A model generated the notes under the pieces. The model was given only the letters and a program-made list of their open reading frames with translations. It did no database searches and was not told where the DNA came from. Both the position numbers and the translations under genes were made by a program. DNA of 64,000 nt. It comes from a virus. Positions 1-64,000 of this stretch are shown here, one piece after another. Position 1 is the stretch's first letter. Every line of letters starts with the position of its first letter. The stretch covers positions 1 to 64,000 of the IMG/VR virus record IMGVR_UViG_3300042521_002336, one strand, 5' to 3'.

Positions 1-27
1 AAAATAGATCATTTTAGTTTATTTTAG

Positions 28-101
28 TAGAGCGGACGGGGTACGATCCCGCACAGTCAAGATTGAAAATCTTGTTTCTTAGCCAATTTGAATACCGCTC
101 C
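28..101 (-). tRNA. tRNA-Glu (UUC)
   Basis: A full cloverleaf can be drawn. The acceptor stem is GGAGCGG with CCGCTCT (one G-U). The anticodon stem CAAGA/TCTTG holds loop TTTTCAA, giving anticodon UUC. The T stem is GCGGG/CCCGT. The T loop reads ATCGTAC, so positions 54 and 58 are A and U instead of U and A, a swap also seen in the tRNA-Phe of this window. CCA is not encoded. Confidence 0.85.
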
Positions 102-107
102 AAGTAT

Positions 108-212
108 TTAACCAAAGTACCAGCCAGACCTCTCGTTTACTGCCCACCATTGAGGTTGTTTGTTCCACTTTTAAGAGCAGCATAGGATTCGAACCTACGA
201 ACATTTGGTTAA
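108..212 (-). ncRNA. permuted tRNA-like RNA, copy 1
   Basis: Reading the minus strand, TTAACCAAA (212-204) is followed by a normal variable spacer and a T arm (GTAGG, loop TTCGAAT, CCTAT). GCTGCTC then pairs with GGGCAGT after a 29-base loop, a D-arm-like stretch follows, and TTTGGTTAA (116-108) perfectly complements the start. CCAAA sits exactly where the 3' strand of an anticodon stem belongs, so this is a tRNA 3' half followed by a 5' half. No 5' half lies upstream, where a coding gene ends instead. The D arm is poor (a G-G mismatch). It could be a decayed tRNA or a mimic. Confidence 0.45.
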
Positions 213-413
213 TTATTTATTTGGGTTTTCAATTGAATGAATATTCAACTGATTTAAACTTACCATCACAAATCCGTAACAAAGCACTGATGTTTGAATC
301 GCATCCCAATTTATTGTTTGAAATAGAGCCAAATCCAATATAAACTTGGCCATTCCCCCAAAACAAAATGCAATTAACGGCATTATTGAAAGTGATAATT
401 TATTTGCTTGCAT
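213..413 (-). CDS. small membrane protein
   Basis: Encodes 66 residues with two hydrophobic segments (about residues 8-30 and 36-54), so probably a two-pass inner-membrane protein. It starts ten bases after the stop of the 424-699 gene behind an A-rich leader, and is likely cotranscribed with it. It ends next to the permuted tRNA-like RNA. Function unknown. Confidence 0.55.
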   Translation of the reverse strand: MQANKLSLSIMPLIAFCFGGMAKFILDLALFQTINWDAIQTSVLCYGFVMVSLNQLNIHSIENPNK

Positions 414-423
414 TTTTTAGATG

Positions 424-699
424 TTAATTACTCACTCTGGTTATTAAAAATTCTTCACAAAAATCTCCAGTATCAGGATAAATCAAATCTATTTTGAATG
501 ATTCCGAAGGCCGAACCTTTGAAAGGTATATACTTCGCGTCATTTCCGTTCCATCTGTAAGTTTACCGGAATAGCCGATGGAATCAAATTCTTTTAGTTC
601 TTCGCGATCCAAGAAATCTAATTGATCGCCAGATGAACTGATTTTACCCATTACGGTTTTAATTCTGTAAGTTTCAATTTTCATGTTTGTTAATTTCAT
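424..699 (-). CDS. unknown small protein
   Basis: Encodes 91 residues, mixed alpha/beta and soluble, ending in a basic FLITRVSN tail. A second ATG at 684 (MKIETYRIK) is an equally possible start. A Bacteroidota-type promoter lies about 30 bases upstream. No family recognised. Confidence 0.6.
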   Translation of the reverse strand: MKLTNMKIETYRIKTVMGKISSSGDQLDFLDREELKEFDSIGYSGKLTDGTEMTRSIYLSKVRPSESFKIDLIYPDTGDFCEEFLITRVSN

Positions 700-724
700 T
701 TAAAAACCACAATAAAAAGACCTC

Positions 725-760
725 TCAAAGATACAAACTTGTGGTTAGAAAAGCACAAAA
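725..760 (-). promoter_or_regulatory. promoter for the 699-213 operon
   Basis: The minus strand reads TATCTTTG (-7 type) with TTG about 22 bases upstream. It lies directly before the 424-699 gene. The spacer is slightly longer than the 20-21 seen elsewhere. Confidence 0.5.
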
Positions 761-832
761 CAAAGTTTTATACCCTTCATTTGTTCTTAGGCAGTGTGGC
801 TATATAGCACTTTTCATGGCGTTTTACAGTAC

Positions 833-900
833 GGGAAATTAACTACTTTCAACGTTTAAGGTTTGAAACCTGAGTGTAGTTGTTTTTATGTCGATTTCCC
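833..900 (-). ncRNA. structured RNA candidate with nested stems
   Basis: GGGAAAT and ATTTCCC close a 68-base element. Inside, AACTAC pairs with GTAGTT, and AGGTTTCAAACCT forms a small hairpin. It lies in an intergenic region without an open frame of note, between tRNA-Phe and the gene at 699. It could be a processed RNA or a leader element; either strand can fold. Confidence 0.4.
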
Positions 901-957
901 ATCTGCCCAACAAAACTTTTTACCTTGATCCTCAGTCATACATGAAAAGTTTCGTAG

Positions 958-992
958 CCAACTCAACCTTTTTTCAACCACTTCAAGGTTGG
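958..992. other. hairpin beside tRNA-Phe
   Basis: CCAAC and CCTT pair with AAGG and GTTGG around a short loop. On the plus strand the stem is followed by five T, as in an intrinsic terminator, but no plus-strand gene is known here. On the minus strand it is the 3' flank of tRNA-Phe and may be a processing signal. Confidence 0.35.
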
Positions 993-1003
993 TTTTTGCG
1001 CGG

Positions 1004-1076
1004 TGGTAACTGACGGTAACGATCCGACTTTTCAGGATTTTCAGTCCTGCACATTGACCATCAATGTTAAGTTACC
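1004..1076 (-). tRNA. tRNA-Phe (GAA)
   Basis: Acceptor GGTAACT/AGTTACC with discriminator A, D stem ACAT/ATGT with GG in the loop, and anticodon stem CAGGA/TCCTG with loop CTGAAAA (GAA). The T stem has one T-T mismatch and the T loop reads ATCGTTA, the same A54/U58 swap as tRNA-Glu. CCA is not encoded. Confidence 0.75.
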
Positions 1077-1144
1077 AAAATGAGCAGCGTTATTGTAAAT
1101 TTTTTTAATAGTATCAATTTGTTGTTATCTTGGTCCGACAATCA

Positions 1145-1242
1145 AGGGCTTGTTACCAATTTACAAAATCATATCGGCCTTACTCTTGGTGACGTAGCCG
1201 GAATCGAACCGCGCTATCTGAACTACTTATTTTTTAAGCCCT
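1145..1242 (-). ncRNA. permuted tRNA-like RNA, copy 2
   Basis: A GGTTCGATTCC T-loop segment lacks any 5' tRNA half upstream. Downstream lies a good D arm, TTGT and ACAA around a nine-base loop containing GG. The whole is enclosed by AGGGCTT (1242-1236) and its perfect complement AAGCCCT (1151-1145). Between T and D arms, CGGC can pair with GCCG as a capped stem. The T stem contains a bulged G and the acceptor-like pairing is weak, so this copy is the least certain of three. An upstream hairpin (1240-1262) overlaps the first stem strand. Confidence 0.35.
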
Positions 1243-1304
1243 CTATTCTAATAGACCTTAGACTTTAAATCCTCATTCAGCCCTTTTACGCCATTTAATC
1301 TTGC

Positions 1305-1368
1305 ATCTGTACGGGATTCGAACCCGCGTTTCCCGCTCCCGGGCGCTTTGACCGCTAAACTAACAGAC
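1305..1368 (-). tRNA. tRNA-like gene lacking an anticodon loop
   Basis: The acceptor GTCTGT/ACAGAT, the D arm GTTT/AAGC with GG in the loop, and the T arm GCGGG TTCGAAT CCCGT are typical. Between D and T arms there are only 17 bases, and the arm there is CCCG, four bases, CGGG. There is no room for a seven-base anticodon loop and no U33. It is therefore a defective tRNA or a tRNA mimic; no isotype can be given. Confidence 0.5.
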
Positions 1369-1390
1369 TCCTATCGAATATTCAACTTCG

Positions 1391-1432
1391 TGTCAGCTTG
1401 GCTGATTATCCGCTACTCCGTTCCCCCTGACA
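1391..1432 (-). other. hairpin between tRNA-Asn and the loopless tRNA
   Basis: TGTCAG and CTGACA are perfect complements around a 30-base loop. It fills most of the spacer between two RNA genes and may be a processing or independent RNA element. Confidence 0.35.
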
Positions 1433-1444
1433 AGGTACTTGTTT

Positions 1445-1519
1445 TGGCGCACCATCAAGGACTTGAACCTCGAACCCTCACTTTAACAAAGTGCCGCTCT
1501 ACATTGGAGCTAATGGCGC
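1445..1519 (-). tRNA. tRNA-Asn (GUU)
   Basis: Acceptor GCGCCAT/ATGGTGC, discriminator G and an encoded CCA. The D stem is GCTC/GAGC; the anticodon stem GCACT/AGTGA (one mismatch) carries loop TTGTTAA, anticodon GUU. The T arm is CGAGG TTCAAGT CCTTG. It starts six bases after the stem of the upstream structured RNA, so the two probably share a precursor. Confidence 0.85.
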
Positions 1520-1524
1520 AATTT

Positions 1525-1634
1525 TAAATAACGAACCTTTCCCAGAACGAAATTGAATTACGGATACTGTGATTTTTACACTTCGAGCCGTTGGCTCCGA
1601 CTTCAATAGTACGCAAACCCGCATTCGTTATTTA
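1525..1634 (-). ncRNA. structured RNA B with 11-bp terminal stem
   Basis: TAAATAACGAA (1634-1624) begins within a few bases of a TACCTTTG box and pairs perfectly with TTCGTTATTTA (1535-1525), just before tRNA-Asn. Inside, GAGCC/GGCTC form a hairpin with loop AAC and GTACT/AGTAT can pair around it. No convincing open frame. The geometry is that of an independent small RNA or a tRNA-precursor leader. Its promoter and first bases duplicate those of RNA A. Confidence 0.5.
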
Positions 1635-1639
1635 TAATA

Positions 1640-1647
1640 CAAAGGTA
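1640..1647 (-). promoter_or_regulatory. -7 box of RNA B
   Basis: TACCTTTG on the minus strand, embedded in the same 25-base context as the box before RNA A. No TTG lies at the expected -33 distance, so it may be weak or a relic of the duplication. Confidence 0.4.
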
Positions 1648-1658
1648 AAAACATTTTT

Positions 1659-1812
1659 TGTAAATAATAGGTCTGGTGCGTTTCCGTTAAACCCGCGTAT
1701 TCCTTGTCGTTTTTACGACTCATCCAGAAGTAACTGTTACCTTATGCGCTTTAAAGAATTCAGGGCCGACAGTAAGGTTTTAACCTTAGTTTCCTACTTC
1801 CTATTATTTACA
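1659..1812 (-). ncRNA. structured RNA A with 13-bp terminal stem
   Basis: TGTAAATAATAGG (1812-1800) starts at the expected transcription start of a good promoter and pairs perfectly with CCTATTATTTACA (1671-1659). Inside are hairpins TAAGGT/ACCTTA (loop TAAA) and GTCGT/ACGAC (loop AAAA), plus GTTT/AAAC near the 3' end. The RNA would be about 154 nt. No plausible protein is encoded. No known RNA family was recognised. Confidence 0.55.
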
Positions 1813-1815
1813 ATA

Positions 1816-1847
1816 CAAAGGTAAAAACATTTTTGATAACCACCAAA
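1816..1847 (-). promoter_or_regulatory. promoter of RNA A
   Basis: Minus strand TTTGG, then TACCTTTG with exactly the 20-base TTG-to-box spacing of the other promoters here. The downstream RNA begins three to four bases after the box. Confidence 0.65.
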
Positions 1848-1877
1848 TTATTTTTTACCGTTAACATTCCGTTTAGA

Positions 1878-1971
1878 CGTTTGTTTAGGAATCGAACCTA
1901 AAAATCTTCACATAATTAAATGTGGTCTTGTACCTAGGATTCGGTTGTTTTACCAATTAAACTAACAAACG
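1878..1971 (-). tRNA. tRNA-like gene with abnormal anticodon region
   Basis: Acceptor CGTTTGT/ACAAACG, D arm GTTT/AAAC with TTGG in the loop, and T arm TTAGG TTCGATT CCTAA are all good. The 44 bases between them form a short ACC/GGT hairpin with an eight-base loop and a CACAT/ATGTG hairpin with a six-base loop. Neither is a canonical anticodon arm. It could be a type II tRNA, a tRNA with a small insertion, or a mimic; isotype not assigned. Confidence 0.5.
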
Positions 1972-1982
1972 TTTTTAAAAAA

Positions 1983-2096
1983 TGAACCTGTGAAGTTGAC
2001 TTTACTTCCTTATTCATTACCGACAATGTTTAATATTTCATGCGTTCAGGACGCACTCATCTGTCGTTTTCATCAACTCTTTTCAGAGTAGGTTCA
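1983..2096 (-). ncRNA. structured RNA D with nested stems
   Basis: TGAACCT (2096-2090) pairs with AGGTTCA (1989-1983), followed by six T on the minus strand. Inside, AGTTGA/TCAACT and CGACA/TGTCG enclose a TGCGT/ACGCA hairpin with loop CCTGA. Four helices stacked in one order with no open frame argue for a real folded RNA of about 114 nt. No own promoter seen; it would be read from further upstream. Confidence 0.45.
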
Positions 2097-2205
2097 AAAT
2101 GCAGTCCAGTATAAGTCCCATTAGCATAGTATTTTCTTTGGCGATATTTACCGAACTTTATAAAGGTTCCATACCTAATCGGGAAGTCACCTATAACCCA
2201 CCTCG
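2097..2205 (-). other. spacer with tRNA-Ser-like 5' segment
   Basis: Downstream of tRNA-Tyr the minus strand reads GGTGACT, then TTCC and GGAA around a loop with AGG, then a CTTTATAAAG palindrome. This resembles the acceptor and D arm of a tRNA 5' half, but no matching 3' half follows within tRNA length. No coding frame. Confidence 0.25.
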
Positions 2206-2289
2206 TGGGAGCAAAAGGATTCGAACCTCTGTGTCTGGTTAGGAACCTGATTTACAGTCAGGTGCAATCGACCGCTCTGCCATACTCCC
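2206..2289 (-). tRNA. tRNA-Tyr (GUA)
   Basis: Type II tRNA. Acceptor GGGAGTA/TGCTCCC with discriminator A, Tyr-like D arm, anticodon stem CCTGA/TCAGG with loop CTGTAAA (GUA), a long variable arm, and T arm with loop TTCGAAT. Confidence 0.9.
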
Positions 2290-2294
2290 GAAAA

Positions 2295-2417
2295 TTACTC
2301 AAAAAACCGAATAACTTTTTTGTCATTCTGACGGCGTTTTTTGGCTGTCTGTTTTTTGATCCAACGGCGAGCGTGTTTACACCATTCGCCATTCATTTTC
2401 ATGTTAGTTGCGTTCAT
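2295..2417 (-). CDS. very basic 40-residue protein
   Basis: ATG at 2417 gives a 40-residue frame with about 14 Lys or Arg and a central HARRWIKK stretch. It lies between structured RNA C and tRNA-Tyr. A nucleic-acid-binding peptide is plausible; no family recognised. The frame ends six bases before the tRNA. Confidence 0.5.
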   Translation of the reverse strand: MNATNMKMNGEWCKHARRWIKKQTAKKRRQNDKKVIRFFE

Positions 2418-2460
2418 AATATTAAGTTTAGTTTATCTGAAAGCGTTTAAGGATTTTTTT

Positions 2461-2556
2461 GTTTAATCATTTACGTCTACAACCTACTTGCTTTGTGGCC
2501 ACTTGGACTGACTACCAAGAACTCGTGACTATCAATCATCGCGACGTTAATTAAAC
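2461..2556 (-). ncRNA. structured RNA C with bulged terminal stem
   Basis: GTTTAATTA plus ACGTC (2556-2543) pair with GACGT, a bulged AAA, and TGATTAAAC (2477-2461), giving 14 bp interrupted by one three-base bulge. Inside, CTTGG/CCAAG encloses an eight-base loop. Upstream in the same transcript, AACCAT/ATGGTT forms a hairpin right after a good promoter at 2601. No open frame. Confidence 0.5.
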
Positions 2557-2600
2557 ATCCTCACTCCGTTTAACCATACGGAAATGGTTTAATTTCTTAG

Positions 2601-2654
2601 TACAAAGGTAAGTAAACTTTTTCAATCTGCCAAACCTTTTAACAACTTATTAAC
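2601..2654 (-). promoter_or_regulatory. promoter for RNA C and tRNA-Tyr
   Basis: Minus strand GTTAATAAGTTGTTAA, then TTTGG, 20 bases from its TTG, TACCTTTG. This is a full match to the architecture shared by about ten promoters here. It overlaps the 3' end of the 2622-2795 gene. Confidence 0.75.
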
Positions 2655-2795
2655 TTTTCTTTTTTCTTGTTTTCGGTCGTAATACTTGGGACTTTTATGA
2701 GTCCGGGTAAAAGTCTTGACCGGAGTTCCTTCCCATTCTTTGAGAATGTTGTGGTAGGAGGGTTTTTGAATTTGAATTTTAGTTTTCTGTTTCAT
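2622..2795 (-). CDS. basic 57-residue protein
   Basis: ATG at 2795 gives a Lys-rich protein with the stretch SYHNILKEWEG and THKSPKYYDRK. Compact basic proteins of this look are common in large phages, but I cannot name the family. Its last codons overlap the promoter of RNA C. Upstream is a promoter combined with an inverted repeat. Confidence 0.6.
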   Translation of the reverse strand: MKQKTKIQIQKPSYHNILKEWEGTPVKTFTRTHKSPKYYDRKQEKRKVNKLLKGLAD

Positions 2796-2809
2796 TTCCG
2801 TTGTAATAA

Positions 2810-2881
2810 AAATGTGCCATAAAGGTACAATCCTCTAAGGCACATTTCCAAATGTTTTTACAGTATTAACAACTGGTTAAC
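2810..2881 (-). promoter_or_regulatory. promoter overlapped by a 9-bp inverted repeat
   Basis: Minus strand GTTAAC and GTTAAT eleven bases apart, then TTTGG, 21 bases from its TTG, TACCTTTA. AAATGTGCC lies just after TTTGG and GGCACATTT just after the -7 box, a perfect 9-bp inverted repeat that brackets the core promoter. It could be an operator, or a hairpin whose GGCACATTTTTATT end acts as a terminator. Confidence 0.55.
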
Positions 2882-2954
2882 ATAGGCAGTGCCTCGGCTT
2901 ATTGGATAAATAAAATCGTTCTTGTTTTTTCATACACATAAATATCCAAAATTT

Positions 2955-3218
2955 TTAGAAAACCTTTTTCAGGTCATGTGAATAAACAGCGCATTTATCT
3001 CCGTTTGTCCATTCGACTATTGACATTGGAACTTTTATTCCAAATAACTGCTCCAAAGCAAGTTGGTGCGTTTGTTCAGTGATAAAACCATAAGAACCAC
3101 ATTCGGGAATATCATACGAATAAATGTCGTTGTTGTTTTCGACTTTTAACCGAACCAAATTGCCTACTTCGAACGTAGGTTCTTCTTGTTTAGGTTCTAT
3201 AACTTTGGATTTTTTCAT
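2955..3218 (-). CDS. small beta-rich protein, SH3-like barrel guess
   Basis: Start at 3218 (MKKSKVIEPK) is preferred over an upstream in-frame ATG at 3248 because that leader is short and AT-rich. 87 residues with VGNLVRLKV, GSYGFITE and a V-W-x-N-G turn, as in small KOW or SH3-type barrels. It follows the TerD gene by 64 bases. The fold is inference only. Confidence 0.55.
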   Translation of the reverse strand: MKKSKVIEPKQEEPTFEVGNLVRLKVENNNDIYSYDIPECGSYGFITEQTHQLALEQLFGIKVPMSIVEWTNGDKCAVYSHDLKKVF

Positions 3219-3282
3219 AGATTTAAAAAGTGGTGGATATAAGTGCAATTATACCCACCCTATTATCATGTCCAGTACATTT

Positions 3283-5394
3283 TTAAATCCAACTTTTTCC
3301 AGTTACGGCTGGGGCAGTAGTTAAACCTTGGGTTAAATCTATGTCTACAATCGGAACTGAATTAAGCGTTTCTTCTGTCATCATTCTTGCAACCTGTTCC
3401 CACGTAGTATTTTCATCAAAAACAATATCGGCTTCTTCTTTTGTTTTCACAACCGAACCTGCCAATAAATCGATGATATGGCCTTGGGCAAGTTTTTTCC
3501 AATTAACTTCCTCTTTACCGTCATCCAAGATAACAAACTTTTCCAAGAATGTTCTCATCTTGATTACATCAGAGGCACTTGCAACAATGTTGTTCGTATC
3601 CAAAGCAACGTCTAAATAAACCAAGTTCTTAGTCGGAACGTGAACTGCGCACAAATAAGCGGTCTTTGAATTTGACGTTATTTTTGTCGCGTGTTCGACT
3701 GTTTCAGGTAACCAATGGTTGTTTCTTTCTGGTTTAGAACGTTGCATCCAACCACAAAGAACACCCTCATTTGGCCATTTATTGAAGTTTGGTCCGCGAA
3801 AAATTCGAGCGTCAAAAACAACCCATTCAACTCCGTCCAAATCATTCAAGTTTAGATCCAAGTATTCTGCGTTTTTATACGCATATCCGGTATTGTCCCC
3901 CGAATAAGTAATCGAGGTTCCGAATTTATGATCCCCGTTCCAACCAACTTTAACAACTGAATTGTCTTGATTGATTACAAAGGCAGACAAATCAATGTCG
4001 TGTTTTTCTACCCAGTGACAATAAACTCGTAAAGTTTTGTCTTCTGGAAGTTTTTCAACTGTTCCGATTGCTTTACTTGAAATTGAAAAACTTGATGCTC
4101 TATTGTTGGTTGCTAATGGAGAATAATACAAAGAACGGCCAATGAAAACTTTCTTAGTGTTTTTCATCTTAACTTTCTTGTAAATTTGAACCATCAACTT
4201 GCCTCGAATTTCCTCAACTACCTCAGAAGGCAATGCTTCCAATGCTCCGAAAGTTGAAACATTGCTTTTGTTCTGGTTAGCCAAAACAACGGCACGATCT
4301 TTCTCTTGGTCACGGTCGGAAAAATAATTGTAAAGGGTTACCAATTGTTCAAAAGTTGGTTCCAGTTTTACAAATTCGTCGATTGCGACCATTCCGAAGA
4401 CTTGAAACAATTGATTCATTCTTCTCATGTAAACACCTTTGCGTTTTGCAAGTAAATTGAAGATAGTAACATCTTTATTTTTAATTGCGAGTTCCAACCT
4501 TGAATTGAACGTCTTCAACTCTTTCGAGTTGTTCCGTAATTTCCACGCAAATGATGCAAGAATTGGAAATAACCGTTTATTTTCAGAAGTCAACGGATTC
4601 AGATAAAACAAAACTCGCAACCAAACTTCGCGATATGTTTTGAAACTTTCCTCCAAGTCATAACACTCATTTAAAGTACGCAAAAGCGCATTTTTAACTG
4701 AACGTTTTGGCTGTTTAAATTTAGTTTTATCTTTCAAACCTTCGTCTCCGCCACAATATGCAGCATAAATACGCAAAACATCAGTAGCGGAACGAACTGG
4801 AAGTTCTTTGCCCAAATCCAAATAACGCTTACCGATGTAAGCCTTGGTTTCTTTGAATGAAATGCGATTAAATTCCAATTCAGGGGCAAGGCCGTTATCA
4901 ATAAACCAGTCGACAATTTCTTTATCCCATTTAGAAATTGAACTTCCAGAATAGACGATATCAGTGAAAATTGAATCGAATTGACGTTCAGTTAACAAAG
5001 AAATTTCTTTGTAATTGACATCTTCCAACGCAAATTCGCGCTTCATAAATTCACTGTCTTCTGGCCGCCAAGTTCCAAATGACCAATAATGAGAAATTGC
5101 GTTCCAAACAAATTCTTCATGAGAAAGTGCTTGAACTGATTGAGGGAAATTTCGATAAATTGGTTCATAACCACTTTCACCGACAATAGTTTTCAAACCC
5201 TTACAAAGATCGTTGTAGACTTCTGTAAGTGTTTGTTGATCTTGTTTACCGAGAGCAATGTGAAGTTGCTCAGAACATACAAATCCGTATTTAAATAGTT
5301 CAGTTTGGATTTGCATTGCAAGTAATCTGTTACTTTCGGTTCCTTCATTTAGGAACAAACCTTTCCGCTTTTGAAAGGAAATAAAATGTTTCAT
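3283..5394 (-). CDS. TerD-domain protein with helical N-terminal region
   Basis: 703 residues. Roughly residues 440-560 read as a TerD (tellurite-resistance/stress) domain: DIDLSAFVI, an ITYSGDNTG motif, AEYLDLNLNDL and the following VVFDARIF. Before it, about residues 230-360 form a long helical region containing FNSRLELAIK and LLAKRKGVYMRRMNQLF. I remember a similar helical region in bacterial TerD-fusion proteins, but it has no name I can give. TerD domains bind calcium and belong to stress and anti-phage associated ter systems; the phage role is unknown. I first considered Ro60/TROVE but its signature motifs are absent. No clear promoter; it lies downstream of tRNA-Arg and a permuted tRNA-like RNA. 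Confidence 0.65.
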   Translation of the reverse strand: MKHFISFQKRKGLFLNEGTESNRLLAMQIQTELFKYGFVCSEQLHIALGKQDQQTLTEVYNDLCKGLKTIVGESGYEPIYRNFPQSVQALSHEEFVWNAISHYWSFGTWRPEDSEFMKREFALEDVNYKEISLLTERQFDSIFTDIVYSGSSISKWDKEIVDWFIDNGLAPELEFNRISFKETKAYIGKRYLDLGKELPVRSATDVLRIYAAYCGGDEGLKDKTKFKQPKRSVKNALLRTLNECYDLEESFKTYREVWLRVLFYLNPLTSENKRLFPILASFAWKLRNNSKELKTFNSRLELAIKNKDVTIFNLLAKRKGVYMRRMNQLFQVFGMVAIDEFVKLEPTFEQLVTLYNYFSDRDQEKDRAVVLANQNKSNVSTFGALEALPSEVVEEIRGKLMVQIYKKVKMKNTKKVFIGRSLYYSPLATNNRASSFSISSKAIGTVEKLPEDKTLRVYCHWVEKHDIDLSAFVINQDNSVVKVGWNGDHKFGTSITYSGDNTGYAYKNAEYLDLNLNDLDGVEWVVFDARIFRGPNFNKWPNEGVLCGWMQRSKPERNNHWLPETVEHATKITSNSKTAYLCAVHVPTKNLVYLDVALDTNNIVASASDVIKMRTFLEKFVILDDGKEEVNWKKLAQGHIIDLLAGSVVKTKEEADIVFDENTTWEQVARMMTEETLNSVPIVDIDLTQGLTTAPAVTGKSWI

Positions 5395-5421
5395 TTAATG
5401 AAATTTAAAAAGTGAATAATC

Positions 5422-5468
5422 TTTGAAGGTTGTTTAGAATGAAATGTAGTCATGTAGTAACCTTCAAA
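5422..5468 (-). other. 10-bp inverted repeat before the TerD gene
   Basis: TTTGAAGGTT and AACCTTCAAA are perfect complements around a 27-base loop, 28 bases upstream of the TerD start codon. It may be a leader hairpin controlling translation or a processing site between RNA genes and the mRNA. Confidence 0.5.
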
Positions 5469-5504
5469 ATGTTTCAGTTTGTTTTTTTATTTTCGACTAA
5501 TCTC

Positions 5505-5620
5505 GAAAAGTAATTTACGGCGCGTCTACCAGTTTCGCCACTCCCTGCGTTTTGAATTTATTAGGCAGGGAGGCAGGAATCGAACCTGCAATGTACCGGC
5601 TCCCAATGCAGTAACTTTTC
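5505..5620 (-). ncRNA. permuted tRNA-Leu-like RNA, copy 3 (best)
   Basis: In minus-strand order: GAAAAG-TTAC (5620-5611); a V-arm-like hairpin ATTGG/CCGGT; T arm GCAGG TTCGATT CCTGC; CTCCCTGC; 16 bases; GCAGGGAG, the perfect complement of CTCCCTGC; a Leu-type D arm (GGCGAAACTGGTAGACGC); then GTAA-ATTA-CTTTTC, which pairs with the start except for a bulged ATTA. The tRNA 3' half thus precedes its 5' half. Joined at the bulge it could give a Leu-UAA loop, but the expected discriminator A is C. It may be a permuted tRNA gene or a tRNA mimic. A competing TTTTCGA/TCGAAAA hairpin overlaps the 3' end. Confidence 0.6.
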
Positions 5621-5638
5621 AAATGTGTCAAAAAATTG

Positions 5639-5711
5639 TGATCCCGGCAGAATTCGAATCTGCAACTTATTCATTAGAAGTGAATTACTCTATCCGTTGA
5701 GTTACGGGACC
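5639..5711 (-). tRNA. tRNA-Arg (UCU)
   Basis: Acceptor GGTCCCG/CGGGATC, D stem ACTC/GAGT with GG in the loop, anticodon stem ATTCA/TGAAT with loop CTTCTAA (UCU), T arm GCAGA TTCGAAT TCTGC, discriminator A. All parts are canonical. It lies 18 bases upstream of the permuted RNA, so the two are probably cotranscribed. Confidence 0.9.
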
Positions 5712-5732
5712 AGATTAAAATTAAGTCTAATC

Positions 5733-5776
5733 TTCAAAGGTTTTATGAATTTACAAGTTTCGGAGTAACCTTTGAA
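5733..5776 (-). other. 10-bp inverted repeat before tRNA-Arg
   Basis: TTCAAAGGTT and AACCTTTGAA are perfect complements around 24 bases. The stem resembles the one at 5422-5468 with the halves exchanged, so the pair brackets tRNA-Arg and the permuted RNA. Both contain AAGGTT-type sequence that is over-represented elsewhere. Confidence 0.5.
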
Positions 5777-5792
5777 ATGTGACTTATAATTA

Positions 5793-5906
5793 TCAAATTT
5801 TAACCAAAACAAATTTGATTGCGTCTTGTTTGAATGAAACACCTTGACGATGGTGATCAAAAAATCCATTTATAAACAATCTACTTCCTATAATGAAATG
5901 TTTCAT
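5793..5906 (-). CDS. 37-residue peptide
   Basis: ATG at 5906 overlaps the stop of the upstream gene (TAATG), which suggests translational coupling. The peptide starts MKHFIIGSRLF and ends in a hydrophobic stretch. No family. Confidence 0.4.
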   Translation of the reverse strand: MKHFIIGSRLFINGFFDHHRQGVSFKQDAIKFVLVKI

Positions 5907-6169
5907 TAGTGTTTCATTATTTCGTTATTATTGCCCGAACCCGCAAGGTTCCCGATCAGTAGAAATAAACCAGCAAGAACAAAAAATCCCATACCGACTT
6001 TAATAAAAAATTGATCGTTTGGATTTACGTTCATTACGATAAACCCGCCAATCAAAACTGAAACAAATGCCAGCAAGGGAGCAGCAGTTTTGATTTTGGC
6101 AGTTTCTTCATTTTTATGCTCTACATAGCGATTGTACGCTTTGCGATCTTCCTTTGTCAATTTTCTCAT
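5906..6169 (-). CDS. two-pass membrane protein
   Basis: 87 residues: a basic, charged N-terminus (about 28 residues) then hydrophobic segments at about 30-47 and 55-74. Probably inner membrane with a cytoplasmic N-terminus. Followed by a coupled small peptide. Function unknown. Confidence 0.6.
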   Translation of the reverse strand: MRKLTKEDRKAYNRYVEHKNEETAKIKTAAPLLAFVSVLIGGFIVMNVNPNDQFFIKVGMGFFVLAGLFLLIGNLAGSGNNNEIMKH

Positions 6170-6181
6170 GTTGACTGATGT

Positions 6182-6355
6182 TTAATTTAGCGGAATTTTC
6201 AAATTTTTAATATCCTCAAATGTTAACTGGCCTGCCGATTTATTTGGATTATCAACAAAAACCAAATTACAAATTTGAGAGTCTGGAAAAATTTTAGATA
6301 TCTTGACGGGTTTGCCATTGATATTAAATTGTTTACCGACGTATATTTTTCTCAT
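6182..6355 (-). CDS. 57-residue unknown protein
   Basis: ATG at 6355 gives a frame starting MRKIYVGKQF with a conserved-looking GKPVKISKIFP stretch. It fills the gap between two genes and starts four bases after the upstream stop. No family recognised. Confidence 0.6.
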   Translation of the reverse strand: MRKIYVGKQFNINGKPVKISKIFPDSQICNLVFVDNPNKSAGQLTFEDIKNLKIPLN

Positions 6356-6359
6356 ATTA

Positions 6360-6653
6360 TTAATTATTTTCGTCGTAAATCAATGTTAGAAATTCAGTAA
6401 TGGTTTGACTTTCTTTCAATAACTTGACCAAACATTCTTCTGAAATATAAAAGCGACCACCGGTTTCTAATTCTGGGTTGAGTGTTATGAACGCTGCATT
6501 ATAACTAATATCGACGTCGTCCCACCCCTTTCCGAAAATAATGAAAACGGGATATTCGTTCAAAAATTTCATTTCAATATCAGCATCAGTTGGAAGATGT
6601 GATTTTAATTTTTCAAAAATTTTTCCAGATGCAATAATTTTTTCGTAGTTCAT
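6360..6653 (-). CDS. unknown 97-residue protein
   Basis: Acidic alpha/beta protein with the stretch EYPVFIIFGKGWDDVDI. It starts three bases after the upstream stop and belongs to the operon begun at 6875. No family recognised. Confidence 0.65.
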   Translation of the reverse strand: MNYEKIIASGKIFEKLKSHLPTDADIEMKFLNEYPVFIIFGKGWDDVDISYNAAFITLNPELETGGRFYISEECLVKLLKESQTITEFLTLIYDENN

Positions 6654-6656
6654 AAT

Positions 6657-6875
6657 TCAAAGTTTAACTTTGTGAACTAATTTTTCAAAAATTTCAATGG
6701 CCAAAAGTCTTAATTCTTCTTCGCTTTTGACAATACCTCGTTTCTCAATTGCAACTGTCAAATTCGGGTCAACACACGTTTTTACAGAAACCCAAGTTCT
6801 ACTTAGGTTCATTTCAAATGTGTTTCCGTTATAAAAAAACGCAATTGCGTTGCCAGTATCAATGTAATTTTTCAT
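6657..6875 (-). CDS. unknown 72-residue protein
   Basis: Starts MKNYIDTGNA; ends in an amphipathic helix (EELRLLAIEIFEKLVHKVKL). Its ATG lies only four bases after the -7 box of its promoter, so the mRNA is probably leaderless. First gene of a small operon running to 5793. Confidence 0.65.
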   Translation of the reverse strand: MKNYIDTGNAIAFFYNGNTFEMNLSRTWVSVKTCVDPNLTVAIEKRGIVKSEEELRLLAIEIFEKLVHKVKL

Positions 6876-6879
6876 AGTA

Positions 6880-6910
6880 CAAAGGTAAATAAACTAAAAT
6901 TACAAAACAA
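6880..6910 (-). promoter_or_regulatory. promoter placed directly before an ATG
   Basis: Minus strand TTG, 20 bases, TACCTTTG, then four bases to the start codon at 6875. The usual distance from this box to the transcription start implies a leaderless or nearly leaderless message. Confidence 0.65.
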
Positions 6911-6925
6911 TACAAGAGATGTTAA

Positions 6926-7387
6926 TTACTTGTTAAACAACCGTTCGTTCAGAATTCGTTTAATGAACCTTTGAACACCTTCATCTTTTGACATACCAGT
7001 ACGTTCACTTTCATTCATATCGTACTCGCAAGTTGCGAGGTACATTAAATTTTGCAACTCATGTATTGTCAACTGAATAGGAGTTTGACTCATTAAAACT
7101 GAACAAGTGTCTTCTGAAATTTGTTCATATAGATCAATATTAAACCACCCCGGATTCGGAAGTTCAATGATAATATTATTCGACTCGGACCAGCATTTTA
7201 CTGGTCGATCTTCTTCATTTAACCAAACAATTTCACGCTTTCCGTTATTCAAAATTCGAGTGTAAATTTTCATGGCCTTACCAAGTTTGTTAAGTTCATC
7301 TTTCACGGCTGGGAGAATGACAAATCGCTTCATTGGACTGTTACTTTCTTCCAAGTTCTTTATTGCTTTGTTGAAAATTTCTCTCAT
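6926..7387 (-). CDS. unknown 153-residue protein
   Basis: I prefer the start at 7387 (MREIFNKAIK), since the frame upstream of it runs through an AT-rich leader. A helical N-terminus is followed by a beta-rich centre (IYTRILNNGKREIVWLNEED) and a helical C-terminus. No family recognised. Confidence 0.6.
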   Translation of the reverse strand: MREIFNKAIKNLEESNSPMKRFVILPAVKDELNKLGKAMKIYTRILNNGKREIVWLNEEDRPVKCWSESNNIIIELPNPGWFNIDLYEQISEDTCSVLMSQTPIQLTIHELQNLMYLATCEYDMNESERTGMSKDEGVQRFIKRILNERLFNK

Positions 7388-7431
7388 ATTTAAAAACGCG
7401 GTTAACCTATACACCGCAAGGTAAAATTGGG

Positions 7432-7641
7432 TTACAGTTTGTTTCCTTTTCCGACTATTTCATATTCATATCCCATTCCAATGCAAAACTGTTCAAAATC
7501 GTTAAACATTATTCCTAAAAGGGAATCCGATGCAATGTGCCTGATTTCGTCCTCAATTGACGCAGAAGTAATTGCCACGAACTCCCGACCGTTTTTAATG
7601 ATAATCGGAGGAAGGCGGCATGCTGTTTTTAATTCCCCCAT
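7432..7641 (-). CDS. unknown 69-residue protein
   Basis: Starts MGELKTACRLPPIIIKNGREFVA. An overlapping plus-strand frame of similar length is rejected because all neighbours are on minus and its composition is poor. Ends in EYEIVGKGNKL. No family recognised. Confidence 0.55.
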   Translation of the reverse strand: MGELKTACRLPPIIIKNGREFVAITSASIEDEIRHIASDSLLGIMFNDFEQFCIGMGYEYEIVGKGNKL

Positions 7642-7687
7642 CTAAATTTTCGAATCGATAACTTTTATGTCCATGAAAAAGTTGTTT

Positions 7688-8707
7688 TTAATTGAAAAGT
7701 GCCAGTTCCAAACCTTTAATAGGAGTAATGTTTCTGGAAAGTGCAAGTTGTGCGGCTTTTTCGGTTGTTCCTTGATAACCAAGGTTCAAAACAGTTGAAA
7801 GCATCTGGTCTTCCGGACTATCAAAGTCTTTCGTACCCAAAAATCCTGTCACACCGTTAAATGCGCCCCATCCTGTGCCTTTAAATTCTTTTTGGCCGGG
7901 ACCACTTTCGTAGTAAGAAAGCGCAGAAGTAATGATGTTTCGCTTCCGGGTTGAAATAATCGAATCGCCTTCTGCATCCAAAATTTGACCAAGCGCAAGG
8001 GCTTCAATTTCTTCCCCGGTCAAAAATACATGACCAAAGAAATCGACTGGGTTAATTTGGATATCTGACATTTGGTTGAACGCGTCACCAAGTATGGTTA
8101 CGTTCTTTTCCAAAAGGCCCATCACTTTGACAAACTCGCGAATTTTTTCATTCGCACTTTGGGTGTGACGGAATGTGTACTTTTCTTTTGCGCCGCGCAA
8201 TGCAGCGGTCAGCGTGTTGTTACAAACAACCCTGATTGGTGTAAAAATAACGCTAATTGGTGAAGTTCCATCAAAACTGTTGGTGAACAAGAGGTACATA
8301 TCGGTTACGTCAGTTCCTTTTACCACCACCTGTTTATCCGATTTCATTGAAACAAACGAAATAGCACCGTCTTTAAGTACGCCAGCAGTTTCAATGTGAA
8401 ATGGGAACTGGTTAACAATTGCAAGTGCGTCCGCGTTTTGAACCGGAGTGTAACGGCTACCTACCGTTCCCAAAACTTTATGAGTGTCAGTACGCCAAGT
8501 AAAGAATGAACTTTCGCTGATGATTTCAATCTCGCCCATACGGTGAATGTTTGGCGATTTTTCAACGTGGTAATCAAGTCCGCCATATTGCATAGCGTCT
8601 TGAAGGTTGACTTGTTCGAGGATTGTACCAAACCCGTGCCAAGGTTTGATATTTTTGGAAACAAAGTCTCCGGTTTCGTTTTTCTGAAAACTAAGGTTAT
8701 GTGCCAT
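7688..8707 (-). CDS. DUF932-family protein
   Basis: 339 residues in the DUF932/phage-plasmid family (LGT_TIGR03299-like): the N-terminal PWHGFGTIL motif, the VLGTVGSRYTPVQN segment and the C-terminal TGWGAFNGVTGFLGT-type region are all present. Members are frequent in phages and plasmids and often lie near anti-restriction or recombination genes; the biochemical role is unknown. Own promoter just upstream and a GTAATTAA initial region. Full length for the family. Confidence 0.85.
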   Translation of the reverse strand: MAHNLSFQKNETGDFVSKNIKPWHGFGTILEQVNLQDAMQYGGLDYHVEKSPNIHRMGEIEIISESSFFTWRTDTHKVLGTVGSRYTPVQNADALAIVNQFPFHIETAGVLKDGAISFVSMKSDKQVVVKGTDVTDMYLLFTNSFDGTSPISVIFTPIRVVCNNTLTAALRGAKEKYTFRHTQSANEKIREFVKVMGLLEKNVTILGDAFNQMSDIQINPVDFFGHVFLTGEEIEALALGQILDAEGDSIISTRKRNIITSALSYYESGPGQKEFKGTGWGAFNGVTGFLGTKDFDSPEDQMLSTVLNLGYQGTTEKAAQLALSRNITPIKGLELALFN

Positions 8708-8738
8708 TGTTAAAAAAGTTTGTTTGTTAATTACTATA

Positions 8739-8790
8739 CAAAGGTAAGGGAGTGTTTTTAAACTTCCAAATGGATTAACAAGCCATTAAC
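8739..8790 (-). promoter_or_regulatory. promoter of the DUF932 gene
   Basis: Minus strand GTTAATGGCTTGTTAAT, CATTTGG, 20 bases from TTG, TACCTTTG, then a conserved GTAATTAA about five bases on. Matches the shared architecture fully. Confidence 0.8.
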
Positions 8791-9001
8791 ACAGTGAATG
8801 TTTTATAACTTGATTAAGATTTTCAAAAGTTCTTCCGTCAAATTTAGAATAGTTTGCAGTGCAATAACCGGATATATTTCCGGAAATTGTGACCGATGCT
8901 TCGTATTGTTTTTCATTAACACTGAAATATACCGAACTGTTATCTTCGGTAAATTCAATATTCATTTTAGTGAACTTTCTTTTTAAATTGTCAATTTTCA
9001 T
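8786..9001 (-). CDS. unknown 71-residue protein
   Basis: ATG at 9001 (MKIDNLKRKF) is chosen; the frame can be extended only with a TTG. The protein has a basic N-terminus and a beta-rich core (SVYFSVNEKQYEASVTISGN). Own promoter at 9026-9076. Confidence 0.6.
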   Translation of the reverse strand: MKIDNLKRKFTKMNIEFTEDNSSVYFSVNEKQYEASVTISGNISGYCTANYSKFDGRTFENLNQVIKHSLC

Positions 9002-9025
9002 AATCAATTGTTTTTAATTACGATA

Positions 9026-9076
9026 CAAAGATAAAGGCTTGATCCTTACGAACCAAGCCCATTAACAAACATTAAC
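9026..9076 (-). promoter_or_regulatory. promoter of the 9001-8786 gene
   Basis: GTTAATGTTTGTTAATGG, CTTGG, 20 bases, TATCTTTG, then GTAATTAA. The two GTTAAT copies are ten bases apart here, eleven in most others. Confidence 0.75.
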
Positions 9077-9081
9077 AACCT

Positions 9082-9195
9082 TTAAGAATTCATATTTCGG
9101 TAATGATCCCAATCATTATTATCAGTTGGGAATTTCAAATATTTGAATATAAAGATGATTGCGGCACAAAGGCCAATAAAGAATAGGATTTTCAT
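9082..9195 (-). CDS. 37-residue membrane peptide
   Basis: ATG at 9195 overlaps the stop of the upstream gene (ATGA). One hydrophobic segment (residues 3-19) is followed by a polar tail ending DNNDWDHYRNMNS. Single-pass membrane peptide; function unknown. Confidence 0.55.
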   Translation of the reverse strand: MKILFFIGLCAAIIFIFKYLKFPTDNNDWDHYRNMNS

Positions 9196-9578
9196 ATATT
9201 TTTAGATTTAAAAAGTTTGTGACATTTATCAGGTTGAATATCTTCAATGGTCTGTCGACGACCTACGCCAATCATCCAAGTATTCAAAGTCATAACTGAA
9301 TTTGGATAGATCGGATCATGAACTTCATCATATACGATGGTATATGAAGTTGGTTCCCAATCTTTGGGAACGGATGCATAAAAAATTATACAAAGCAGAC
9401 ACCAATCAGAATCTTGAACTTCGCGCCAAAAAACATCTTTAAAAGGAACTCCGATTTCTTTTGCAAATTTAGTTGCGCCTTCTTTTAGATTCCTAACAGC
9501 ATCCGCGACATTTAAAGTTTGCATATAACCAGCATTATATGCGACCATCGAACTGTATGTGAACAAAGATAATGTCAT
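9192..9578 (-). CDS. unknown 128-residue protein
   Basis: Starts at an ATG overlapping the stop of the secreted protein upstream (ATGA). Contains helical AVRNLKEGATKFAKEIG and a Cys-rich SDWCLLCIIFYA stretch. No family recognised. Confidence 0.6.
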   Translation of the reverse strand: MTLSLFTYSSMVAYNAGYMQTLNVADAVRNLKEGATKFAKEIGVPFKDVFWREVQDSDWCLLCIIFYASVPKDWEPTSYTIVYDEVHDPIYPNSVMTLNTWMIGVGRRQTIEDIQPDKCHKLFKSKNI

Positions 9579-10213
9579 TGTTGAGTTTGATTTTTATATT
9601 GATATTGATATTCACATTCTCCCGGAAGGAAATAAGCATACGCCCTGCAAAATTCCGGATATTGCGCTTTAAATTCTTTAACGGCATCTTTGCAGTCGAA
9701 CTCGTTAAAATATTGACCATAATGTACTACCCAATAATCTTTGATCTCTCGGGTACTTCCGTCTTTATATTTTTGAGTCAATGAACCTTTTGGAAGTTTG
9801 GTACACATGGAACCATCTGGACGTGAACCCGGAGGTTGAATCAAAAGTTCCATCCTGATAGTCCAATACCCACCAGTCGTTCTACCGGGACGCTGGCCGA
9901 AGCGTTGATTTGAAATAACGACCGTATCGCGACTCAAAACAGTCGTTTCGGCCTTACAATTATCAGCGTCCCAACTTGTTTCTGAAACGACTCTGACGCG
10001 TTTCTTGACTTCTTGGTAACCTGAAACTGGACTATAAACAAGTTCGCCAATCGTTCCATAATTCGATTTCGCATCGCATGGGTCGGGAGTCAGTGGAGAT
10101 TGCATTGAATATTGCAAAGGAAATTCAAAACGCTGAATCAACTCTTCACATTGGGCATTTAAGTCACCAAAGGTTAGTCCGATTAGACTAAGAATTAAAA
10201 TCGTAATTTTCAT
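9575..10213 (-). CDS. secreted protein of unknown function
   Basis: 212 residues with a clear signal peptide (basic start, hydrophobic ILILSLIGLTFG, then NAQC). The mature part has six or more Cys and repeated Tyr/Gln at the C-terminus (YQYQYKNQTQQ). It probably goes to the periplasm or surface. Translationally coupled to the next gene. Confidence 0.65.
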   Translation of the reverse strand: MKITILILSLIGLTFGDLNAQCEELIQRFEFPLQYSMQSPLTPDPCDAKSNYGTIGELVYSPVSGYQEVKKRVRVVSETSWDADNCKAETTVLSRDTVVISNQRFGQRPGRTTGGYWTIRMELLIQPPGSRPDGSMCTKLPKGSLTQKYKDGSTREIKDYWVVHYGQYFNEFDCKDAVKEFKAQYPEFCRAYAYFLPGECEYQYQYKNQTQQ

Positions 10214-10231
10214 ATTGTTGTTTTATTTGTT

Positions 10232-10405
10232 TTAATTGTGAAAGTAATTCAGTTCCTTCTGAAGGAACTGATCGATCATTTTGTTTGTGTGTGGCCAAAA
10301 CCAATTGCCAATTTTACTTAGTCTCTTAGATTCAAGCCAAATAAGATGTTCTTCCTGATTTTTAATCATGACATCGATTCGATCCAATAATGCCTGTTTG
10401 TTCAT
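10232..10405 (-). CDS. 57-residue Trp-rich protein
   Basis: ATG at 10405 overlaps the stop of the upstream small gene. Helical: LDRIDVMIKNQEEHLIWLES, then a WFWPHTNK motif. No family recognised. Confidence 0.5.
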   Translation of the reverse strand: MNKQALLDRIDVMIKNQEEHLIWLESKRLSKIGNWFWPHTNKMIDQFLQKELNYFHN

Positions 10406-10554
10406 TGATCTAAAATATTTTCAAGTAAATCTTGGATTTTGGTTAACAGTTTTTCAGCCTTTGAATTACCAACAACACCGTATTTTTTTATGATCCGATT
10501 ATGACGTCGGAGCCATTGTTTCCACCATTCGGGATTCTGCTCTCGTTTAGTCAT
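10402..10554 (-). CDS. basic 50-residue protein
   Basis: ATG at 10554. Reads MTKREQNPEWWKQWLRRH, then a Lys-rich helix. Start and stop both overlap neighbours by a few bases, typical of a tight operon. The N-terminus resembles short helix-forming DNA-binding peptides, but that is a guess. Confidence 0.5.
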   Translation of the reverse strand: MTKREQNPEWWKQWLRRHNRIIKKYGVVGNSKAEKLLTKIQDLLENILDQ

Positions 10555-10846
10555 TGATTTCAATTGTGATTGTTGCGTTTACTCGTGTAACCACTTTCCC
10601 TATAAATTCAGGGATATAGTCTTTAATAGTCTCAGTGTTCAATTTTGACCATTCGTCAATTTTTACTGGGTTATCTTTTCGATTCCATTCCATCTCGTTT
10701 TCAAGAACAAACAAAATCATTTTGCCGTAATCACACTGAGCAATTAGAAAATATTGGCCATCTACTTTGATAATATTTTCACCATTGTAATAAGACAGTT
10801 CTTGTACTTGTGGTTGGGTATCGGTGATAATAATTTTAGTTGTCAT
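10547..10846 (-). CDS. unknown 99-residue protein
   Basis: Start at 10846 (MTTKIIITDTQ) sits one base after the upstream stop and is preferred to a longer in-frame start. Beta-rich: YYNGENIIKVDGQYFLIAQ. It ends overlapping the next gene. No family recognised. Confidence 0.6.
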   Translation of the reverse strand: MTTKIIITDTQPQVQELSYYNGENIIKVDGQYFLIAQCDYGKMILFVLENEMEWNRKDNPVKIDEWSKLNTETIKDYIPEFIGKVVTRVNATITIEIND

Positions 10847-10847
10847 G

Positions 10848-11159
10848 TTAAAAGAATTTATCGTTTTGTTGTGTGTACGGTTCAATTTTAATTTTTAATC
10901 CCAAGTCTTTGTTTCTGCCTCGGAATTTTTCGCGATCGTAATCGTTATTCATCATTTCAGTATTTCGCCAATGTAAATGACCATTGTCATTATGATTCGT
11001 TTTACTTTTGGTCGTAACTGATTTATAAAGTTTCAAATCCTCGGCAGAGAGCATTTCAAGTTGTCGACGTTTCAGTTCCAAAAGAAACTTTTCAACCTCG
11101 GGTTCAGTACCAATAAAAGTTTCATTGATACTTCCGGTAACTTTAAGACGTTTAGTCAT
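10848..11159 (-). CDS. unknown 103-residue charged protein
   Basis: Short beta N-terminus (KRLKVTGSINETFIG), a helix rich in Glu and Leu, then a polar Asn/Asp/Arg tail. Starts inside the end of the upstream gene (8 base overlap). No family recognised. Confidence 0.6.
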   Translation of the reverse strand: MTKRLKVTGSINETFIGTEPEVEKFLLELKRRQLEMLSAEDLKLYKSVTTKSKTNHNDNGHLHWRNTEMMNNDYDREKFRGRNKDLGLKIKIEPYTQQNDKFF

Positions 11160-11340
11160 ATTGAAAGTTAAAGGTTAATGAAACAAACACTCGTTCAAGT
11201 ATTGTTTCGGGCGTTAAGGCTTTATACGCACGATCAATGGTTGCGTAAATTTTAAAATTGCCGTTTGGAAAGGTAACTTTCCACGCTTGTGTCATACCAT
11301 CAGGGACGGCATCATAATAACAAGGTGATTTCAGGTTCAT
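11152..11340 (-). CDS. unknown 62-residue protein
   Basis: Contains WKVTFPNGNFKIYATIDRAYKAL, weakly similar to FTATFADGSTKSLRNVTKAVAL in the product of 11628-11882. Both genes follow copies of the same duplicated promoter, so they may be diverged paralogues. Confidence 0.6.
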   Translation of the reverse strand: MNLKSPCYYDAVPDGMTQAWKVTFPNGNFKIYATIDRAYKALTPETILERVFVSLTFNFQYD

Positions 11341-11360
11341 TTTTTTAAAAGTTTATTTGT

Positions 11361-11420
11361 TAATTACAGTACAAAAGTAAAACCTAAAAATGAATTAACC
11401 AAACACATTAACATTTCATT
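11361..11420 (-). promoter_or_regulatory. promoter, copy 1 of a 60-bp repeat
   Basis: Minus strand GTTAATG, TTTGG, 20 bases, TACTTTTG, GTAATTA. The 60 bases match 11922-11981 with one difference, which lies in the -7 box (TACTTTTG here, TACCTTTG there). Confidence 0.75.
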
Positions 11421-11627
11421 TTATCTTTTTATTTTTTGACCGTTAATAAACATAAATTTCTTACTATCAAACGCAAATGGCTCGATCATAAATTCTTTCA
11501 AATGTCCCATATGTTTGGCCTCTATAATTGCGGCATCGGCATCAAATGCATAATAATGTCCCAGTTCAAAATAAGAAGAACCGGGAACATTCAATTTAAC
11601 GCAAACCGTAAATCGTTTCGATTTCAT
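11421..11627 (-). CDS. unknown 68-residue protein
   Basis: Beta-alpha-beta pattern: FTVCVKLNVPGSSYF, then FDADAAIIEAKHMGHL. It ends flush with the duplicated promoter. No family recognised. Confidence 0.6.
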   Translation of the reverse strand: MKSKRFTVCVKLNVPGSSYFELGHYYAFDADAAIIEAKHMGHLKEFMIEPFAFDSKKFMFINGQKIKR

Positions 11628-11882
11628 TTAGGCAGGATAATGAGTTTTAAAATTTCCCAACATAGGAACGTTTGACCAGTCCCTATAATACAAAGGACAT
11701 TCATCCTTTGAAAGAATGGTTGTGTTTTCCAACCCAATCTCGCAAGGCTTTAATGCAACGGCCTTTGTAACATTACGAAGGCTTTTAGTTGAACCATCTG
11801 CAAAGGTTGCAGTGAATACGGTGCTTGCGCGTTTAGCGTCAAGCATTTCAATAGAGCGAGAAATCAAAACTGGAACTAACAT
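11628..11882 (-). CDS. unknown 84-residue protein
   Basis: ATG at 11882 (MLVPVLISRSI) is used; a TTG upstream would add three residues. It follows the second copy of the repeated promoter. Its central stretch resembles the product of 11152-11340. Confidence 0.6.
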   Translation of the reverse strand: MLVPVLISRSIEMLDAKRASTVFTATFADGSTKSLRNVTKAVALKPCEIGLENTTILSKDECPLYYRDWSNVPMLGNFKTHYPA

Positions 11883-11921
11883 AAACTTCAAAGGTTAAGC
11901 CCTAACCGGCGGGCCGCCGTT

Positions 11922-11986
11922 TAATTACAGTACAAAGGTAAAACCTAAAAATGAATTAACCAAACACATTAACATTTCATTAACGA
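11922..11986 (-). promoter_or_regulatory. promoter, copy 2 of a 60-bp repeat
   Basis: Minus strand GTTAATGAAATGTTAATG, TTTGG, 20 bases, TACCTTTG, GTAATTAA. Full match to the shared architecture. The GC-rich ACGGCGGCCCGCC run just downstream (11909-11921) is unusual for this AT-rich genome. Confidence 0.8.
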
Positions 11987-12238
11987 AAATTGGTAGTGAT
12001 CGTTATCAAACCGAAATATTTCGCCAGAATCGTATTTAGGGCTAATTGGAAATGCGTGTTCTTCATAACCTTCAAGACAGAAATAATCATCAGCATATTC
12101 ATCTTTCATAATGCGCTCAGATTCGAAAATCTCGGGTTCCTGACAATCAGAATGTAAGTTCCAATATTTAAGGATATATTTTCCTTTAATATCGTTTTCT
12201 ACTATATTGAATAACTCGTCGACTGTAATGTATTTCAT
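11969..12238 (-). CDS. unknown acidic 89-residue protein
   Basis: Starts MKYITVDELFNIVENDIKG; about a quarter of residues are Asp or Glu. Its 3' end overlaps the upstream half of the promoter. No family recognised. Confidence 0.6.
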   Translation of the reverse strand: MKYITVDELFNIVENDIKGKYILKYWNLHSDCQEPEIFESERIMKDEYADDYFCLEGYEEHAFPISPKYDSGEIFRFDNDHYQFSLMKC

Positions 12239-12246
12239 ATTTATAG

Positions 12247-12639
12247 TCAGAATAATTTTAAAATTTCAAAAAATTTCTCGTTTGAAATTTCTTCGTATTG
12301 GATATCGTATATATCATTGATGTGTAATTTTAAATCTTTCAATTCTGACCGTTCATTCAAAAATCTCAAAATAAAATCATAATGACCGTAAGTAAGCCCT
12401 TTCCGACATCCGTATGATTTAACAGTTCCGTCAGTGTTTTTCATTTCCAAAAACGTAGCATAATGAATTACTCCATTAATGTTAAGTTTGAAAGAACGGT
12501 TTCCTAACCATTTAAAATATCTGTCAATGAAGATGCTTTGGGTACATCTTGTTGATTTTGAATTTAATGGAATTGAACGAGAAAACTTATCATGTACCTT
12601 GATAAGTTTGTTAATCCATTTAGGGTCAATTGTTTGCAT
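12247..12639 (-). CDS. unknown 130-residue protein
   Basis: Basic N-terminal half (WINKLIKVHDKFSRSIPL) and an acidic helical C-terminus. Starts within the end of the gene upstream. No family recognised. Confidence 0.6.
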   Translation of the reverse strand: MQTIDPKWINKLIKVHDKFSRSIPLNSKSTRCTQSIFIDRYFKWLGNRSFKLNINGVIHYATFLEMKNTDGTVKSYGCRKGLTYGHYDFILRFLNERSELKDLKLHINDIYDIQYEEISNEKFFEILKLF

Positions 12640-13057
12640 TTAAAATAATTTTAGAATTCATAATAAGGACACATTCACAATCCCATCCATATAAAGACAT
12701 TCTGGTTTTCCACATTCCCCGCTCAGTTAAATGAATGGCATCATATTGGGAGGACAATAATTCAAAGTCCAGATAGTCACCAACTTTAAGTTGGTTACCA
12801 ACTTTGGGTAACTCGTCGAAATCGCTTCTACTATCAATTACTAAAATTTTAGCATCTGGACTTAATTCAAAAGTAAAAGAATTATCATCTTCACAATCGC
12901 GAAATTGTGCCTCTTTGCACCACTGTTTCCAACCATATTCGGAATCAACGGCCGAAGCCCATAAACCACCTTTCGGTTTAGAAAAGTAAGACAAGTTTTT
13001 TATCTGTCCGAATTTGGAAACATCAAAGGATGTTGCGCCGTAATGGATGAGTTTCAT
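12626..13057 (-). CDS. unknown; possible ADP-ribosyltransferase-like fold
   Basis: 143 residues. The N-terminus HYGATSF, then SKPKGGLWASAVDSEYGWKQ and WC, resembles phage proteins that I associate with ADP-ribosyltransferase-like folds (His early, K-P-K-G-L-W-x-S next, acidic or aromatic block). No catalytic Glu can be placed with certainty. Coupled to the gene upstream by a four-base overlap. Confidence 0.4.
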   Translation of the reverse strand: MKLIHYGATSFDVSKFGQIKNLSYFSKPKGGLWASAVDSEYGWKQWCKEAQFRDCEDDNSFTFELSPDAKILVIDSRSDFDELPKVGNQLKVGDYLDFELLSSQYDAIHLTERGMWKTRMSLYGWDCECVLIMNSKIILNANN

Positions 13058-13953
13058 ATTTGAAATTCAGCAAGGAACTTCTCTGCAAACTTTACGTTTT
13101 CAGGTCTTTCCTCGTTATGATGTTTAATGATTTCTTCGCACACCTCAATGCCTACATTAATGTAGGACGGATGTGTATTCCTATCAAATTTGCTTATGTT
13201 TGAATATTCACAAATAGGGTAGTACGGGTTGTAACGTTCTTCTGTTAAGAACTTTGCCTTTTCTGATAGGTCATAATATTTTTTCTGCCGAGCAGCGTTT
13301 ATTTTTGTAAAGTAATCGTGGGCAGAATCCACAACCTCTTTAACAACTGGATTGGAAATAAGTTTTACAATTTCCTCCGGCAAGACTGAATTTTCCCACA
13401 GGCCATACTCTGATATGTCTTGGTTTGCCCCACTTGCCTCTTCATATATAAAACCGTCCTTGTAACCCATTTCAGTACCAATAACGCACAACAAGTGGTT
13501 TGCTACTGCTCTTTTGTTTGGGAATATACTTTTGTAAGGATAGTCCGGGTGTAACATTTGTGTAACCCACTCTTCAAAGGTTTTGTTAGACTTTCTTGAC
13601 AATTGTTCAAGTTCGGACAGTTGTTTTTCTGCCCCAAGTACAATGCTTGAAAATTCATCCCAACTTGGTCGATAATCTCCAACGTGCATACCCCAAGCAT
13701 CGTAGATGAGATTATCGTGTTCGTCGCAATTTGGATCGCACATTTCAATTTTGTATTTTGGGTTGTCTTCGCAGGAATTTTCTTTATTTAATATTCCATC
13801 AAACCCATAACAAATTCTACCTCCGTACCATAAGGTATTATAAATGTATCCCAATTTGGCAAGTAGTGGAAGACCTTCTGGCTTGCACAGTTCATCCTGA
13901 TTATCTCGAATGTATGTGAGAATTGGGTCTATAATTTTCGGTTCAAAGTTCAT
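13054..13953 (-). CDS. unknown 299-residue protein
   Basis: Largest protein of this block. Cys-rich near residues 60-80 (CEDNPKYKIEMCDPNCDEHD), otherwise helical, with FAEKFLAEFQI at the end. The Cys cluster could bind a metal. Preceded by a structured leader. No family recognised. Confidence 0.6.
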   Translation of the reverse strand: MNFEPKIIDPILTYIRDNQDELCKPEGLPLLAKLGYIYNTLWYGGRICYGFDGILNKENSCEDNPKYKIEMCDPNCDEHDNLIYDAWGMHVGDYRPSWDEFSSIVLGAEKQLSELEQLSRKSNKTFEEWVTQMLHPDYPYKSIFPNKRAVANHLLCVIGTEMGYKDGFIYEEASGANQDISEYGLWENSVLPEEIVKLISNPVVKEVVDSAHDYFTKINAARQKKYYDLSEKAKFLTEERYNPYYPICEYSNISKFDRNTHPSYINVGIEVCEEIIKHHNEERPENVKFAEKFLAEFQI

Positions 13954-13967
13954 TTATTTTGTTTAAA

Positions 13968-14090
13968 AAAGTTCAAATATCTAAAAAAATTATTTGCGCG
14001 ATGAGAACAGGTATTACGCCTCGGTAGAAACACTGAAAATCGCACAGGAAACGCTAAATTAAGGGGTGTATGGGCGCAATTTAACCCCTA
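13968..14090 (-). promoter_or_regulatory. structured leader of the 13953 gene
   Basis: Minus strand GGGGTGT pairs with ACACCCC. Downstream, GTGCGAT pairs with ATCGCGC across about 36 bases, followed by AAATAATTTTTTTAG. A large stem followed by a T run, upstream of a start codon, is the layout of an attenuator or riboswitch. I do not recognise a known class. Confidence 0.4.
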
Positions 14091-14129
14091 AAACACCCCC
14101 CTATATTTTAACGTTCTATTAACATTTCA

Positions 14130-14320
14130 TTAACCTTCGTATTCTGGAAACCAAGGTTCATCGGTAGGACAATCGTACAGATAATCGTCTGAACAATTAG
14201 GAGCGCAAATTGCCCTACAATCGACTTAGGCATTTGTTGATCCATTGGAATAAAGGTTTGAAATTTATTTCTTGAATATTCATGGTGATTTGAATTTAAG
14301 TTTTTAGTTGTAAAAGCCAT
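14130..14320 (-). pseudogene. small gene with apparent -1 frameshift
   Basis: From ATG at 14320 the frame reads MAFTTKNLNSNHHEY... and QQMPKS, then continues as an implausible hydrophobic tail to 14108. In the -1 frame the same region reads DCRAICAPNCSDDYLYDC and ends EPWFPEYEG at 14130, which looks like real protein. Either a frameshift mutation, a sequencing error, or programmed shifting near 14215. Confidence 0.4.
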
Positions 14321-14474
14321 AGGTTACACTTAAATGTAAACCTGAAAATAAGGATTGAACCTTAATGACATCGGATTGTAATTTACAATCAATTGCGATT
14401 TGACCATTTTTAAGGTGAACTTTGGCCTTAATACCAGATGTTTTCAACTTTTCTTTGACGTATTTGATGGACAT
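14304..14474 (-). CDS. 56-residue unknown protein
   Basis: ATG at 14474. Reads MSIKYVKEKLKTSGIKAKV then HLKNGQIAIDCKL: a helix and a beta hairpin. Own promoter at 14510. Overlaps the next start by 17 bases. Confidence 0.6.
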   Translation of the reverse strand: MSIKYVKEKLKTSGIKAKVHLKNGQIAIDCKLQSDVIKVQSLFSGLHLSVTYGFYN

Positions 14475-14509
14475 GATAAGAGTGATTTAAGTTGTTTTAA
14501 ATTGTACTG

Positions 14510-14540
14510 TAAAGGTACGAACCTTTTACTGAATGTCAAT
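14510..14540 (-). promoter_or_regulatory. promoter of the 14474 gene
   Basis: Minus strand TTG, 19 bases, TACCTTTA. The last G of the box is A, and the GTTAAT repeats are not clear. Weaker than the others. Confidence 0.5.
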
Positions 14541-14561
14541 ACCTCATTTGTTAATGAATTC

Positions 14562-14894
14562 TTAAAGTTCAAAACACGCCTCCAAATCCATGTTCAATAA
14601 ATCTTTGGAAGTGATGGCGTGCTTATTGTGATCAACAGCATATTCGTAAACGATATATTCAATTGCAGCAATAATTGCTCCGCGCTTAGAATAAATGGCA
14701 GGTTCATCATCTGCCCAACCATTGTAACAACCACGAACGTCACGATCTCGCTTACACGCATCTTCGTACCATTCGTCAAACAAATATTCAACAGCCTTGA
14801 AGATGGTTGATTTGGGAGAAACCTTATTAGCATCAAACCATTCAGTGTCGATGACTTGGGTTCCAAAGTTCTTGGTGATAATTCTGATTTTCAT
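14562..14894 (-). CDS. unknown 110-residue protein
   Basis: Starts MKIRIITKNFGTQVIDTEWF; then a helix with EYLFDEWYEDACKRDRD and CYNGWADDEPAIYSKRGA. Own promoter at 14921. No family recognised. Confidence 0.65.
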   Translation of the reverse strand: MKIRIITKNFGTQVIDTEWFDANKVSPKSTIFKAVEYLFDEWYEDACKRDRDVRGCYNGWADDEPAIYSKRGAIIAAIEYIVYEYAVDHNKHAITSKDLLNMDLEACFEL

Positions 14895-14920
14895 AATCGT
14901 TGTTCGTTTTAATTACAGTA

Positions 14921-14984
14921 CAAAGGTACAGCCCGGAACAATACGAACCAAACCTTTTTAAAACTTTAACATTTTATTAACAGA
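14921..14984 (-). promoter_or_regulatory. promoter of the 14894 gene
   Basis: GTTAATAAAATGTTAA, then TTTGG, 20 bases from TTG, TACCTTTG, then GTAATTAA. Full match. Confidence 0.8.
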
Positions 14985-14988
14985 AATT

Positions 14989-15284
14989 CCCGATCCTGAT
15001 TACAGTTTATCAGTCGGGCTCGAGGTTCATATTAGGAAATTGATTCAGAAATTGGACTATTTTGTTCGGTCCTTAAATGCGGGTCACCTCTGTGATAGTG
15101 CATAGACGTTACTTAAAAAGGTTCAATTTCAAAGAAAAAACAAATCATTTACTAAACTTTTCTGTATTCCGTACTATGATTCAGCACCACCTGTTAATCG
15201 ACTCATCAGCCAAAAGGTTCAATGATTTAATATAAATATCCCCAATAAAATTAAAACATTCATTTTTACAATCATGGTAGTACA
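14989..15284 (-). other. non-coding gap with a strong hairpin
   Basis: No credible gene on either strand. At 14989-15017 the minus strand folds as CCCGA-CTGAT, eight-base loop, ATCAG-GA-TCGGG, a ten-pair stem with a two-base bulge, just upstream of the 14921 promoter. It probably ends or insulates the upstream transcript. A GGAC/GTCC hairpin lies near 15045-15065. Nothing else seen. Confidence 0.4.
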
Positions 15285-15521
15285 TTAATCTTCATCATCC
15301 CATTCATCTTCTTCAATAATTGAAAGTATTTCAAAACCAATTACCTGACCAAATACTTCTATTTCAAATATAAATCCATCCTTAGATAAACTTATTTTTA
15401 ATTCAAACCATGACAGAAATGAATCCCTTGTCAAGGTTGTACTATAAATGGAAGTATTTCTCTCCCCATCATGAGTTATTATTCCGAATTCAATTGTTCC
15501 AGAGTCAATTTGAGTGTAACA
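15285..15521 (-). CDS. open frame without a normal start codon
   Basis: A 78-codon frame ends in IIEEDEWDDED and contains FELKISLSKDGFIFEIEVFG, which looks like genuine protein. No in-frame ATG or GTG precedes that part; an ATG just upstream is in another frame. It may use a rare start, or be broken by a frameshift near its 5' end. Confidence 0.4.
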   Translation of the reverse strand, partial: CYTQIDSGTIEFGIITHDGERNTSIYSTTLTRDSFLSWFELKISLSKDGFIFEIEVFGQVIGFEILSIIEEDEWDDED

Positions 15522-15529
15522 TTATTTTG

Positions 15530-15751
15530 TTATTTAAACCTTTTAAGAAAATCCTCAGCCTCTTGAGCATTAAAGGACTTATTCAAATTATTCTCCCCAT
15601 TTCTGCATAAAATACCTAATGCAGAATCGATCCCGCTACCAATACGATCAAATACATTAAAGAAATTTTTAATGGCGTTTTCCTGACTGCCAATCTCGGC
15701 AGCCTTTTGTTTCAAAAATTCTTGTCTAGCAATTTTCTTGTTAGAGTTCAT
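15530..15751 (-). CDS. helical 73-residue protein
   Basis: Almost wholly helical (KKIARQEFLKQKAAEIG, AQEAEDFLKRFK). The upstream base pattern GATACAAATATA could hold a weak -7 box. No family recognised. Confidence 0.6.
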   Translation of the reverse strand: MNSNKKIARQEFLKQKAAEIGSQENAIKNFFNVFDRIGSGIDSALGILCRNGENNLNKSFNAQEAEDFLKRFK

Positions 15752-15788
15752 TTCTAATCAATTATTTTTTTAAAGTGATACAAATATA

Positions 15789-15941
15789 TTACCCCATAGG
15801 AGAAAGTCGATCCTGCGACGATTTAGAGCCCTTGTCGTACATTTTAGACGCAGGTAAAATTACAGCAATTAATTTCCCCATAAAGGTAATGAGATTTCCT
15901 TGACGGATCGGTGTTTCTGGTGTTAAAGTTCTGTTAACCAT
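15789..15941 (-). CDS. possible 50-residue basic protein
   Basis: ATG at 15941 behind an A-rich leader gives MVNRTLTPETPIRQGNLITF, with hydrophobic LIAVILP in the middle. A longer frame to 16058 is possible but its composition is poor. Low certainty that it is translated. Confidence 0.35.
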   Translation of the reverse strand: MVNRTLTPETPIRQGNLITFMGKLIAVILPASKMYDKGSKSSQDRLSPMG

Positions 15942-16184
15942 TTTTCTGGTGGATTTTTTATTTTTTCGGGACAGGATGAGACGTGGCGTAATACTTCTCC
16001 TCCCCCAACTTACCAAAATTGTACCCATTTTCAAGAAAAAAGCCTCAATAAACAACAAATATTATTAAAATGATACATTTTAGGCCAAAAAATACTAATA
16101 ATATCTAAATTCCAAAAATTTCCCAAATTCCTCTTCTGACAGTTTAAGTTCTGGTCAGTTTTATATTTTTAAAAACATCATTGT

Positions 16185-16430
16185 TTAATTCCAACTTATG
16201 GTGTAATAACTTCTTTCTCTTTGGTCTCTGAAGTCGCCTTGATTATATGCGATTCTATATCCCTCGGATTCCAACTTTTGTTTAGTTAGTTGGTGGATGG
16301 TATAAACATAAATCGAATAGTCTCCTTTTTTGGATGCTTCTTCAATTTTTGTCATAATGGCGTTATAACCATTTTCTGAGTTTTCCAGTTGAAATTGATC
16401 ACTGAGTTGTTTTGCTTCGAGTGCTTTCAT
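16185..16430 (-). CDS. small paralogous protein, copy 1
   Basis: 81 residues: helical N-terminus, then the core ASKKGDYSIYVYTIHQLTKQ, KLESEGYRI and a final YYTISWN. The same layout recurs in 16432-16674 and 44627-44857, so the three are paralogues. Similar sequences occur in T4-type phages, function unknown. Confidence 0.7.
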   Translation of the reverse strand: MKALEAKQLSDQFQLENSENGYNAIMTKIEEASKKGDYSIYVYTIHQLTKQKLESEGYRIAYNQGDFRDQRERSYYTISWN

Positions 16431-16431
16431 T

Positions 16432-16674
16432 TTATTTCCAATCTATGTTATAGAACATTATAGTTTCTCCTGTTTCATAATCGTATTCCATTGTTGTATG
16501 AACGAGGAAACCATCTTGTTTTAGTTTTTGAATCATTGGTTCGTTTAATCTATATCTGGGTAAGGAAATGGAATAGTTTCCTTTTTTTGCTTCTTTTTTA
16601 AGGAACCTTAACATTTGATGATATTCGCTTTTACTTTCATCTGCTAAGGTTCTGAACTTTTGGGCTTTATTCAT
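16432..16674 (-). CDS. small paralogous protein, copy 2
   Basis: 80 residues: helix, AKKGNYSISLPRYRLNEP, IQKLKQDGFLV, final FYNIDWK. Directly upstream of copy 1 with one base between them, so a tandem duplication is likely. Confidence 0.7.
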   Translation of the reverse strand: MNKAQKFRTLADESKSEYHQMLRFLKKEAKKGNYSISLPRYRLNEPMIQKLKQDGFLVHTTMEYDYETGETIMFYNIDWK

Positions 16675-17011
16675 TCTTTAATTTAAAGTTTAACCATGTG
16701 TCATGGTTTGTTTGGTATTTTATTTTTATTGAATGAACCTTGACGTTTGCATCGAACCAAAACGTCTGCTCATCTTGTCCAGAATTGATTATTTGGGGTT
16801 CTGGTGCATTGTTTATTGTTATCCATACCAAACCTTCAATCCAACGATCAAATTCAACTGAGGTTAAATTTATGGGATTACGAAAGGTCATAACAATGTT
16901 ATGTTCCTCTAACTGGGAATCAGGTAACTGAACGTGAAATTCTTGCAACTCCTGACCGTGGGTTAGAGTTGGTAGGAAAAATAACAGTAAAATTTTCAGG
17001 ATTGTTTTCAA
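16667..17011 (-). CDS. secreted beta-rich protein
   Basis: 114 residues with a clear signal peptide (ILKILLLFFLPTLTHG, cleavage after GQ). The mature part alternates beta strands with a DTWLNFKLKNE end. Probably periplasmic. Overlaps neighbours on both sides. Confidence 0.65.
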   Translation of the reverse strand: MKTILKILLLFFLPTLTHGQELQEFHVQLPDSQLEEHNIVMTFRNPINLTSVEFDRWIEGLVWITINNAPEPQIINSGQDEQTFWFDANVKVHSIKIKYQTNHDTWLNFKLKNE

Positions 17012-17220
17012 GCAGTTCTGATTAAATTTTCGTTGTCATCATTACAAACGAACACTTCGCCGACTTCTACACCATTACCCTTCCAGTTTTCAGTAATTGG
17101 TAATGTAGTTTCCTCTGCTTCAATAATTTGAATTAAATGAATTCCAGTGTGTCTGGTGAGTTCATCCGAATAACAAGTTGTTGTATCTGTTACTGGATTA
17201 AAATAAACGTAAACTTTCAT
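17008..17220 (-). CDS. unknown 70-residue protein
   Basis: Reads MKVYVYFNPVTDTTTCYSDE then beta-rich. Four-base overlap with both neighbours suggests coupling. No family recognised. Confidence 0.6.
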   Translation of the reverse strand: MKVYVYFNPVTDTTTCYSDELTRHTGIHLIQIIEAEETTLPITENWKGNGVEVGEVFVCNDDNENLIRTA

Positions 17221-18152
17221 ATTATAGGTTGATTTTGTTTAATTTTTTCAATTATTTTCGTATCGAACCTTTGCATTATTTCACTGTAACCGTAGTAAAA
17301 ATAATCAAGATTGGATTTGCAAATATCATTTTCCTTTGATTCCTCATCGGTTAGAACCTTTGGAACCCATTCAATCATATTGTCCAGCGTTCCTGCCCAC
17401 TGAAATGAACCCAAGGGTTGATACCGTTCGTAATCTTTTTTACTCAACGGTTTACCAAGTTGAGCCTTTAATACTGGATTCTTTGCTTCCAGTCTTAATA
17501 ACCAACTTAACAAACTATTTTGTCCTTTTAATGACCAAATCATCCAACTGAGATTATAAAGGGCATAATGCGGATAAATCAATTTTTGATAAATCCATTT
17601 CTTCCACTTTGGTTGCGGTGTTAGTTTTGTTTGTGGTGTTATTTTTTTTACTTGTAAAATGAGTCTCAATATGAAATTCCAAGGAACGGTAAATAAAAAC
17701 AACAAAAAGTTCAGTAAAAAGAAACTTTCTCTTAAAATGAACCTTTTAATGAAGTTTCTCTCTATTTCGGCTTTCAAAGTTTTTTGCCACAACCAAAAGT
17801 CCAATGTTTGCCAATAACGTCTTGAAAGTTGAAGTGGTAAATTATCCAATATCCACTTCAATTCTACATAATCCCTGTTCAAATACAAGGCCAATATAAT
17901 CGCAGAAACATGATCTCTTGACATCGTTTCAGCACCCTCATTCGGATACCGATAAAATTGGACGTATCCATCGTCACGCAGTTTAACGCATCGAAGTAAT
18001 GTCTCTTTTAACCAAGGAACATTCGGATGAAAGATGTAAAAAAACGCATTTCTTCCGATGGAATCTCCTTTGGACCAAGGAGTTCCCTCTTCCAACGCAA
18101 TTAGATTTTCATCAAAACGCCAAAACGTTTTTTGGTTATATGGGCTGATCAT
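17217..18152 (-). CDS. unknown 311-residue protein with membrane segment
   Basis: N-terminal half is helical with GDSIGRNAFFYIFHPN and MSRDHVSAIILALYL, reminiscent of helical-toroid enzymes. Residues about 143-168 are strongly hydrophobic and flanked by basic residues, so it may be membrane anchored. C-terminal half helical. I do not recognise the family. Confidence 0.6.
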   Translation of the reverse strand: MISPYNQKTFWRFDENLIALEEGTPWSKGDSIGRNAFFYIFHPNVPWLKETLLRCVKLRDDGYVQFYRYPNEGAETMSRDHVSAIILALYLNRDYVELKWILDNLPLQLSRRYWQTLDFWLWQKTLKAEIERNFIKRFILRESFFLLNFLLFLFTVPWNFILRLILQVKKITPQTKLTPQPKWKKWIYQKLIYPHYALYNLSWMIWSLKGQNSLLSWLLRLEAKNPVLKAQLGKPLSKKDYERYQPLGSFQWAGTLDNMIEWVPKVLTDEESKENDICKSNLDYFYYGYSEIMQRFDTKIIEKIKQNQPII

Positions 18153-18204
18153 TAATATTCCATAATGTTGTTTATTATCAACATTTTACTGAAAAATGTC
18201 GAAA

Positions 18205-18555
18205 TTAATCAACATTTTCCCAATTGTACCAAATACCATCTGCATTTGGCCACGTTGGATGGTTTGTTTGGGCTTTGATCGCATTTGGAGCGACCAAGTT
18301 TTTCAATTCCGTGACCCGAAAGAGGTCAAAACTATGCGAACATCTTTCCTCATGAATTGAACCATCGGGAAGATGAAACTTGATGGTCATCCCATCAAAA
18401 TAGTTTAACCATACGAGTTGAGCAAGAACTTCGTCCGAATTTGATTTCCCGCTACTTATCCAGTCAAAATATGCTTCATCAATCATTTCTTTTGTTGGCG
18501 CTATTCGTTCAGGAAAAAGCCAATTCGAAAGTCGAGCGTAGGTTTCCTTGTTCAT
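18205..18555 (-). CDS. unknown 116-residue protein
   Basis: Contains LSNWLFPERIAPTKEMID, then a beta part (MTIKFHLPDGSIHEE) and a Trp-rich C-terminus. Starts two bases after the upstream stop. No family recognised. Confidence 0.6.
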   Translation of the reverse strand: MNKETYARLSNWLFPERIAPTKEMIDEAYFDWISSGKSNSDEVLAQLVWLNYFDGMTIKFHLPDGSIHEERCSHSFDLFRVTELKNLVAPNAIKAQTNHPTWPNADGIWYNWENVD

Positions 18556-18557
18556 GT

Positions 18558-18680
18558 TTAATAATATTTTGAGTCTTCTCCAGCCTTGTCAAATATTGCA
18601 AATCCAAACTCTCCGAAATAAGTCAGAGCAAAGACTGCAACCAACCAAATAAAAATGTAAAGGTAAAAAAAGTTTTTCAT
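18558..18680 (-). CDS. 40-residue membrane peptide
   Basis: Start at 18680 (MKNFFYLYIFIW), five bases after tRNA-Met; a longer frame would run through the tRNA and is rejected. One hydrophobic segment (residues 3-22) then an acidic tail. Confidence 0.55.
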   Translation of the reverse strand: MKNFFYLYIFIWLVAVFALTYFGEFGFAIFDKAGEDSKYY

Positions 18681-18685
18681 AATAG

Positions 18686-18758
18686 TGGACCGTACTGGAC
18701 TTGAACCAGTGGCTCTCGCGTTATGAGCGCGGCACTCTACCAACTGAGTTAACGGTCC
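18686..18758 (-). tRNA. tRNA with CAU anticodon (Met type)
   Basis: Acceptor GGACCGT/ACGGTCC, discriminator A, D stem ACTC/GAGT with TTGG loop, anticodon stem CCGCG/CGCGA (one mismatch) with loop CTCATAA (CAU), T arm ACTGG TTCAAGT CCAGT. Could be elongator Met or a tRNA-Ile modified at C34. It is inserted between small genes, away from the main tRNA cluster. Confidence 0.85.
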
Positions 18759-18780
18759 ATGTGCCTACAAAAGTAGGCGG

Positions 18781-18870
18781 TTAATCATCAATTTCCATCA
18801 ACAGCATACATGCTATTTCCAACGTCACAAGTCCAAAAATGACTAAATAAACAATTTCAAAAACGTTCAT
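18781..18870 (-). CDS. 29-residue membrane peptide
   Basis: ATG at 18870 one base after the upstream stop. MNVFEIVYLVIFGLVTLEIA is one membrane span, then MEIDD. Too short for certainty, but spacing and start context fit. Confidence 0.45.
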   Translation of the reverse strand: MNVFEIVYLVIFGLVTLEIACMLLMEIDD

Positions 18871-18871
18871 A

Positions 18872-19189
18872 TTATTCGCAATTACACGCTGACGGGTAAA
18901 TTTCCATAAATTTTTTCAAATTTACCGGAGTGTTTGGATCGTTCAAAACTCGTTCTTGTGATTGAACAAATTCCCAGTTCAGTTCGTCGGGACAACCCCA
19001 AACTTCTGTAACAAGAGTATCAGAATATAACACAAACGTTTCATCTCCAGACTCATTGCTACTCGGAGGGCACCATGTATAACTGAATTGGATGTATGTG
19101 CATTTTGCACGATAGTTGTCGCAGTCAACTTTCTGCTTTTGACAGGCAATGGTTGAAAGAACGATGATAAAGAAAAACAGTTGTTTCAT
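18872..19189 (-). CDS. small lipoprotein
   Basis: 105 residues. The N-terminus FFFIIVLSTIAC is a lipoprotein signal with the lipobox before Cys16. Six further Cys suggest disulfides in the mature part. Phage lipoproteins at the host surface often block superinfection; that role is inference. Own promoter at 19214. Confidence 0.7.
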   Translation of the reverse strand: MKQLFFFIIVLSTIACQKQKVDCDNYRAKCTYIQFSYTWCPPSSNESGDETFVLYSDTLVTEVWGCPDELNWEFVQSQERVLNDPNTPVNLKKFMEIYPSACNCE

Positions 19190-19213
19190 TTTTTATTTGT
19201 TTTAATTACACCA

Positions 19214-19266
19214 CAAAGATAAAAGTATTTATTTCAAATTTCCAAATGGATTAACAACTCATTAAC
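19214..19266 (-). promoter_or_regulatory. promoter of the lipoprotein gene
   Basis: GTTAATGAGTTGTTAATCC, ATTTGG, 21 bases from TTG, TATCTTTG, then GTAATTAA. The first 20 bases nearly match the DUF932 promoter. Confidence 0.8.
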
Positions 19267-19846
19267 TACCTTGTTCATTTATAACTGAAAGCGTTCCTAA
19301 AAATCCAATCAATTTATTATTTACATCTCGCAATTGATATGCAACTCCATGAACTTTTTGAAATTTACCAGACGGGAGAACAAAACGGTATTCCATATCA
19401 AAGTTTAAATCATTTTGAACACAACGATACCACTCTTCAAATACATCATCTTTTTCATCAGGATGAATCCAATTAGACCAGTTATCTCCTTTTATTTCAC
19501 CCTCAGTTCGACCTATTATTTTACACAAAGAACGATTGACATCTATACACTTTCCTCGTTCGTCACTTATCCAAGTTCCAAGTGGTAAGGATTTAATAAT
19601 TGCTATCGTCTTTTGTTCCTGCAATGTTATCTTATCTTCGATCCTATTAATTGCATCTCTTAAAGTTGAACCGCCGTTTGGCCTAAATTCTTCTGCCATC
19701 TTTTGAATCTTTCCGTATAATTCCCTTCCTTCCTCATATCTTTGTTTTAACCAAAATTTCCATAAAGCGCCGCCGACAATTCCAAATGGGGCTAAAAGTG
19801 AGAGCCATTCTTTTAGTACGATTAAAATTGATTTAAAAAATTCCAA
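19262..19846 (-). CDS. membrane-anchored PAS-domain protein
   Basis: 194 residues. Residues 12-33 form a membrane or amphipathic anchor, 37-85 a helical linker, and about 85-190 a PAS domain with PAC motif: GTWISDERGKCIDVNRSLCK, IGRTEGEIKG, WIHPDEKDDVFEEW and the final strand LIGFLGTLSVI. PAS folds sense ligands or redox state, usually joined to an output domain; here none follows. The protein may act on a host sensor by interaction. Confidence 0.75.
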   Translation of the reverse strand: MEFFKSILIVLKEWLSLLAPFGIVGGALWKFWLKQRYEEGRELYGKIQKMAEEFRPNGGSTLRDAINRIEDKITLQEQKTIAIIKSLPLGTWISDERGKCIDVNRSLCKIIGRTEGEIKGDNWSNWIHPDEKDDVFEEWYRCVQNDLNFDMEYRFVLPSGKFQKVHGVAYQLRDVNNKLIGFLGTLSVINEQGS

Positions 19847-19878
19847 AATGCGTGTCCTCTTATTTTGATGATTGTTGA

Positions 19879-20130
19879 TTATTTCTTTTTTGACTTTTTA
19901 ATGGGAGGAATTTTATCTGGATGCCAATCGATTAAAAGTTCATCCTCTTGACTGGTATTCCGCCAGTATTTTGGACTGAACTTCGAAATTTGTTTATCCT
20001 TGTCTATAAATATGGGAAATCCTGCGCTAAAACCTTTATAATAACCCAAGACTTCTTTTAATTGTGGATTTAACCACCAAACAAGATCATTTATTTGAGG
20101 TTTTGATTGCGGAAAAATTTGATATTTCAT
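19879..20130 (-). CDS. unknown 83-residue protein
   Basis: Start at 20130 (MKYQIFPQSKPQ) is preferred over one further inside the amidase gene. Trp-rich middle (DLVWWLNPQ) and a Lys-rich end. Overlaps the amidase gene by 44 bases. Confidence 0.5.
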   Translation of the reverse strand: MKYQIFPQSKPQINDLVWWLNPQLKEVLGYYKGFSAGFPIFIDKDKQISKFSPKYWRNTSQEDELLIDWHPDKIPPIKKSKKK

Positions 20131-20821
20131 TATTTTGAATTTTTTCTCGAACGTACTTATCAACTAAAAGTTTAAATTTACAAAACGCATTATCTTCTTG
20201 CTTTTGATTCCAATTTTGCTTGTAAAAGAATTTGGGACATTGCTTTCCGGAAACGTCATGGTGACGTATAACTCTGCTAACGTCCGGAACCTTCCTGTAT
20301 AGCGTTACGACTTTACCTTGTGCGGCAGACCATAATTGAACTGTTTCTAAACGAACAAACCCTTTATCAATCATTTGCCAAGCAATTGAACGGGCAGTCA
20401 TATCAACGATTAGCGAATCGTTTCTGCCGCCGCCGAGGCACATTTCATAAGAAAGAGAATTTTCATTAAAAACTTTTCCCTTTAACCAAGGCTTAGGAAT
20501 AAATCCGAACCATTTACGATCCCCGACTGCAAACGCAACTTCGGTTTCCGGAACACATTGAATTATTTCTTCATCGTCAACTGCATAATGACAACCAGCA
20601 TTTCTTGCTCTTTGTAAATACCGAGCATTCATTTCTGCATTTGCTTTTGGGTGAAAGTTTGCAGTATAATGAACGACTATATATTCAATTCGTTCTTTCC
20701 TTTTTCTTGTATGTTTGTCCAATATTTGACGGAAGGAAACTCCGCCAACGAAAAGTACAAATATAAGTCCTAATATATATTTAACTTTGTGGGTTTTTAA
20801 ATGTAAAATAATTTTTTTCAT
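20087..20821 (-). CDS. N-acetylmuramoyl-L-alanine amidase (endolysin)
   Basis: 244 residues. Residues 13-30 are a signal anchor, so the enzyme faces the periplasm. The Amidase_2/PGRP domain follows: VVHYTANFHPKAN (first zinc His), CHYAVDDEEIIQCV, and RHHDVSGKQCPK with the second zinc His and the Lys/Cys motif. It cuts the bond between MurNAc and the stem peptide. Adjacent to the lysozyme gene: a lysis cassette. Confidence 0.85.
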   Translation of the reverse strand: MKKIILHLKTHKVKYILGLIFVLFVGGVSFRQILDKHTRKRKERIEYIVVHYTANFHPKANAEMNARYLQRARNAGCHYAVDDEEIIQCVPETEVAFAVGDRKWFGFIPKPWLKGKVFNENSLSYEMCLGGGRNDSLIVDMTARSIAWQMIDKGFVRLETVQLWSAAQGKVVTLYRKVPDVSRVIRHHDVSGKQCPKFFYKQNWNQKQEDNAFCKFKLLVDKYVREKIQNNEISNFSAIKTSNK

Positions 20822-20824
20822 CTC

Positions 20825-21394
20825 TTAGTCCTTTCCCATTGCTATCAATTTTTGAAGGTTTTCTTCTGTCATTTTATTAATCGTCGAATAATCATGATTC
20901 CAGCAAGCAAGTTCGAATTTTCTACGACGGGAATGACTTTTTTTGATGTCTTTATTTTTATTACCGCAACCCCAACTTGCGCCACAACATCTTCCTAATT
21001 TTCGTCCATTCTTGGTTAAGCCTCTTGCATATGAGTACATTCGTAAAGCATTGTTTTTCAAATCATCTTTATGTAAACGACCATACTTGTTAATTTCGTA
21101 AATCGTTATCTTAGTTGCTTCGTCAAATGTAACTTTACCATCCTTGGTATATTGTTTAATTTCATGTCTACGAACCTGACCTTGGTCATTCCACCCGAAG
21201 CCAATTGAATATGCTTGTTTACCATTCACAAACCCGTCTTTATACCACCACGAGCGGTATCCTTCATTCGCTTTAATTTCCCATACCATAATTTGATATG
21301 GAGAATATTTTAATTTAGATTCGTCGCTGTTAGGTTTGTTGGCTGCAACGAGAGCAAATAAGCATAACGAGCCAAAAATTATGCGTGTTTTCAT
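20825..21394 (-). CDS. secreted GH24-type lysozyme
   Basis: 189 residues with a signal peptide (IFGSLCLFALVAA). Motifs KANEGYRSWWYKDG (catalytic Glu) and QAYSIGFGWNDQG match the active site of T4-type muramidases. It ends four bases before the amidase start. Two neighbouring cell-wall enzymes with export signals suggest lysis by a signal-arrest or Sec route. Confidence 0.75.
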   Translation of the reverse strand: MKTRIIFGSLCLFALVAANKPNSDESKLKYSPYQIMVWEIKANEGYRSWWYKDGFVNGKQAYSIGFGWNDQGQVRRHEIKQYTKDGKVTFDEATKITIYEINKYGRLHKDDLKNNALRMYSYARGLTKNGRKLGRCCGASWGCGNKNKDIKKSHSRRRKFELACWNHDYSTINKMTEENLQKLIAMGKD

Positions 21395-21428
21395 TTGGTT
21401 TAACTCCTTTATATTTTGAGGTTTATTT

Positions 21429-21869
21429 TTATAGGGGGATTAATTTCTTATATACCCAATACAAATCTTCCATCGAACCTTCAAATGTTTGAAAATCAAA
21501 TGGACTGACATCGAACTTGAATGCTCTATTTAGTTCCAATTCAAGTTCATGTAGTAATTTCAACTCATGTTGGCAATGGGCTTCTGCCAGTTTTCTGTTT
21601 TCTTTATTCCACTTGGCTCTCCTGACAATGAACCAATCTTCAAAGGCTTCTTTACTTGCAAGTTTGTTTTTCTGTTTCCATTCAACTTGCTCGTGTTTGA
21701 AAAGTTGATTATTTTCTTCAACCATTTGTAAATATGGACTTTCATTAAATTCTCCGTTTCTAATACGGTAAAGAATCAAATGTTCATTTTCTCCAAAAGG
21801 AACTTTCTTTAACTTCGGTTTTGAAGTAGTTTGACCTTTTCGCCAGTAATTAAATTGGTTGAATGACAT
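21429..21869 (-). CDS. unknown helical 146-residue protein
   Basis: Start at 21869 (MSFNQFNYWRKGQT) preferred over an upstream ATG in an AT-rich leader. Helical and charged, with a long Glu/Leu helix near residues 95-125. Upstream of the lysis genes. No family recognised. Confidence 0.6.
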   Translation of the reverse strand: MSFNQFNYWRKGQTTSKPKLKKVPFGENEHLILYRIRNGEFNESPYLQMVEENNQLFKHEQVEWKQKNKLASKEAFEDWFIVRRAKWNKENRKLAEAHCQHELKLLHELELELNRAFKFDVSPFDFQTFEGSMEDLYWVYKKLIPL

Positions 21870-21897
21870 ATAAATATCTTTTAAGATTTTCTTAACA

Positions 21898-21960
21898 TTT
21901 GTAAGTAGTAATTTCAAACGAAATAAACTACAATTTTAACAAGCATTAACAAAAGTTTAA
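21898..21960 (-). promoter_or_regulatory. possible weak promoter
   Basis: GTTAATGCTTGTTAA is followed by AATTG, about 20 bases and TACTACTT. The upstream repeats fit, the -7 box does not. It would serve the 21869 gene and the lysis genes after the terminator at 21964. Confidence 0.4.
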
Positions 21961-21963
21961 CAA

Positions 21964-22000
21964 ATAAAAAACCCCATCCGACTTGTGAAAGTGAACGGGG
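21964..22000 (-). terminator. intrinsic terminator
   Basis: On the minus strand CCCC and ACTT pair with AAGT and GGGG, followed at once by TTTTTTATTTG. It lies 60 bases after the 22062 gene. Confidence 0.75.
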
Positions 22001-22061
22001 ACATAATAAGTAATTTATTTATTACATTGGCGGAAAATTACAATACTCTGATTTTTTTGGT

Positions 22062-22322
22062 TTATACCATATCTAATACATCAGTTAGCCTGCGGCCTGA
22101 CTTCACAAATAACCAATCCCTTTGAGCAAAGTAGTCCTCAAATGCTGCCAGCAACCGTTCTTCGTTGCTATAAATATTGAATCGTTCGTCATCCGAAAAC
22201 TCTCGTTCGGCCCAAGTCTCAAAATAGAGAGCCAATGTGATTCTCGCAAAATGCTTAGATGACGCTTCTAAATCGCGGTACTCCATTACATCAACGGGAA
22301 CGGAAATTGTCTTTTTGCTCAT
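22062..22322 (-). CDS. unknown 86-residue protein
   Basis: Start at 22322 (MSKKTISVPVDVMEYRDL) follows its own promoter; a longer frame runs into the promoter and is rejected. Beta N-terminus then helices with FSDDERFNIYSNEERLL. Looks like a small DNA-binding or accessory protein; not identified. Confidence 0.6.
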   Translation of the reverse strand: MSKKTISVPVDVMEYRDLEASSKHFARITLALYFETWAEREFSDDERFNIYSNEERLLAAFEDYFAQRDWLFVKSGRRLTDVLDMV

Positions 22323-22364
22323 TTTTAAAAATTTAAGTGTGATGCCTTGCGGCGTTTTGTTAGG

Positions 22365-22420
22365 ACAAATGTACGTTGACGTTTGTAAACAACCAAACTC
22401 ATTAACAATCATTAACAAAT
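22365..22420 (-). promoter_or_regulatory. promoter of the 22322 gene
   Basis: GTTAATGATTGTTAATG, AGTTTGG, 21 bases from TTG, TACATTTG. Fits the shared architecture. It overlaps the end of the upstream gene. Confidence 0.75.
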
Positions 22421-22626
22421 TAGTCTCTCAACAATTGTTTCCCGGTAAATGAACGTTCTTGAATCGGATTTGATTGCTTCATCTGCCATTGCAAAAATTC
22501 CTCACTTGTGATTGTCATTTCAACCAGTCCGTTTGAAGGTTGAAGGGAATATGATTGCGGAAAGCCTAATTCATTTATACTTTTCATTTCAGTTGGGTGA
22601 ACCCAAACTTTGACTTGCCTGTTCAT
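22420..22626 (-). CDS. unknown 68-residue protein
   Basis: Start at 22626 (MNRQVKVWVHPTEMK). Contains SLQPSNGLVEMTITSEEFLQ. Overlaps the end of the upstream gene by 38 bases. No family recognised. Confidence 0.5.
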   Translation of the reverse strand: MNRQVKVWVHPTEMKSINELGFPQSYSLQPSNGLVEMTITSEEFLQWQMKQSNPIQERSFTGKQLLRD

Positions 22627-22783
22627 TTTGTTTTTCCTTAATTTGGTTATGAAGTTTTTGACGATAATTTTCAAGTTCTTCCAGAAAATTACTCGTTTCA
22701 ATGTAAGTGAAATCTGCCAACCCATACTCACTCAGGAGTTGTTCCAAGGTCAGATTCTTCAAGTCTTTTTCTAAATTCAGCAT
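22589..22783 (-). CDS. helical 64-residue protein
   Basis: Start at 22783 (MLNLEKDLKNLTLEQLLSEYG). Glu/Lys/Gln-rich helices, likely a coiled coil. Overlaps the HNH gene end by 56 bases. Confidence 0.5.
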   Translation of the reverse strand: MLNLEKDLKNLTLEQLLSEYGLADFTYIETSNFLEELENYRQKLHNQIKEKQNEQASQSLGSPN

Positions 22784-23390
22784 TGTCTTTTTCGTTTTTG
22801 GCGTGACGATATTCTGCCCGAACATAAGCCCAAGTTGGGTTGTCGCCGTGATCTCTGTTTTGCAGGCTCATATTTGGGCCGGTTTTATTGTAATATAAAT
22901 AAGCGTGATTGAAACATACCAATTCCATGTTTTCCAATATGCAATTGTCTTTATTTCCATCTTTCCACATCAACATCAACGGAACTTTATAATCAGTTAT
23001 TCGTCTTTCATTGAACCCGCAAATATGACATTCTTCAACCATCAAACCTTCTTCAATCAACATTTGTTGAAGTTTTTCTTTACTATGAGTATGCTTCCGC
23101 CCATTAATAACTTCCAATGCAGTTGCTTTTGGAGCAGTAGAAGTGAAGACGTGGTTTCCTTTTTTATGAAGGTCAAATAAAGATTTTCCAGTTTCTTTAT
23201 CAATGTATCTACTCGCATACTTGCGCCAAGTTTCTGGCCTAATCTTTAAATATTTAAAGGCTTGACGATTGTTTTCGGTAATCGACATAACATAGCGAAC
23301 CTCTTCTTCCGTAAGGTTGTAAGATTTTCGAGTCCACACGCCTTTGTGTGGGTCTAATTTTTTATCATTATAATCAAGTTCTCTATCCAA
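22728..23390 (-). CDS. HNH endonuclease
   Basis: 220 residues. Residues 1-75 carry a helix-turn-helix-like part (ITENNRQAFKYLKIRPETWRKY). The HNH-type zinc core follows: CHICGF, then MLMWKDGNKDNCILENMELV and CFNH. HNH proteins nick or cut DNA and in phages are often homing or packaging enzymes. Site unknown. It overlaps both neighbours slightly, so it is well settled in the operon. Confidence 0.75.
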   Translation of the reverse strand: MDRELDYNDKKLDPHKGVWTRKSYNLTEEEVRYVMSITENNRQAFKYLKIRPETWRKYASRYIDKETGKSLFDLHKKGNHVFTSTAPKATALEVINGRKHTHSKEKLQQMLIEEGLMVEECHICGFNERRITDYKVPLMLMWKDGNKDNCILENMELVCFNHAYLYYNKTGPNMSLQNRDHGDNPTWAYVRAEYRHAKNEKDNAEFRKRLEESDLGTTPE

Positions 23391-23700
23391 GTTTAGCCTC
23401 CAAGCAATGAATAAACCAAGTAAGTGAAGAATAAAATAAACCAGTCCAAACCCATGAAATGGTTCCTATTTCTAAAAATTGCCCAACGTCAAACAAAAAG
23501 AATGCGACAAACCAACCTACCCAAACACCTGTGCAAAGGAAACAACCAAATAAATGCCCAATCCAACGTAACCCGATAAAATTCCTGTATTCCAAATCTC
23601 TCAACCATTTAAATAATGGAAATGTCGATTCGCTTATTATTTGGGTAATATTGTAAGTAATGAATACGGAAAAAATAAGTTTGAATATTATAAAATTCAT
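23383..23700 (-). CDS. multi-pass membrane protein, DUF1360-like
   Basis: 105 residues with four hydrophobic segments and the motif FGCFLCTGVWVGW, as in DUF1360-type membrane proteins. Near the lysis genes, so a holin is possible, but that is only position. Starts within the upstream gene end. Confidence 0.6.
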   Translation of the reverse strand: MNFIIFKLIFSVFITYNITQIISESTFPLFKWLRDLEYRNFIGLRWIGHLFGCFLCTGVWVGWFVAFFLFDVGQFLEIGTISWVWTGLFYSSLTWFIHCLEAKLG

Positions 23701-23951
23701 TTTCTCGATTTGATTAATTTAAAAGGTACATTGTTTTCTGCTAACCTTTGGTTCAACTTCATCAATTGTTCTAAGGGCGCAGAAGTTAGTAAAAATTGAC
23801 CTTGCAGTTGTGCAAATTCAATCGCGGCTTTACTTTTAGCCTCACTCCATTTCATGACAGTCATTAAACCATTTTTGATCGGTTCAGTATCTTGTCCGGT
23901 TTCGAACTTTAACAAAAGATTATATTTTTCGTCTTTGCAACAATCAACCAT
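23697..23951 (-). CDS. 84-residue protein, ClpS/L7-like fold guess
   Basis: Pattern MKWSEAKSKAAIEFAQLQG, then FLLTSAP, then a helix and NNVPFKLI resembles the alpha/beta layout of ClpS and ribosomal L7/L12 C-terminal domains. ClpS-type proteins deliver substrates to Clp proteases. The ligand-binding residues cannot be assigned, so this is weak inference. Confidence 0.45.
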   Translation of the reverse strand: MVDCCKDEKYNLLLKFETGQDTEPIKNGLMTVMKWSEAKSKAAIEFAQLQGQFLLTSAPLEQLMKLNQRLAENNVPFKLIKSRK

Positions 23952-24070
23952 TGATTTATCCCATCTAATGTTTTGTCTACCGATTCAGTTATGACTGAAT
24001 AAATATTTAGTTTTCCAACCCTGATATAGCCAATGAAATGACCGTTTGAAGGTTTAATGATAATATTCAC
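23909..24070 (-). CDS. 53-residue protein with GTG start
   Basis: GTG at 24070 overlaps the end of the upstream gene by four bases. The frame reads IIIKPSNGHFIGYIRVGKLN then ends NIIFC. It overlaps the next gene by 43 bases. No ATG is available; the protein-like composition supports it. Confidence 0.45.
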   Translation of the reverse strand: MNIIIKPSNGHFIGYIRVGKLNIYSVITESVDKTLDGINQWLIVAKTKNIIFC

Positions 24071-24492
24071 TTATGAAGTCTCCTTTTTCCTGCTTCTTTA
24101 ACTAACATCTTTCCGATATCATAAACCTTACTGAAATGAGCCAATTCAGGTTCTTTTTCCTTTTTCGGCTCAGGTTCCTCTACCGGAGGTTCTTCTTCTG
24201 GACTTGGTTCTGAGTTAGAACTTCCTTTTTTCTCTTTTTCTTCTTCCGGTTTTTGAGTCATAAAGGCTTGTAATTGTTCCAACGTATAAGTTTGATTACC
24301 AACTTTTATTTGAGTTATATCTCTGTAATCAAACCTATGATCTTTACCATAAACATCGTAACCAATACCGTCGAGGTTGTCACTCAAATCACCTTTATCT
24401 GCAACATCGTACCAAACACTTCCAACACAAACCTTTAAAGGTTTTCTTTGGTCCAAATATTGTTGTAAAAACCTGTTATCAAAATAATACAT
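24067..24492 (-). CDS. unknown protein with acidic proline-rich linker
   Basis: 141 residues: a folded N-terminal part (to about 75) with VCVGSVWYDVADKGD, a Glu/Pro/Lys linker (residues 80-112), and a basic helical tail ending GKRRLHK. The linker suggests a structural or scaffold-type role; not identified. Confidence 0.6.
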   Translation of the reverse strand: MYYFDNRFLQQYLDQRKPLKVCVGSVWYDVADKGDLSDNLDGIGYDVYGKDHRFDYRDITQIKVGNQTYTLEQLQAFMTQKPEEEKEKKGSSNSEPSPEEEPPVEEPEPKKEKEPELAHFSKVYDIGKMLVKEAGKRRLHK

Positions 24493-24634
24493 CTAAATCA
24501 TTTCCTTTACGTTTTTTCTTTTTAAAATCTTTGTCCTTTTCAAGTTCAGGATTCCAATCTTTTTTCTTTTTTTTGATTTTTTCTTTTTCAGGAAGTTCTT
24601 CAAATTCTTCCCAATCATTCAAATTAACTTTCAT
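24479..24634 (-). CDS. Lys/Glu-rich 51-residue protein
   Basis: ATG at 24634. MKVNLNDWEEFEELPEKEK is followed by runs of Lys (KKKKKDW, KKKKRKG). Overlaps the next start by 14 bases. Unstructured charged protein; function unknown. Confidence 0.55.
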   Translation of the reverse strand: MKVNLNDWEEFEELPEKEKIKKKKKDWNPELEKDKDFKKKKRKGNDLDVLF

Positions 24635-24930
24635 TTTCTGAACTCTACGTTTTGAAGTCCTGCAAATAATTTTTCTAACGTATAATTTTTCCCCGTACTG
24701 GTAAAAAATTTAGTTGCCTCTAAAATATCCATTCTATCCTTTTGCATTAATGTTTCCATTATTGCCCAACCTTGGTGTTTGGTGAAAATGGCTTTATTGT
24801 AAAAATCATGATCTTTTGGATATGTTCGCAAATAATCAATTCTCCCAAGTTGGTTAGTTTCAACTATTAAATCCTCGTCTTTAATTCCCGGCCATTGAGC
24901 ATAAAAGATTGTTGGTTGTAATTTACTCAT
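24631..24930 (-). CDS. unknown 99-residue protein
   Basis: Starts MSKLQPTIFYAQWPGIKDED; C-terminal helices. Four-base overlap with the next gene. Start of the long late-type operon. No family recognised. Confidence 0.6.
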   Translation of the reverse strand: MSKLQPTIFYAQWPGIKDEDLIVETNQLGRIDYLRTYPKDHDFYNKAIFTKHQGWAIMETLMQKDRMDILEATKFFTSTGKNYTLEKLFAGLQNVEFRK

Positions 24931-25078
24931 CGGAACCTTGATTTTTATTTCTTGAATTCGGGTAAAAGGTTCGATGTAATAATTCTTTATAAATCATTCG
25001 GCGTAAATAAGTTTTCTCATTTTGTTGATTCAACATATTTTTCAATTCTTCTGTTGTATATTCATGTAGTGGTTTCAT
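24923..25078 (-). CDS. 51-residue helical protein
   Basis: ATG at 25078. MKPLHEYTTEELKNMLNQQN is a typical LEM/SAP-like helix start (EYTTEELKNML), but too short to assign. Overlaps both neighbours. Confidence 0.5.
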   Translation of the reverse strand: MKPLHEYTTEELKNMLNQQNEKTYLRRMIYKELLHRTFYPNSRNKNQGSDE

Positions 25079-25238
25079 TCGTCACTGTTTTAATTGCTTC
25101 TTTAAATCTTTCTAAAAACCAATTCGCTTCAAGTTCACTTTCTTGTGCTTGTAATAAAAAGGATTGTTTTCCTATTGTTATTTTCGGATGCCAACCTTTT
25201 AATGATTTTTGAAGTGAATATTTAATTTCAGGTTTCAT
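25062..25238 (-). CDS. 58-residue unknown protein
   Basis: ATG at 25238. Beta strands (WHPKITIGKQSFLLQ) then a helix (ELEANWFLERFKEAIKT). Overlaps the glycosyltransferase upstream by four bases. Confidence 0.55.
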   Translation of the reverse strand: MKPEIKYSLQKSLKGWHPKITIGKQSFLLQAQESELEANWFLERFKEAIKTVTNETTT

Positions 25239-26515
25239 TTCAAAGTTATGGGTTCATTTTTACAAACAATCAATTCTTTTTCATACGTTTGAAGTGAACG
25301 TATTGTTATTTTTAAATTTCCGAGTTCAAATTCCCCAAGTTCGTTTGCTTGGGTTATGATATCACTCAAATGTTGAATATTTATAAAGTCAGTTTGATTG
25401 AACCTTTGACCGTCAATTTCAACAATTACGTCGGTTTCACACGCACCATACTCCATCTTTGTTTTCAAATCAAACTTCGTATTATGTTGTTCACGTTTAA
25501 CATAAGTATCAATAATTTCTTGTTCCAATTCGACATAAACCAATCTGTCGCACCAAGGTTCTAATGCTGAAATAAAATCATAACCACAATTTCGAAGAAT
25601 AAAGCCGATATTTCGTCTATGTTTAGGCATTATAGGATGATGCCATTCGTCATGTTTCGGAAATGATTGCCATTTCCTGATGAAATTTAACATTGAATTT
25701 CTGTTGTTAAATTCCCATTCTTCTGAACTTTTGCCCGGAGTTGTTAAATATGGATTAAACCTTGAACCTCTACACGTCATGTGATAACAATATCCTTCAC
25801 GAGTTTGAACAAATTCAGTTCCGTTTAATAAAAATCTATTCCACAGATCATCGTCTTCTTTGGATTGTGGTGTAAACAAGTAATCGTGACCGTTTATTTC
25901 TAAAAATTCATCTTTACAAACTGTCCACGGAGCAAAAATTCCAGATGTGGTTCCTTTCAACGGAACATTAAATTTCATAGGTTGATTTGGATTGAAATTA
26001 CAAGTATATTCCCAGTTATCTAATCTTGACCAAACATCTAACTGAGCAAATAAACCGTCCTCATCAAAACTTTCAGGTTCAATTCCAAAATTACCAACTA
26101 TCTTTTCCTTCCCACCCGGGTGAAGTGGCGGCTCTATTCGTGTAAGCGACACTATACGGTTTTTTATCAAATTCTCCCCATCATACATCAACTTTTCAAT
26201 TTCATCCAATGCTCCCGGACAAAGATACATATCACAATGCCAAACCATTACCAAATCAGTTTCAACAATGTCTTCGACAATTTTATTGTAAAGAATTGTA
26301 AGACCTAACCGTTCTGGTCCTGAATTGACAATATATTTAAAATAGGGGTCTTTTTTGGAAAGTTCCTCATACCATTCTAATGTTCCATCAGTACAAGCAT
26401 CAACTGCCGAGCAAATCCAAACTTCGTGGTTTCCTTGATTCTTCCTAATTGAATCGTAACTCCACTTAAAATATTTTAAGTTATTTCTGTTGGGGACAAT
26501 AAGTGAAATTTTCAT
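25235..26515 (-). CDS. glycosyltransferase family 2
   Basis: 426 residues. Residues 1-110 are a GT-A nucleotide-sugar domain: MKISLIVPNRNNLKYF, then ACTDGTLEW, and LVMVWHCDMYLCPGAL, the divalent-metal DxD-type site in the form HCDM. The domain continues to about 290 with SKEDDDLWNRFLL. The C-terminal 100 residues look like a separate alpha/beta extension. It transfers a sugar from an activated donor; acceptor unknown. First of about twelve transferases here. Confidence 0.8.
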   Translation of the reverse strand: MKISLIVPNRNNLKYFKWSYDSIRKNQGNHEVWICSAVDACTDGTLEWYEELSKKDPYFKYIVNSGPERLGLTILYNKIVEDIVETDLVMVWHCDMYLCPGALDEIEKLMYDGENLIKNRIVSLTRIEPPLHPGGKEKIVGNFGIEPESFDEDGLFAQLDVWSRLDNWEYTCNFNPNQPMKFNVPLKGTTSGIFAPWTVCKDEFLEINGHDYLFTPQSKEDDDLWNRFLLNGTEFVQTREGYCYHMTCRGSRFNPYLTTPGKSSEEWEFNNRNSMLNFIRKWQSFPKHDEWHHPIMPKHRRNIGFILRNCGYDFISALEPWCDRLVYVELEQEIIDTYVKREQHNTKFDLKTKMEYGACETDVIVEIDGQRFNQTDFINIQHLSDIITQANELGEFELGNLKITIRSLQTYEKELIVCKNEPITLK

Positions 26516-26715
26516 TTAACTTTTTCTTTTGCAAGTTGATATAATTCTTCTGGAACTTCGGTGTTAACGATCATATCATATTCGTCTTTGAAGGGATACA
26601 ATCCTACTTCTTCCATTAACATTTGAATGACTCTTTCGTTGGGAGTTTCCCATTTCCAATCACCATAATACATTGATTTTGCAAATAATTTGCAGATTAC
26701 TTCGCATTTGTTCAT
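26512..26715 (-). CDS. unknown 67-residue protein
   Basis: Helical; contains YGDWKWETPNERVIQMLMEEVG. Four-base overlap with the glycosyltransferase. No family recognised. Confidence 0.55.
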   Translation of the reverse strand: MNKCEVICKLFAKSMYYGDWKWETPNERVIQMLMEEVGLYPFKDEYDMIVNTEVPEELYQLAKEKVK

Positions 26716-26748
26716 ATTAAACTTTCGTATTTATCTATAATTTTAGAA

Positions 26749-27120
26749 TCAACATTCAAAATTTCTCGGCCTTGCATGGTTGGAAATAAAACTTTTATTT
26801 GTGTCACAATTTCCTCCCATCTTTTTATAATCACCATCAATTTGCGATTTCAGATTTTTGAAACTATTGAAAAACTTTTCTATATCGAAATAACCACAAT
26901 TATGGTATTTTCTGACAATCATTGGTAAAAAAATTGCTGCAAAATTTTCATGATTGACCGTTTTATCGTCATTAACAAATGAAACTAAACGATTCGCGCC
27001 TATTTCCAATAAACATGATAATTCAAATTGTTGTTCAATATCAAGTCCTTCGATCAATCCAGTAGATTTCCATTTTTTATAATATTTGATTGCGTCTATT
27101 AAAATGATTTCTCGCTTCAT
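26749..27120 (-). CDS. unknown helical 123-residue protein
   Basis: ATG at 27120 (MKREIILIDAIKYYKKW); an upstream TTG would add two residues. Fully helical, with a C-terminal tail rich in Asn and Cys (GGNCDTNKSF). No family recognised. Confidence 0.6.
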   Translation of the reverse strand: MKREIILIDAIKYYKKWKSTGLIEGLDIEQQFELSCLLEIGANRLVSFVNDDKTVNHENFAAIFLPMIVRKYHNCGYFDIEKFFNSFKNLKSQIDGDYKKMGGNCDTNKSFISNHARPRNFEC

Positions 27121-27122
27121 TT

Positions 27123-27347
27123 TCAAATTTGTTTAATTATTGGTAAGTTGCCTGAAAACCCTTCAATTGAATAAATGCTTTCAGTTTCATATTTTTCAAT
27201 TAGAACCATTTGCAATATCCCATCTTTTCGTATTAACCCAAACGTATAATAATCACCTAAATTTATGAACTTCCCACTATGATAGCAAACCATTTGCAAA
27301 TCATTGTATTTTTTAGAAGTCATACGTTGCCATTTAATTTCTTGCAT
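27123..27347 (-). CDS. unknown 74-residue protein
   Basis: Start at 27347 (MQEIKWQRMTSKKYND), two bases after the tRNA-like gene; the longer frame through the tRNA is rejected. Beta-rich: YYTFGLIRKDGILQMVLIEK. Confidence 0.55.
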   Translation of the reverse strand: MQEIKWQRMTSKKYNDLQMVCYHSGKFINLGDYYTFGLIRKDGILQMVLIEKYETESIYSIEGFSGNLPIIKQI

Positions 27348-27349
27348 AG

Positions 27350-27450
27350 TTGGATGTATAGGATTCGAACCTATATGGAAAATCTCAGGCATATTTGATA
27401 TATTACAATTTTCCTCACCGCGAGCGTCTAACCAATTCCGCCAACATCCA
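27350..27450 (-). tRNA. tRNA-Leu-like gene with enlarged anticodon region
   Basis: Acceptor TGGATGT/ACATCCA with discriminator A, Leu-type D arm (GGCGGAATTGGTTAGACGC), T arm ATAGG TTCGAAT CCTAT. The 49 bases between D and T arms are too many. A mini-hairpin CTCG/TGAG is followed by a GGAAAAT/ATTTTCC stem with about 24 bases inside. GTGAGGA could be a Leu-GAG loop but lacks its 3' stem strand. It may hold a short insertion or be a mimic; it sits alone in the late operon. Confidence 0.55.
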
Positions 27451-27492
27451 ATTTTAATTTCAGTACCCAAACCGTCATTTACGGTTATTTAA

Positions 27493-28065
27493 TTATTTGA
27501 ATTGTTCTTTAAAATTTTCTACAATTTTGTCTTGAATTTCTGAATCTAACTCGACAGTTCCAAATTTTGAACTGGCGGCGGCAAGACGTTCTCCCATTGC
27601 AATTTTCTTCCAATTTGAGGCAGTGTCCAAGATCGGAACTTCCTCAGGTTTGGCCTCTTTCGCAAAAGGAATGTAGATTGTCAAAATTCCATTCTCAAAC
27701 ACGGATTGAATTCCTGTATGGTCAAATTTTGATGTAATTTGCCAAGTAAAATCAAAATCTCGTTTGATAATGTTCCTTTTAACATAAGTTCGCTTAGATT
27801 CATCTTCCCGGTTTGAACGGTTGTATTTGATTCTAAGTTTATCCGATGTTTTAGTTACTTGAATATCCTCGCGTTTGGCATCCAAAATTGGAATTTCAAA
27901 AACTAAAAATTCATCGTTGAACCAACTGTCTAATGGATAAGGAACCTTTGTTAAATCGCCGAAAGGTTCAAATACTGATTTCCCTCTGGCTAACTCGTTA
28001 CGGAATAAAAGGTTCAATTCCTGAAAAAATGGGTCATTTGCGATCCCTGCTCTGTATTGTGTCAT
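27493..28065 (-). CDS. Hsp20 / alpha-crystallin small heat-shock protein
   Basis: 190 residues. The alpha-crystallin domain spans about 45-135, with EFLVFEIPILDAKREDIQV at the start and the ENGILTIYIP strand with the G-I/L signature at its end. N-terminal arm and a long C-terminal helix flank it. Such chaperones hold unfolded proteins; phage copies are known in T4-like cyanophages and are thought to help capsid or scaffold folding. Confidence 0.85.
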   Translation of the reverse strand: MTQYRAGIANDPFFQELNLLFRNELARGKSVFEPFGDLTKVPYPLDSWFNDEFLVFEIPILDAKREDIQVTKTSDKLRIKYNRSNREDESKRTYVKRNIIKRDFDFTWQITSKFDHTGIQSVFENGILTIYIPFAKEAKPEEVPILDTASNWKKIAMGERLAAASSKFGTVELDSEIQDKIVENFKEQFK

Positions 28066-28121
28066 TTGTTACCTCCTAAGATGGTTTATGAAATGACGGC
28101 TTGGGGTACTGAATATTTTTT

Positions 28122-28340
28122 TTATCGAATAACTGTTTCTTCAAATATTTCAAACAGTGAACGTTCAGGACAACTAATTATAAACTGAGCATTTTCAAAC
28201 CAACTCGTCCTTCCCAAAAGTTTCAAATAAATCGTTTTTGTTTCAGAAGGCAAACCTTTTGCTGCCCCAACAATATCAAAAACGGTGTAACTGTAATTTT
28301 TTCCTTTCAACTTGAAAGTATTACCAATTTCAATGTTCAT
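28122..28340 (-). CDS. unknown 72-residue protein
   Basis: Beta-rich small-barrel look: IGNTFKLKGKNYSYTVFDIV, then IYLKLLGRTSW. Starts within the end of the glycosyltransferase upstream. No family recognised. Confidence 0.55.
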   Translation of the reverse strand: MNIEIGNTFKLKGKNYSYTVFDIVGAAKGLPSETKTIYLKLLGRTSWFENAQFIISCPERSLFEIFEETVIR

Positions 28341-29292
28341 CTTTTAACTCCTTTGTTAATTTAGTTATAAATATCTTTTCTGAATAAATTTCGTTGTAAG
28401 CCTTGAACGCATATTCACTTACATGATCGTAAAAAAGTTTATTTTCTTTTAAATGCTTTGCAACTCGCAATGCTTCCTGCATATTTCCTTTCGGAATTGT
28501 TAATTCGGGGAACAACAAACGTTGCGCATCGCAGCCTTCTGGGCTTTTATCATCATTTCTTCCCCAACCCAAACAAGGAATTTTTAACCTTGCACACGCT
28601 AATGAAAAACTTCCGGCAGCAAAAGTAGGCATTAGATTGATACCATATTTACGTTTATTCAATTCCAAGAACCATTGTTGCCAAGTCATGTAAGGTAAAT
28701 GGTGTAAATCGACAATTCCATCTTCATTTTCTAACTTTCGACCCATTGACGGGGCAAATACTTGTTCGCCTAAAAATTGGGCTACAATAAACGAATCCAT
28801 TCCTCCGTACCAACTACACATATTTCCCGAAATAAGTGAACCTGAACGATTCTCGTGCGGAATAGCAGGGATTGAATCTTCAATTAACAAACTTGGAAGC
28901 GTATAAACTTTTTTATCCGGAAAAATACCTTTGAAATAAATAACATCTTGCTCGTTATGACAATAAATGAAATCTACTTCATTTAAAAACCCTAAGAATT
29001 GAAGTTGAGTTTCAATTGGGAAATCTTGATATAGATTTGCTGGCCCTTCCTGCATCCAGCACCATTTTTCACAAATGTTTCTGTTTTCCCAGAAAAAATT
29101 AATTGCTTTCATGGGTTCTTTTTTAGGAACAATTATGAAACCAAATTCAAACCAAGAATCAATTTCTTTGCTTTGGTTAAAATTGAAATGTTCTGCATCT
29201 AACCCGACAATCCAGTTAGCATCAGTTCTGCCACCTTGATTTCTGGCTAATTTTCCAGTAAATTGATTTTCAGTAAAAAATGCTATATACAT
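28330..29292 (-). CDS. glycosyltransferase-like protein (GT-B type)
   Basis: 320 residues with two alpha/beta halves. The C-terminal half has YGINLMPTFAAGSFSLACARL, then PCLGWGRNDD, the layout of the donor-binding part of GT-B enzymes. The N-terminus MYIAFFTENQFTGKLARNQGG fits a first Rossmann strand and loop. Donor and acceptor unknown. Confidence 0.6.
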   Translation of the reverse strand: MYIAFFTENQFTGKLARNQGGRTDANWIVGLDAEHFNFNQSKEIDSWFEFGFIIVPKKEPMKAINFFWENRNICEKWCWMQEGPANLYQDFPIETQLQFLGFLNEVDFIYCHNEQDVIYFKGIFPDKKVYTLPSLLIEDSIPAIPHENRSGSLISGNMCSWYGGMDSFIVAQFLGEQVFAPSMGRKLENEDGIVDLHHLPYMTWQQWFLELNKRKYGINLMPTFAAGSFSLACARLKIPCLGWGRNDDKSPEGCDAQRLLFPELTIPKGNMQEALRVAKHLKENKLFYDHVSEYAFKAYNEIYSEKIFITKLTKELKDEH

Positions 29293-29462
29293 GAAATTCC
29301 TGTTTCTAATGCTTCTCTAATTTGTTTTGCAGTATAACCTCGGATTGTGAGTTCATCCAAAAGTTCATATACTGAAACATAATCTAAATAATTTAGATTT
29401 TTTTGTTCAAACCATCTACCATAATGCAATTTATTTCCATTGTTTGATTCTTTATTTTTCAT
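29283..29462 (-). CDS. 59-residue unknown protein
   Basis: ATG at 29462. Polar N-terminus, then DYVSVYELLDELTIRGYTAK and a short helix. Overlaps both neighbours. Confidence 0.55.
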   Translation of the reverse strand: MKNKESNNGNKLHYGRWFEQKNLNYLDYVSVYELLDELTIRGYTAKQIREALETGISCI

Positions 29463-29836
29463 ATTATTTCAATTTTATCGTAAATACTACATTTAAAAAT
29501 ATTCGTAGGTTCGTTTGTGCATAAATACGGAAAAGTACCAACTTCAAAATCTTTCAATTGAAATTCAAGCCCATTATCGTACTCATCATCACTAAAATTG
29601 ATGTTTAAAATTTCAAATTCGTGTGCTTCTATTTTCATAGTTTCCAAATGAAGTTTTTGCCATTTTTGCGTATTATAGTTAAACTGATAACTGCCCATAT
29701 TAGGTTCAGTCTGAAACGTTGTATATTCAATATTTCGGTTTTTCGCCGTTGTTCGGTCTACCCAACTGAATTTATATAATCTTAGTTTCTTATTAATAAG
29801 ATACGAGGTCAAAATTTCATGTATAGACGTAATCAT
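29459..29836 (-). CDS. unknown 125-residue protein
   Basis: ATG at 29836 (MITSIHEILTSYLINKK); the frame above it opens only with TTG inside the upstream gene. Beta-rich core with FEVGTFPYLCTNEPTNIFKC. No family recognised. Confidence 0.55.
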   Translation of the reverse strand: MITSIHEILTSYLINKKLRLYKFSWVDRTTAKNRNIEYTTFQTEPNMGSYQFNYNTQKWQKLHLETMKIEAHEFEILNINFSDDEYDNGLEFQLKDFEVGTFPYLCTNEPTNIFKCSIYDKIEII

Positions 29837-29837
29837 A

Positions 29838-29993
29838 TCATCGTCTTTTGAAGTTAAATAATTCCTTCCAGTTATATGCAATAAAAGTTGAACCAACTCC
29901 TAATACAAAACTTTTGAAGTCAATTCCGCCCATAATAAGGTCAAATCCAAAGGCTAAACCAAAAATAATCAAAAATGCTGGTTCTATTTTCAT
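29838..29993 (-). CDS. 51-residue membrane protein
   Basis: ATG at 29993. Two hydrophobic stretches (FLIIFGLAFGF and FVLGVGSTFIAY) and a basic end KRR. Overlaps the upstream gene by four bases. Confidence 0.5.
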   Translation of the reverse strand: MKIEPAFLIIFGLAFGFDLIMGGIDFKSFVLGVGSTFIAYNWKELFNFKRR

Positions 29994-30247
29994 TTTAAAA
30001 ATTCTTTTATTGTTTTAATTAAAGGTTCTCTTTCTCTAAAATCTTGACATAACTTCATTTCTTTATTTAACCAAATAACCAATATGTATCTTCCTTCATG
30101 TTCATCGTTTTCATAATAATCATCTAAATAAAAATGTAAGCCTTCTTTCCAACCAAATTGATAAAAAATGGATGAATCAACGGTATATCGCTCTCCTTTC
30201 AAATAATCAAATTGCGCAAGTTCTTTAAGTTGTTCTAATAAAGACAT
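29990..30247 (-). CDS. unknown 85-residue protein
   Basis: Acidic: FYLDDYYENDEHEGRYILVIW. Coupled to the deacetylase gene upstream by a 13-base overlap. No family recognised. Confidence 0.55.
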   Translation of the reverse strand: MSLLEQLKELAQFDYLKGERYTVDSSIFYQFGWKEGLHFYLDDYYENDEHEGRYILVIWLNKEMKLCQDFREREPLIKTIKEFLK

Positions 30248-30924
30248 TCTTTTAAAAATTTAGGTTCCACCGTATAATTTTCAAATAAATAAGTTAAACT
30301 CGTCCGCAATTGCGCATAATTTTGTTCATTCCAGACATTATGATTGTGTTTACCTGCAATATGACTTTGAAACATAATCATATCGTGATTATGAATGGAA
30401 ATATTTTCTTGGTGAATTCCGTCGTGGCCAAAGAATGTTTTACATTGCCATTCCAAATTGTTATTATGCTGATAATGAAGTGCTACATATTTGAATTTGC
30501 TTTGTAATTCATATTTTGATTCTGGCGAACATAACCATCCCGGATTACGATGTCCCATTTCAGATAAATCAAATCCGCATTCAGCCCATTCATTCTCCAT
30601 TAACGAAATTCTTTCTTGTATTTGTTTTGAATCTCGCAATTCAGCCCACTCGCACTCTCCATAAAGTTTAGGGTCAGAAGTCATGTGGAAGTGGCCGTGG
30701 GTGCAAATTTCTGTGAACGAAAGACTTGCAAGTTCTTGAATCCAACTTTTATCTTTACTAATGGGATATTCGCGGTGGTAACAAGAAGGAACGAAAATAT
30801 TGAATTTACAGCCAAATTCTTCATTCAAACTTCTAAACCATTTTTCCGCAGGTTCTCCAAGTAATCGGTAGCCTTTTTTGGGATTTATGTCATCTACTGC
30901 TATATTTAATTTAAACTGGCTCAT
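30235..30924 (-). CDS. polysaccharide deacetylase-like (CE4/NodB)
   Basis: Start at 30924 (MSQFKLNIAVDDINP) preferred over a longer hydrophobic frame. 229 residues. VDDI supplies the catalytic and metal Asp; EICTHGHFHM matches the metal HxxxH-type motif; GHRNPGW corresponds to the R-x-P motif of the family. These enzymes remove N- or O-acetyl groups from polysaccharide; within this glycan-rich operon it may trim a surface or phage glycan. Confidence 0.7.
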   Translation of the reverse strand: MSQFKLNIAVDDINPKKGYRLLGEPAEKWFRSLNEEFGCKFNIFVPSCYHREYPISKDKSWIQELASLSFTEICTHGHFHMTSDPKLYGECEWAELRDSKQIQERISLMENEWAECGFDLSEMGHRNPGWLCSPESKYELQSKFKYVALHYQHNNNLEWQCKTFFGHDGIHQENISIHNHDMIMFQSHIAGKHNHNVWNEQNYAQLRTSLTYLFENYTVEPKFLKECLY

Positions 30925-31216
30925 GTCTAAAACTTTCCTTACTATGAATATAACAATGAAAAACGGTTTTAATCCAAGGACAAACATTTATGTCATTGGC
31001 AAACCAAATGCCTTCTTGACCGTGAGAGAATATAATGCAATTATCATGCTCCTCACGAATATGTTTCCAAGATTTGTCACTCTCAATATTTAACAACCAC
31101 TTTTCAAACAAATCTGCCCATTCTTTGTAATTAGGACTTATAAACATAGTGTCATCATCTGGGCAATCGTTTGAAAAATAAATCGCCTCAAACAGTTTTT
31201 CTTGATATTTGGTCAT
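30911..31216 (-). CDS. unknown 101-residue protein
   Basis: Helical N-terminus, then a HDNCIIFSHGQEGIWFANDI region. Overlaps the deacetylase start by 14 bases. No family recognised. Confidence 0.55.
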   Translation of the reverse strand: MTKYQEKLFEAIYFSNDCPDDDTMFISPNYKEWADLFEKWLLNIESDKSWKHIREEHDNCIIFSHGQEGIWFANDINVCPWIKTVFHCYIHSKESFRHEPV

Positions 31217-31225
31217 AAATTTAAT

Positions 31226-31507
31226 TTATCGTGCAAATAATATGATAGCAGGTTGAACGTTGTTATGTTTATCAATTACTTCTTGGATTTCATCCGATAA
31301 ATCATCAGCATCTTCATTAATATACCAAATTAATTCATTATCATTCATAGCAAATCGATCGTTAGAATCCAAAACGACTGAATTATCTTTACTGATAAAA
31401 TCATGAACTCCGGTTCTGCCATATTGATCATATGCATATAAAACAGCGGCTTCTGGGTCGCATTTTTGAAGTTCTGAAATTAAATCTTTAACTTTAATGG
31501 TTTGCAT
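31226..31507 (-). CDS. small phage protein of a common type
   Basis: 93 residues. VKDLISELQKCDPEAAVLYA is a motif I know from many small phage proteins of unknown function, in which a helix ends with D-P-x-A-x-V. The rest is acidic. Confidence 0.6.
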   Translation of the reverse strand: MQTIKVKDLISELQKCDPEAAVLYAYDQYGRTGVHDFISKDNSVVLDSNDRFAMNDNELIWYINEDADDLSDEIQEVIDKHNNVQPAIILFAR

Positions 31508-31913
31508 TTATTTCTTTAATTTTTTGTTCTCTTAAATTTTGCAATTTTTTAATTTGATGGTCAATTTCAATTATATCAGAATGTAGAAATACATATCGAA
31601 ATTCAAACTCATTGAAATTATACCAATCATCATGTTGAACAACGATCGTTAATTCTGAATCTTTTTTGTTGTACCGATTAAACTCGCAAAAGTGAACTAA
31701 GTTTTTTGTCGGTGTAATTTGAAACCCTCGACTGCATAGCCAATCAGCATCTTCCAACCTAAATGTCACGGCTCTGAACTGTCTATCAAATAATGACTTA
31801 TACGATTGTTCAAATGCGCTGTTAAAGGTATAATCTTGGGGTTCAAGGGTTCGGGTTTTGAAATCTTTGATTGTAATTGTTTTCCAAGGTAAATCTTGCG
31901 GATTTATAAGCAT
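31494..31913 (-). CDS. unknown 139-residue protein
   Basis: Central YKSLFDRQFRAVTFRLEDADW, C-terminal long helix (QIKKLQNLREQKIKEI). Overlaps the next gene by 14 bases. No family recognised. Confidence 0.55.
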   Translation of the reverse strand: MLINPQDLPWKTITIKDFKTRTLEPQDYTFNSAFEQSYKSLFDRQFRAVTFRLEDADWLCSRGFQITPTKNLVHFCEFNRYNKKDSELTIVVQHDDWYNFNEFEFRYVFLHSDIIEIDHQIKKLQNLREQKIKEINANH

Positions 31914-31917
31914 AATT

Positions 31918-32145
31918 TCAATTATTGTTATTTTTAATTTGTTCTAACTTTGATGCAAATAAGGCTACTTCCCAACCAATTTCTTCAACAAATTCACCTA
32001 CTACTTTACAATAACCTAACCCATTGTTTTGACAATACATTTCTGCTTCTTGCCAATTTAAGGCTTCAATGTTCGGGCCTTGCCAAACTTTTAATTCACC
32101 GTCATTTGGATCAATAGCACGAATTTCAGTTGTAAATTTCTTCAT
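31918..32145 (-). CDS. unknown 75-residue protein
   Basis: Beta-alpha-beta pattern: TTEIRAIDPNDGELKVW, then NWQEAEMYCQNNGLGYCKVV. Resembles small ferredoxin-like or phage host-takeover folds; not assigned. Confidence 0.55.
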   Translation of the reverse strand: MKKFTTEIRAIDPNDGELKVWQGPNIEALNWQEAEMYCQNNGLGYCKVVGEFVEEIGWEVALFASKLEQIKNNNN

Positions 32146-32420
32146 TAAACATAACCTTCGTTTTCTTTCATAAATTCTTTTCGGGTTATTGCAATTATGG
32201 GTAAATTATCCAAATATGACAAATCAGGATCGGCTTCCAATTTAGTCTTCCAACATTGTTCTACTTCATTGAATTCAAAGTCAACGCCCCACTCTCCAGC
32301 AGGTCGCCAATAATAATATCCCGAATCCGAAGCAAAATAATTGTGCTGCCTTCGTTCCAACCTCATTGCGGTTCCGGTCGGGGAACCTATACGAACGTAT
32401 TTGGGCGGTTTATTTTTCAT
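32145..32420 (-). CDS. unknown 91-residue protein
   Basis: Basic start MKNKPPKYVRIGSPTGTAMR, aromatic centre (YFASDSGYYYWRP). One-base overlap with the next gene. No family recognised. Confidence 0.55.
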   Translation of the reverse strand: MKNKPPKYVRIGSPTGTAMRLERRQHNYFASDSGYYYWRPAGEWGVDFEFNEVEQCWKTKLEADPDLSYLDNLPIIAITRKEFMKENEGYV

Positions 32421-32423
32421 CTG

Positions 32424-32585
32424 CTATTTAAAATGACTTTTTATCCAGTTTAAAATGTTATTGTAATTTAAAATAGTCAGCATCAAAATAAACCACACTA
32501 CACTCCAAATTTCATATTGAAATGAACCTTCAAATGCAAACAATACTCCTAAAAAATAAAATAGTATAGCAATAATGTTTTTCAT
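32424..32585 (-). CDS. 53-residue membrane protein
   Basis: ATG at 32585. Two hydrophobic segments (IIAILFYFLGVLFAF and VVWFILMLTIL). Overlaps the glycosyltransferase end by four bases. Confidence 0.5.
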   Translation of the reverse strand: MKNIIAILFYFLGVLFAFEGSFQYEIWSVVWFILMLTILNYNNILNWIKSHFK

Positions 32586-33604
32586 AGTGACTTCGATTTT
32601 ACCTGTTTAAACAATGTTTCAAGATTATGTTTCGATTTTTCTTCTAATTCAACCCACCAGTTTCCTTTTTTTTCAGCATTACAAATTCCAGTTGGATTAT
32701 CTTCATTTAAGATAAACTTTCGTTTTTGTGGGTGTCTACGGTTATGAACCCGTAAAATGTTTTTGAAATTGAACTGAACAAAGTCATCTCCCATAATCCG
32801 TTTGGCGATTCTTAAAATTGATTCATCTTCGCCGTGATGGATTAATGAATGGGGCAAAGTTACTCCCGATTTTAAAAGTTCACTTGTAAAAACCAAACAA
32901 CTTCCATCGGCCTTGGGTTCAGTCAATGCTTGGACTTGAATTTTATCGGGACTGATATTATTTATTTCATTCATTTGTTCTAAGGACATATAAGATTTTT
33001 CAGAGGCAGGATTGTTAAAAATCCAATTTTCATCATCTTGATATGGAATTGATTCAAATAAAGGATGCGTTATCACGTCCCAACTTTTGTCCCAATTCTT
33101 TCTTCCGGCAAAGTTAGCAACATATTTGGGATATTGGCCGGAAACTTGTTCATGTAAAGTTTCCAAAGCAAATAACGTTTGTTTGGGCCATAGAGAATCC
33201 ACCTCGTTCCAACAAATAAAGTCATGTGTATTGGTATATTTCCAACATATATCTCTGCGAGAGTGTGCAATATTATAAAAAGGAACATCATCAAAAATAT
33301 ATGAAATCTTCACATCCAATTCAGATGGTAGTTTACCCCATATCTTTCCAAATTGTTCTTTAAATAAAATAAAACCATAGTATTCGTTTATAAATACTCT
33401 GCCATTTCCATGCTGTTCATAAAATTTATACCAATCTATTTTTTCAAATTTTTGCTGAAAATTAAAACATAAATCTATTGTAATATTTTGTTTATTAGTT
33501 ATTGGTTCAGTCATCTGAATCAGAGATTGAATATGTTCATTGAACATTCCAATTTCATAAAATTGAATTAACGACGAAAATACATATTTATTATTTAATT
33601 GCAT
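32582..33604 (-). CDS. glycosyltransferase-like protein beside a homing cassette
   Basis: 340 residues. Starts MQLNNKYVFSSLIQFYEIGM. Central HDFICWNEVDSLWPKQ may be the metal site of a GT-A fold; LPHSLIHHGEDESILR resembles the acceptor-side acidic region. Its first 35 residues are similar to the 39-residue fragment at 34573-34692 on the other side of the homing cassette. It overlaps the LAGLIDADG gene by 14 bases. Confidence 0.6.
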   Translation of the reverse strand: MQLNNKYVFSSLIQFYEIGMFNEHIQSLIQMTEPITNKQNITIDLCFNFQQKFEKIDWYKFYEQHGNGRVFINEYYGFILFKEQFGKIWGKLPSELDVKISYIFDDVPFYNIAHSRRDICWKYTNTHDFICWNEVDSLWPKQTLFALETLHEQVSGQYPKYVANFAGRKNWDKSWDVITHPLFESIPYQDDENWIFNNPASEKSYMSLEQMNEINNISPDKIQVQALTEPKADGSCLVFTSELLKSGVTLPHSLIHHGEDESILRIAKRIMGDDFVQFNFKNILRVHNRRHPQKRKFILNEDNPTGICNAEKKGNWWVELEEKSKHNLETLFKQVKSKSL

Positions 33605-34388
33605 ATTTTTTTATTATTCTATATGTATGACTTAAATCATAATTTAACAACTGGGATATTTCTTTTGGTGTTTTTCCGCTATTGTATAATTCTAAACATT
33701 GAATTTTTATATTTTGAGATTTTTCATGAGAATTGTTATGATTAATATCAATTCGATCCCATTTTCGTTCGAGTAATGGGAGTTTCAGTGCAGTTAAATT
33801 AGTCTTAAGAGTTTTTAATTCTGAATTAACACCCAATCGCAAAAAACTCATATCTCCCCATATATGTATGGTACTTCTATTTGAAATATATTTTTTAAAA
33901 AATTCAAGAATATGTACCCAATTTTTATGTATTGCTATTGATAAAAATACTCTTTTATCGGACTTAGGTGTCTTGACAATTGATCCGTCCCCGTCTATAT
34001 AACCTGCAATAAGTGATAATATTTGGTTCTTATTAAAATTGCTCTCATAGTCATTTATATCGGGCGGATTATACGTTTTATTCGGTTTAATGTGAAATTT
34101 ATTTACTATTTGTTTAACTACAATCTTGTCGCAAAAACGAATGCGACAACTGGTATTATTACTTGTCTTGGTTTTAACTTCTCTATGATCGATTTCATTT
34201 TTAAAATTTACAAATTTTTTAAATTTAAACAAATGATCATAATCTTTATTATTTATTTCTAATGACATTTGTTGGGAATTTTGCGAAAACCAACCATCCG
34301 CTAACAGAAATCCGACCCAATAAAATGATTCGTTATCGTTTTCCAATAGTTTAGTCAAATCATAATTTGTTTCTTTTTCTTGTTTCAT
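33591..34388 (-). CDS. LAGLIDADG homing endonuclease
   Basis: 265 residues with two LAGLIDADG motifs, FYWVGFLLADGW (about 22-33) and LIAGYIDGDGSI (about 125-136), so a monomeric two-domain nuclease. The C-terminus carries a helix-turn-helix (CLELYNSGKTPKEISQLL). It cuts a specific DNA site to copy itself. Preceded by a small partner gene and the leader shared with the GIY-YIG cassette. Confidence 0.85.
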   Translation of the reverse strand: MKQEKETNYDLTKLLENDNESFYWVGFLLADGWFSQNSQQMSLEINNKDYDHLFKFKKFVNFKNEIDHREVKTKTSNNTSCRIRFCDKIVVKQIVNKFHIKPNKTYNPPDINDYESNFNKNQILSLIAGYIDGDGSIVKTPKSDKRVFLSIAIHKNWVHILEFFKKYISNRSTIHIWGDMSFLRLGVNSELKTLKTNLTALKLPLLERKWDRIDINHNNSHEKSQNIKIQCLELYNSGKTPKEISQLLNYDLSHTYRIIKKYAIK

Positions 34389-34539
34389 TTTTTTGAATTT
34401 CCTTTATAGTTTTTATAAGAAGATTGCTAACAAATTGATTAACTTTTAGAGAATTCTGTTTACAATATTCTTTAACAATCGAATGACATTCAACTGACAC
34501 TCTAAAACTTTTCAATTCATCGATTTCTTCTTGTTTCAT
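34360..34539 (-). CDS. homing-cassette partner protein, copy 1
   Basis: ATG at 34539 gives 59 residues: MKQEEIDELKSFRVSVECHS, then IVKEYCKQNSLKVNQFVSNL and a basic tail. A strand then two helices is a ribbon-helix-helix layout. Closely parallel to the protein at 47062-47229 (shared MKQ start, Y-C-K-x-N-x-L-K, F-V helix). Overlaps the nuclease start by 29 bases. Probably a DNA-binding regulator of the cassette. Confidence 0.6.
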   Translation of the reverse strand: MKQEEIDELKSFRVSVECHSIVKEYCKQNSLKVNQFVSNLLIKTIKEIQKNETRKRNKL

Positions 34540-34562
34540 ATACTATAAGTATCCAAAATTTT
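34540..34562 (-). promoter_or_regulatory. shared cassette leader, copy 1
   Basis: Minus strand GTAAAATTTTGGATACTT then ATAG and TATATG. The same leader with two or three changes precedes the GIY-YIG cassette at 47230. It may be the cassette promoter/operator or part of the insertion boundary. Confidence 0.55.
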
Positions 34563-34572
34563 ACAAAAAAAG

Positions 34573-34692
34573 TTACAAATTATTTTCAATTCCTTCCAAC
34601 ATTTGTTGGCAAGAACGTAAATGCTTATCCAACATTTCAATTTCGTAAAACTGAACTTGGGTTCCGATGAGGTAAGTGTTTTTTAATTTCAT
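34573..34692 (-). pseudogene. 5' fragment of a glycosyltransferase gene
   Basis: ATG at 34692, 39 residues: MKLKNTYLIGTQVQFYEIEM then LDKHLRSCQQMLEG, then a stop. It parallels the N-terminus of the intact gene at 33604 (MQLNNKYVFSSLIQFYEIGM). The homing cassette lies exactly between the two, so this looks like the original 5' end displaced by the insertion, with the intact copy brought in or rebuilt beside it. Confidence 0.6.
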
Positions 34693-34694
34693 TT

Positions 34695-34955
34695 TTAAAT
34701 CATTTTACAGCCAGAATAGGCTTCATAATTGTAAAGATTGGGGGCATAATGAAGATATTCTTCATGAACTGCATAATTAATCACTTCTCCGTTTGACAAA
34801 CGTTCTGATTTCCATTCCCATTGGCCGTATTCATTACGTTGCGGCACTGTCAAAACTTTGGTTTTTATACAGCAACCATATTCATATTCGTAATGAATAT
34901 CGCCAATTTTTATGCCTTGAACCTCGACATCACCCTTTGTAAAAATTCTATTCAT
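34695..34955 (-). CDS. unknown 86-residue protein
   Basis: Beta-rich with many Tyr (IHYEYEYGCCIKTKV, LHYAPNLYNYEAY). Followed after two bases by the glycosyltransferase fragment. No family recognised. Confidence 0.55.
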   Translation of the reverse strand: MNRIFTKGDVEVQGIKIGDIHYEYEYGCCIKTKVLTVPQRNEYGQWEWKSERLSNGEVINYAVHEEYLHYAPNLYNYEAYSGCKMI

Positions 34956-35259
34956 TTTTCAGTATTTTTATCGTTTGAATTATTTCACCAGTAAATATCT
35001 TTTTTCTAACTAAGAAAACTTGTCCGGGCCGAACCTCAAAGTGAAATTCAGTATCATGGTAAATCCATTGCCATGAATAAATGTCATCACTACTGGGGTT
35101 TATTTGCTTAACTTTAACCCGTTTAATTCCATAAGGCGGTATATTGATATAATTGTCGTTTAACAATATTTCACCTGCTTCCGAATTAACTTTAAAGGTT
35201 TGGGCATTTGAGTTTAACCAAAGACAAATAAATACAAAACTAAACAGTTTCCTCATCAT
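34948..35259 (-). CDS. secreted beta-rich protein
   Basis: 103 residues with a signal peptide (FSFVFICLWLNSNAQ). Mature part alternates strands. Probably periplasmic or outer surface. Confidence 0.6.
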   Translation of the reverse strand: MMRKLFSFVFICLWLNSNAQTFKVNSEAGEILLNDNYINIPPYGIKRVKVKQINPSSDDIYSWQWIYHDTEFHFEVRPGQVFLVRKKIFTGEIIQTIKILKNE

Positions 35260-35539
35260 TAAAATGTTTTAATTGATAAACCATCATCATTGCATTACAA
35301 GCAAGAGCAATTAAATGACCGTTTTCCTGACCATCATCATCAAAGGTTCCTTCTTGAATTTCCATAAAATGCCGTATCAAGGCTTGATTCAATTCCTCAA
35401 CATCAATCTTTTTTTTCCAGTTGAACCTTGGATATTTGTCTCCCTTATTTTGGGACATTCGTTCGGCCATTGATTTAACAAATGACCAATCCAACTCGTA
35501 GAAAAGTTTATCTTTGTTCTCTTTTATTCCAGAATTCAT
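35240..35539 (-). CDS. unknown helical 99-residue protein
   Basis: Helical; contains LDWSFVKSMAERMSQNKGDK and FDDDGQENGHLIALACNAMM. Similar small proteins are frequent in phages; not identified. Confidence 0.55.
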   Translation of the reverse strand: MNSGIKENKDKLFYELDWSFVKSMAERMSQNKGDKYPRFNWKKKIDVEELNQALIRHFMEIQEGTFDDDGQENGHLIALACNAMMMVYQLKHFNDEETV

Positions 35540-35654
35540 TCAAAACCATTATTGTGAACGTTAAAAATCCGGCATATATAAAAGAATTTATATGCGTATA
35601 GAGTCCTAAAATGGACAATCCGGCACTTACAAAAGTTAACTGAAAGGATTTCAT
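35508..35654 (-). CDS. 48-residue membrane protein
   Basis: Start at 35654 (MKSFQLTFVSAGLSILGL). Two membrane spans and a basic end NKREQR. Its ATG shares bases with the end of the upstream gene. Confidence 0.5.
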   Translation of the reverse strand: MKSFQLTFVSAGLSILGLYTHINSFIYAGFLTFTIMVLNEFWNKREQR

Positions 35655-35857
35655 TATTTCAATTTTATAAACAATAACGCAAAACCAAATATAGGCCAAC
35701 CTAATACAAGCAACACCGAAAAAATAATCAAAACTGGAACAATAAAAATCATTTGTTCTGAATGATAATATTTCGCGGTAAGATATTTAAAATCTTGATA
35801 AGCAATAAAGCCGAAAATAACTACTCCGAATAGATAAATTAGTAAAATAGTACCCAT
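35654..35857 (-). CDS. two-pass membrane protein
   Basis: 67 residues with spans at about 3-20 and 36-63, basic ends. Two bases after the upstream stop. Function unknown. Confidence 0.55.
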   Translation of the reverse strand: MGTILLIYLFGVVIFGFIAYQDFKYLTAKYYHSEQMIFIVPVLIIFSVLLVLGWPIFGFALLFIKLK

Positions 35858-35859
35858 TT

Positions 35860-36267
35860 TTAAAAATTATTTAATATGTCCCAAAATTCAACAGGGAGAT
35901 GAATGTTTTTATTTGATATTGCAATATGAAATAATGGTGCGATTTCTTCTGACGAATAACCACTTAAACCACAACCAATTTTGGTTACTAAGAATATTTT
36001 ATCAGGATTTTGTTTTGCATATTCAACAAAGATTTTAACATAAGGTTCGATTTCATTTATTGAAAGAACCTTCAAATTTCTATCCTTAGTCGGAATTGCA
36101 TAACATTCGCCTGTTGGGCCAAATCCAACGCCGTATTCTGCTCCAAATTGATTTTTAGCATTTAAGGCTGCACCTAATCCGTGCTTTCCTGCTAAGTTCG
36201 AACCAAATACGAAAATCTCGTTTGGTTTGAGTTCAGTTATATTTGGATGAGTTATTCTATTAATCAT
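35860..36267 (-). CDS. macro-like phage protein
   Basis: 135 residues with NEIFVFGSNLAGKHGLGAAL and FLVTKIGCGLSGYSSEEIAP. These are the glycine loops of the macro-like A1S_2505-type phage family, which binds ADP-ribose-like ligands. It might remove or read ADP-ribose marks or nucleotide signals; that is inference. Confidence 0.7.
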   Translation of the reverse strand: MINRITHPNITELKPNEIFVFGSNLAGKHGLGAALNAKNQFGAEYGVGFGPTGECYAIPTKDRNLKVLSINEIEPYVKIFVEYAKQNPDKIFLVTKIGCGLSGYSSEEIAPLFHIAISNKNIHLPVEFWDILNNF

Positions 36268-36894
36268 TTATCTGTTGAGTTTACAAATCAATCCTTCTGA
36301 ACCTTTGGTTAATACCCGCTCAGGAAACCCGCCGAAGGAATATTTGATTGGATGGCCAATTTCTTGAATTTTGACCAATCTACCGTTATAAATCAATTGT
36401 TCAATTGCGACAAATACCCGTTCGTTTAACCCATAATCGTCAAAAATAAAATAAACATCTCCATTACCCAAATTCATTGAACAGGCACGAGCAACGTCAT
36501 CTAAGACGTTTTGGGTATCGTGTCCAGCATCTACGACAAATACATTCAAAGGTTTAGTATTTGGATTATCATCAAATGTATAACTTTTATATAAAACCAT
36601 AGCAATGTACTCAATATTGGTTCTATCTGAATTCAAAACTTGGGCTTCGTGAAAATGTCCCGGAAAGTTTATCGTGTAAACCTTTGAAAACAAATAACTC
36701 AAAACTCTCGTTGTTTGACCTTTATGAGTTCCAAATTCAAGTGCATTCCATGTATGAGAACCTTCCAAGTTTTTGAAAAACTCCCATACATCGGTTTTAA
36801 ACTTGAAAGAGGTAGTTGAAAAGTTTTGAAACTTATCCTCTCCTACTTCTTCTAAAATTTCTTCTATTGACTTAAAATAGACCGTTTCTTTCAT
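36268..36894 (-). CDS. class I SAM methyltransferase-like protein
   Basis: 208 residues. SHTWNALEFGTHKGQTTRVL is motif I of a Rossmann methyltransferase, NVFVVDAGHDTQNVLDDV the acidic motif. Close in layout to TylF/Methyltransf_24-type enzymes that modify sugars. Target unknown; in a glycan operon a sugar O-methyltransferase is plausible. Confidence 0.6.
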   Translation of the reverse strand: MKETVYFKSIEEILEEVGEDKFQNFSTTSFKFKTDVWEFFKNLEGSHTWNALEFGTHKGQTTRVLSYLFSKVYTINFPGHFHEAQVLNSDRTNIEYIAMVLYKSYTFDDNPNTKPLNVFVVDAGHDTQNVLDDVARACSMNLGNGDVYFIFDDYGLNERVFVAIEQLIYNGRLVKIQEIGHPIKYSFGGFPERVLTKGSEGLICKLNR

Positions 36895-37067
36895 GTTAGA
36901 ATAACCAAATTAAAATGTAATAGAATTCCAACCATTGCGCAAAATGTTGACAATGTACTTGTAATGGTACAAATAAATGCTCCGAATAAAGTTTCTTCAT
37001 TAGATTTAAAGATTTTATACGAATTTACAAGTCCGATAAATGGAATTAACGATATGAAAATGTTCAT
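36891..37067 (-). CDS. 58-residue membrane protein
   Basis: ATG at 37067. Two or three hydrophobic segments (ISLIPFIGLV, LFGAFICTITSTL, CAMVGILLHF). Overlaps both neighbours by four bases. Confidence 0.55.
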   Translation of the reverse strand: MNIFISLIPFIGLVNSYKIFKSNEETLFGAFICTITSTLSTFCAMVGILLHFNLVILT

Positions 37068-38032
37068 AATCCTAACTTTTGTTTGACAAGTGAATAATTG
37101 TAACTAAAAGGGTATTTAGAATTTACTGGTAGACCTAATGCTTCGCCTAAACGCAAAATTGTCGGTTTCTTAACTGCATAAAGTTCTTTACTTGTTTTAA
37201 AAAGAACCTTTGCAGCAGTTTCCCAATCAACTGTCGATGGAGTGGGAGGAACAGGAACCGAACCATTATCAAACTTAACTTCTTCAATGCACCAAAAATC
37301 ATCAGCCTCGTTTGAATTTAAAGCAAATGAATAAGGCATCCAGAACAAACCTTCCTCCCCCCAACTTGTACCCCAACTATTTTGAATTAAAAAGCATTTT
37401 TTTGAGTCAGAAAAACCAATAATTGTAACCGCGTGTCCTCCCAATAGTCGATCTCCACGTTTTGGTAGAGGCATTATTCCAGTAGTCGACTCCCAACTTC
37501 CGTAAAAACTTTGATAAACGTTGAAACCAAAACTTACAGCAGCGCCACTCAAAAGCGTTTGTTTTATTTTAGGTTCATTCTGATCAACACTTGCATATTT
37601 GACGGCGACATTTTTTAAACCATCTTCATATACATTGGGAGTTGGTTCTTTGGTCAAGGCAGAAAGCGTATCCTGATATGGCCATAAACTTTCATTGGCC
37701 AAGCCCCACTTATTCAATGCTTTGAATCCGTCCCTAATATAGGCACCCGAATCTTCCCCTTCCCAACCTTGAAGTTTTCTTGCATTATAATATTCAAATA
37801 GACGCGACGGTTCGAATTTAAAATCGTTTGTCACTTGCGCAACCTCGTAACGAAAACAAGCGCAAGCACTATTGGAAACACACGAGCCAATATTTCCTTG
37901 GTCGTATATGGGAATCTTTCTATCCAACTCAAATTCACTTGGAAGTGAAACGGGTGCAGATAAATGTCTTACTGATTTTAAATCACGCTCGTCTTTTGGC
38001 TGACGCTGCCAATTAAGAATTCTGGTTTGCAA
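37064..38032 (-). CDS. papain-like (C1 family) cysteine protease
   Basis: 322 residues. Active-site Cys in YDQGNIGSCVSNSACACF, His in LLGGHAVTIIGFSD, Asn in FLIQNSWGTSWGEEG: the complete C1A triad and order. After residue 255 a Pro-rich linker leads to a C-terminal domain that could bind cell wall or virion (LRLGEALGLPVNSKYPFSY). No signal peptide. It may mature virion proteins or act in the host; unusual for a phage. Confidence 0.85.
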   Translation of the reverse strand: MQTRILNWQRQPKDERDLKSVRHLSAPVSLPSEFELDRKIPIYDQGNIGSCVSNSACACFRYEVAQVTNDFKFEPSRLFEYYNARKLQGWEGEDSGAYIRDGFKALNKWGLANESLWPYQDTLSALTKEPTPNVYEDGLKNVAVKYASVDQNEPKIKQTLLSGAAVSFGFNVYQSFYGSWESTTGIMPLPKRGDRLLGGHAVTIIGFSDSKKCFLIQNSWGTSWGEEGLFWMPYSFALNSNEADDFWCIEEVKFDNGSVPVPPTPSTVDWETAAKVLFKTSKELYAVKKPTILRLGEALGLPVNSKYPFSYNYSLVKQKLGL

Positions 38033-38317
38033 TTATATTTCCTCATAATTTTGTAATTTTAAATCTGCCAATAAATGAAGTCGAAATACAACTCCTCTAT
38101 CATCTTTTACCAAATAACCTAAGACTTCTTGGGTTTTATATTTTGAACCATAAAAATGGTCATTTTCATATACATCGTCGTAACTTCCATTACCATAATA
38201 AATACGGTGGTAAAAGGTTGGAAGCCCGACAATTTCCAACCGTTCAGTTCCATTCCACAAAACTATATCCCCAATTCTAAATTCTTCAACGTTTTTTAAT
38301 GCTTCAAATACAGTCAT
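38033..38317 (-). CDS. unknown 94-residue protein
   Basis: Beta-rich: FRIGDIVLWNGTERLEIVGL, then NHFYGSKYKTQEVLGYLVKD. Small-barrel look. Directly upstream of the protease. No family recognised. Confidence 0.55.
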   Translation of the reverse strand: MTVFEALKNVEEFRIGDIVLWNGTERLEIVGLPTFYHRIYYGNGSYDDVYENDHFYGSKYKTQEVLGYLVKDDRGVVFRLHLLADLKLQNYEEI

Positions 38318-38545
38318 CTAAAACTCTCCCTTCCAAATTTTAATAATTAATGCAGTTATTCCTAAAAATAATGCAGTAGCAAAAAGAATACCCGCAACCA
38401 TCATGTTAATAACCAGATAATTTTCAAGAAATGTAACTGTTTCAGGTTGAAAATTTTCAGGATAATGAATTCTACCAAAATAAACTACGGCCAAGTTCAA
38501 CAAAAATATAACTACCAAAAATATAATTAACCATTTTCCTTTCAT
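38318..38545 (-). CDS. two-pass membrane protein
   Basis: 75 residues with spans at about 5-22 and 46-68. The start codon is one base from the -7 box of its promoter, so the mRNA is probably leaderless. First gene of a transcript running into the protease gene. Confidence 0.6.
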   Translation of the reverse strand: MKGKWLIIFLVVIFLLNLAVVYFGRIHYPENFQPETVTFLENYLVINMMVAGILFATALFLGITALIIKIWKGEF

Positions 38546-38546
38546 A

Positions 38547-38576
38547 CAAATATAAGTATTTTCTTAGAACTTTCAA
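38547..38576 (-). promoter_or_regulatory. promoter abutting a start codon
   Basis: Minus strand TTG, 19 bases, TATATTTG, then one base and ATG. The only clear promoter between 24000 and 48000. No GTTAAT pair upstream. Confidence 0.55.
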
Positions 38577-38599
38577 ATATTTAGTTTGTTAATTTAAAG

Positions 38600-39136
38600 T
38601 TAACGTTTTGAAAGGTTAGACTTAATTAAACTAAATCCTTCCTCATTATTATCAACTCTAAAACATTTATCAATCTTATAACCAGAAGGCAAATGTTTAC
38701 TTCCAATTAATTTCCAAATCCTTAATTTAGTTTTATCAATACCTTCACCACTTCTACTTGTTGCAAATACGGTAACTGCGTCAGGTTTGTTTTTGGAAAT
38801 GAACCTTTGATTAATTTTGGTTATGGTTTTGAAAATTGGTAAGGTATAAGATAAATTTGTTTTCTTTGCTTGTGTTTCAAACCCATCTACACTAAATGCG
38901 GTATTAAAGACTAATTTAAGTTTAGGTTGAATTATTTCAGAAAATCTAAAATATTCTCCTATTTCTTCATCAGTAAATGATTCAAATCGAATGTAAACTT
39001 CTGAACCATCAGTTGTTTTAAATTTAAATTCGTGATCGTTTATTTGTTCATACTCGAATTCATCAATATTGTCATAATCCAGAATTTCATTTAAAAAATC
39101 TTTGGTTAAACCTTCATATATTTCTTTGATTTTCAT
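38600..39136 (-). CDS. unknown 178-residue phage protein
   Basis: Starts MKIKEIYEGLTKDFLNEIL; beta-rich centre, then KINQRFISKNKPDAVTVFAT and a C-terminal part with SKHLPSGYKIDK. This layout recalls phage proteins that mimic or modify host enzymes, but I cannot name it. Confidence 0.55.
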   Translation of the reverse strand: MKIKEIYEGLTKDFLNEILDYDNIDEFEYEQINDHEFKFKTTDGSEVYIRFESFTDEEIGEYFRFSEIIQPKLKLVFNTAFSVDGFETQAKKTNLSYTLPIFKTITKINQRFISKNKPDAVTVFATSRSGEGIDKTKLRIWKLIGSKHLPSGYKIDKCFRVDNNEEGFSLIKSNLSKR

Positions 39137-39884
39137 ATAAATATCTAAAAGTTTTTAGCATCCAATAATTTACTTGCTCACTGCCTCCGGGAACTGCATT
39201 AAAATGATAAACTCCGGGAATTTCCGTAAATAACATTCTATCATCTAAAACGTTCTTTCTTCCCAAATCTTGCATATTGAATTGGTATGGAAGTAATTTA
39301 ACTTTCCAATCATTATGTCGAACCAACATATTAATTAAGGGTTGATCAGTTCCGACCCCGTACTTCTTTTGCATTGATTGAACCTTTGATTGGTTCTTCC
39401 AATAAAAATCCAAAATAGTTTCATGTATGAACCTGAAACTTTTATTCGTTATCATGAATCCAGTATTGAAATAATTCCAGATATGTTTTTGTTCGACATT
39501 TGGAGTCCCAAAAAACTCATATTCATAATTTTCAACACTTCGACATAACCAATCATAATCACCGTCATTATGGACAGCACAAAATTCATGTTTTGTTAAT
39601 TCAAAAAAGTTTGGACATTGAGGATGAATAATCGTATCGGCATCAACCATTAAAATCTGGTCATATTCAATTCCTTCATTTTCTAACAATTGGAAAACAT
39701 AATGACGTTGAATGATTGGAGTCATTTCTTCAAGCGGAACGACTGGTTCTTCCAAAACCATGACTTGGGAATTATTGTTTTTGGCCCAACGTTTCCAACT
39801 TTCAATAGATAACCCATACATATCATCCCTGTTAGGACGATTCGGGTTTTTAATGTTGATTATAAGGATTATGTTTTTATTCAT
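39114..39884 (-). CDS. glycosyltransferase (GT-A, GT8-like)
   Basis: Start at 39884 (MNKNIILIINIKNPN). 256 residues. The strand ending ILMVDADTIIH carries the DxD metal site; FNTGFMITNKSF and GVYHFNAVPGGS follow in the order seen in GT8-like enzymes. Transfers a sugar from a nucleotide donor. Overlaps the next gene by 23 bases. Confidence 0.7.
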   Translation of the reverse strand: MNKNIILIINIKNPNRPNRDDMYGLSIESWKRWAKNNNSQVMVLEEPVVPLEEMTPIIQRHYVFQLLENEGIEYDQILMVDADTIIHPQCPNFFELTKHEFCAVHNDGDYDWLCRSVENYEYEFFGTPNVEQKHIWNYFNTGFMITNKSFRFIHETILDFYWKNQSKVQSMQKKYGVGTDQPLINMLVRHNDWKVKLLPYQFNMQDLGRKNVLDDRMLFTEIPGVYHFNAVPGGSEQVNYWMLKTFRYLYENQRNI

Positions 39885-40163
39885 AACATTCATCTATTTT
39901 ATTCATCCTATCAACCCAGTCTTTTTGAGCAACTTTAAACGCATCGTTTAATTCTTTCTTTAATATTGACCGGCCTATCGAAAACATTATTTGCCACGCA
40001 AATCCTTGTTTATAAGTTTTATTTGGTATTTTAGTAATGCAATATCGACAAAATAGTGTTACAGCATAATATGTCTCATCTTTCCATTTACTTCTCTTGG
40101 TTTAACTTGAACTTCGAAGTAAGAGGCAAATAATACGGCAAAAATTAAAAATAATCGTTTCAT
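39877..40163 (-). pseudogene. frameshifted small membrane or secreted protein
   Basis: ATG at 40163 reads MKRLFLIFAVLFASYFEVQV and stops at 40059. In the -1 frame the reading continues as SKWKDETYYAVTLFCRYCIT to a stop at 39877 (ending NKIDECYE). The second part has no start codon of its own and good protein character. Joined near 40100 they make one protein of about 95 residues with an N-terminal signal or anchor. Confidence 0.45.
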
Positions 40164-41261
40164 TTAAATTTGTTTAATTAATTCGTTTGCAATTTCAACA
40201 CTCGTCCCAATCTTTCCACTGAAAATGCTGTAAAGTTGGTCTGAATGTTTGGTTATGTAACTTGGCCGGGCATCATCATGTTCTCTGTCCGGTAAAACGG
40301 TTCTTACTGTAAACATTGAACCTTGATAATGAACGTTACCTATTTTTTTATTTAAACCTTTATTTGATTCAGGTAAAACTGGTTCACCTTCAAATTTAAA
40401 ATATTCATTTAACCCATTCAAAATAAACGGAAAACGACTTAAAGAACTTTTAACAAGTCCAATATTCAAAATTTTCAAATAACCATTAGGAACTTGAAAT
40501 ATTTTTCCAACTTGACGTTCATGTATGGCTTCGCTTACATGGCCGACAACATGAAAATATGGATTACTTCCGTATGGATCAATACAGCAAAATTCACCGT
40601 CAACTACAACGATACCTTTATTTTTATATTCTCGACCGATTGAAACCAGCGCCTTTTCACAAAGTTCAAACTGATAATCGATATGTTGATCAGAAGGTAA
40701 AAGTTCATTTATATTTGCGTAAGTTGAATTTATTACTAAATCGAACCTTTGCAAATCTTTACGCTCAAATTTTTGTGCGTAATTAACTTTGATATTTGTC
40801 TTTCGCAATCTTTCGACTATATCCAAATACAATTTTCCTACATCAAAACTATTTTCTTCGACTTTTAAAACAGTTTCAATATTTTCTTCCCACAAAGGTA
40901 ATGTATATTTAGGGACAATTTCAAATTTTAAGTCGTTATTAACTAAAAATTTACAATATTCGTCAGAATTAACCTTAGATCGAGTCGAAATTGCGTAAAA
41001 ACGCTCATAACCCGAATTCACAACAGCATTTGGGTAAAATTCTTCAAACGCTCTAACCCCACTAAGCACCTGTTCAACTGTTTCCTTTGAACGAGGATAA
41101 TGATAACCCCTATGCAGCCGGTACTGATTAATTCCGCTGGCTGCTGATAATATGGAGGTATTTTTTTCAAAAATTTCAACTTGCGCCTTTGGAAATTTTT
41201 CTTTTAATTTTAAAGCAGAAGTACAACCAAATATTCCTGCACCAACTATTGCTATTTTCAA
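40164..41261 (-). CDS. FAD-dependent oxidoreductase (DAO type)
   Basis: 365 residues. MKIAIVGAGIFGCTSALKL is the dinucleotide-binding GxGxxG; the second strand ends IFEKN. Further on, LVINSTYANINELL and KHSDQLYSIFSGKIGTSVE match the C-terminal FAD contacts of D-amino-acid-oxidase-like or UDP-sugar mutase-like enzymes. Substrate unknown; in this operon it could oxidise a sugar or amino sugar. Confidence 0.75.
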   Translation of the reverse strand: MKIAIVGAGIFGCTSALKLKEKFPKAQVEIFEKNTSILSAASGINQYRLHRGYHYPRSKETVEQVLSGVRAFEEFYPNAVVNSGYERFYAISTRSKVNSDEYCKFLVNNDLKFEIVPKYTLPLWEENIETVLKVEENSFDVGKLYLDIVERLRKTNIKVNYAQKFERKDLQRFDLVINSTYANINELLPSDQHIDYQFELCEKALVSIGREYKNKGIVVVDGEFCCIDPYGSNPYFHVVGHVSEAIHERQVGKIFQVPNGYLKILNIGLVKSSLSRFPFILNGLNEYFKFEGEPVLPESNKGLNKKIGNVHYQGSMFTVRTVLPDREHDDARPSYITKHSDQLYSIFSGKIGTSVEIANELIKQI

Positions 41262-41276
41262 TAACGTACCCTTTTA

Positions 41277-41669
41277 CTAAAATTTGTGTCTAAATTGAAC
41301 CGAAATATTAACGTTATCCAAAAAAACGTCAATGTTTAAACATAATTTTCGCTTAAACATAACTTCGAAGTTGATCGGAGTATTGTATCCCTTCTCCTTA
41401 TGAACGTAATGAAATGGCGGTAATCCGGTATAAAACCGAAAGTTCTTATATTTAAAAACTCTAAATGACATTTTTGCGTATAAGCGATCATCCCCATTAA
41501 AATTGGTCAAATATTCTAACCTCAAAAATGCCAAATCAATATCTTGCTCCCATTGAACAAATGCAAAATTCCCATCATTGTGACTTAGACTTATACCCGT
41601 ATAAACATCATTTAGTTCTTGTGAAAATAAGGTTAAGGGTAAAAACAATAATGGGAATAAGAGTTTCAT
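41277..41669 (-). CDS. small secreted outer-membrane-like protein
   Basis: 130 residues with a signal peptide (LLFPLLFLPLTLFSQ). The mature part has alternating strands (FAFVQWEQDIDLAFLRLEYL) and ends in VQFRHKF with a C-terminal Phe, as in outer-membrane beta-barrels. It may alter the host surface. Confidence 0.6.
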   Translation of the reverse strand: MKLLFPLLFLPLTLFSQELNDVYTGISLSHNDGNFAFVQWEQDIDLAFLRLEYLTNFNGDDRLYAKMSFRVFKYKNFRFYTGLPPFHYVHKEKGYNTPINFEVMFKRKLCLNIDVFLDNVNISVQFRHKF

Positions 41670-42487
41670 GACATAAATTCCTGTTTAATCCAGTTTAAAA
41701 CGTTTCCGGTTGGAGAATAACCAATTTTTTGAATTTTTGAAATATCCGCCAATGTTTCACTTCTACCTACAAATCCTTCCTCAAAAACAATTGGATGATT
41801 AAATGCTTGTGCGATTTCAAGTATTGAATAATTAACTTGACTTCCTACTTCATAAATATCAAATTTATTTTGTTCTAACATTAAAATATTCGCGTTTACA
41901 ATATCGTTAACAAAAGTGAAATCTCTTTTTTGATTCCCGTCTCCGAAAATAATCAAAGGTTCATTGTTGTCTTTTCTATCCTTGAACTTTTGCAAAACAG
42001 TTGCGTATCCGCCAGAAGCCATTCTTTCTCCATAAACGTTGAAATATCTTAATATTTGAATATCCATTCCATATAAATGTGCATACATTTCACAAAGTTC
42101 TTCCCCGATTAATTTTGAATGTGCGTATGGATTCGTAGGGTCAAATACTGAACTTGAACTTGAGTATATGAACTTTTTAACTCCTTGCTTTCTACACGCT
42201 TCCAAAAGGTTCAACGTCGAAACGATATTGTTGTAATAATAATGTTGAGGGCGATCATAACTTTGAGGTATCCTTGCTACCGCCGCTACATGAAAGACTG
42301 CATCGACGCCCTTCAAATCAATTTCAGAGGTATTGCACAAATCAATATGCAAACCAGTTACTTTTGAGTTTCTATATTTACCAGTCGAACCATTATCGAT
42401 ACCAATAACTTCGTGTCCTAATTCAAGTAGACGTTCAGTTAAGTGACTTCCAATAAATCCTCTCCATCCCGTGATTAATACTTTCAA
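41666..42487 (-). CDS. NAD-dependent sugar-nucleotide epimerase/dehydratase
   Basis: 273 residues. MKVLITGWRGFIGSHLTERL is the NAD motif of extended SDRs; SSSSSVFD and YAHSKLIGEEL supply the Ser and Y-x-x-x-K catalytic set; ILRYFNVYGE follows. Slightly shorter than typical UDP-glucose 4-epimerases. Makes a sugar nucleotide for the nearby transferases. Overlaps the next gene by four bases. Confidence 0.85.
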   Translation of the reverse strand: MKVLITGWRGFIGSHLTERLLELGHEVIGIDNGSTGKYRNSKVTGLHIDLCNTSEIDLKGVDAVFHVAAVARIPQSYDRPQHYYYNNIVSTLNLLEACRKQGVKKFIYSSSSSVFDPTNPYAHSKLIGEELCEMYAHLYGMDIQILRYFNVYGERMASGGYATVLQKFKDRKDNNEPLIIFGDGNQKRDFTFVNDIVNANILMLEQNKFDIYEVGSQVNYSILEIAQAFNHPIVFEEGFVGRSETLADISKIQKIGYSPTGNVLNWIKQEFMS

Positions 42488-42730
42488 TTATTGATCTCCC
42501 CAAGTTTGTTTAAATTCAAAATTACCTAAATAAATGTTCCTAACATCATCTAAAAATTCTTCCAGAGAAACTGGCAAATCCCAATTTAACATCAACCGGT
42601 AACCCGAGTCTGTCCACCAATCTATTGATTTGTTATTTAAAATTAAATAGCCTTGGTAGTCATCAGGAAGTTGGTCGATTTTATTTCGGATGCTGGGAAT
42701 ATCTGTGTAATAAATTGCTATTGAGTACAT
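42488..42730 (-). CDS. unknown 80-residue protein
   Basis: Beta-alpha: MYSIAIYYTDIPSIRNKIDQ, then GYLILNNKSIDWWTDSGYRL. Directly before the epimerase. No family recognised. Confidence 0.55.
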   Translation of the reverse strand: MYSIAIYYTDIPSIRNKIDQLPDDYQGYLILNNKSIDWWTDSGYRLMLNWDLPVSLEEFLDDVRNIYLGNFEFKQTWGDQ

Positions 42731-42734
42731 TATT

Positions 42735-43484
42735 TTATTGATATTTTTCTTTAATTAAATCCCACGTCTGTTTCATCACATTTATCCTATCTTCAATCGG
42801 AAATCCTGTAAAGTGCCAAACATAGGCATATTTGATAAAATAAGGAGTTGAGTCAAGTTTTAATTGCCAATTCCCGGTGAACATATTTTTACGATGGATT
42901 GATAAAAGGTTCCATTCAGGATGCAACATTTCAATTTCTACATTATTTTTTTGTAAAAAGAAATTTAACAATGTTTGCTCTTTACCACCACCTTCAATTT
43001 CATGTATTTCATCTTGTTTTTCTAAATAAAAGTCTAACAAAGATTCAAATATATGAAGGTTTTCGTAACCACAAAAAAGAACTCCGGCATTTAAATATTT
43101 CATTAAATCCAATTTTACATCCGGAAAGAACTTTTGTCTCTGTTTAACTGAATCTAATAACCATTTCAAATCACATAAATCATTTACACCGTAAAACTTC
43201 CCATATTCAACTTGGTCAAATATATTTGGTGCATCCCAACGAACCATCGTATCTGAATCAATGACTCCGATTTTTTGGTAATCTTGACCAACTAAATACA
43301 CTTTTTCTTTATTCCATATAGGAAATCGTAGCCTTGGGTCGTTTTCAGTACAAATGTATAAATCAATATTATAACGTTTGCAATAATGTTCCCAAGTTTT
43401 GATACAATACTGGGCATATTCAGAATCTTTGAACTTTGAAGTTTCTGAATCGATGCTGGTGATGTAGATTAGATTTTTATTCAT
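42735..43484 (-). CDS. glycosyltransferase (GT-A)
   Basis: 249 residues. KIGVIDSDTMVRWDAPNIFD is a GT-A DxD site; YLNAGVLFCGYENL and AYVWHFTGFP follow, as in GT8-like proteins. N-terminus MNKNLIYITSIDSETSK. Paralogue-like to 39114-39884. Confidence 0.7.
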   Translation of the reverse strand: MNKNLIYITSIDSETSKFKDSEYAQYCIKTWEHYCKRYNIDLYICTENDPRLRFPIWNKEKVYLVGQDYQKIGVIDSDTMVRWDAPNIFDQVEYGKFYGVNDLCDLKWLLDSVKQRQKFFPDVKLDLMKYLNAGVLFCGYENLHIFESLLDFYLEKQDEIHEIEGGGKEQTLLNFFLQKNNVEIEMLHPEWNLLSIHRKNMFTGNWQLKLDSTPYFIKYAYVWHFTGFPIEDRINVMKQTWDLIKEKYQ

Positions 43485-44633
43485 TTATGAAAAAGTTGGA
43501 TTATCTTGCCAATCTGAACCTGCACCAGAACCACCAAATTCTCCTCCACCAAATTGACTTTCGTTGATTATTTCCCCAGTTGACATGATTGGTTCTGACA
43601 TAAAAACATCAATATTTTCACGGTGTAGCATATAATGACTGAAATAATCAGTTACATTTATATTATTGGTTACAAAAAATCCACGGTCGTCTCTTTTAAT
43701 ATCTTCTGAAAGAGGAGTAAATTCTTTTATCCGCTTATAATATTCACGTTTTTGAATATCTCCATGCCAAATATGAAATAGATTTCCTTTAACGTATGAA
43801 ATCAATGGTTTATTTCTATTTGGATATTTTAATATTCGTAAATTTTCTCCCTCTGCTAAATAACTCCAAGATTTAATATCCTCTAAATCTCCAAAACTCT
43901 TTGAAATGCATGAACACGGAATCTGACCAACAAAGGCATGAGCCATAATATGATCTGCGCCGCCAATCAATGCTTTGTCATATAATCCACCAATTTCTTT
44001 AAGATATTCAGTCCTTGCGCCCCAAGCAAATCCAACGTGACCATGAACATCATAATCATCTGACATTGCGTTTTTTGGACATAATCGAACATTTGAACCG
44101 AATGATCTCCAAATATTATACATCCGAGCAACTACCGACGGCTGATCATTAATAAAATGTTTCCCTATGTTTTGATCTCTGGAAATGTCAGCCTCATCCC
44201 GATTTAAATGAAAGCAATATTCAAAAGGCTGAACGACATTATAATTTTCTAGTTCTTTACACGCATCAATTAACCAACGCTTGTTATCAAAAATTACATC
44301 AGTATCTAACCAAAATACATATTTGTATTTTCCTTCTTCAATAATTTGTTTGATTATTTTATTTAACAGTGTTTCTTTATGCCACAAATGTTGGGGAACT
44401 ATAATACTTTCCTTACAACCATTTTTTGAAAAATGATTCGGAATTTCCGGAACGTCTCCTTCCAGAACACCTTCCAAAATAAAATAATTCAAATGTTTAA
44501 TACTTTCAAACCATTTATCAAATGCCTTCTTTCGGTATTCGTTTCGTTGCGGGTTGAAATAACAAGCAATAATGATTGCATCTTTGTGGTTGTGGTAACC
44601 ACTTGTAAATAAATTTTTAAAAAAGTTTACCAT
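43485..44633 (-). CDS. glycosyltransferase-like protein
   Basis: 382 residues. KYVFWLDTDVIFDNKRWLID holds the metal-binding DTD; LIGGADHIMAHAF and NLFHIWHGD are acceptor-side and His motifs of GT-A enzymes of large phages. C-terminal Gly-rich tail (GGGEFGGSGAGS) is unusual and may be a flexible tether. Confidence 0.65.
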   Translation of the reverse strand: MVNFFKNLFTSGYHNHKDAIIIACYFNPQRNEYRKKAFDKWFESIKHLNYFILEGVLEGDVPEIPNHFSKNGCKESIIVPQHLWHKETLLNKIIKQIIEEGKYKYVFWLDTDVIFDNKRWLIDACKELENYNVVQPFEYCFHLNRDEADISRDQNIGKHFINDQPSVVARMYNIWRSFGSNVRLCPKNAMSDDYDVHGHVGFAWGARTEYLKEIGGLYDKALIGGADHIMAHAFVGQIPCSCISKSFGDLEDIKSWSYLAEGENLRILKYPNRNKPLISYVKGNLFHIWHGDIQKREYYKRIKEFTPLSEDIKRDDRGFFVTNNINVTDYFSHYMLHRENIDVFMSEPIMSTGEIINESQFGGGEFGGSGAGSDWQDNPTFS

Positions 44634-44857
44634 TTTACGAAGTAATTTATTTCATTATATCTTCCACCAGTTTCAACTTTTAACCCATCTTCTTTAAGAC
44701 GGTCAACCGTTTCATTACTTAAATCATCAAATACGCAATAGAATTGTCCTTCTTGCGCAGTTTTTTTAAGTTTGTCTTGGACAATGGCCAATTCTACTGT
44801 TTGGTATTTTTTACTGACCGTTTCAGCAAGTTGTCGCAATTCTTCTGCAAAGTTCAT
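44627..44857 (-). CDS. small paralogous protein, copy 3
   Basis: 76 residues: EELRQLAETVSKKYQ, TAQEGQFYCVFDDLSNE, RLKEDGLKVE and final NYFVKW. Same layout as the tandem pair at 16185-16674, 28 kb away. Overlaps the glycosyltransferase start. Confidence 0.65.
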   Translation of the reverse strand: MNFAEELRQLAETVSKKYQTVELAIVQDKLKKTAQEGQFYCVFDDLSNETVDRLKEDGLKVETGGRYNEINYFVKW

Positions 44858-44905
44858 ATTTTTAATTTGTTATAAACAAGTGAACAATATTTAATTTGAT
44901 TCAAA

Positions 44906-45106
44906 TCAATCATTACATTTTTCGTCGATCCAGTTTTGTGCTTCTTCATAAGTTTTAAATGATAGTGGGGAATCCCAGTCAATTACAAGTTTAAAATCAT
45001 TTGTTTTAATTAACCCAAATAAATAAGTTTTGCGCTTATAAATCCAATATTCATAAACATCCCACCATACTTCGGTAGGTTCAATTTTAAAATCTTCTTT
45101 TTTCAT
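44906..45106 (-). CDS. unknown 66-residue protein
   Basis: Trp/Tyr-rich: VWWDVYEYWIYKRKTYLFG. Four-base overlap with upstream gene. No family recognised. Confidence 0.55.
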   Translation of the reverse strand: MKKEDFKIEPTEVWWDVYEYWIYKRKTYLFGLIKTNDFKLVIDWDSPLSFKTYEEAQNWIDEKCND

Positions 45107-45303
45107 TTTATATTTCTAAATAATAAAAGTTCAGATAGTTTTTCCGGAAGGCCAGAAGCGTTTATATAATATCGATCTGAATGTGACCATTTATCATATG
45201 TAAATTTTGTCGCATTTTCTTTTAGAATTGGTAGCATCCAATCGAGTTCTTGTTTTGTGATATCACTTGATGAAAAACCAAACGATTTCTTTTTCTTATT
45301 CAT
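45103..45303 (-). CDS. unknown 66-residue basic protein
   Basis: MNKKKKSFGFSSSDITKQEL, then TKFTYDKWSHSDRYYINASG. Four-base overlaps on both sides. No family recognised. Confidence 0.55.
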   Translation of the reverse strand: MNKKKKSFGFSSSDITKQELDWMLPILKENATKFTYDKWSHSDRYYINASGLPEKLSELLLFRNIK

Positions 45304-46187
45304 TTTACAAAATTTTCGTGATTTTTAATTGCTTCTGGGTGAGGTACATCAATGAATTGCGCCCATCGTGCTTTGTCTTGTCGGGAAGGGCGAATTATGA
45401 TTTTATTTTGAACATCTAAACCCGATTCAAAAACATAATTTTGAGTGTTCATTTTTATGTTTTGTAGACCGTTCTCAAAGTCTTGCCAATACTGCTCGTC
45501 TTTCCTCCAAATAAGTTCATATCGAAGTTCTTTGTATTTACCAGGTCTCCACCAACAATAATGTCGCACAAAAAAAGAATCTATTTTTTTAAGTTCTTTA
45601 TAATCTTGTGTCAAATACCCCGAACCCATTTTTCTTCGATAATTATACCAATTATCAAATTTATAAACAAATCTACGATATTTTGGTGAATTTATATTGC
45701 AATTTTCGGTATAATATTGGGTTTCTAAAAAATCAATATATTTGACTGATAATCCTTCCCCAATATTCAACTTTGAAACTTCTTCTTGGATTAGTTGTTT
45801 ATCAGTTTCAAGTAAAAATGAATCGCTTTCAAAACAATAAATTTCATCTTCGATTTCAGGTTCAAAACAACTAATTGATTGGATGTAACATTCGGTTGCA
45901 GTTAAATTTGGATGATAAATTTGAGGAATTACACTAACTAAATTTGGATATTTTTCTTCCAAACTTTTAGTCAATTCCCAATCAAACCCGACAATACCTT
46001 TACCTTTATAAGTCCATTTACGATTAAATTCTAATTCATCGTTAAATCCTTTATTTTCAGGACCAAGTGGCATTTTTCCTTCCGAAATGAAAATTTGATC
46101 AGGATTTAAGGTTTCAATTATATTTGGAATCAAAAACTCCAGCAAATGAAATTCTGCAAAAGATGTTATAACTGCTATTCTTGCCAT
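45300..46187 (-). CDS. glycosyltransferase-like protein
   Basis: 295 residues. N-terminus RIAVITSFAEFHLLEFLIPN resembles GT2 starts, and DEIYCFESDSFLLETDK a metal site of the DSD type. C-terminal part basic. GT assignment rests on pattern only. Confidence 0.5.
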   Translation of the reverse strand: MARIAVITSFAEFHLLEFLIPNIIETLNPDQIFISEGKMPLGPENKGFNDELEFNRKWTYKGKGIVGFDWELTKSLEEKYPNLVSVIPQIYHPNLTATECYIQSISCFEPEIEDEIYCFESDSFLLETDKQLIQEEVSKLNIGEGLSVKYIDFLETQYYTENCNINSPKYRRFVYKFDNWYNYRRKMGSGYLTQDYKELKKIDSFFVRHYCWWRPGKYKELRYELIWRKDEQYWQDFENGLQNIKMNTQNYVFESGLDVQNKIIIRPSRQDKARWAQFIDVPHPEAIKNHENFVK

Positions 46188-46372
46188 TCTTTTATATATT
46201 TTTTTGCAGTATCAAAACTCAAAATATAATGCTGCTTTAACTTTTTAAATTCTGAAACGGGCCAATTCAAATCATTACATCTTTGTAATTTGATTCGTTT
46301 CTTAATGTCATCAATATAGACAACAAATAATTTCTCGTTTTGAACCGAAGTTACAATTGTTCCTACTTTCAT
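46175..46372 (-). CDS. unknown 65-residue protein
   Basis: Start at 46372 (MKVGTIVTSVQNEKLFVVYI) directly after the homing endonuclease stop. Small-barrel beta pattern: KVGTIVTSV, LFVVYIDD, RIKLQRCND. No family recognised. Confidence 0.55.
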   Translation of the reverse strand: MKVGTIVTSVQNEKLFVVYIDDIKKRIKLQRCNDLNWPVSEFKKLKQHYILSFDTAKKYIKEWQE

Positions 46373-46373
46373 A

Positions 46374-47090
46374 TTATTTATCAATTAATTCTAATCTTCC
46401 GAGTAATATCCAGTTTCTAACTGACCATTGAGATATTTGAAAATAATCCCGAACTTCTTTTCTGGTTTGAAAAATTTGATTCGTTTCAGTATGGAAAAAT
46501 GCCTTTTTATTCCATTCTTTACGAGTTTTTATAATCGTTTTTCTCGTTTCTTCCGAATGCTGTTTTCCATAAAACGCATGATTCTCTCCCACAATCAACC
46601 CGGAAAACGTTTTACTCATATTTTGTTTATATTCAATCGTGTAAGTTTTCCCAATATTAAATTCAGAAATCTTACGCTTTCCTTCGGATGGATATGGTTT
46701 TAAAAATGTCCAATGTTTTTCCCCAGTCATCAATCCAGTTAACGTTTGACTTATTTGCTGTTTAATTTCCGATGACTGAATATTTCCGTTTTCACCACCT
46801 GTTCTACAATTATAACATTCGTCCAATTCGATTAATTCCAAAGTAACAACTTCTTTTTCATGGTCACTCGCCGCTTTTCTTGTTGGGTAATCAGTAATAA
46901 TTTCTTTGGAAAAGTTTTCCTTACCATATTTTTTAATTGCATCTTTCAATAAAGTCCCGGAACCCATATAACCATCATCTAAATTATCAGTAGAATGGAT
47001 TCCATAATAATATTTACCGTTAATCAAATTGGTAATTTTGTAAAAGTAATTGTGCAATCTTTCATTCTGTTCTTGTTTTGGTTGGTTCAT
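46374..47090 (-). CDS. GIY-YIG homing endonuclease
   Basis: 238 residues. NYFYKITNLINGKYYYGIHS is the GIY-YIG motif, followed by DGYMGSGTLLKDAIKKYG and the catalytic Arg/Glu region (RKAASDHEKEVV). Residues 105-190 carry repeated NUMOD3-like modules (ENHAFYGKQHSEETRKTI), and the C-terminus a small helix-turn-helix (TRKEVRDYFQISQWSVRNW). Free-standing nuclease with the same partner gene and leader as the LAGLIDADG one. Confidence 0.85.
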   Translation of the reverse strand: MNQPKQEQNERLHNYFYKITNLINGKYYYGIHSTDNLDDGYMGSGTLLKDAIKKYGKENFSKEIITDYPTRKAASDHEKEVVTLELIELDECYNCRTGGENGNIQSSEIKQQISQTLTGLMTGEKHWTFLKPYPSEGKRKISEFNIGKTYTIEYKQNMSKTFSGLIVGENHAFYGKQHSEETRKTIIKTRKEWNKKAFFHTETNQIFQTRKEVRDYFQISQWSVRNWILLGRLELIDK

Positions 47091-47229
47091 TCAGATTCCT
47101 CATGGTATTAATTAAAGACTTTTCAACAAAGAAACTAATCTTCAAACCGTTTTCTTTACAATAACGAACTACAACGTCATGTATAATAGAATCGATTTGT
47201 AATGTTTTAAATTTCTTGTCTTGTTTCAT
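47062..47229 (-). CDS. homing-cassette partner protein, copy 2
   Basis: ATG at 47229 gives 55 residues: MKQDKKFKTLQIDSIIHDVV, then VRYCKENGLKISFFVEKSLI. Strand plus two helices as in ribbon-helix-helix proteins. Paralogue of 34360-34539. Overlaps the GIY-YIG start by 29 bases, the same overlap as in copy 1. Confidence 0.6.
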   Translation of the reverse strand: MKQDKKFKTLQIDSIIHDVVVRYCKENGLKISFFVEKSLINTMRNLNEPTKTRTE

Positions 47230-47253
47230 ACCTATAAGTATCCTAAATTTTAC
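47230..47253 (-). promoter_or_regulatory. shared cassette leader, copy 2
   Basis: Minus strand GTAAAATTTAGGATACTT then ATAGGT and ATG. Nearly identical to 34540-34562. The match stops 5' of GTAAAATTT, which suggests a boundary of the mobile unit or of its control region. Confidence 0.55.
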
Positions 47254-47284
47254 TATTAACTACTAATTCATAGTAGATTTAATG

Positions 47285-48103
47285 TTAAAGTTTTATTAAT
47301 GCGCCGACACCGCCCCAGTTTTCATTTCCATTAACAAATTCAAAAACTTCATATAGTTGACTATCAATCATACAAATGTTTGGGTTATCTGACATTCTAA
47401 CCTTAGTCAAATCCCTCCAAAATTCGCCGACATAGACATTTCTTTCATGATGTCTGTCGCTGATGACCGTATCGTGAAAGCAAATCAGGCCGCCTTTATT
47501 GACAAATGGACTGTAATCCAAGAAGTCTTGTTTTACGCCTTCATAACTGTGATCTCCGTCAATGAAGAGTAAATCAATTCTATCTTTGTCGTCCTTTGAC
47601 CTATTCAGAATTTTAAACCCAATTAATTTTAAAAATTCAATTTGAGTTTTTTCTGAATGACTATCACCTCTAATAAAATGACAATTTTCAAACCGTTCAT
47701 TAAACCACAAATCTCTCTTATCCATTTCCTCTTCCGAAATTCCACCATGCAGACCACCATCCGACATATCGATTGAAATACAAGTATCTGACCAGCCCCA
47801 CTGATACCAATGTTCTTTATCCCTTCCAAATACTTCGTTCAACTTGTTCCAAATATAGAACGTTCCACCATATTTGGTTCCTATTTCAAGGACGTTAATA
47901 GGACGACCATCTTTCAAACCGGTATTTTGGATTAAAAAGTTGGTCAAATCAGTGATTTCTGACCTAACTTGTGGCATATAGAGTTTATACGCATCATCAA
48001 TTATTTTTTGAAATTCATCTATCATATCTGTGTATTTTTGTATTTTTTCAGTTGTATGCGTCGAAACTTGGTTCAACGCTTCTTTAAATAGGCTGTTTTT
48101 CAT
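47285..48103 (-). CDS. SAM methyltransferase / cephalosporin-hydroxylase-like
   Basis: Start at 48103 (MKNSLFKEAL); an ATG four codons upstream is also possible. 272 residues. INVLEIGTKYGGTFYIW is motif I, DLLFIDGDHSYEGVKQDF the acidic and His motif, GGLICFHDTV motif IV: the class I fold of TylF/cephalosporin hydroxylase-type enzymes, many of which methylate sugars. Overlaps the alarmone hydrolase end. Confidence 0.7.
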   Translation of the reverse strand: MKNSLFKEALNQVSTHTTEKIQKYTDMIDEFQKIIDDAYKLYMPQVRSEITDLTNFLIQNTGLKDGRPINVLEIGTKYGGTFYIWNKLNEVFGRDKEHWYQWGWSDTCISIDMSDGGLHGGISEEEMDKRDLWFNERFENCHFIRGDSHSEKTQIEFLKLIGFKILNRSKDDKDRIDLLFIDGDHSYEGVKQDFLDYSPFVNKGGLICFHDTVISDRHHERNVYVGEFWRDLTKVRMSDNPNICMIDSQLYEVFEFVNGNENWGGVGALIKL

Positions 48104-48644
48104 CAAATAATTCATTTAAATGGGCGACCATTCTTTTTACCACACCACCATGATCATTAATATCTAACTTTGCAATGAACTCATGATGTTCATTTTTATA
48201 CATCTCGAACAACTTTGGATTATTTTCCAAAGATGCTTCAACATTTGCAATTCGATCACATAATTTCAATAAAATTGCATCAAACCGTGTTGCGATCTTT
48301 GGATATGTCTTTTCTTTACGTTCTACTCTGTTGGTTCCCGGTTCATCAGTAACCAAAAATACTAAAAGAGCAATATTCCAACCAAATGACTTCCAAATTC
48401 CTTCAAAAGTACAAGTAGTATCTTCCAAAATATCGTGAAGATAGGCGGCAGTTTGAATATCATCATTTAAATGAAACCGACTCGCAACTTCGTTTACATG
48501 ATGAAGATGCTCTAAATACGACACATCACCATACATCTGTCCGTGGTGGTATTTGGCGGCGAAGTCTATCGCTCTTAACATAGATTCAACTTTTTCTATG
48601 ATTTCAGGGCTGGTTCTGTTTCTAATTCTTTCGTATATATTCAT
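48084..48644 (-). CDS. HD-domain small alarmone hydrolase (MESH1/SAH-like)
   Basis: 186 residues. The family order is complete: AAKYHHGQMYG, YLEHLHHVNEVA (metal His), AAYLHDILEDTTC (HD and ED), then FLVTDEPGTNRVERK and ILLKLCDRIANVEA (metal Asp). This is the (p)ppGpp hydrolase arrangement of RelA/SpoT N-termini and MESH1, with no synthetase domain. It could lower host alarmones during infection. Own promoter upstream. Confidence 0.8.
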   Translation of the reverse strand: MNIYERIRNRTSPEIIEKVESMLRAIDFAAKYHHGQMYGDVSYLEHLHHVNEVASRFHLNDDIQTAAYLHDILEDTTCTFEGIWKSFGWNIALLVFLVTDEPGTNRVERKEKTYPKIATRFDAILLKLCDRIANVEASLENNPKLFEMYKNEHHEFIAKLDINDHGGVVKRMVAHLNELFDEKQPI

Positions 48645-48659
48645 ATAATTATTTTACCA

Positions 48660-48705
48660 CAAAGATATGGTAAGTTTTTCAATTAACCAAGAGCGTTAAC
48701 AAATC
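48660..48705 (-). promoter_or_regulatory. promoter of the alarmone hydrolase gene
   Basis: Minus strand GTTAACG, CTTGG, 20 bases from TTG, TATCTTTG, then GTGG. One of the few promoters inside the long operon, so the hydrolase can be expressed early and separately. Confidence 0.7.
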
Positions 48706-48715
48706 ATTATGAATA

Positions 48716-49708
48716 TTACTTCCAAAAGTCATATAATCCTTCCGTTAATTCAATATTCTCGAAGTTTTTAACTGGTCTGTTTGGTTGAATCTTGGCCCAC
48801 GCCCACATTTCAGTAAGCATTTGTTTTAAATTGGTTTTAGGTTCAAACCCAAGAATTTGCTTGGCTCGATCATGGTTTGAATAAGCATTTTTAACTTCAT
48901 GACGCTCTTGAAGATATACAACATTTTTAGGCGTTTTAGTTATTTCAAATAACATATCAACAACTTCATTCAATGTATGAAATTCATCACCACCGACATT
49001 AAAGATCGGGTATTCGTAATCATTTTCAGCAACTTTTAAAAACGACTCACAATAATCCGTGACCCAACTAAATGCACGAATTTGCTCACCATCCCCATAA
49101 ATTGTCACTGGTAAATTATTTTTAATCTGGTTCATCCACCGACCAATTACATTTCTGTATTTAGACCACATATTACAATTTTTACCTATCACGTTATGTG
49201 GTCTAATTATTGCCCATTTCAATCCATGTTGTTCTCCCGCAACTTGAATATCCAGTTCAGAAGCGTATTTTGCAATTCCATACGGATCAATGGGTTGACA
49301 AATTTGAGTTTCATAAAATGGAACTTTATTTCTCCCGTAAACCGACATACTCGATAAATATATTAATTTGCAATTATATTTAATACAATGATTTATTAGG
49401 TTGGCCGTAATCATAATGTTGTTTTCATATGAAAATTTCCGTACAAAAGGTGAGAAGCCTTCTGCGGCGAACGCGGCCATTGAATAACAATACTGGATAT
49501 CATGACTTTCAAATATGTCTGACAAATCTGATTGTGCATCTCTTAAATAAAAATGAATTTGAGATAGATCAACATTTTCAAGATACCCATCAGATAAATT
49601 GTCCAATCCTATAATATCATAGTCAGTGTTTTCATACAACCATTGTGCAAAATTACTACCAATTTCTCCACATATTCCTGTAATTAAAATTGAAGGTTTA
49701 CGTTTCAT
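48716..49708 (-). CDS. NAD-dependent sugar-nucleotide epimerase
   Basis: 330 residues. ILITGICGEIGSNFAQWLYE is the NAD motif, YLSSMSVYG and YGIAKYASEL the catalytic set, IYGDGEQIRAFSWVTDYCE the later conserved region. Full length for the extended SDR group. Supplies a sugar nucleotide. Overlaps the gene upstream by 11 bases. Confidence 0.85.
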   Translation of the reverse strand: MKRKPSILITGICGEIGSNFAQWLYENTDYDIIGLDNLSDGYLENVDLSQIHFYLRDAQSDLSDIFESHDIQYCYSMAAFAAEGFSPFVRKFSYENNIMITANLINHCIKYNCKLIYLSSMSVYGRNKVPFYETQICQPIDPYGIAKYASELDIQVAGEQHGLKWAIIRPHNVIGKNCNMWSKYRNVIGRWMNQIKNNLPVTIYGDGEQIRAFSWVTDYCESFLKVAENDYEYPIFNVGGDEFHTLNEVVDMLFEITKTPKNVVYLQERHEVKNAYSNHDRAKQILGFEPKTNLKQMLTEMWAWAKIQPNRPVKNFENIELTEGLYDFWK

Positions 49709-50120
49709 TTATTTTCCTCCACGTTTCATCAATTTGGTTTTTAAGTTTTGAACGTTGTTCATTTGCCGTTCGCAATCGCTTTTCTTGGGCAATGAAAACA
49801 TTTACATCCGGAGTTTCTTTTTTTGTTTCCTCCAACCTTTTACGGTCACTTTCCCCAATATGAATATCCGAAACAATTAACGAATCCAAATCAGTCAGCA
49901 ATTCATTTACAAAGGTTCTACGTTCTGAAATATATTCGTATTCGGGTTCAAGTAAACATTTTTCAATTTCTTGGCGTATAAAACTAATTAATTCATCCTG
50001 ATGAACCGTCAATTCCATATTTCCTTGTTTAACAAAGAAATACCACTTAATTCGCTCAGTGATTAGGCGGTCAAAAAGTGCTGATAAGGTGTTTACATTT
50101 GTTATTCTCATAACAACCAC
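49698..50120 (-). CDS. coiled-coil protein
   Basis: 140 residues, beta at the start then long Glu/Arg/Lys helices (IRQEIEKCLLEPEYEY, RLRTANEQRSKLKNQIDETW). No enzymatic motif seen. Confidence 0.55.
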   Translation of the reverse strand: MVVMRITNVNTLSALFDRLITERIKWYFFVKQGNMELTVHQDELISFIRQEIEKCLLEPEYEYISERRTFVNELLTDLDSLIVSDIHIGESDRKRLEETKKETPDVNVFIAQEKRLRTANEQRSKLKNQIDETWRKINET

Positions 50121-50257
50121 CCCGTCAACAATGTGCCAAAAATTGACATTGCAATTAGAGGTAATGAACTTTTAATTTCCTCCAAATTCCATTTTTTTAG
50201 CCAATAAATCCCTTCTAAGAGAAAGAATAGGGTCATTAGTATAAAAATAATATGCAT
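50108..50257 (-). CDS. 49-residue membrane protein
   Basis: ATG at 50257. Two spans (IIFILMTLFFLLEGIYWL and LPLIAMSIFGTLLTGW). Overlaps the next start. Confidence 0.5.
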   Translation of the reverse strand: MHIIFILMTLFFLLEGIYWLKKWNLEEIKSSLPLIAMSIFGTLLTGWLL

Positions 50258-50261
50258 AGTT

Positions 50262-50609
50262 TTAAAAATCATCATCATATTCACATTTTACCAGTTTTGT
50301 ATTTAGTTGATCTATTTTTTGGTTCAATCTTCTGTAATCTTTGAAAAATAACTGAACCTGTTGTTTTAAAGTTTCATCATCAGGACGGTTGGGACGTTTT
50401 ATTCCCGCAGTAACAAAATTATCAGTTTCAAATACTGCTTTAAACGTATCTTCCCATTCATTCAGATTAACTTCTAATTTATTATGTTCTTCTCGAACAT
50501 CTTGTTGCAAGGAAGTTTTAGTTGGTTCAATATCAACTCGACCAATCTTAGGCGGTTTCTTCCACCAAACTAAAAATGAAAATATTATTTTTTTAAACCA
50601 ATTTAACAT
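50262..50609 (-). CDS. membrane-anchored helical protein
   Basis: Start at 50609 (MLNWFKKIIFSFLVWW), overlapping the glycosyltransferase end. 115 residues: an N-terminal anchor, then acidic helices with coiled-coil character (LNQKIDQLNTKLVK). Confidence 0.55.
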   Translation of the reverse strand: MLNWFKKIIFSFLVWWKKPPKIGRVDIEPTKTSLQQDVREEHNKLEVNLNEWEDTFKAVFETDNFVTAGIKRPNRPDDETLKQQVQLFFKDYRRLNQKIDQLNTKLVKCEYDDDF

Positions 50610-51646
50610 TGACCGTATCCTTCCATTTTTGAAATCCAATCGTAAGTATGTAAAACTAATTTATCTGGACTGAACCTTTGATTGAATTCGTATCTAAAAT
50701 TATTTGTATAATAGTCTTGGAACGCATTAAAATCGCTCAGGATTGACTCTATCGTTTCTTCCATATCAGAAGCGTCCCATTTAATTGAAGCGTATGTGGT
50801 TTGATTATATGGGTTTGGGGCGGTATTGACGTGGGACATATCAGGTTTCATCAAAATAGAACCAAACTGGACTGCTTCAAAATCCCTCGGAGCAATTTCT
50901 CCGTACCCAAATGGAGCCAAAATAATCTTACTTTGACGCATTATTTGGTAATATTCATTTGGGGGAATATGTTGTCCGTTTTCAATCATTTTAATGTTGT
51001 ATTTATCTTTCAATGACAGCAAAACATCGATAAACGGTTTTCTGAATTTATTATAATATTCAGAATGTTTTATTTCCCATTCCCAGTTTTCCTTTACCGG
51101 ATATGAAAACAATGCACAAATATCAATCGGTTTATCAATTTGTTTATAATTGAACCACCGTTTGTCGTGAATGGTATTAAGCCAATTACAACCACTTAAT
51201 TTGACATTATAAAGTTCTTCATTAATTTGATAGTTGTGATCCGGATTTTCTGATTTGCCCCAAAAATACCTCCCCAAAACACTTGGTTCTTTATACCAAT
51301 CTAAATTATTGTAAAGTGAATTTTTAAACAAATATTTAGCCTTGGTTTCTTTGAAAACGTCCCAACTTCCTGCTAAACTTGGAGAATCACATCCGTCAAA
51401 CATTACAACATCACCATGTTCACACAACCGTTCCATAACTCTAATTCCAGTTTCTACGACAAAAAGAAAATGTTTGTCTTTTTTGATGAATGTCGGATGT
51501 GCTACCCAAAGCATATCCCAATCATTTCCTTGGGTAATGAACTGAATACCAACGTCGTTAAATAAGTTTCTAACGTCTGAAAACAAAAATGGTCGAAATG
51601 TGGTTTCGACCCTATGCTTCTCAATTTCATGTAATTTAATCTTTAT
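50603..51646 (-). CDS. glycosyltransferase (GT-B-like)
   Basis: Start at 51646 (MIKIKLHEIEKHRVE). 347 residues. The C-terminal half has YYQIMRQSKIILAPFGYGEI and PRDFEAVQFGSILMKPDM, the donor-site E-x-x-x-x-G pattern of GT-B transferases; the end is a helix over the active site. Related phage proteins occur in glycan clusters. Confidence 0.65.
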   Translation of the reverse strand: MKIKLHEIEKHRVETTFRPFLFSDVRNLFNDVGIQFITQGNDWDMLWVAHPTFIKKDKHFLFVVETGIRVMERLCEHGDVVMFDGCDSPSLAGSWDVFKETKAKYLFKNSLYNNLDWYKEPSVLGRYFWGKSENPDHNYQINEELYNVKLSGCNWLNTIHDKRWFNYKQIDKPIDICALFSYPVKENWEWEIKHSEYYNKFRKPFIDVLLSLKDKYNIKMIENGQHIPPNEYYQIMRQSKIILAPFGYGEIAPRDFEAVQFGSILMKPDMSHVNTAPNPYNQTTYASIKWDASDMEETIESILSDFNAFQDYYTNNFRYEFNQRFSPDKLVLHTYDWISKMEGYGQC

Positions 51647-51812
51647 CATTTCTAATTTCAATTCTCTCAATTACGGCAGCAATTAAATAAATAAACAACC
51701 CTAACCAAATTTGATTAGAATCAAAATGTCCTCCTTCTGGGTTATTTGAACAATTACATCCTGCACCATTACAAAATACAAATATTGCGACTAATTTAAT
51801 TATATCTATCAT
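51636..51812 (-). CDS. 58-residue membrane protein
   Basis: ATG at 51812. Two spans (IIKLVAIFVFC and IWLGLFIYLIAAVI) with a Cys-rich NGAGCNCSN loop between. Overlaps both neighbours. Confidence 0.55.
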   Translation of the reverse strand: MIDIIKLVAIFVFCNGAGCNCSNNPEGGHFDSNQIWLGLFIYLIAAVIERIEIRNDKD

Positions 51813-52522
51813 TTTTCAAGTGTTTTGTAAAAGTCATTTTGTCGTTTTTGACGTTGAAAATCTTTAATATGAAAAATACACCAACTTAAATCAAATTCAC
51901 CATTTGTGAAATTGGTTGGTAAAATTGAATAATTTTTAAATCCGGTCAATCGTTCATGTACTTGACCTTGATATTTAATTCCGATACCATTTTTCCAAAT
52001 CCGTTGTTGAGGATCGTTGAAGTTGACAATGTTAGGAACTAAATCTCTGTAACTACAATCTTTTAATATTTTTTTACTTTCAGGTTCAGTTACGGTAAAC
52101 GTTTGAACATTCCAATTCATTTGTCTTGTATAATCATCTGACAAATCGTTGACAACGTTAAACCTTGGCAAAACAAATAAATCAATATCAGGATTTTCAC
52201 TTAAAAGACCTTTAACATTTAAAAGTAAATTAGGATGAATTAATTCGTCAGCATCAATCAAAAATGAATATTCTTTTGTTGCTTGGTTAAGTAAGTTATT
52301 CTTGAAACTTGCAAAATCTTTGTTTAACGGATATTCAACATATTTGACTCTTACATCTTTTAAAGAATTTCTTACTACGGAAATAACTTCATCGGTAACC
52401 TTTCCTTGGTCGCCTTGAATTATGATTTCATCTTCACTCCCAATATACTGAAACAACTGCTTCAATAATTTTGAAAGTTCCAAATGTTCATTATGAACTG
52501 CTATTAAATAACTAATTTTCAT
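51809..52522 (-). CDS. glycosyltransferase family 2
   Basis: 237 residues. MKISYLIAVHNEHLELSKLL, then EIIIQGDQGKVTDEV and YSFLIDADELIHPNLL, the GT2 metal site. Typical short GT2 length. Overlaps the gene upstream by 11 bases. Confidence 0.8.
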   Translation of the reverse strand: MKISYLIAVHNEHLELSKLLKQLFQYIGSEDEIIIQGDQGKVTDEVISVVRNSLKDVRVKYVEYPLNKDFASFKNNLLNQATKEYSFLIDADELIHPNLLLNVKGLLSENPDIDLFVLPRFNVVNDLSDDYTRQMNWNVQTFTVTEPESKKILKDCSYRDLVPNIVNFNDPQQRIWKNGIGIKYQGQVHERLTGFKNYSILPTNFTNGEFDLSWCIFHIKDFQRQKRQNDFYKTLEK

Positions 52523-52961
52523 TTATAACTCGAGTTTGAAATTCATCAAATGCTTCTAAAAAAGAAGTAAAATATTGTGCGTTATTTGGGTCTAAAACTT
52601 CTTCAACCAATTTATTATCTTGATCAGGAATCTTACGCCGTATTTCAAATTCATAAATGTCTTCCGGTAAACGGGCGCGAAACGTATTCACTTCCCACTG
52701 ATTATCAGGAGTCGGAAACAATACTGAATTTTGAGAAAATTGAATAAGTTTAAACCATTTATCAGTTCCGTTTACAAAAACAGAATTACGAACAAATTCA
52801 GGAATTTTTTCCTCAAATCCTCCATTCCATTCACATAAATGATAACCTGTTTCCAAACAAAGTCTCATTCCATCAACGACCACTACTGATTTATTTCCAG
52901 TAATGGGGCTGTTTTCATCGTAATTCCAATTATTCTTTTTCTTCATATATTCTAAACTCAT
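52512..52961 (-). CDS. unknown 149-residue protein
   Basis: NKSVVVVDGMRLCLETGYHL, then FRARLPEDIYEFEIRRK. Beta-rich. No family recognised. Confidence 0.55.
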   Translation of the reverse strand: MSLEYMKKKNNWNYDENSPITGNKSVVVVDGMRLCLETGYHLCEWNGGFEEKIPEFVRNSVFVNGTDKWFKLIQFSQNSVLFPTPDNQWEVNTFRARLPEDIYEFEIRRKIPDQDNKLVEEVLDPNNAQYFTSFLEAFDEFQTRVINEN

Positions 52962-53013
52962 TTAAAACGCAAATTATAATAAACGTCAACATAATAACAA
53001 TATCACCAATCAT
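52930..53013 (-). CDS. 27-residue membrane peptide
   Basis: ATG at 53013 overlaps the stop of the upstream glycosyltransferase (ATGA). MIGDIVIMLTFIIICVL is one span. It overlaps the next gene by 32 bases. Small but well placed. Confidence 0.4.
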   Translation of the reverse strand: MIGDIVIMLTFIIICVLNEFRIYEEKE

Positions 53014-54314
53014 ACTTTTTTAAGTGATGGAAGTTTTAGTTCAAACCTCTTCGGTTCGTTTTCCACAAGTATAACGTTTTTATTCCAAATTTCCAAGAAT
53101 CTTTCCTGCATTTTTGTTAATGAAAAGTTATCTTTGGTGTACTTGGGATGTTTCCGACTTCTTTCCAAATGTTTTTCGTAATTTTCAAACACATCAACCA
53201 AAACTTGACTTGCATATGAATAATTGACTGTAAACCACTGACCTTCTTTCGGAAGCCACTCATTTGCAGCACTTGGATGGATTTGAGTTAATTGGCCCGG
53301 AAGCAAAACTGAATAATCGCGATTTAAAAAGTCCAAATGCCCACTATATCCACTTGCGATGACAGGTTTACCAGTAGTTGTAAATTCCAACAATGGAAGA
53401 CCATATCCCTCGCCCTTAGTCAAAGAAACCAATGCTTTGATTTTAGGATGATTGTAAAGCGTATTCATTTCATTGTCACTCAAATCACCGTTAATCAAAT
53501 AAATATTTGGAAATTTACCTGTAAAACCTTCGTGACGGATTATTTCTTGAATGTCATTTATTTTTACAATAATTTGATCACGTTCGGGATATGAAAATCC
53601 GGCTCCATTTACTTTTAAAACCAAGGCAGGTCTGTTTTTCTTGTTTTTAAAGGTATCCAAAAACAGTTTAACCGTCATACCTATATCTTTTCTATCTTGA
53701 CCCAATTCTCCGCTTAACCAAGTTCCAGTAACCAAAAAACAGAAACTTTCTTTGATTTCATTTATTTGCTGGACAATTGGACTGTCCTTTAAATAATTGT
53801 CTTTATTGAAAATATTTGTATCCAAACCTTCAAACAAAACTTCAACTGGTTTAGTTACTTGAAGCGTATGCTCAATTTGACCTTGGGGATTTTTTTTGTC
53901 ATATTTGGTTCCAACCAAAACATCTTTGGTAAATTGTGAAGGAACTAAAATTAAATCGACGTTTTCTGAACCTTGAACAAAACTTAATGGGGCAATAGTT
54001 ACTTCCGTTCCCGCCGTTATACCTATTGATCTTTTACCTAAACGTTGAAATTCGGATGGAATGCTGATTTGGATTGAAACATCAGGCTGTTCAGATATTT
54101 GATTAACTTCATGTTTCAACCAAAGTTGATGCATAGGATTGTCACCTTCCAATGCAGTCAATGGAGTTGATCCCCACTTAGTTGAAACTAATTTGATATT
54201 ATAATTTTCAACTATTTCAGGCGTATTGAAAATGGCAGTTAAAATTTGCCTCGAATGTGTGCCGTAGCCACTTCTCGTTCGGTAGGGTGCGATGATTACC
54301 AATGATTTATTCAA
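53010..54314 (-). CDS. glycosyltransferase (GT-B, GT4-like)
   Basis: 434 residues. IIAPYRTRSGYGTHSRQIL start, then VLFEGLDTNIF, SFCFLVTGTWLSGE and KALVSLTKGEGYGLPLLEFT with TTGKPVIASGYSGHLDF: the C-terminal E-x-x-x-x-G-donor site of GT4. Large phages often carry this type. Donor unknown. Confidence 0.85.
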   Translation of the reverse strand: MNKSLVIIAPYRTRSGYGTHSRQILTAIFNTPEIVENYNIKLVSTKWGSTPLTALEGDNPMHQLWLKHEVNQISEQPDVSIQISIPSEFQRLGKRSIGITAGTEVTIAPLSFVQGSENVDLILVPSQFTKDVLVGTKYDKKNPQGQIEHTLQVTKPVEVLFEGLDTNIFNKDNYLKDSPIVQQINEIKESFCFLVTGTWLSGELGQDRKDIGMTVKLFLDTFKNKKNRPALVLKVNGAGFSYPERDQIIVKINDIQEIIRHEGFTGKFPNIYLINGDLSDNEMNTLYNHPKIKALVSLTKGEGYGLPLLEFTTTGKPVIASGYSGHLDFLNRDYSVLLPGQLTQIHPSAANEWLPKEGQWFTVNYSYASQVLVDVFENYEKHLERSRKHPKYTKDNFSLTKMQERFLEIWNKNVILVENEPKRFELKLPSLKKV

Positions 54315-54727
54315 TTAATTTTTCCTTTTTTACTATTAATAATACAATTATCAATTAACCACATTTCAACTCGATTCCAATCAACAAATGGTCTACCACT
54401 TATAGATTCATCATAAATCAATGAACATCCCAATGCAGCATCATCGATATAAAGTTGAGCATATTGTTTATTTGAATTAGTCCGCCCTACATTCGTCTGT
54501 TCCGGATTTTCATTTATTCCCCACAATTCAGTCCCGTTTAATTCAAACCAATTAACTGCGTCGGCCAAAGTATGACCGTCAGGCTTTGAACCTCTCATAG
54601 TCCATAACATTATTTTATGACCAGATTCAACTAATTGCTTTAATACTGGAACTGATCCAATATCTTTACCGACCAACGGATAATCATGCGTTACGCAAGT
54701 TCCATCAAAATCAATCGCTATAATCAT
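54311..54727 (-). CDS. HAD-superfamily phosphatase
   Basis: 138 residues. MIIAIDFDGTCVTHDYP is motif I (DxD), MLWTMRG motif II, YIDDAALG the C-terminal acidic motif. Small HAD phosphatase without cap domain; could dephosphorylate a sugar phosphate or nucleotide. Overlaps both glycosyltransferase and small gene by four bases. Confidence 0.75.
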   Translation of the reverse strand: MIIAIDFDGTCVTHDYPLVGKDIGSVPVLKQLVESGHKIMLWTMRGSKPDGHTLADAVNWFELNGTELWGINENPEQTNVGRTNSNKQYAQLYIDDAALGCSLIYDESISGRPFVDWNRVEMWLIDNCIINSKKGKIN

Positions 54728-55023
54728 ATTTCCTTCAAACCTAAAAGTTTACGTTCTTCTGTTGTTAATTTAGATAATGCAGTTTTTATTTTTTCTTTAT
54801 TTGCAAGTTTCTCGACAAATAAATTTGTATTATAATAATCCAATAATTTTTCAGACGCGACAGATTTCCATTCTGGATTACCTAACAAATGTAAAGATTC
54901 ATCAAATAGTGTTTGAAATTCATAACCACTTGAGCATTCTTTCTGCACTGCCGATTCTAACCACGACAATAATCGGGTCTCATATTTAAGTAAATCTTCT
55001 TCTGTTTCGAATATAAGTTTCAT
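54724..55023 (-). CDS. unknown helical 99-residue protein
   Basis: Helical; ends in LTTEERKLLGLKEI. Four-base overlap with the HAD gene. No family recognised. Confidence 0.55.
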   Translation of the reverse strand: MKLIFETEEDLLKYETRLLSWLESAVQKECSSGYEFQTLFDESLHLLGNPEWKSVASEKLLDYYNTNLFVEKLANKEKIKTALSKLTTEERKLLGLKEI

Positions 55024-55041
55024 AAATTTAAAAATGGAGGT

Positions 55042-56538
55042 TTACCAAACAATTCCGTCACATTCGGGACTTGTTTGTTCGTTTATTTGAATAGTTTCAT
55101 ATTTTGGTTTATGTTTCCAAGTCGAAAATAATGTTTCAACTGAATTGATAAACCGTTTACACATTTCTTTGTCTGACATCCCACTTTCTTCACCCATAAC
55201 CCAATTTCTACCACTTAATCCTCTTCGTTCTCGCTCTTCCCTTCCTAAATCATAAATGAACCTCAATCCAGTTGCAGCATCTTCGGCATCTGAATAATCA
55301 TCAAAAATATAAGGAGTCATTGGAGAACCTTGTAACGCTCTTGCTCTTGGAAAAATTGGATATGCCCATTCTCCACATTTTTGATATTGACCTCTTGAAT
55401 TAGAAGCAAAAGTTGGAGTTATTTCAATCCAGTCACCATTTTCATCTTCAAACCTCAGTTGATCCTGTAATCCACCAGTAACAGGTGCAATTAACATCGT
55501 TCCGCACATCAAACTTTCATTTGCAGCCAAACCAAATCCTTCGGCACTTGACATAAAGAAAGTACAATCGCTAAGATTGTAAAACCAATTCAATTGTTGA
55601 GCAGATAAAAGTTCTTGATTAAATAAAACTTTGTAATTCGGACAAACGGCTTTTTTAACAGCCATTAAATCAGTTCCGTTTTCATCAACTACGGCAGTTT
55701 TCATTATCAAGCAACAACGTTTTGCTTTCTCTTTCGGGAGTTGATCGCAAAAACGTCTGAAACTTAGAATAATGTCTCCGGGTTGTTTTCTTCTAATGTT
55801 TCGACTATTGTAAAATACAATAAAATCAACGTCATGTTTCTTCTTAAATTCTTCTTCAAACCGTTTAAATTCCAACCAATCTGGACTGTCAGGTGTTTGT
55901 TTAAAATAATATTTTGAGTTTGAACCATGAGGCACATAACTCAACAAAACTCCGTTAATATCGTCAACAACTTTGTCGATATCAGTCGTTTTAGTTCCAT
56001 GTCGACGTAAAACTTCTTGGTTAACCATTTTGGTTTGACGATTGATTGACATTAATAAATCGCAACTTGCATACGCCGAAGCATTCCAATTCGAATACGG
56101 TAAATTGTCCCAAATTGTTAAATAAGCCAGAGGAATCTTATATTCGCTTCTAAGTTCGTGTTCCATTGCAAAAACGTGACCAAAAAATCTCGGGTCGGTT
56201 ATCAATAGTAACAAATCAGGTTTTTCATAATGAATAATTTCCCTGATTACATCTTGATTTCCATATCCGTTATGGCAGTAGATTTTCACCATCGGAGATT
56301 CTACTCCGGTTTCCCGCTCAACTTCTTCACTTAAATTCAAAATTTTACCGTGGTCGGGATGATTTAACGCAGCCCCAAGTTGAACCCAATCGTATTTGTC
56401 GCAAGTTCCTAAGACTAATTCTTTGGAAACAGTAGCAACTCCCGAATGGAACTGAAGCGAATCTGATATTAAAAAAATCTTTTTACGTTTTGGTCGTTCT
56501 ACTCCGATTTTACGGAGTTTGGGTAATTGAATTTGCAA
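55042..56538 (-). CDS. glycosyltransferase (GT-B, GT4-like)
   Basis: 498 residues, the largest transferase here. KKIFLISDSLQFHSGVATVS start, VDFIVFYNSRNIRRKQPGD second-domain start, and CTFFMSSAEGFGLAANESLM with TMLIAPVTGGLQDQL donor site. The region after about 375 is an insertion before the final helix. Complete GT4 layout. Confidence 0.85.
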   Translation of the reverse strand: MQIQLPKLRKIGVERPKRKKIFLISDSLQFHSGVATVSKELVLGTCDKYDWVQLGAALNHPDHGKILNLSEEVERETGVESPMVKIYCHNGYGNQDVIREIIHYEKPDLLLLITDPRFFGHVFAMEHELRSEYKIPLAYLTIWDNLPYSNWNASAYASCDLLMSINRQTKMVNQEVLRRHGTKTTDIDKVVDDINGVLLSYVPHGSNSKYYFKQTPDSPDWLEFKRFEEEFKKKHDVDFIVFYNSRNIRRKQPGDIILSFRRFCDQLPKEKAKRCCLIMKTAVVDENGTDLMAVKKAVCPNYKVLFNQELLSAQQLNWFYNLSDCTFFMSSAEGFGLAANESLMCGTMLIAPVTGGLQDQLRFEDENGDWIEITPTFASNSRGQYQKCGEWAYPIFPRARALQGSPMTPYIFDDYSDAEDAATGLRFIYDLGREERERRGLSGRNWVMGEESGMSDKEMCKRFINSVETLFSTWKHKPKYETIQINEQTSPECDGIVW

Positions 56539-56554
56539 TTATACGTTTCCTTTC

Positions 56555-57010
56555 TTATATATTTTTAAGTGTTTCTTTAACCAAATCTTCTAAATTATTT
56601 AACGGATTCCGACCAGTTTCTTTTGTATAAATGTAATCTAAATACCGATTATTATCACTATTATCAGGTCTCCCGTAAATAATAGGTTTATCGGAATATA
56701 CCCATCTACCAAACTCAACATTGGATGTGAATCCGAATATCTGATTATCGATAGAACGTGGTATCCAAAATAAGATTACATCAACAAGTTTCAAATACTC
56801 ACATTCCCAATCAATAACATCTACATAATCAGCCCAATGATTGTGTTCAGGTTCAGGTATAATCAAAGTCCCCTCAAAATTATTTTGCCTAAATAACTCA
56901 ACTATTTCCTTTCTCCATACCAAAGTTTGACCTTTTCTTGGAGAACAACCTGCAAGGAAAATACTTTTTCCTTGTATTTCTTTGTGCTGACCTGAATAAA
57001 TTAAATTCAC
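56555..57010 (-). CDS. nucleoside 2-deoxyribosyltransferase-like protein
   Basis: 151 residues. KSIFLAGCSPRKGQTLVWRK, then LIIPEPEHNHWADYVD, VILFWIPRS and NVEFGRWVYSDKPIIYG match the Nuc_deoxyrib_tr_2 family. Members exchange or hydrolyse the base of deoxynucleosides; in a phage it may serve nucleotide salvage or degrade a nucleotide signal. Confidence 0.75.
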   Translation of the reverse strand: MNLIYSGQHKEIQGKSIFLAGCSPRKGQTLVWRKEIVELFRQNNFEGTLIIPEPEHNHWADYVDVIDWECEYLKLVDVILFWIPRSIDNQIFGFTSNVEFGRWVYSDKPIIYGRPDNSDNNRYLDYIYTKETGRNPLNNLEDLVKETLKNI

Positions 57011-57282
57011 GGATAAACTTGAGTTTTGGTTATAAATGCCATTTCAGTTTCATATGCAATTTTTAGCCGTTTGTAATCGTCTAATGCAGCATCAAAATCG
57101 CAATATTCATCCGAACCTACCCAAAGACACTCATGTTCGTTATGATATGACGAAATGGGAGACCATTTTTCCTTCCACCACATTGGGGATTGATATTGTC
57201 TCTCAATGTTATACGTTTCGGGAACAACAGAATCGTGTCTTGTATTTCTTACAATTCTGAATATTTCTTCAAATTTTTTCAT
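57007..57282 (-). CDS. unknown 91-residue protein
   Basis: MWWKEKWSPISSYHNEHECL then a helical end. Four-base overlap with the gene downstream. No family recognised. Confidence 0.55.
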   Translation of the reverse strand: MKKFEEIFRIVRNTRHDSVVPETYNIERQYQSPMWWKEKWSPISSYHNEHECLWVGSDEYCDFDAALDDYKRLKIAYETEMAFITKTQVYP

Positions 57283-57296
57283 TAAATTGTTTATTT

Positions 57297-57881
57297 TTAA
57301 TAAGGGAAAACGTTTTCATCATAAAATTTTTGCATGGCATTCCAGCAAAACAAAATTTCGTCTTCTGATACAGGTTTAAAGTGCCAAGCATCAACTCCAA
57401 CATTGATCATATTTTTTTGAACCTTCCAAAGTCCGTGAATATGACCTGTAATCGCGAAATCAAATCTTTGCCGGTCGTTGTCCCAAAGTTCTGATTTGCA
57501 TTTAATTGGATAGTGATTCAAAAATACTCCTTTGATTGTCTCTCCTATATGAATAACTGTTGAATCGAAGATGTTATCGAAATATTTTCCTAAAATGTCC
57601 AATTTATCTTCGTCGTAATTTCCGACGATAAGATTAAATTTTGATTTGGGATAAGATTGTCTGAGACTTTCAAAATAAAATTCATCGGATAAGTCATAAA
57701 TAACATCGCCCAAATGCCACAGTTCATCTCCATCTTTGAAATCAGAATCTCTAAAATTAACAATTATTGTTTGATTTTGTTCATGTATCGATCTAAATGA
57801 ACGATAAAAAAGATTGGGCTTCCCATCAATTCCAATTCGGCCATCTCCAAGATGCCAATCGGATGTAAACCATTTTTTCAT
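57297..57881 (-). CDS. metallophosphoesterase
   Basis: 194 residues with the complete calcineurin-type set: TSDWHLG (D-x-H), ELWHLGDVIYD (GD), LIVGNYDED (G-N), FLNHYPIK (H) and ITGHIHGLW (GHxH). Phage members resemble YfcE-like small phosphodiesterases. Acts on phosphodiesters or phosphorylated products. Confidence 0.85.
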   Translation of the reverse strand: MKKWFTSDWHLGDGRIGIDGKPNLFYRSFRSIHEQNQTIIVNFRDSDFKDGDELWHLGDVIYDLSDEFYFESLRQSYPKSKFNLIVGNYDEDKLDILGKYFDNIFDSTVIHIGETIKGVFLNHYPIKCKSELWDNDRQRFDFAITGHIHGLWKVQKNMINVGVDAWHFKPVSEDEILFCWNAMQKFYDENVFPY

Positions 57882-58144
57882 TTTAAATTATTTTTATATT
57901 TTTGATATTCGATTTCTAAACTTTCATCTGGATGGGACTTTTCATTACAGTACGGACAAATTAAAAGTTCACCATCATCACTATAACCAACAAGTTCGAA
58001 GTTACCATTTTTGGAATTAACTGAAATACAGTTTTTACATCGACAAAGCGAAGGCATATAACAAGATGGACAATAAAACACACCCAACGTTTCACTTTGG
58101 TTTGACGTAAACTTTTCGCCAATATCTCGGTCTGGTTTCGACAT
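57878..58144 (-). CDS. double zinc-ribbon-like protein
   Basis: 88 residues with C-x2-C, C-x-C-x2-C (FYCPSCYMPSLCRCKNC) and a second C-x2-C (LLICPYCNEKSH). Likely one or two zinc sites. Four-base overlap with the phosphoesterase gene. Role unknown. Confidence 0.6.
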   Translation of the reverse strand: MSKPDRDIGEKFTSNQSETLGVFYCPSCYMPSLCRCKNCISVNSKNGNFELVGYSDDGELLICPYCNEKSHPDESLEIEYQKYKNNLK

Positions 58145-58295
58145 AAAAATATTTATTATTTTGTTTTAAAATCTTAACTTCTTTACCTCGAACCTTTCTA
58201 ACTTCATTGGTAACTTTGACATTTCTAAGTTCGGTTTGATAAGTGTACCAAGGACTATGAGTTTGTGCCTGTAAAGTTGTGCATATAAGTATCAT
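58092..58295 (-). CDS. small, possibly secreted protein
   Basis: Start at 58295 (MILICTTLQAQTHSPW) gives 67 residues with a short signal-like start. A longer frame overlaps the SLOG gene and is rejected. The mature part is basic with KYFYVETRPRYW. Confidence 0.5.
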   Translation of the reverse strand: MILICTTLQAQTHSPWYTYQTELRNVKVTNEVRKVRGKEVKILKQNNKYFYVETRPRYWRKVYVKPK

Positions 58296-58302
58296 TTTCA
58301 AA

Positions 58303-58704
58303 TTAAATGAACACAACTTCTTTACCCAACTTTTCTGCATAACGTTTCGTACTTTCATATAATGGTTTCCAAGATTTACTTTCAGGTTCATAACCAATAA
58401 AAAGTTTATCACAATTCCTTACTAAAATTCTGTATCTGTCAATAAGTTGGGTCGGATGAAATCCTTTATTGAAATATTCCTCTTTTAAAAATGAGTACAT
58501 ATTCCAGCCTGTATAACTTGGATTATATTCTTGGTAATCAAACTCAAATAGAAGAGCATATTTTTTTACGTCATATTCAATTCCAGTTTTATTTCCACCA
58601 CTCAAAATTATTGCATTTTTTTCTTCTTGTCGAACCTTAAACAATAATTCTTTAACTGTTTTGGTTTTTTGGCAAGTTTCCGGACCAATAATAGCAATTT
58701 TCAT
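58303..58704 (-). CDS. SLOG/YAcAr-type nucleotide-binding protein
   Basis: 133 residues. MKIAIIGPETCQKTKTVKEL, then IILSGGNKTGIEYDVKKYAL: the G-G-N/A-x-x-G-x-[DE] loop of DUF2493-like SLOG domains, and CDKLFIGYEPES. These Rossmann-like domains bind nucleotides or nucleotide signals. In a phage it may sense or sequester a defence signal, which is inference. Confidence 0.6.
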   Translation of the reverse strand: MKIAIIGPETCQKTKTVKELLFKVRQEEKNAIILSGGNKTGIEYDVKKYALLFEFDYQEYNPSYTGWNMYSFLKEEYFNKGFHPTQLIDRYRILVRNCDKLFIGYEPESKSWKPLYESTKRYAEKLGKEVVFI

Positions 58705-59648
58705 TCTTCAATTCTATTTTCTGGTGGACAAAGTTCAAAGTTATCCTTAAATTCACAAAAACGACAATTAAAACATCCTTTACCAGCCTTTGCAGTATAA
58801 TTAATGAGTTTATTGTAACTTCCATCCGGAAGGAAACAACTATTTACAAATGCCTCAAATGTTTTCAAGGTTCTATTATACGAAACTTTACCTTGTGAGG
58901 GTTTAAATTGTTGAATTCTTCGTTGAGGCCATGCCGAATCCAGATCAACTTTACGTTTTAAAATGACAAACTCAACTTCAATCTGGTCAATCGGAACATT
59001 ATACTGCTTTGAAAAATAAAGTTTATAAAGTAGAAGTTGGTCTATTTTAGTCTGGTCATCCTTATCCCATTTAGTCCAACCTTTTGTTGAAGTCTTCAAA
59101 TCCCAAATATAAAACTTGGGTTCGTTTTTGTGCTTAAAAACCACATCCAAAAACCCCATCAACAAGACATTTGGTTTATCCTCAACAGGCGGAATTAAAA
59201 TGGGAAGTTCAGTTCCGGCTAACTCCCAATTTTTCCTATCAAAATAAACTTTACGCTTTTTCCGTAAATAATTCAATGTTTCCAACCCATCCAAATAGAA
59301 TTCTGTCAATTGTTCTTTGGATGAAAAATGTTGTTGGTATTTTTCTACATCGGCAGCATAATTTTGTTTTAATTGTTCCATTAAAAGTTTATCAAATTCC
59401 AAAGAATCTGCCTTTTTAACGGTTTCCAAAAACATCAACTGAACATAATGTTGGATGATGTTGTGCATTGAATTACCAAATACAGTATGAATTGAGGGTT
59501 CATCTTTTTTAATTCTATCCGCATACTTCAATTTCCATCGAAGGGGACATTTTTGGTAAGTCGAAAATTGCGTGTAACTGATGTAAGTTGAGTTTTCTGG
59601 TTTATTTGGTGTTTGGGAAAATTCTTTACTTACAAATGTTGCTTTCAC
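58701..59648 (-). CDS. PD-(D/E)XK nuclease, RecB/Cas4 type
   Basis: 315 residues; GTG start at 59648. YTQFSTYQKCPLRWKLKY (first Cys), FGNSMHNIIQHYV (His), LMGFLDVVFK (Asp), KFYIWDLKTSTKGW (D-x-K) and a C-terminal CFNCRFCEFKDNFELC cluster. Together the four Cys can hold an iron-sulfur cluster as in AddB/Cas4 nucleases. Likely a DNA-end processing exonuclease in recombination. Confidence 0.85.
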   Translation of the reverse strand: MKATFVSKEFSQTPNKPENSTYISYTQFSTYQKCPLRWKLKYADRIKKDEPSIHTVFGNSMHNIIQHYVQLMFLETVKKADSLEFDKLLMEQLKQNYAADVEKYQQHFSSKEQLTEFYLDGLETLNYLRKKRKVYFDRKNWELAGTELPILIPPVEDKPNVLLMGFLDVVFKHKNEPKFYIWDLKTSTKGWTKWDKDDQTKIDQLLLYKLYFSKQYNVPIDQIEVEFVILKRKVDLDSAWPQRRIQQFKPSQGKVSYNRTLKTFEAFVNSCFLPDGSYNKLINYTAKAGKGCFNCRFCEFKDNFELCPPENRIEE

Positions 59649-59746
59649 TTCTTTAAAAATTTAACAAAATCGCCCACTGCTGCAAAAATAATGAAGCATA
59701 GAAAAACGATTCCCATTAACGTTATAATATTCAATAAATGGTTCAT
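59645..59746 (-). CDS. 33-residue membrane peptide
   Basis: ATG at 59746. ITLMGIVFLCFIIFAAVG is one span, ending KFLKK. Four-base overlap with the GTG start of the nuclease gene. Confidence 0.45.
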   Translation of the reverse strand: MNHLLNIITLMGIVFLCFIIFAAVGDFVKFLKK

Positions 59747-59782
59747 TACTCGAACCTCGGTATGTTTGTAATATTGGTATTC

Positions 59783-60223
59783 TTAGAGTCCAAAATCACT
59801 TTTGAGTTGTTTATCCATAAAACCACAACCATGAAGATACTCCTTTATTTCTTCTTTTGAGGTTATTTCCAAATAATCATCAACTTCACGCTCACTTAGT
59901 TGTAAACGTTCCGATAAAAATTTCAATAAAGTTCCGTGTTTTGAATCAAGTTCTTTTTGTGATTTAATATATTTGACAAAGAACTTTTGTTTTGGAAGTA
60001 AATCCAAGTAAAAGTTATAATATTGCTCATTAGTCATTAAATCAGTCTTAGGTTGGAAATATGCAATTATATCCAAATAATCCTTTGACATAGAAAACCA
60101 TCTATTCATCATAAATGGTTGAACCTTTTTCTGATCACTTTCAGTTTGTTCTTTCCACGGAACTTTATTGAAGGTTATATCATTTAATAAATCAAAGATT
60201 GTCTTTTGTTTCAACGCTATCAA
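59783..60223 (-). CDS. sliding-clamp-loader small subunit (gp62-like)
   Basis: 146 residues. NKVPWKEQTESDQKKVQPFM, NRWFSMSKDYLDIIAYFQ and LLPKQKFFVKYIKSQKE match the conserved N-terminal part of T4 gp62-type proteins, which with gp44 load the clamp at the replication fork. The gp44-like gene lies 1.3 kb upstream in the same operon. Confidence 0.7.
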   Translation of the reverse strand: MIALKQKTIFDLLNDITFNKVPWKEQTESDQKKVQPFMMNRWFSMSKDYLDIIAYFQPKTDLMTNEQYYNFYLDLLPKQKFFVKYIKSQKELDSKHGTLLKFLSERLQLSEREVDDYLEITSKEEIKEYLHGCGFMDKQLKSDFGL

Positions 60224-60485
60224 ATTTAAAAGTTACATCAACTTCTGAACTTCCGTGACTTTTCTTTGGTTTAACCTCAGCCTTAACGCCTCTATCTTCA
60301 AGTTCTTTTTTAAGCGAACTTGCAAATTCAACAACTTCTGGTTCAATGGTTTCGGGTTGTGGGTTATATTCTTCAAAGAATTGTTCACGGCTTTCAATCG
60401 CTAAACGTTTCCATTCCCATTCAGTAATAATTTCGCCCTTTGAATGACGTTTCCATCCTCTTTTACAGATGTACTGTTTTGACAT
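60192..60485 (-). CDS. unknown 97-residue protein
   Basis: CKRGWKRHSKGEIITEWEW start with Cys and Arg, acidic helical middle, then DVTFKFDSVE. Overlaps the clamp-loader subunit by 32 bases. No family recognised. Confidence 0.55.
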   Translation of the reverse strand: MSKQYICKRGWKRHSKGEIITEWEWKRLAIESREQFFEEYNPQPETIEPEVVEFASSLKKELEDRGVKAEVKPKKSHGSSEVDVTFKFDSVETKDNL

Positions 60486-60497
60486 TTTATTTTCCTC

Positions 60498-60689
60498 TTA
60501 TTTTAATGGTAATATTTCTATTGTATTATTGTGTTCAACTGGAATGAATAAAAATGTTAATTTATTCATTTGCTCATTTTGCTCGGAATTATTAAAAATG
60601 AATGTTTGTTTGAAAAAATTAATATGTTCAACCCATTTTTCTTTTTCAATATTTCTAACATCAACTTTAACAATAATAATGGTTTTCAT
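60498..60689 (-). CDS. unknown 63-residue protein
   Basis: Beta strand MKTIIIVKVDVRN, helix, then KLTFLFIPVEHNNTIEILPL. A plus-strand frame overlapping it is rejected on composition and direction. No family recognised. Confidence 0.5.
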   Translation of the reverse strand: MKTIIIVKVDVRNIEKEKWVEHINFFKQTFIFNNSEQNEQMNKLTFLFIPVEHNNTIEILPLK

Positions 60690-60696
60690 AGTTTTT

Positions 60697-60987
60697 TTAA
60701 GTTAGTTTAATTTTTGAATCAGGTTGTTTAGTTATTCCCAATGCTTCTTCAACATCTTGCATTCCTTCTGGAAACATTTCCAACAATGGCATTTGACAAT
60801 CTTGACAACGGAAGGCTTGTACTGGAAAAATCGTATCTTGTGGCTGGCCGGTAACAAATCTTGAAATTTTTCGCAATAAAACTGATGGTTCAAAAAAGAA
60901 TCCTTCACAATTGGAACATTTAATTCCGGTACTTTTCTGCATTGCGCCCAATAACTGGGCATTCATTTGTTCTGGTGTTGGTTGCAT
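60697..60987 (-). CDS. zinc-ribbon protein
   Basis: 96 residues with GIKCSNCEGFFF and FRCQDCQMPLL, a four-Cys zinc ribbon. Similar small zinc-ribbon proteins lie beside replication or transcription genes in T4-type phages. Confidence 0.65.
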   Translation of the reverse strand: MQPTPEQMNAQLLGAMQKSTGIKCSNCEGFFFEPSVLLRKISRFVTGQPQDTIFPVQAFRCQDCQMPLLEMFPEGMQDVEEALGITKQPDSKIKLT

Positions 60988-61242
60988 TTATATCCTATTT
61001 TTTAGTTCTTCTAATTTGTCAGTTATATCCAAAATTTCCATTGTTTCAAAATTAGTAAAATAAACTTTTGGTTCATCAAATCTATCGTCATATTTAAGAA
61101 CGTATTCCCATTTTTCCAAAAAATCTTCACGTTCATTTCGCTGATAATTCATGATATAAGGTTCTTTTCTCGGATCCACTGCGTATTTAAATCCGAAGTC
61201 TCCTTGTAGATACATATTTGTTACGATCGTATATTGTCTCAT
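60988..61242 (-). CDS. unknown 84-residue protein
   Basis: QYTIVTNMYLQGDFGFKYAV start, then FLEKWEYVLKYDDRFDE and a helical end. Directly adjacent on both sides. No family recognised. Confidence 0.55.
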   Translation of the reverse strand: MRQYTIVTNMYLQGDFGFKYAVDPRKEPYIMNYQRNEREDFLEKWEYVLKYDDRFDEPKVYFTNFETMEILDITDKLEELKNRI

Positions 61243-61245
61243 TTT

Positions 61246-61488
61246 CTAAAATTGAATTATTTCGGGTTCTTTGGGAATCTCCATGACCCAATTACTACTA
61301 TTAAAAGAAATTGTCGCCATCGTAGTGGTTGAAAGTAACTTTTTATGCGAACAATTATTACATTGAATCCAATGATGTGTGAGTTTGTAACCAGTAGTCG
61401 TTTCAATTTCGTCTGAATTAAATTCGTGAAATTCAAATGACAAACATTTAGAACATTGCTGTTTAGGTGAATTGTTATACACGACCAT
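61246..61488 (-). CDS. zinc-ribbon protein
   Basis: 80 residues with QQCSKCLSFEFHEF and HHWIQCNNCSHKK, a second four-Cys ribbon next to the first. One base from the clamp-loader gene. Confidence 0.6.
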   Translation of the reverse strand: MVVYNNSPKQQCSKCLSFEFHEFNSDEIETTTGYKLTHHWIQCNNCSHKKLLSTTTMATISFNSSNWVMEIPKEPEIIQF

Positions 61489-61489
61489 T

Positions 61490-62428
61490 TTATTCCTTTA
61501 TTTCCATTAAAATATTAATAATCATCGCCATAACTTGAATTTCTTGGTCAACTACTTGGTTTGACCTAAATTGGTGTTCAGCAAGTTGAATAATTACACC
61601 GCTTCTTTTTCCGTTAGGAGCAAAATCATTCATGTTATCAAATAAGTATCGGAACAATTCAGTAAAGTCCCGAACCTTTGCATCCGCAATTATTTGTCTG
61701 ATATTTTTGAAAATGACATCTGCGGGTCTATCCAAATTTTTAAGTTCTTCCAAAATTGCTGAACAATAATCATTCGTTGTCATGTTATCGTTGTTATAAA
61801 TCAATGTCCCTTTTCTGGAATTGATATAACAATATTGCAACATAGCACGTTGATCTGGGTAATATTTTTTTATGATATTGACCAAATCCTTTTTATCATA
61901 TTGAACCTTTTCAATATCTAAAATCCTACATAAGTTTTCAAGAATTTTAAGTGGAGGCGGAGATTGAATTAAAAAAGGATGACATCGGGAAATAATTGAT
62001 GGTAAAAATTTGTCTATGTAGTTTCCCGTAAGGAAGAACCGGGTATTTGCCGATTTTTCTTCAATTACTGCATTAAGTGCTGATTGTGCTTGGCGACCAA
62101 ACCCACTAAATTCATCAAGTATAATGATTTTCCACCGCTTAAATGATGCAGTAGCAGCAATTCGTTTAACTTTATCTCTAACTGTATCAATTGAATTTTC
62201 ATCACTGGCGTTGATATATGTTACATCAGCATCCAGCATTTTAGCAATCAATTTACACGCACTTGTCTTTCCTGTTCCGCTTTTTTCGGAGTACAATATC
62301 AAATTCGGAACATCATCTGTTTCAATCCAACCTTTAACTTTTTCAATAAAATCGTCGTTACCAACATATTCATCCAAGGTTTTAGGACGATATTTTTCTG
62401 GCCACCAAGTATTTTCAAGTTTACTCAT
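61490..62428 (-). CDS. sliding-clamp-loader ATPase (gp44-like)
   Basis: 312 residues of the AAA+ RFC small-subunit group. WPEKYRPKTLDEYVGNDDF (RFC box II), LYSEKSGTGKTSACKLIAKM (Walker A), WKIIILDEFSGFGRQAQSAL (Walker B, DE) and FFLTGNYIDKFLPSIISRCH (sensor 1 and S-R-C arginine finger). It opens the clamp with ATP. Start overlaps the upstream gene by eight bases. Confidence 0.9.
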   Translation of the reverse strand: MSKLENTWWPEKYRPKTLDEYVGNDDFIEKVKGWIETDDVPNLILYSEKSGTGKTSACKLIAKMLDADVTYINASDENSIDTVRDKVKRIAATASFKRWKIIILDEFSGFGRQAQSALNAVIEEKSANTRFFLTGNYIDKFLPSIISRCHPFLIQSPPPLKILENLCRILDIEKVQYDKKDLVNIIKKYYPDQRAMLQYCYINSRKGTLIYNNDNMTTNDYCSAILEELKNLDRPADVIFKNIRQIIADAKVRDFTELFRYLFDNMNDFAPNGKRSGVIIQLAEHQFRSNQVVDQEIQVMAMIINILMEIKE

Positions 62429-63491
62429 TCAAAAGTTTATTTATTTCAATTAAAAATTTATCGTTACTGTAATATTTTTTTCCCATTTTTTCTGCGTCCT
62501 TAATCACTCTTTCCTTCCAACTTTCGTAATTGCTTATCCTATCCATAAAAAAGTTCAGCATCTCCATTCTATGACGCATTAACGAAATCATGTTATTTCT
62601 TTTTACTATGTTTATTTTTGGGATTAAATAATCTTCGTGAAAGAAGATTTGATAAAGATGTCTTTTTTGTAGAAAAGGAACTACACCGTGTAACATTGCT
62701 TCGTATATAAAAACAGGATCATGTTCAATTTCTTTGGCACTAAACATGAATTTTGCAACTTTGAAAAGTTCAGTATATTTTTCTCTATCCTTATACTGGA
62801 ACTTATGTGAATAAGTATCCAAGAAAGAATAATTTAAATGATGATCCGCTTTTATTGACTTCCAAACTCGGGATTGAATTTCATCTTTGATTGGCCAAGG
62901 ATTGAATATGATGTTTTCTTTTGTTCCTTGTTGAACCTTTTCCTTCAAATATCCAAACGGGTAGCCAGTTACAATTCCCTTATCCTTTACACTTTGATGT
63001 CTACGCGAAAACATTTGATGGTGTTCTTCACAAAGAAAACAATTCAAATCGTAAGTTTTGAACAAGGACATTTCAAAATTATAGCCTCCACTATTCTTAT
63101 CCTTCAATCTATTTGTCAGCGGGGAAAGTTTATTAAAAATACTATTTCCCCAAAACCCAACCATCTTAAAATCAATTCTGTATTCCTCTCGAAAAAACGA
63201 CAACGGAATAGCAACAAAGTTCCAAGCATTTGCAAATATAAAAACATCGCCTCTCTTAACCTCATTATTTGCAAATAAATCCAATACCGATTTCATTTGT
63301 TTGTGTTTGAAACTTAAATCGGTATAAAGATATGATTCATGACTGATATATTGTCCGTCGATAATTCGGACGTTGTACTCTTGAAAGTCTTTACTTTTTA
63401 GGAAACACTCTCGCCAGTAAACGTCCGAAAAATCGTTAATTGGACTGTAATCAGTTAAAATCCATAATGTTCGCTTAGTCAGCCCGATCAC
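62421..63491 (-). CDS. glycosyltransferase-like protein (GT-B)
   Basis: 356 residues. RTLWILTDYSPINDFSDVYW start; DVFIFANAWNFVAIPLSFF; then ENIIFNPWPIKDEI and VFIYEAMLHGVVPFLQKR, the donor-site pattern of GT-B enzymes. Placed among replication genes, away from the main transferase block, so it could act on DNA bases; that is speculation. Confidence 0.6.
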   Translation of the reverse strand: MIGLTKRTLWILTDYSPINDFSDVYWRECFLKSKDFQEYNVRIIDGQYISHESYLYTDLSFKHKQMKSVLDLFANNEVKRGDVFIFANAWNFVAIPLSFFREEYRIDFKMVGFWGNSIFNKLSPLTNRLKDKNSGGYNFEMSLFKTYDLNCFLCEEHHQMFSRRHQSVKDKGIVTGYPFGYLKEKVQQGTKENIIFNPWPIKDEIQSRVWKSIKADHHLNYSFLDTYSHKFQYKDREKYTELFKVAKFMFSAKEIEHDPVFIYEAMLHGVVPFLQKRHLYQIFFHEDYLIPKINIVKRNNMISLMRHRMEMLNFFMDRISNYESWKERVIKDAEKMGKKYYSNDKFLIEINKLLNE

Positions 63492-63690
63492 TACTTGCCA
63501 ATACTTTGATTACCTTTGTTTCACTTACAGAAATGAGTTCCCAATCAAAGTTTACACCAAAGTATTCTTTGGTCACGGTTGCTTCTACTTCTGTCACCGA
63601 TTCGGCATCAACCAGAAAAACTTCCGTAGATTTCTTAATTTTACCTTTGTCGTCTTCCTGTTTAACTTTTACTTTTGCTTGATAAAACAT
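63475..63690 (-). CDS. DUF4494-like protein
   Basis: 71 residues. YQAKVKVKQEDDKGKIKKST, then VFLVDAESVTEVEATVTKEY: the layout of DUF4494, small proteins common in Bacteroidota phages. Function unknown. Confidence 0.6.
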   Translation of the reverse strand: MFYQAKVKVKQEDDKGKIKKSTEVFLVDAESVTEVEATVTKEYFGVNFDWELISVSETKVIKVLASSDRAD

Positions 63691-63708
63691 AATTTTAAAT
63701 TGTTTTGG

Positions 63709-64000
63709 TTAAATAATATTTCGTTTTTTTAATAAAGAAACTTCCTCAACAGTTAATTCTGAAATTGGTTTCTGCTTTAAATATTGAATTTTTTCATTTT
63801 CATCTTTGTTGTTTTCTTGAAATTTGATCTCGCTTTCATAGTCGCGTCGAACGACAGTTTCAAAATTGATTAATTTTTCTTCCGTTATATCACTCATTTT
63901 AATTCTAATATATTCAGAACAATAATCATAATCAAGAATTAAATACAACTCATCGTCAAACTCACATTTGATATAAAAATCATATTCATCTATATATTTT
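63709..64000 (-). CDS. partial protein, 5' end beyond the window
   Basis: The frame is open to the window edge; the last 97 codons are seen. ELYLILDYDYCSEYIRIKMS then helices with EKLINFETVVRRDYESE and ends LTVEEVSLLKKRNII. An internal ATG at 63897 could start a shorter form. No family recognised. Confidence 0.55.
   Translation of the reverse strand, partial: KYIDEYDFYIKCEFDDELYLILDYDYCSEYIRIKMSDITEEKLINFETVVRRDYESEIKFQENNKDENEKIQYLKQKPISELTVEEVSLLKKRNII

What the first reader, a model, noticed from the sequence alone, without database searches (positions are those of the whole stretch)
5505..5620. tRNA-Leu-like RNA in circularly permuted order
The T arm and acceptor 3' strand come before the acceptor 5' strand and a Leu-type D arm. 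The two acceptor strands (CTCCCTGC and GCAGGGAG) are perfect complements 16 bases apart, and the outer ends (GAAAAG-TTAC and GTAA-ATTA-CTTTTC) pair where the anticodon stem should be, with one bulge. No other 5' or 3' half is available nearby. Permuted tRNA genes are established in some algae and archaea. I do not know of an established phage case. A tRNA mimic with its ends in the anticodon position, as in bacterial YrlA-type Y RNAs, is the alternative; no Ro60/TROVE gene was recognised in this window.
Basis: partly seen in the sequence, partly recalled or inferred. Interest (0 to 1): 0.85.

Follow-up and report, generated by a model that had tools for sequence, protein, structure and literature searches.

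The report
Phage tRNA-mimic RNA beside Ro60-like gene
A stretch of phage DNA that looks like a tRNA cut and rejoined in the wrong order seems to belong to an apparently undescribed family of small RNAs, found next to one gene in phages and bacteria, whose protein is predicted to resemble the RNA-surveillance protein Ro60.

Summary
It is not a permuted tRNA gene. Two neighbouring hairpins (5786-5722, about 5476-5413) have the same stem design, ACAU/GAUUA internal loop and UACUNC motif, but no tRNA. All three lie upstream of ORF 3283-5394, a distant homologue of the SCO0854 family (NF041916) with a TerD C-terminus; its predicted fold aligns with Ro60 over about 300 residues, though no sequence method finds TROVE. 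Relatives of this gene are flanked by a covarying hairpin family with no match in Rfam: 80 of 80 bacterial loci and 57 of 60 viral loci, every match on the gene's strand. In 17 records, the window's included, some copies carry the same permuted tRNA module. Best reading: a Y-RNA-like tRNA mimic with a dedicated, Ro60-like partner; YrlA logic with another basal stem and partner. The window's hairpins are divergent and score weakly with the family model. Binding and function are inferred, not shown.

The parts
5492..5632 (-). E2, the finding: Y-like basal stem carrying a permuted tRNA-Leu-like module
   Evidence: RNAfold centroid has the basal stem, T, acceptor and a D-arm helix, the MFE pairs the D region otherwise; z -2.5, 3 of 200 shuffles as stable
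5627..5632 (-). E2 outer stem, 5' strand (TTTGAC); pairs with 5492-5497 (GTCGAA)
5623..5626 (-). E2 internal loop, 5' side (ACAT); 3' side GATTA at 5498-5502
   Evidence: same letters in E1, E2 and E3
5614..5622 (-). E2 inner stem, 5' strand (TTGAAAAGT); pairs with 5503-5511 (ACTTTTCGA)
5608..5613 (-). E2 motif after the inner stem (TACTGC); likely counterpart of TCCTTC/TACTTC in the family
5595..5599 (-). Anticodon-stem counterpart CCGGT; pairs with 5517-5521 (GCCGT), 4 of 5 pairs
   Evidence: best of 12 placements tried
5573..5589 (-). T arm GCAGG-TTCGATT-CCTGC
5541..5572 (-). Acceptor hairpin: CTCCCTGC (5565-5572), 16-nt loop, GCAGGGAG (5541-5548)
   Evidence: the relative L001 has one change that keeps the pair as G-U
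5522..5538 (-). D arm GCG-AAACTGGTAGA-CGC
5722..5786 (-). E1: hairpin of the same design without tRNA module
   Evidence: R1 16.5 bits, E 8e-4 in a 511-base search; MFE equals the family fold, z -3.7
5413..5476 (-). E3: hairpin of the same design without tRNA module
   Evidence: R1 8.9 bits, E 0.07 in a 511-base search; z -3.0 for 5402-5478; ACAT...GATTA pattern
3283..5394 (-). 703-aa protein, distant homologue of the SCO0854/MXAN_6230 family; N-terminal helices with Ro60-like predicted fold, C-terminal TerD domain (about 447-616)
   Evidence: NF041916 E 2.3e-39, 135 bits, below its equivalog cut-off of 600; phrog_33734 E 3e-37; AF2 pLDDT 79.9; TerD Z 15.1, Ro60 Z 10.6
5638..5711 (-). Ordinary tRNA-Arg(tct) between E1 and E2; context, not part of the mimic

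Best explanation
E2 is a phage noncoding RNA of a so far unnamed Y-RNA-like family. Its basal stem (outer helix, asymmetric internal loop, inner helix, UMCUNC motif) is the probable docking site for the protein of ORF 3283-5394, which combines Ro60-like helical repeats with a TerD domain. Its apical module copies the acceptor, T and D arms of a tRNA. The basal stem enters where the anticodon loop would be, so the module cannot decode and offers no anticodon loop to anticodon nucleases. Most likely it works as YrlA does: one end is held by the protein, while the tRNA-shaped end recruits a tRNA-handling enzyme, or competes with tRNAs for one, in RNA surveillance or repair during infection. Shown: the RNA family, its covariation and its tie to the gene family. 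Suggested by prediction: the Ro60-like fold. Inferred: that the window's divergent hairpins belong to the family, binding, transcription as a free RNA, and function.
For: Model R1 (51 hairpins, none from the window or from L001-L017) finds the family in 11 of 18 held-out records; all 24 matches are on the gene's strand and close to it. It marks 80 of 80 bacterial loci (153 matches) and 57 of 60 viral loci (217 matches, 215 within 2 kb). In 12 whole genomes all 22 matches lie in the gene's locus. Controls: the descriptor gave 208 flanking hits against 2 antisense and 4 in shuffled flanks, with 2 farther off and 7 inside the called ORFs; R1 gave 0 hits in 11 loci with Pfam-TROVE matches, 3.2-3.9 kb each. 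The permuted tRNA module is in 19 of 28 long viral elements and in six further elements picked because they had it, the window's among them. The anticodon-stem counterpart is fully paired in 16 of these 25 and changes by compensation, best of 12 placements tried; in 16 cores, cut with that pairing in view, 64 cells are changed on both sides against 19 in shuffles. The window has exactly three ACAT-stem-TACT...stem-GATTA hairpins, all just upstream of the gene on its strand. Two AF2 models (pLDDT 79.9 and 90.7) align with five Ro60 entries over 294-313 residues. Neighbours with RNA-repair names, seen in annotated records but not tested against a control: rtcR in Variovorax, an RNA ligase in Vibrio, RtcB in Weasels2, a nucleotidyltransferase in XacN1, RpAliso and RcXuper.
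Against: The window's own hairpins score weakly with R1: E1 16.5 bits, E3 8.9 bits, and E2 is not matched as folded; in the search of all 18 records R1 finds nothing in the window at E <= 5. R1 also finds nothing in L001, L002, L009, L014, L015, L017 and in L136, L139, L157. No sequence method links the protein to Ro60: Pfam TROVE none, hhalign probability 1.4%. The Ro60 Z-scores (10.6, 10.5; 7.1, 6.1, 5.8) lie below the tool's caution line of about 13 for helical repeats, and Foldseek alone did not list Ro60 among the 50 rows shown. The hairpins were first picked by a paired-stem descriptor, so their pairing percentage is high by construction. Nine of 28 long elements failed the module script. 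No transcript or binding data exist here.
Confidence: 0.66

Rival explanations
1. The hairpins are cis-acting parts of the gene's mRNA: the protein (or another factor) binds them in the leader or trailer and tunes its own expression; the tRNA module is an ornament or a tRNA-sensing switch.
For: In many Paenibacillus loci the copies lie just upstream of the gene, the nearer one often ending about 10 bases before position 5001; 122 of 153 bacterial matches start upstream of the ORF as called and 15 more within its first 110 bases. All matches are on the gene's strand. In the window all three lie upstream of the ORF.
Against: Of 217 viral matches 113 lie upstream and 104 downstream, 1-9 copies per locus with a match. 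In the two Niallia loci the matches are downstream only. Copies with the same ACAT/GATTA stem lie in tRNA arrays several kb from the gene in the close relatives L001 and L002.
Confidence: 0.2
2. It is a permuted tRNA gene whose transcript is circularised and cut to give a working tRNA-Leu.
For: Gene order T arm, 3' acceptor, 5' acceptor, D arm, with a pairing helix at the ends; a Leu-type D arm.
Against: The module ends in a two-part stem whose design two tRNA-free neighbours share. I see no 7-nt anticodon loop that the ends could form. 185 of 209 copies of the family found by descriptor are shorter than 104 nt. The acceptor loop is only 3-15 nt in the 14 relatives whose cores one search printed.
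Confidence: 0.03
3. A standard YrlA RNA with an unrecognised TROVE protein elsewhere in the phage.
For: The Rfam YrlA model gives a full-length but weak match (17.6 bits, E 0.8 in 701 bases). Modules in related loci reach 30-43 bits, like the weak YrlA matches beside three of 11 TROVE-matching loci (31-44 bits).
Against: Below the gathering score of 69 in every case seen. No TROVE in the 69.6-kb record, though it may be a fragment. The basal stem has other conserved motifs, and R1 finds none of these hairpins in 11 TROVE-matching loci.
Confidence: 0.08
4. A decayed tRNA-Leu fragment, or chance pairing.
For: It lies in a tRNA-rich region; the window's hairpins score weakly with R1.
Against: 19 strict hits against 0 on reversed sequence; compensatory changes across relatives; acceptor pairing kept in L001.
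Confidence: 0.03

Closest known systems
YrlA, bacterial Y RNA (Rfam RF02553), with Rsr/Ro60
   Same: T arm, hairpin acceptor and D arm in that order, closed by a long stem. YrlA's basal stem holds Rsr and its tRNA-like domain holds PNPase; rsr and Y RNA genes can lie in RNA-repair operons (passages of PMC8394870).
   Different: Different basal stem (GG-CUAU ... UCCUUCUA ... AUUU-CC, in the window ACAU ... UACUNC ... GAUUA); most copies have no tRNA module; 1-9 copies per viral locus with a match; partner has TerD and no detectable TROVE sequence; scores below Rfam's gathering cut-off.
Ro60 / Rsr (Pfam PF05731, TROVE)
   Same: Predicted helical-repeat fold aligns with human Ro60, D. radiodurans Rsr and the Ro60 of Thermus phage phiLo over 294-313 residues.
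   Different: No sequence match; C-terminal TerD domain.
MXAN_6230/SCO0854 family RING domain protein (NCBIfam NF041916)
   Same: All 8 members of A2 (the window protein and seven phage homologues) hit the model, best E 1e-126.
   Different: The window protein scores 135 bits against an equivalog cut-off of 600, and the Cys-rich RING-like stretch seen in several cellular members is absent from it in the alignment.
Listeria phage CKA15 Rsr-like protein with three abundant candidate ncRNAs (PMC12282133, passages read)
   Same: Phage RNA-binding gene of suggested Rsr type near tRNA genes and highly transcribed regions that its authors think may be Y RNAs.
   Different: A 56.8-kDa protein matched to Rsr by HHPred; no Listeria phage appeared in tblastn searches with four members of our family.
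Permuted tRNA genes of algae and archaea (recalled)
   Same: Permuted order of halves.
   Different: Here no anticodon loop and no evident way to make a tRNA from the precursor.

Membership tests
YrlA (RF02553) | T arm, acceptor hairpin and D arm in that order, closed by a long-range stem | tested here: met
YrlA (RF02553) | Score at or above Rfam's gathering threshold (69 bits) | tested here: not met
   17.6 bits in the window; 30-43 bits in modules of relatives
YrlA (RF02553) | TROVE/Ro60 gene in the same locus | tested here: not met
   no PF05731 in the 69.6-kb record; the record may be a fragment
YrlA (RF02553) | Binds Rsr with the basal stem and PNPase with the tRNA-like domain | not testable with these tools
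   needs biochemistry
Ro60 (TROVE) | Sequence match to TROVE | tested here: not met
   hhalign probability 1.4%
Ro60 (TROVE) | Helical-repeat ring fold | tested here: inconclusive
   Ro60 Z 10.6 and 10.5, 7.1, 6.1, 5.8, 294-313 residues aligned; below the caution line for helical repeats
Ro60 (TROVE) | C-terminal vWA domain | tested here: not met
   the C-terminal domain is TerD, best Z 15.1 and 15.9
NF041916 (SCO0854 family) | Score above the equivalog cut-off (600 bits) | tested here: not met
   135.3 bits, E 2.3e-39: homologous but divergent
NF041916 (SCO0854 family) | RING-type Cys motif | tested here: not met
   absent from the window protein by eye in the alignment, as also from L005 and L010
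Permuted tRNA gene | T half before D half with pairing acceptor strands | tested here: met
Permuted tRNA gene | Ends give an anticodon loop after joining | tested here: not met
   ends continue into a two-part stem whose design tRNA-free neighbours share; judged by eye
Permuted tRNA gene | Circular precursor or mature joined tRNA | not testable with these tools
   needs RNA from infected cells
The hairpin family described here (model R1) | E1, E2 and E3 recognised by R1 | tested here: inconclusive
   E1 E 8e-4 and E3 E 0.07 in a 511-base search, E2 not matched as folded; none at E <= 5 in the 18-record search

The most novel reading that the evidence does not exclude
The SCO0854-type proteins form a second, Ro60-like class of RNA-binding ring protein with their own, so far unnamed family of Y-like RNAs. 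These stand in one to several copies beside the gene in Bacillota chromosomes, on plasmids and in many phages. Their apical module can be exchanged, and in some phages it is a full tRNA mimic in permuted order; one copy seems to carry it in normal order.
Probability: 0.6. Interest if true: 0.92.

Novelty: new variant of a known kind. Interest (0 to 1): 0.86.

Why it matters
I found no described function for the SCO0854/MXAN_6230 family in the papers held, and its hairpins have no Rfam match at gathering threshold in the loci scanned. A dedicated noncoding RNA would give the family a testable job in RNA handling. It would also show Y-RNA logic (a protein-bound stem plus a tRNA-shaped effector end) in a second protein setting, either by deep divergence from Ro60 or by convergence. 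Phages that carry tRNA mimics without an anticodon loop, in some cases near RNA-repair genes, point to the contest over host tRNA cleavage.

Tried and rejected
TROVE, Pfam and PADLOC searches gave nothing above cut-off for the ORF and its homologues; phmmer against PDB gave only a chance hit. hhalign against eight TROVE proteins failed as a homology test; the best local match lies just before the vWA of Rsr (its place recalled) and just before TerD here, but is 26 columns at P 0.03-0.04. RtcB was not found in the record. Rfam at gathering threshold gave only tRNAs and tmRNAs in L003-L009 and one tRNA in L010-L017. Foldseek listed no Ro60 among the 50 rows shown for either model; the VIA second look did. 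R2 also scores junctions of ordinary tandem tRNAs, so it cannot stand alone as proof. Nine of the 28 long viral elements did not pass the module script; by eye, two of these (L112, L098) still look permuted, L129 3393-3523 is in normal order, L106 5886-5993 lacks a T arm, and the rest are unclear. Seven hits and 15 of the 153 matches start inside the ORF as called from the first ATG/GTG/TTG; the 15 fall in its first 110 bases, where the true start is uncertain. In one search a match was counted as outside the ORF if it overlapped by no more than 200 bases at the start or 60 at the end; 3 of 217 overlap it as called. The genome scan kept the best 80 of 175 relatives, mostly Paenibacillus. Near-duplicate loci (L104/L105, L134/L151, L116-L118, L119/L120/L153, L123/L125-L127 and others, judged by equal scores) were not removed from the counts. 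Single-protein scans of viral contigs gave only the two close relatives L001 and L002 or none.

Literature: searches for YrlA/Y RNA/Ro60 with bacteriophage, TROVE with TerD, SCO0854, MXAN_6230, Y RNA with TerD, permuted tRNA with phage, Ro60 with phage, and Rsr with YrlA gave no paper on this pairing among the titles and abstracts listed (one search listed 20 of 46 papers). I read passages of PMC7824862, PMC7765460, PMC7790460, PMC7159879, PMC12282133 and PMC8394870, no paper in full. Only open-licence PMC papers are held, so this does not prove absence from print; two Y RNA reviews were not held.

Full report
What is there. On the minus strand, 5632-5492 reads: outer stem TTTGAC, ACAT, inner stem TTGAAAAGT, TACTGC, then a T arm, an 8-bp acceptor hairpin with a 16-nt loop and a D arm, then the inner stem ACTTTTCGA, GATTA and GTCGAA. 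RNAfold's centroid shows the basal stem, T, acceptor and a D-arm helix; its minimum-energy fold pairs the D region otherwise.

It has two sisters. The pattern ACAT-stem-TACT...stem-GATTA occurs exactly three times in the 64-kb window, all on the minus strand: at 5780, 5626 and 5472. E1 (5786-5722) and E3 (about 5476-5413) have different inner stems that still pair, and no tRNA module. In two near relatives (one substitution in the element of L001, none in L002) further copies lie in tRNA arrays, one with a different, still paired inner stem. So the closing stem is a unit of its own and the tRNA-like part is cargo.

The gene next door. ORF 3283-5394 (703 aa) has no Pfam domain above cut-off but hits NF041916, the SCO0854/MXAN_6230 family, below its equivalog cut-off, and phrog_33734. 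Homologues occur in phages XacN1, Weasels2, RpAliso, RcXuper, SCTP-2, LpeD and others and on bacterial plasmids. The C-terminus is TerD.

The RNA family. Gaps beside several of these homologues hold arrays of hairpins. In 80 bacterial and 60 viral loci, a descriptor found flanking copies in 66 and 34 loci: 208 hits, against 2 antisense and 4 in shuffled flanks, with 2 farther off and 7 inside called ORFs. The consensus is outer stem ending GG, CUAU, 8-10-bp inner stem, UCCUUCUA, variable module, inner stem, AUUU or GCUUU, CC and outer stem. On 51 aligned copies 306 cells are changed on both sides against 96 in shuffles; pairing itself was a selection criterion. The model R1 was then tried on records that gave it no sequence: 24 matches in 11 of 18, all close to the gene and on its strand, in XacN1, Weasels2, RpAliso, RcXuper, LpeD, L005, L008, Niallia, Variovorax, Vibrio and Streptomyces; the window, L001, L002, L009, L014, L015 and L017 gave none. 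It marks 80 of 80 bacterial loci, with 153 matches, and 57 of 60 viral loci, with 217 matches; 33 of these 140 loci fed the model. Of the viral matches 215 lie within 2 kb of the gene and 3 overlap the ORF as called. In 12 whole genomes nothing else matched at E <= 0.001 (its first look scores at most 150 candidates a genome). In 11 loci with Pfam-TROVE matches it found nothing, while YrlA matched weakly in three of them.

The module. The strict permuted-tRNA descriptor hit 14 of 158 records (19 hits), reversed control 0; some of these records are near duplicates. Of 28 long viral elements 19 carry the module, as do six more that I added because they had it, the window's among them: 25 elements in 17 records, two pairs of them duplicates. 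Where the anticodon stem would be, 16 of the 25 show a full 5-bp helix (best of 12 placements) that changes by compensation, for example ATAGT/ACTAT, AAAGT/ACTTT, CCGGT/ACCGG and GCAGT/ACTGT; the window has 4 of 5. On 16 cores the covariation score exceeds all 500 shuffles. R2, built without the window, recovers E2 at 28.5 bits. Rfam's YrlA matches several of these modules at 30-43 bits, below its cut-off of 69.

The protein fold. AlphaFold2 gave pLDDT 79.9 for the window protein and 90.7 for the Niallia one. Their Z-scores (5.8-10.6) are modest and profile comparison is negative. I call it Ro60-like and do not file it as Ro60.

How it probably works. By analogy with YrlA, whose stem binds Rsr and whose tRNA-like end binds PNPase (PMC8394870, passages), the basal stem docks on the neighbour protein and the tRNA-shaped end recruits or competes for a tRNA enzyme. 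Neighbours with RNA-repair names in six annotated records (rtcR, RNA ligase, RtcB, nucleotidyltransferase) fit, but I ran no control for this. The authors of PMC7790460 suggest, for YrlA, a role as competitive inhibitor of an anticodon nuclease (passages); a mimic without an anticodon loop suits that idea too. None of this is shown here.

Novelty. Jumbo phages with TROVE proteins are known (PMC7824862, passages), as is a Listeria phage with an Rsr-like protein and abundant candidate ncRNAs (PMC12282133, passages). I found no paper on RNAs tied to the SCO0854 family in the searches listed under Tried and rejected. The weakest link is the window itself: its hairpins are divergent and score low with R1; their place in the family rests on shared architecture, neighbourhood and the module.

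Noticed in passing
L129 3393-3523: A family hairpin whose cargo looks like a tRNA in normal, not permuted, order; the anticodon hairpin is capped by UUCG (by eye).
   Followed up: partly
L006 2412-2744 and L007 2035-2471: Ruegeria and Rhodobacter phages carry a permuted tmRNA (Rfam RF04321 and alpha_tmRNA) directly before the hairpin array.
   Followed up: no
L005 808-1105; L106 1679-2081: tmRNA matches in or near tRNA arrays of phage loci that hold this gene.
   Followed up: no
L017 3305-3427: In Segatella, a 123-nt tRNA match with a long insert stands just before the gene; similar 107-149-nt tRNA matches lie in L167-L172, loci with Pfam-TROVE matches.
   Followed up: no
L001 11088 and 13651; L002 13631: Extra copies of the ACAT/GATTA hairpin in tRNA arrays, several kb from the gene.
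   Followed up: partly
L011 999-6536: In Variovorax, rtcR lies on the opposite strand three genes away from the SCO0854-type gene, which recalls RNA-repair operons with Ro60.
   Followed up: no
window 1303-1369 and 1877-1971: tRNAs found by Rfam but not by ARAGORN.
   Followed up: no
L024 4440-4854: Four hairpin matches in one bacterial locus, the most among the 80.
   Followed up: no
L049, L051, L054 around 3087-3175: In these three Brevibacillus loci one copy lies about 1.8 kb upstream of the gene and one directly before it.
   Followed up: no
L164 1026-1122; L165 3053-3118: In loci of Rsr-type genes, matches to Rfam's nematode RNA RF01656 just under its cut-off (37.4 and 34.6 against 38 bits); possibly Y RNAs of the Ro60 class.
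   Followed up: no
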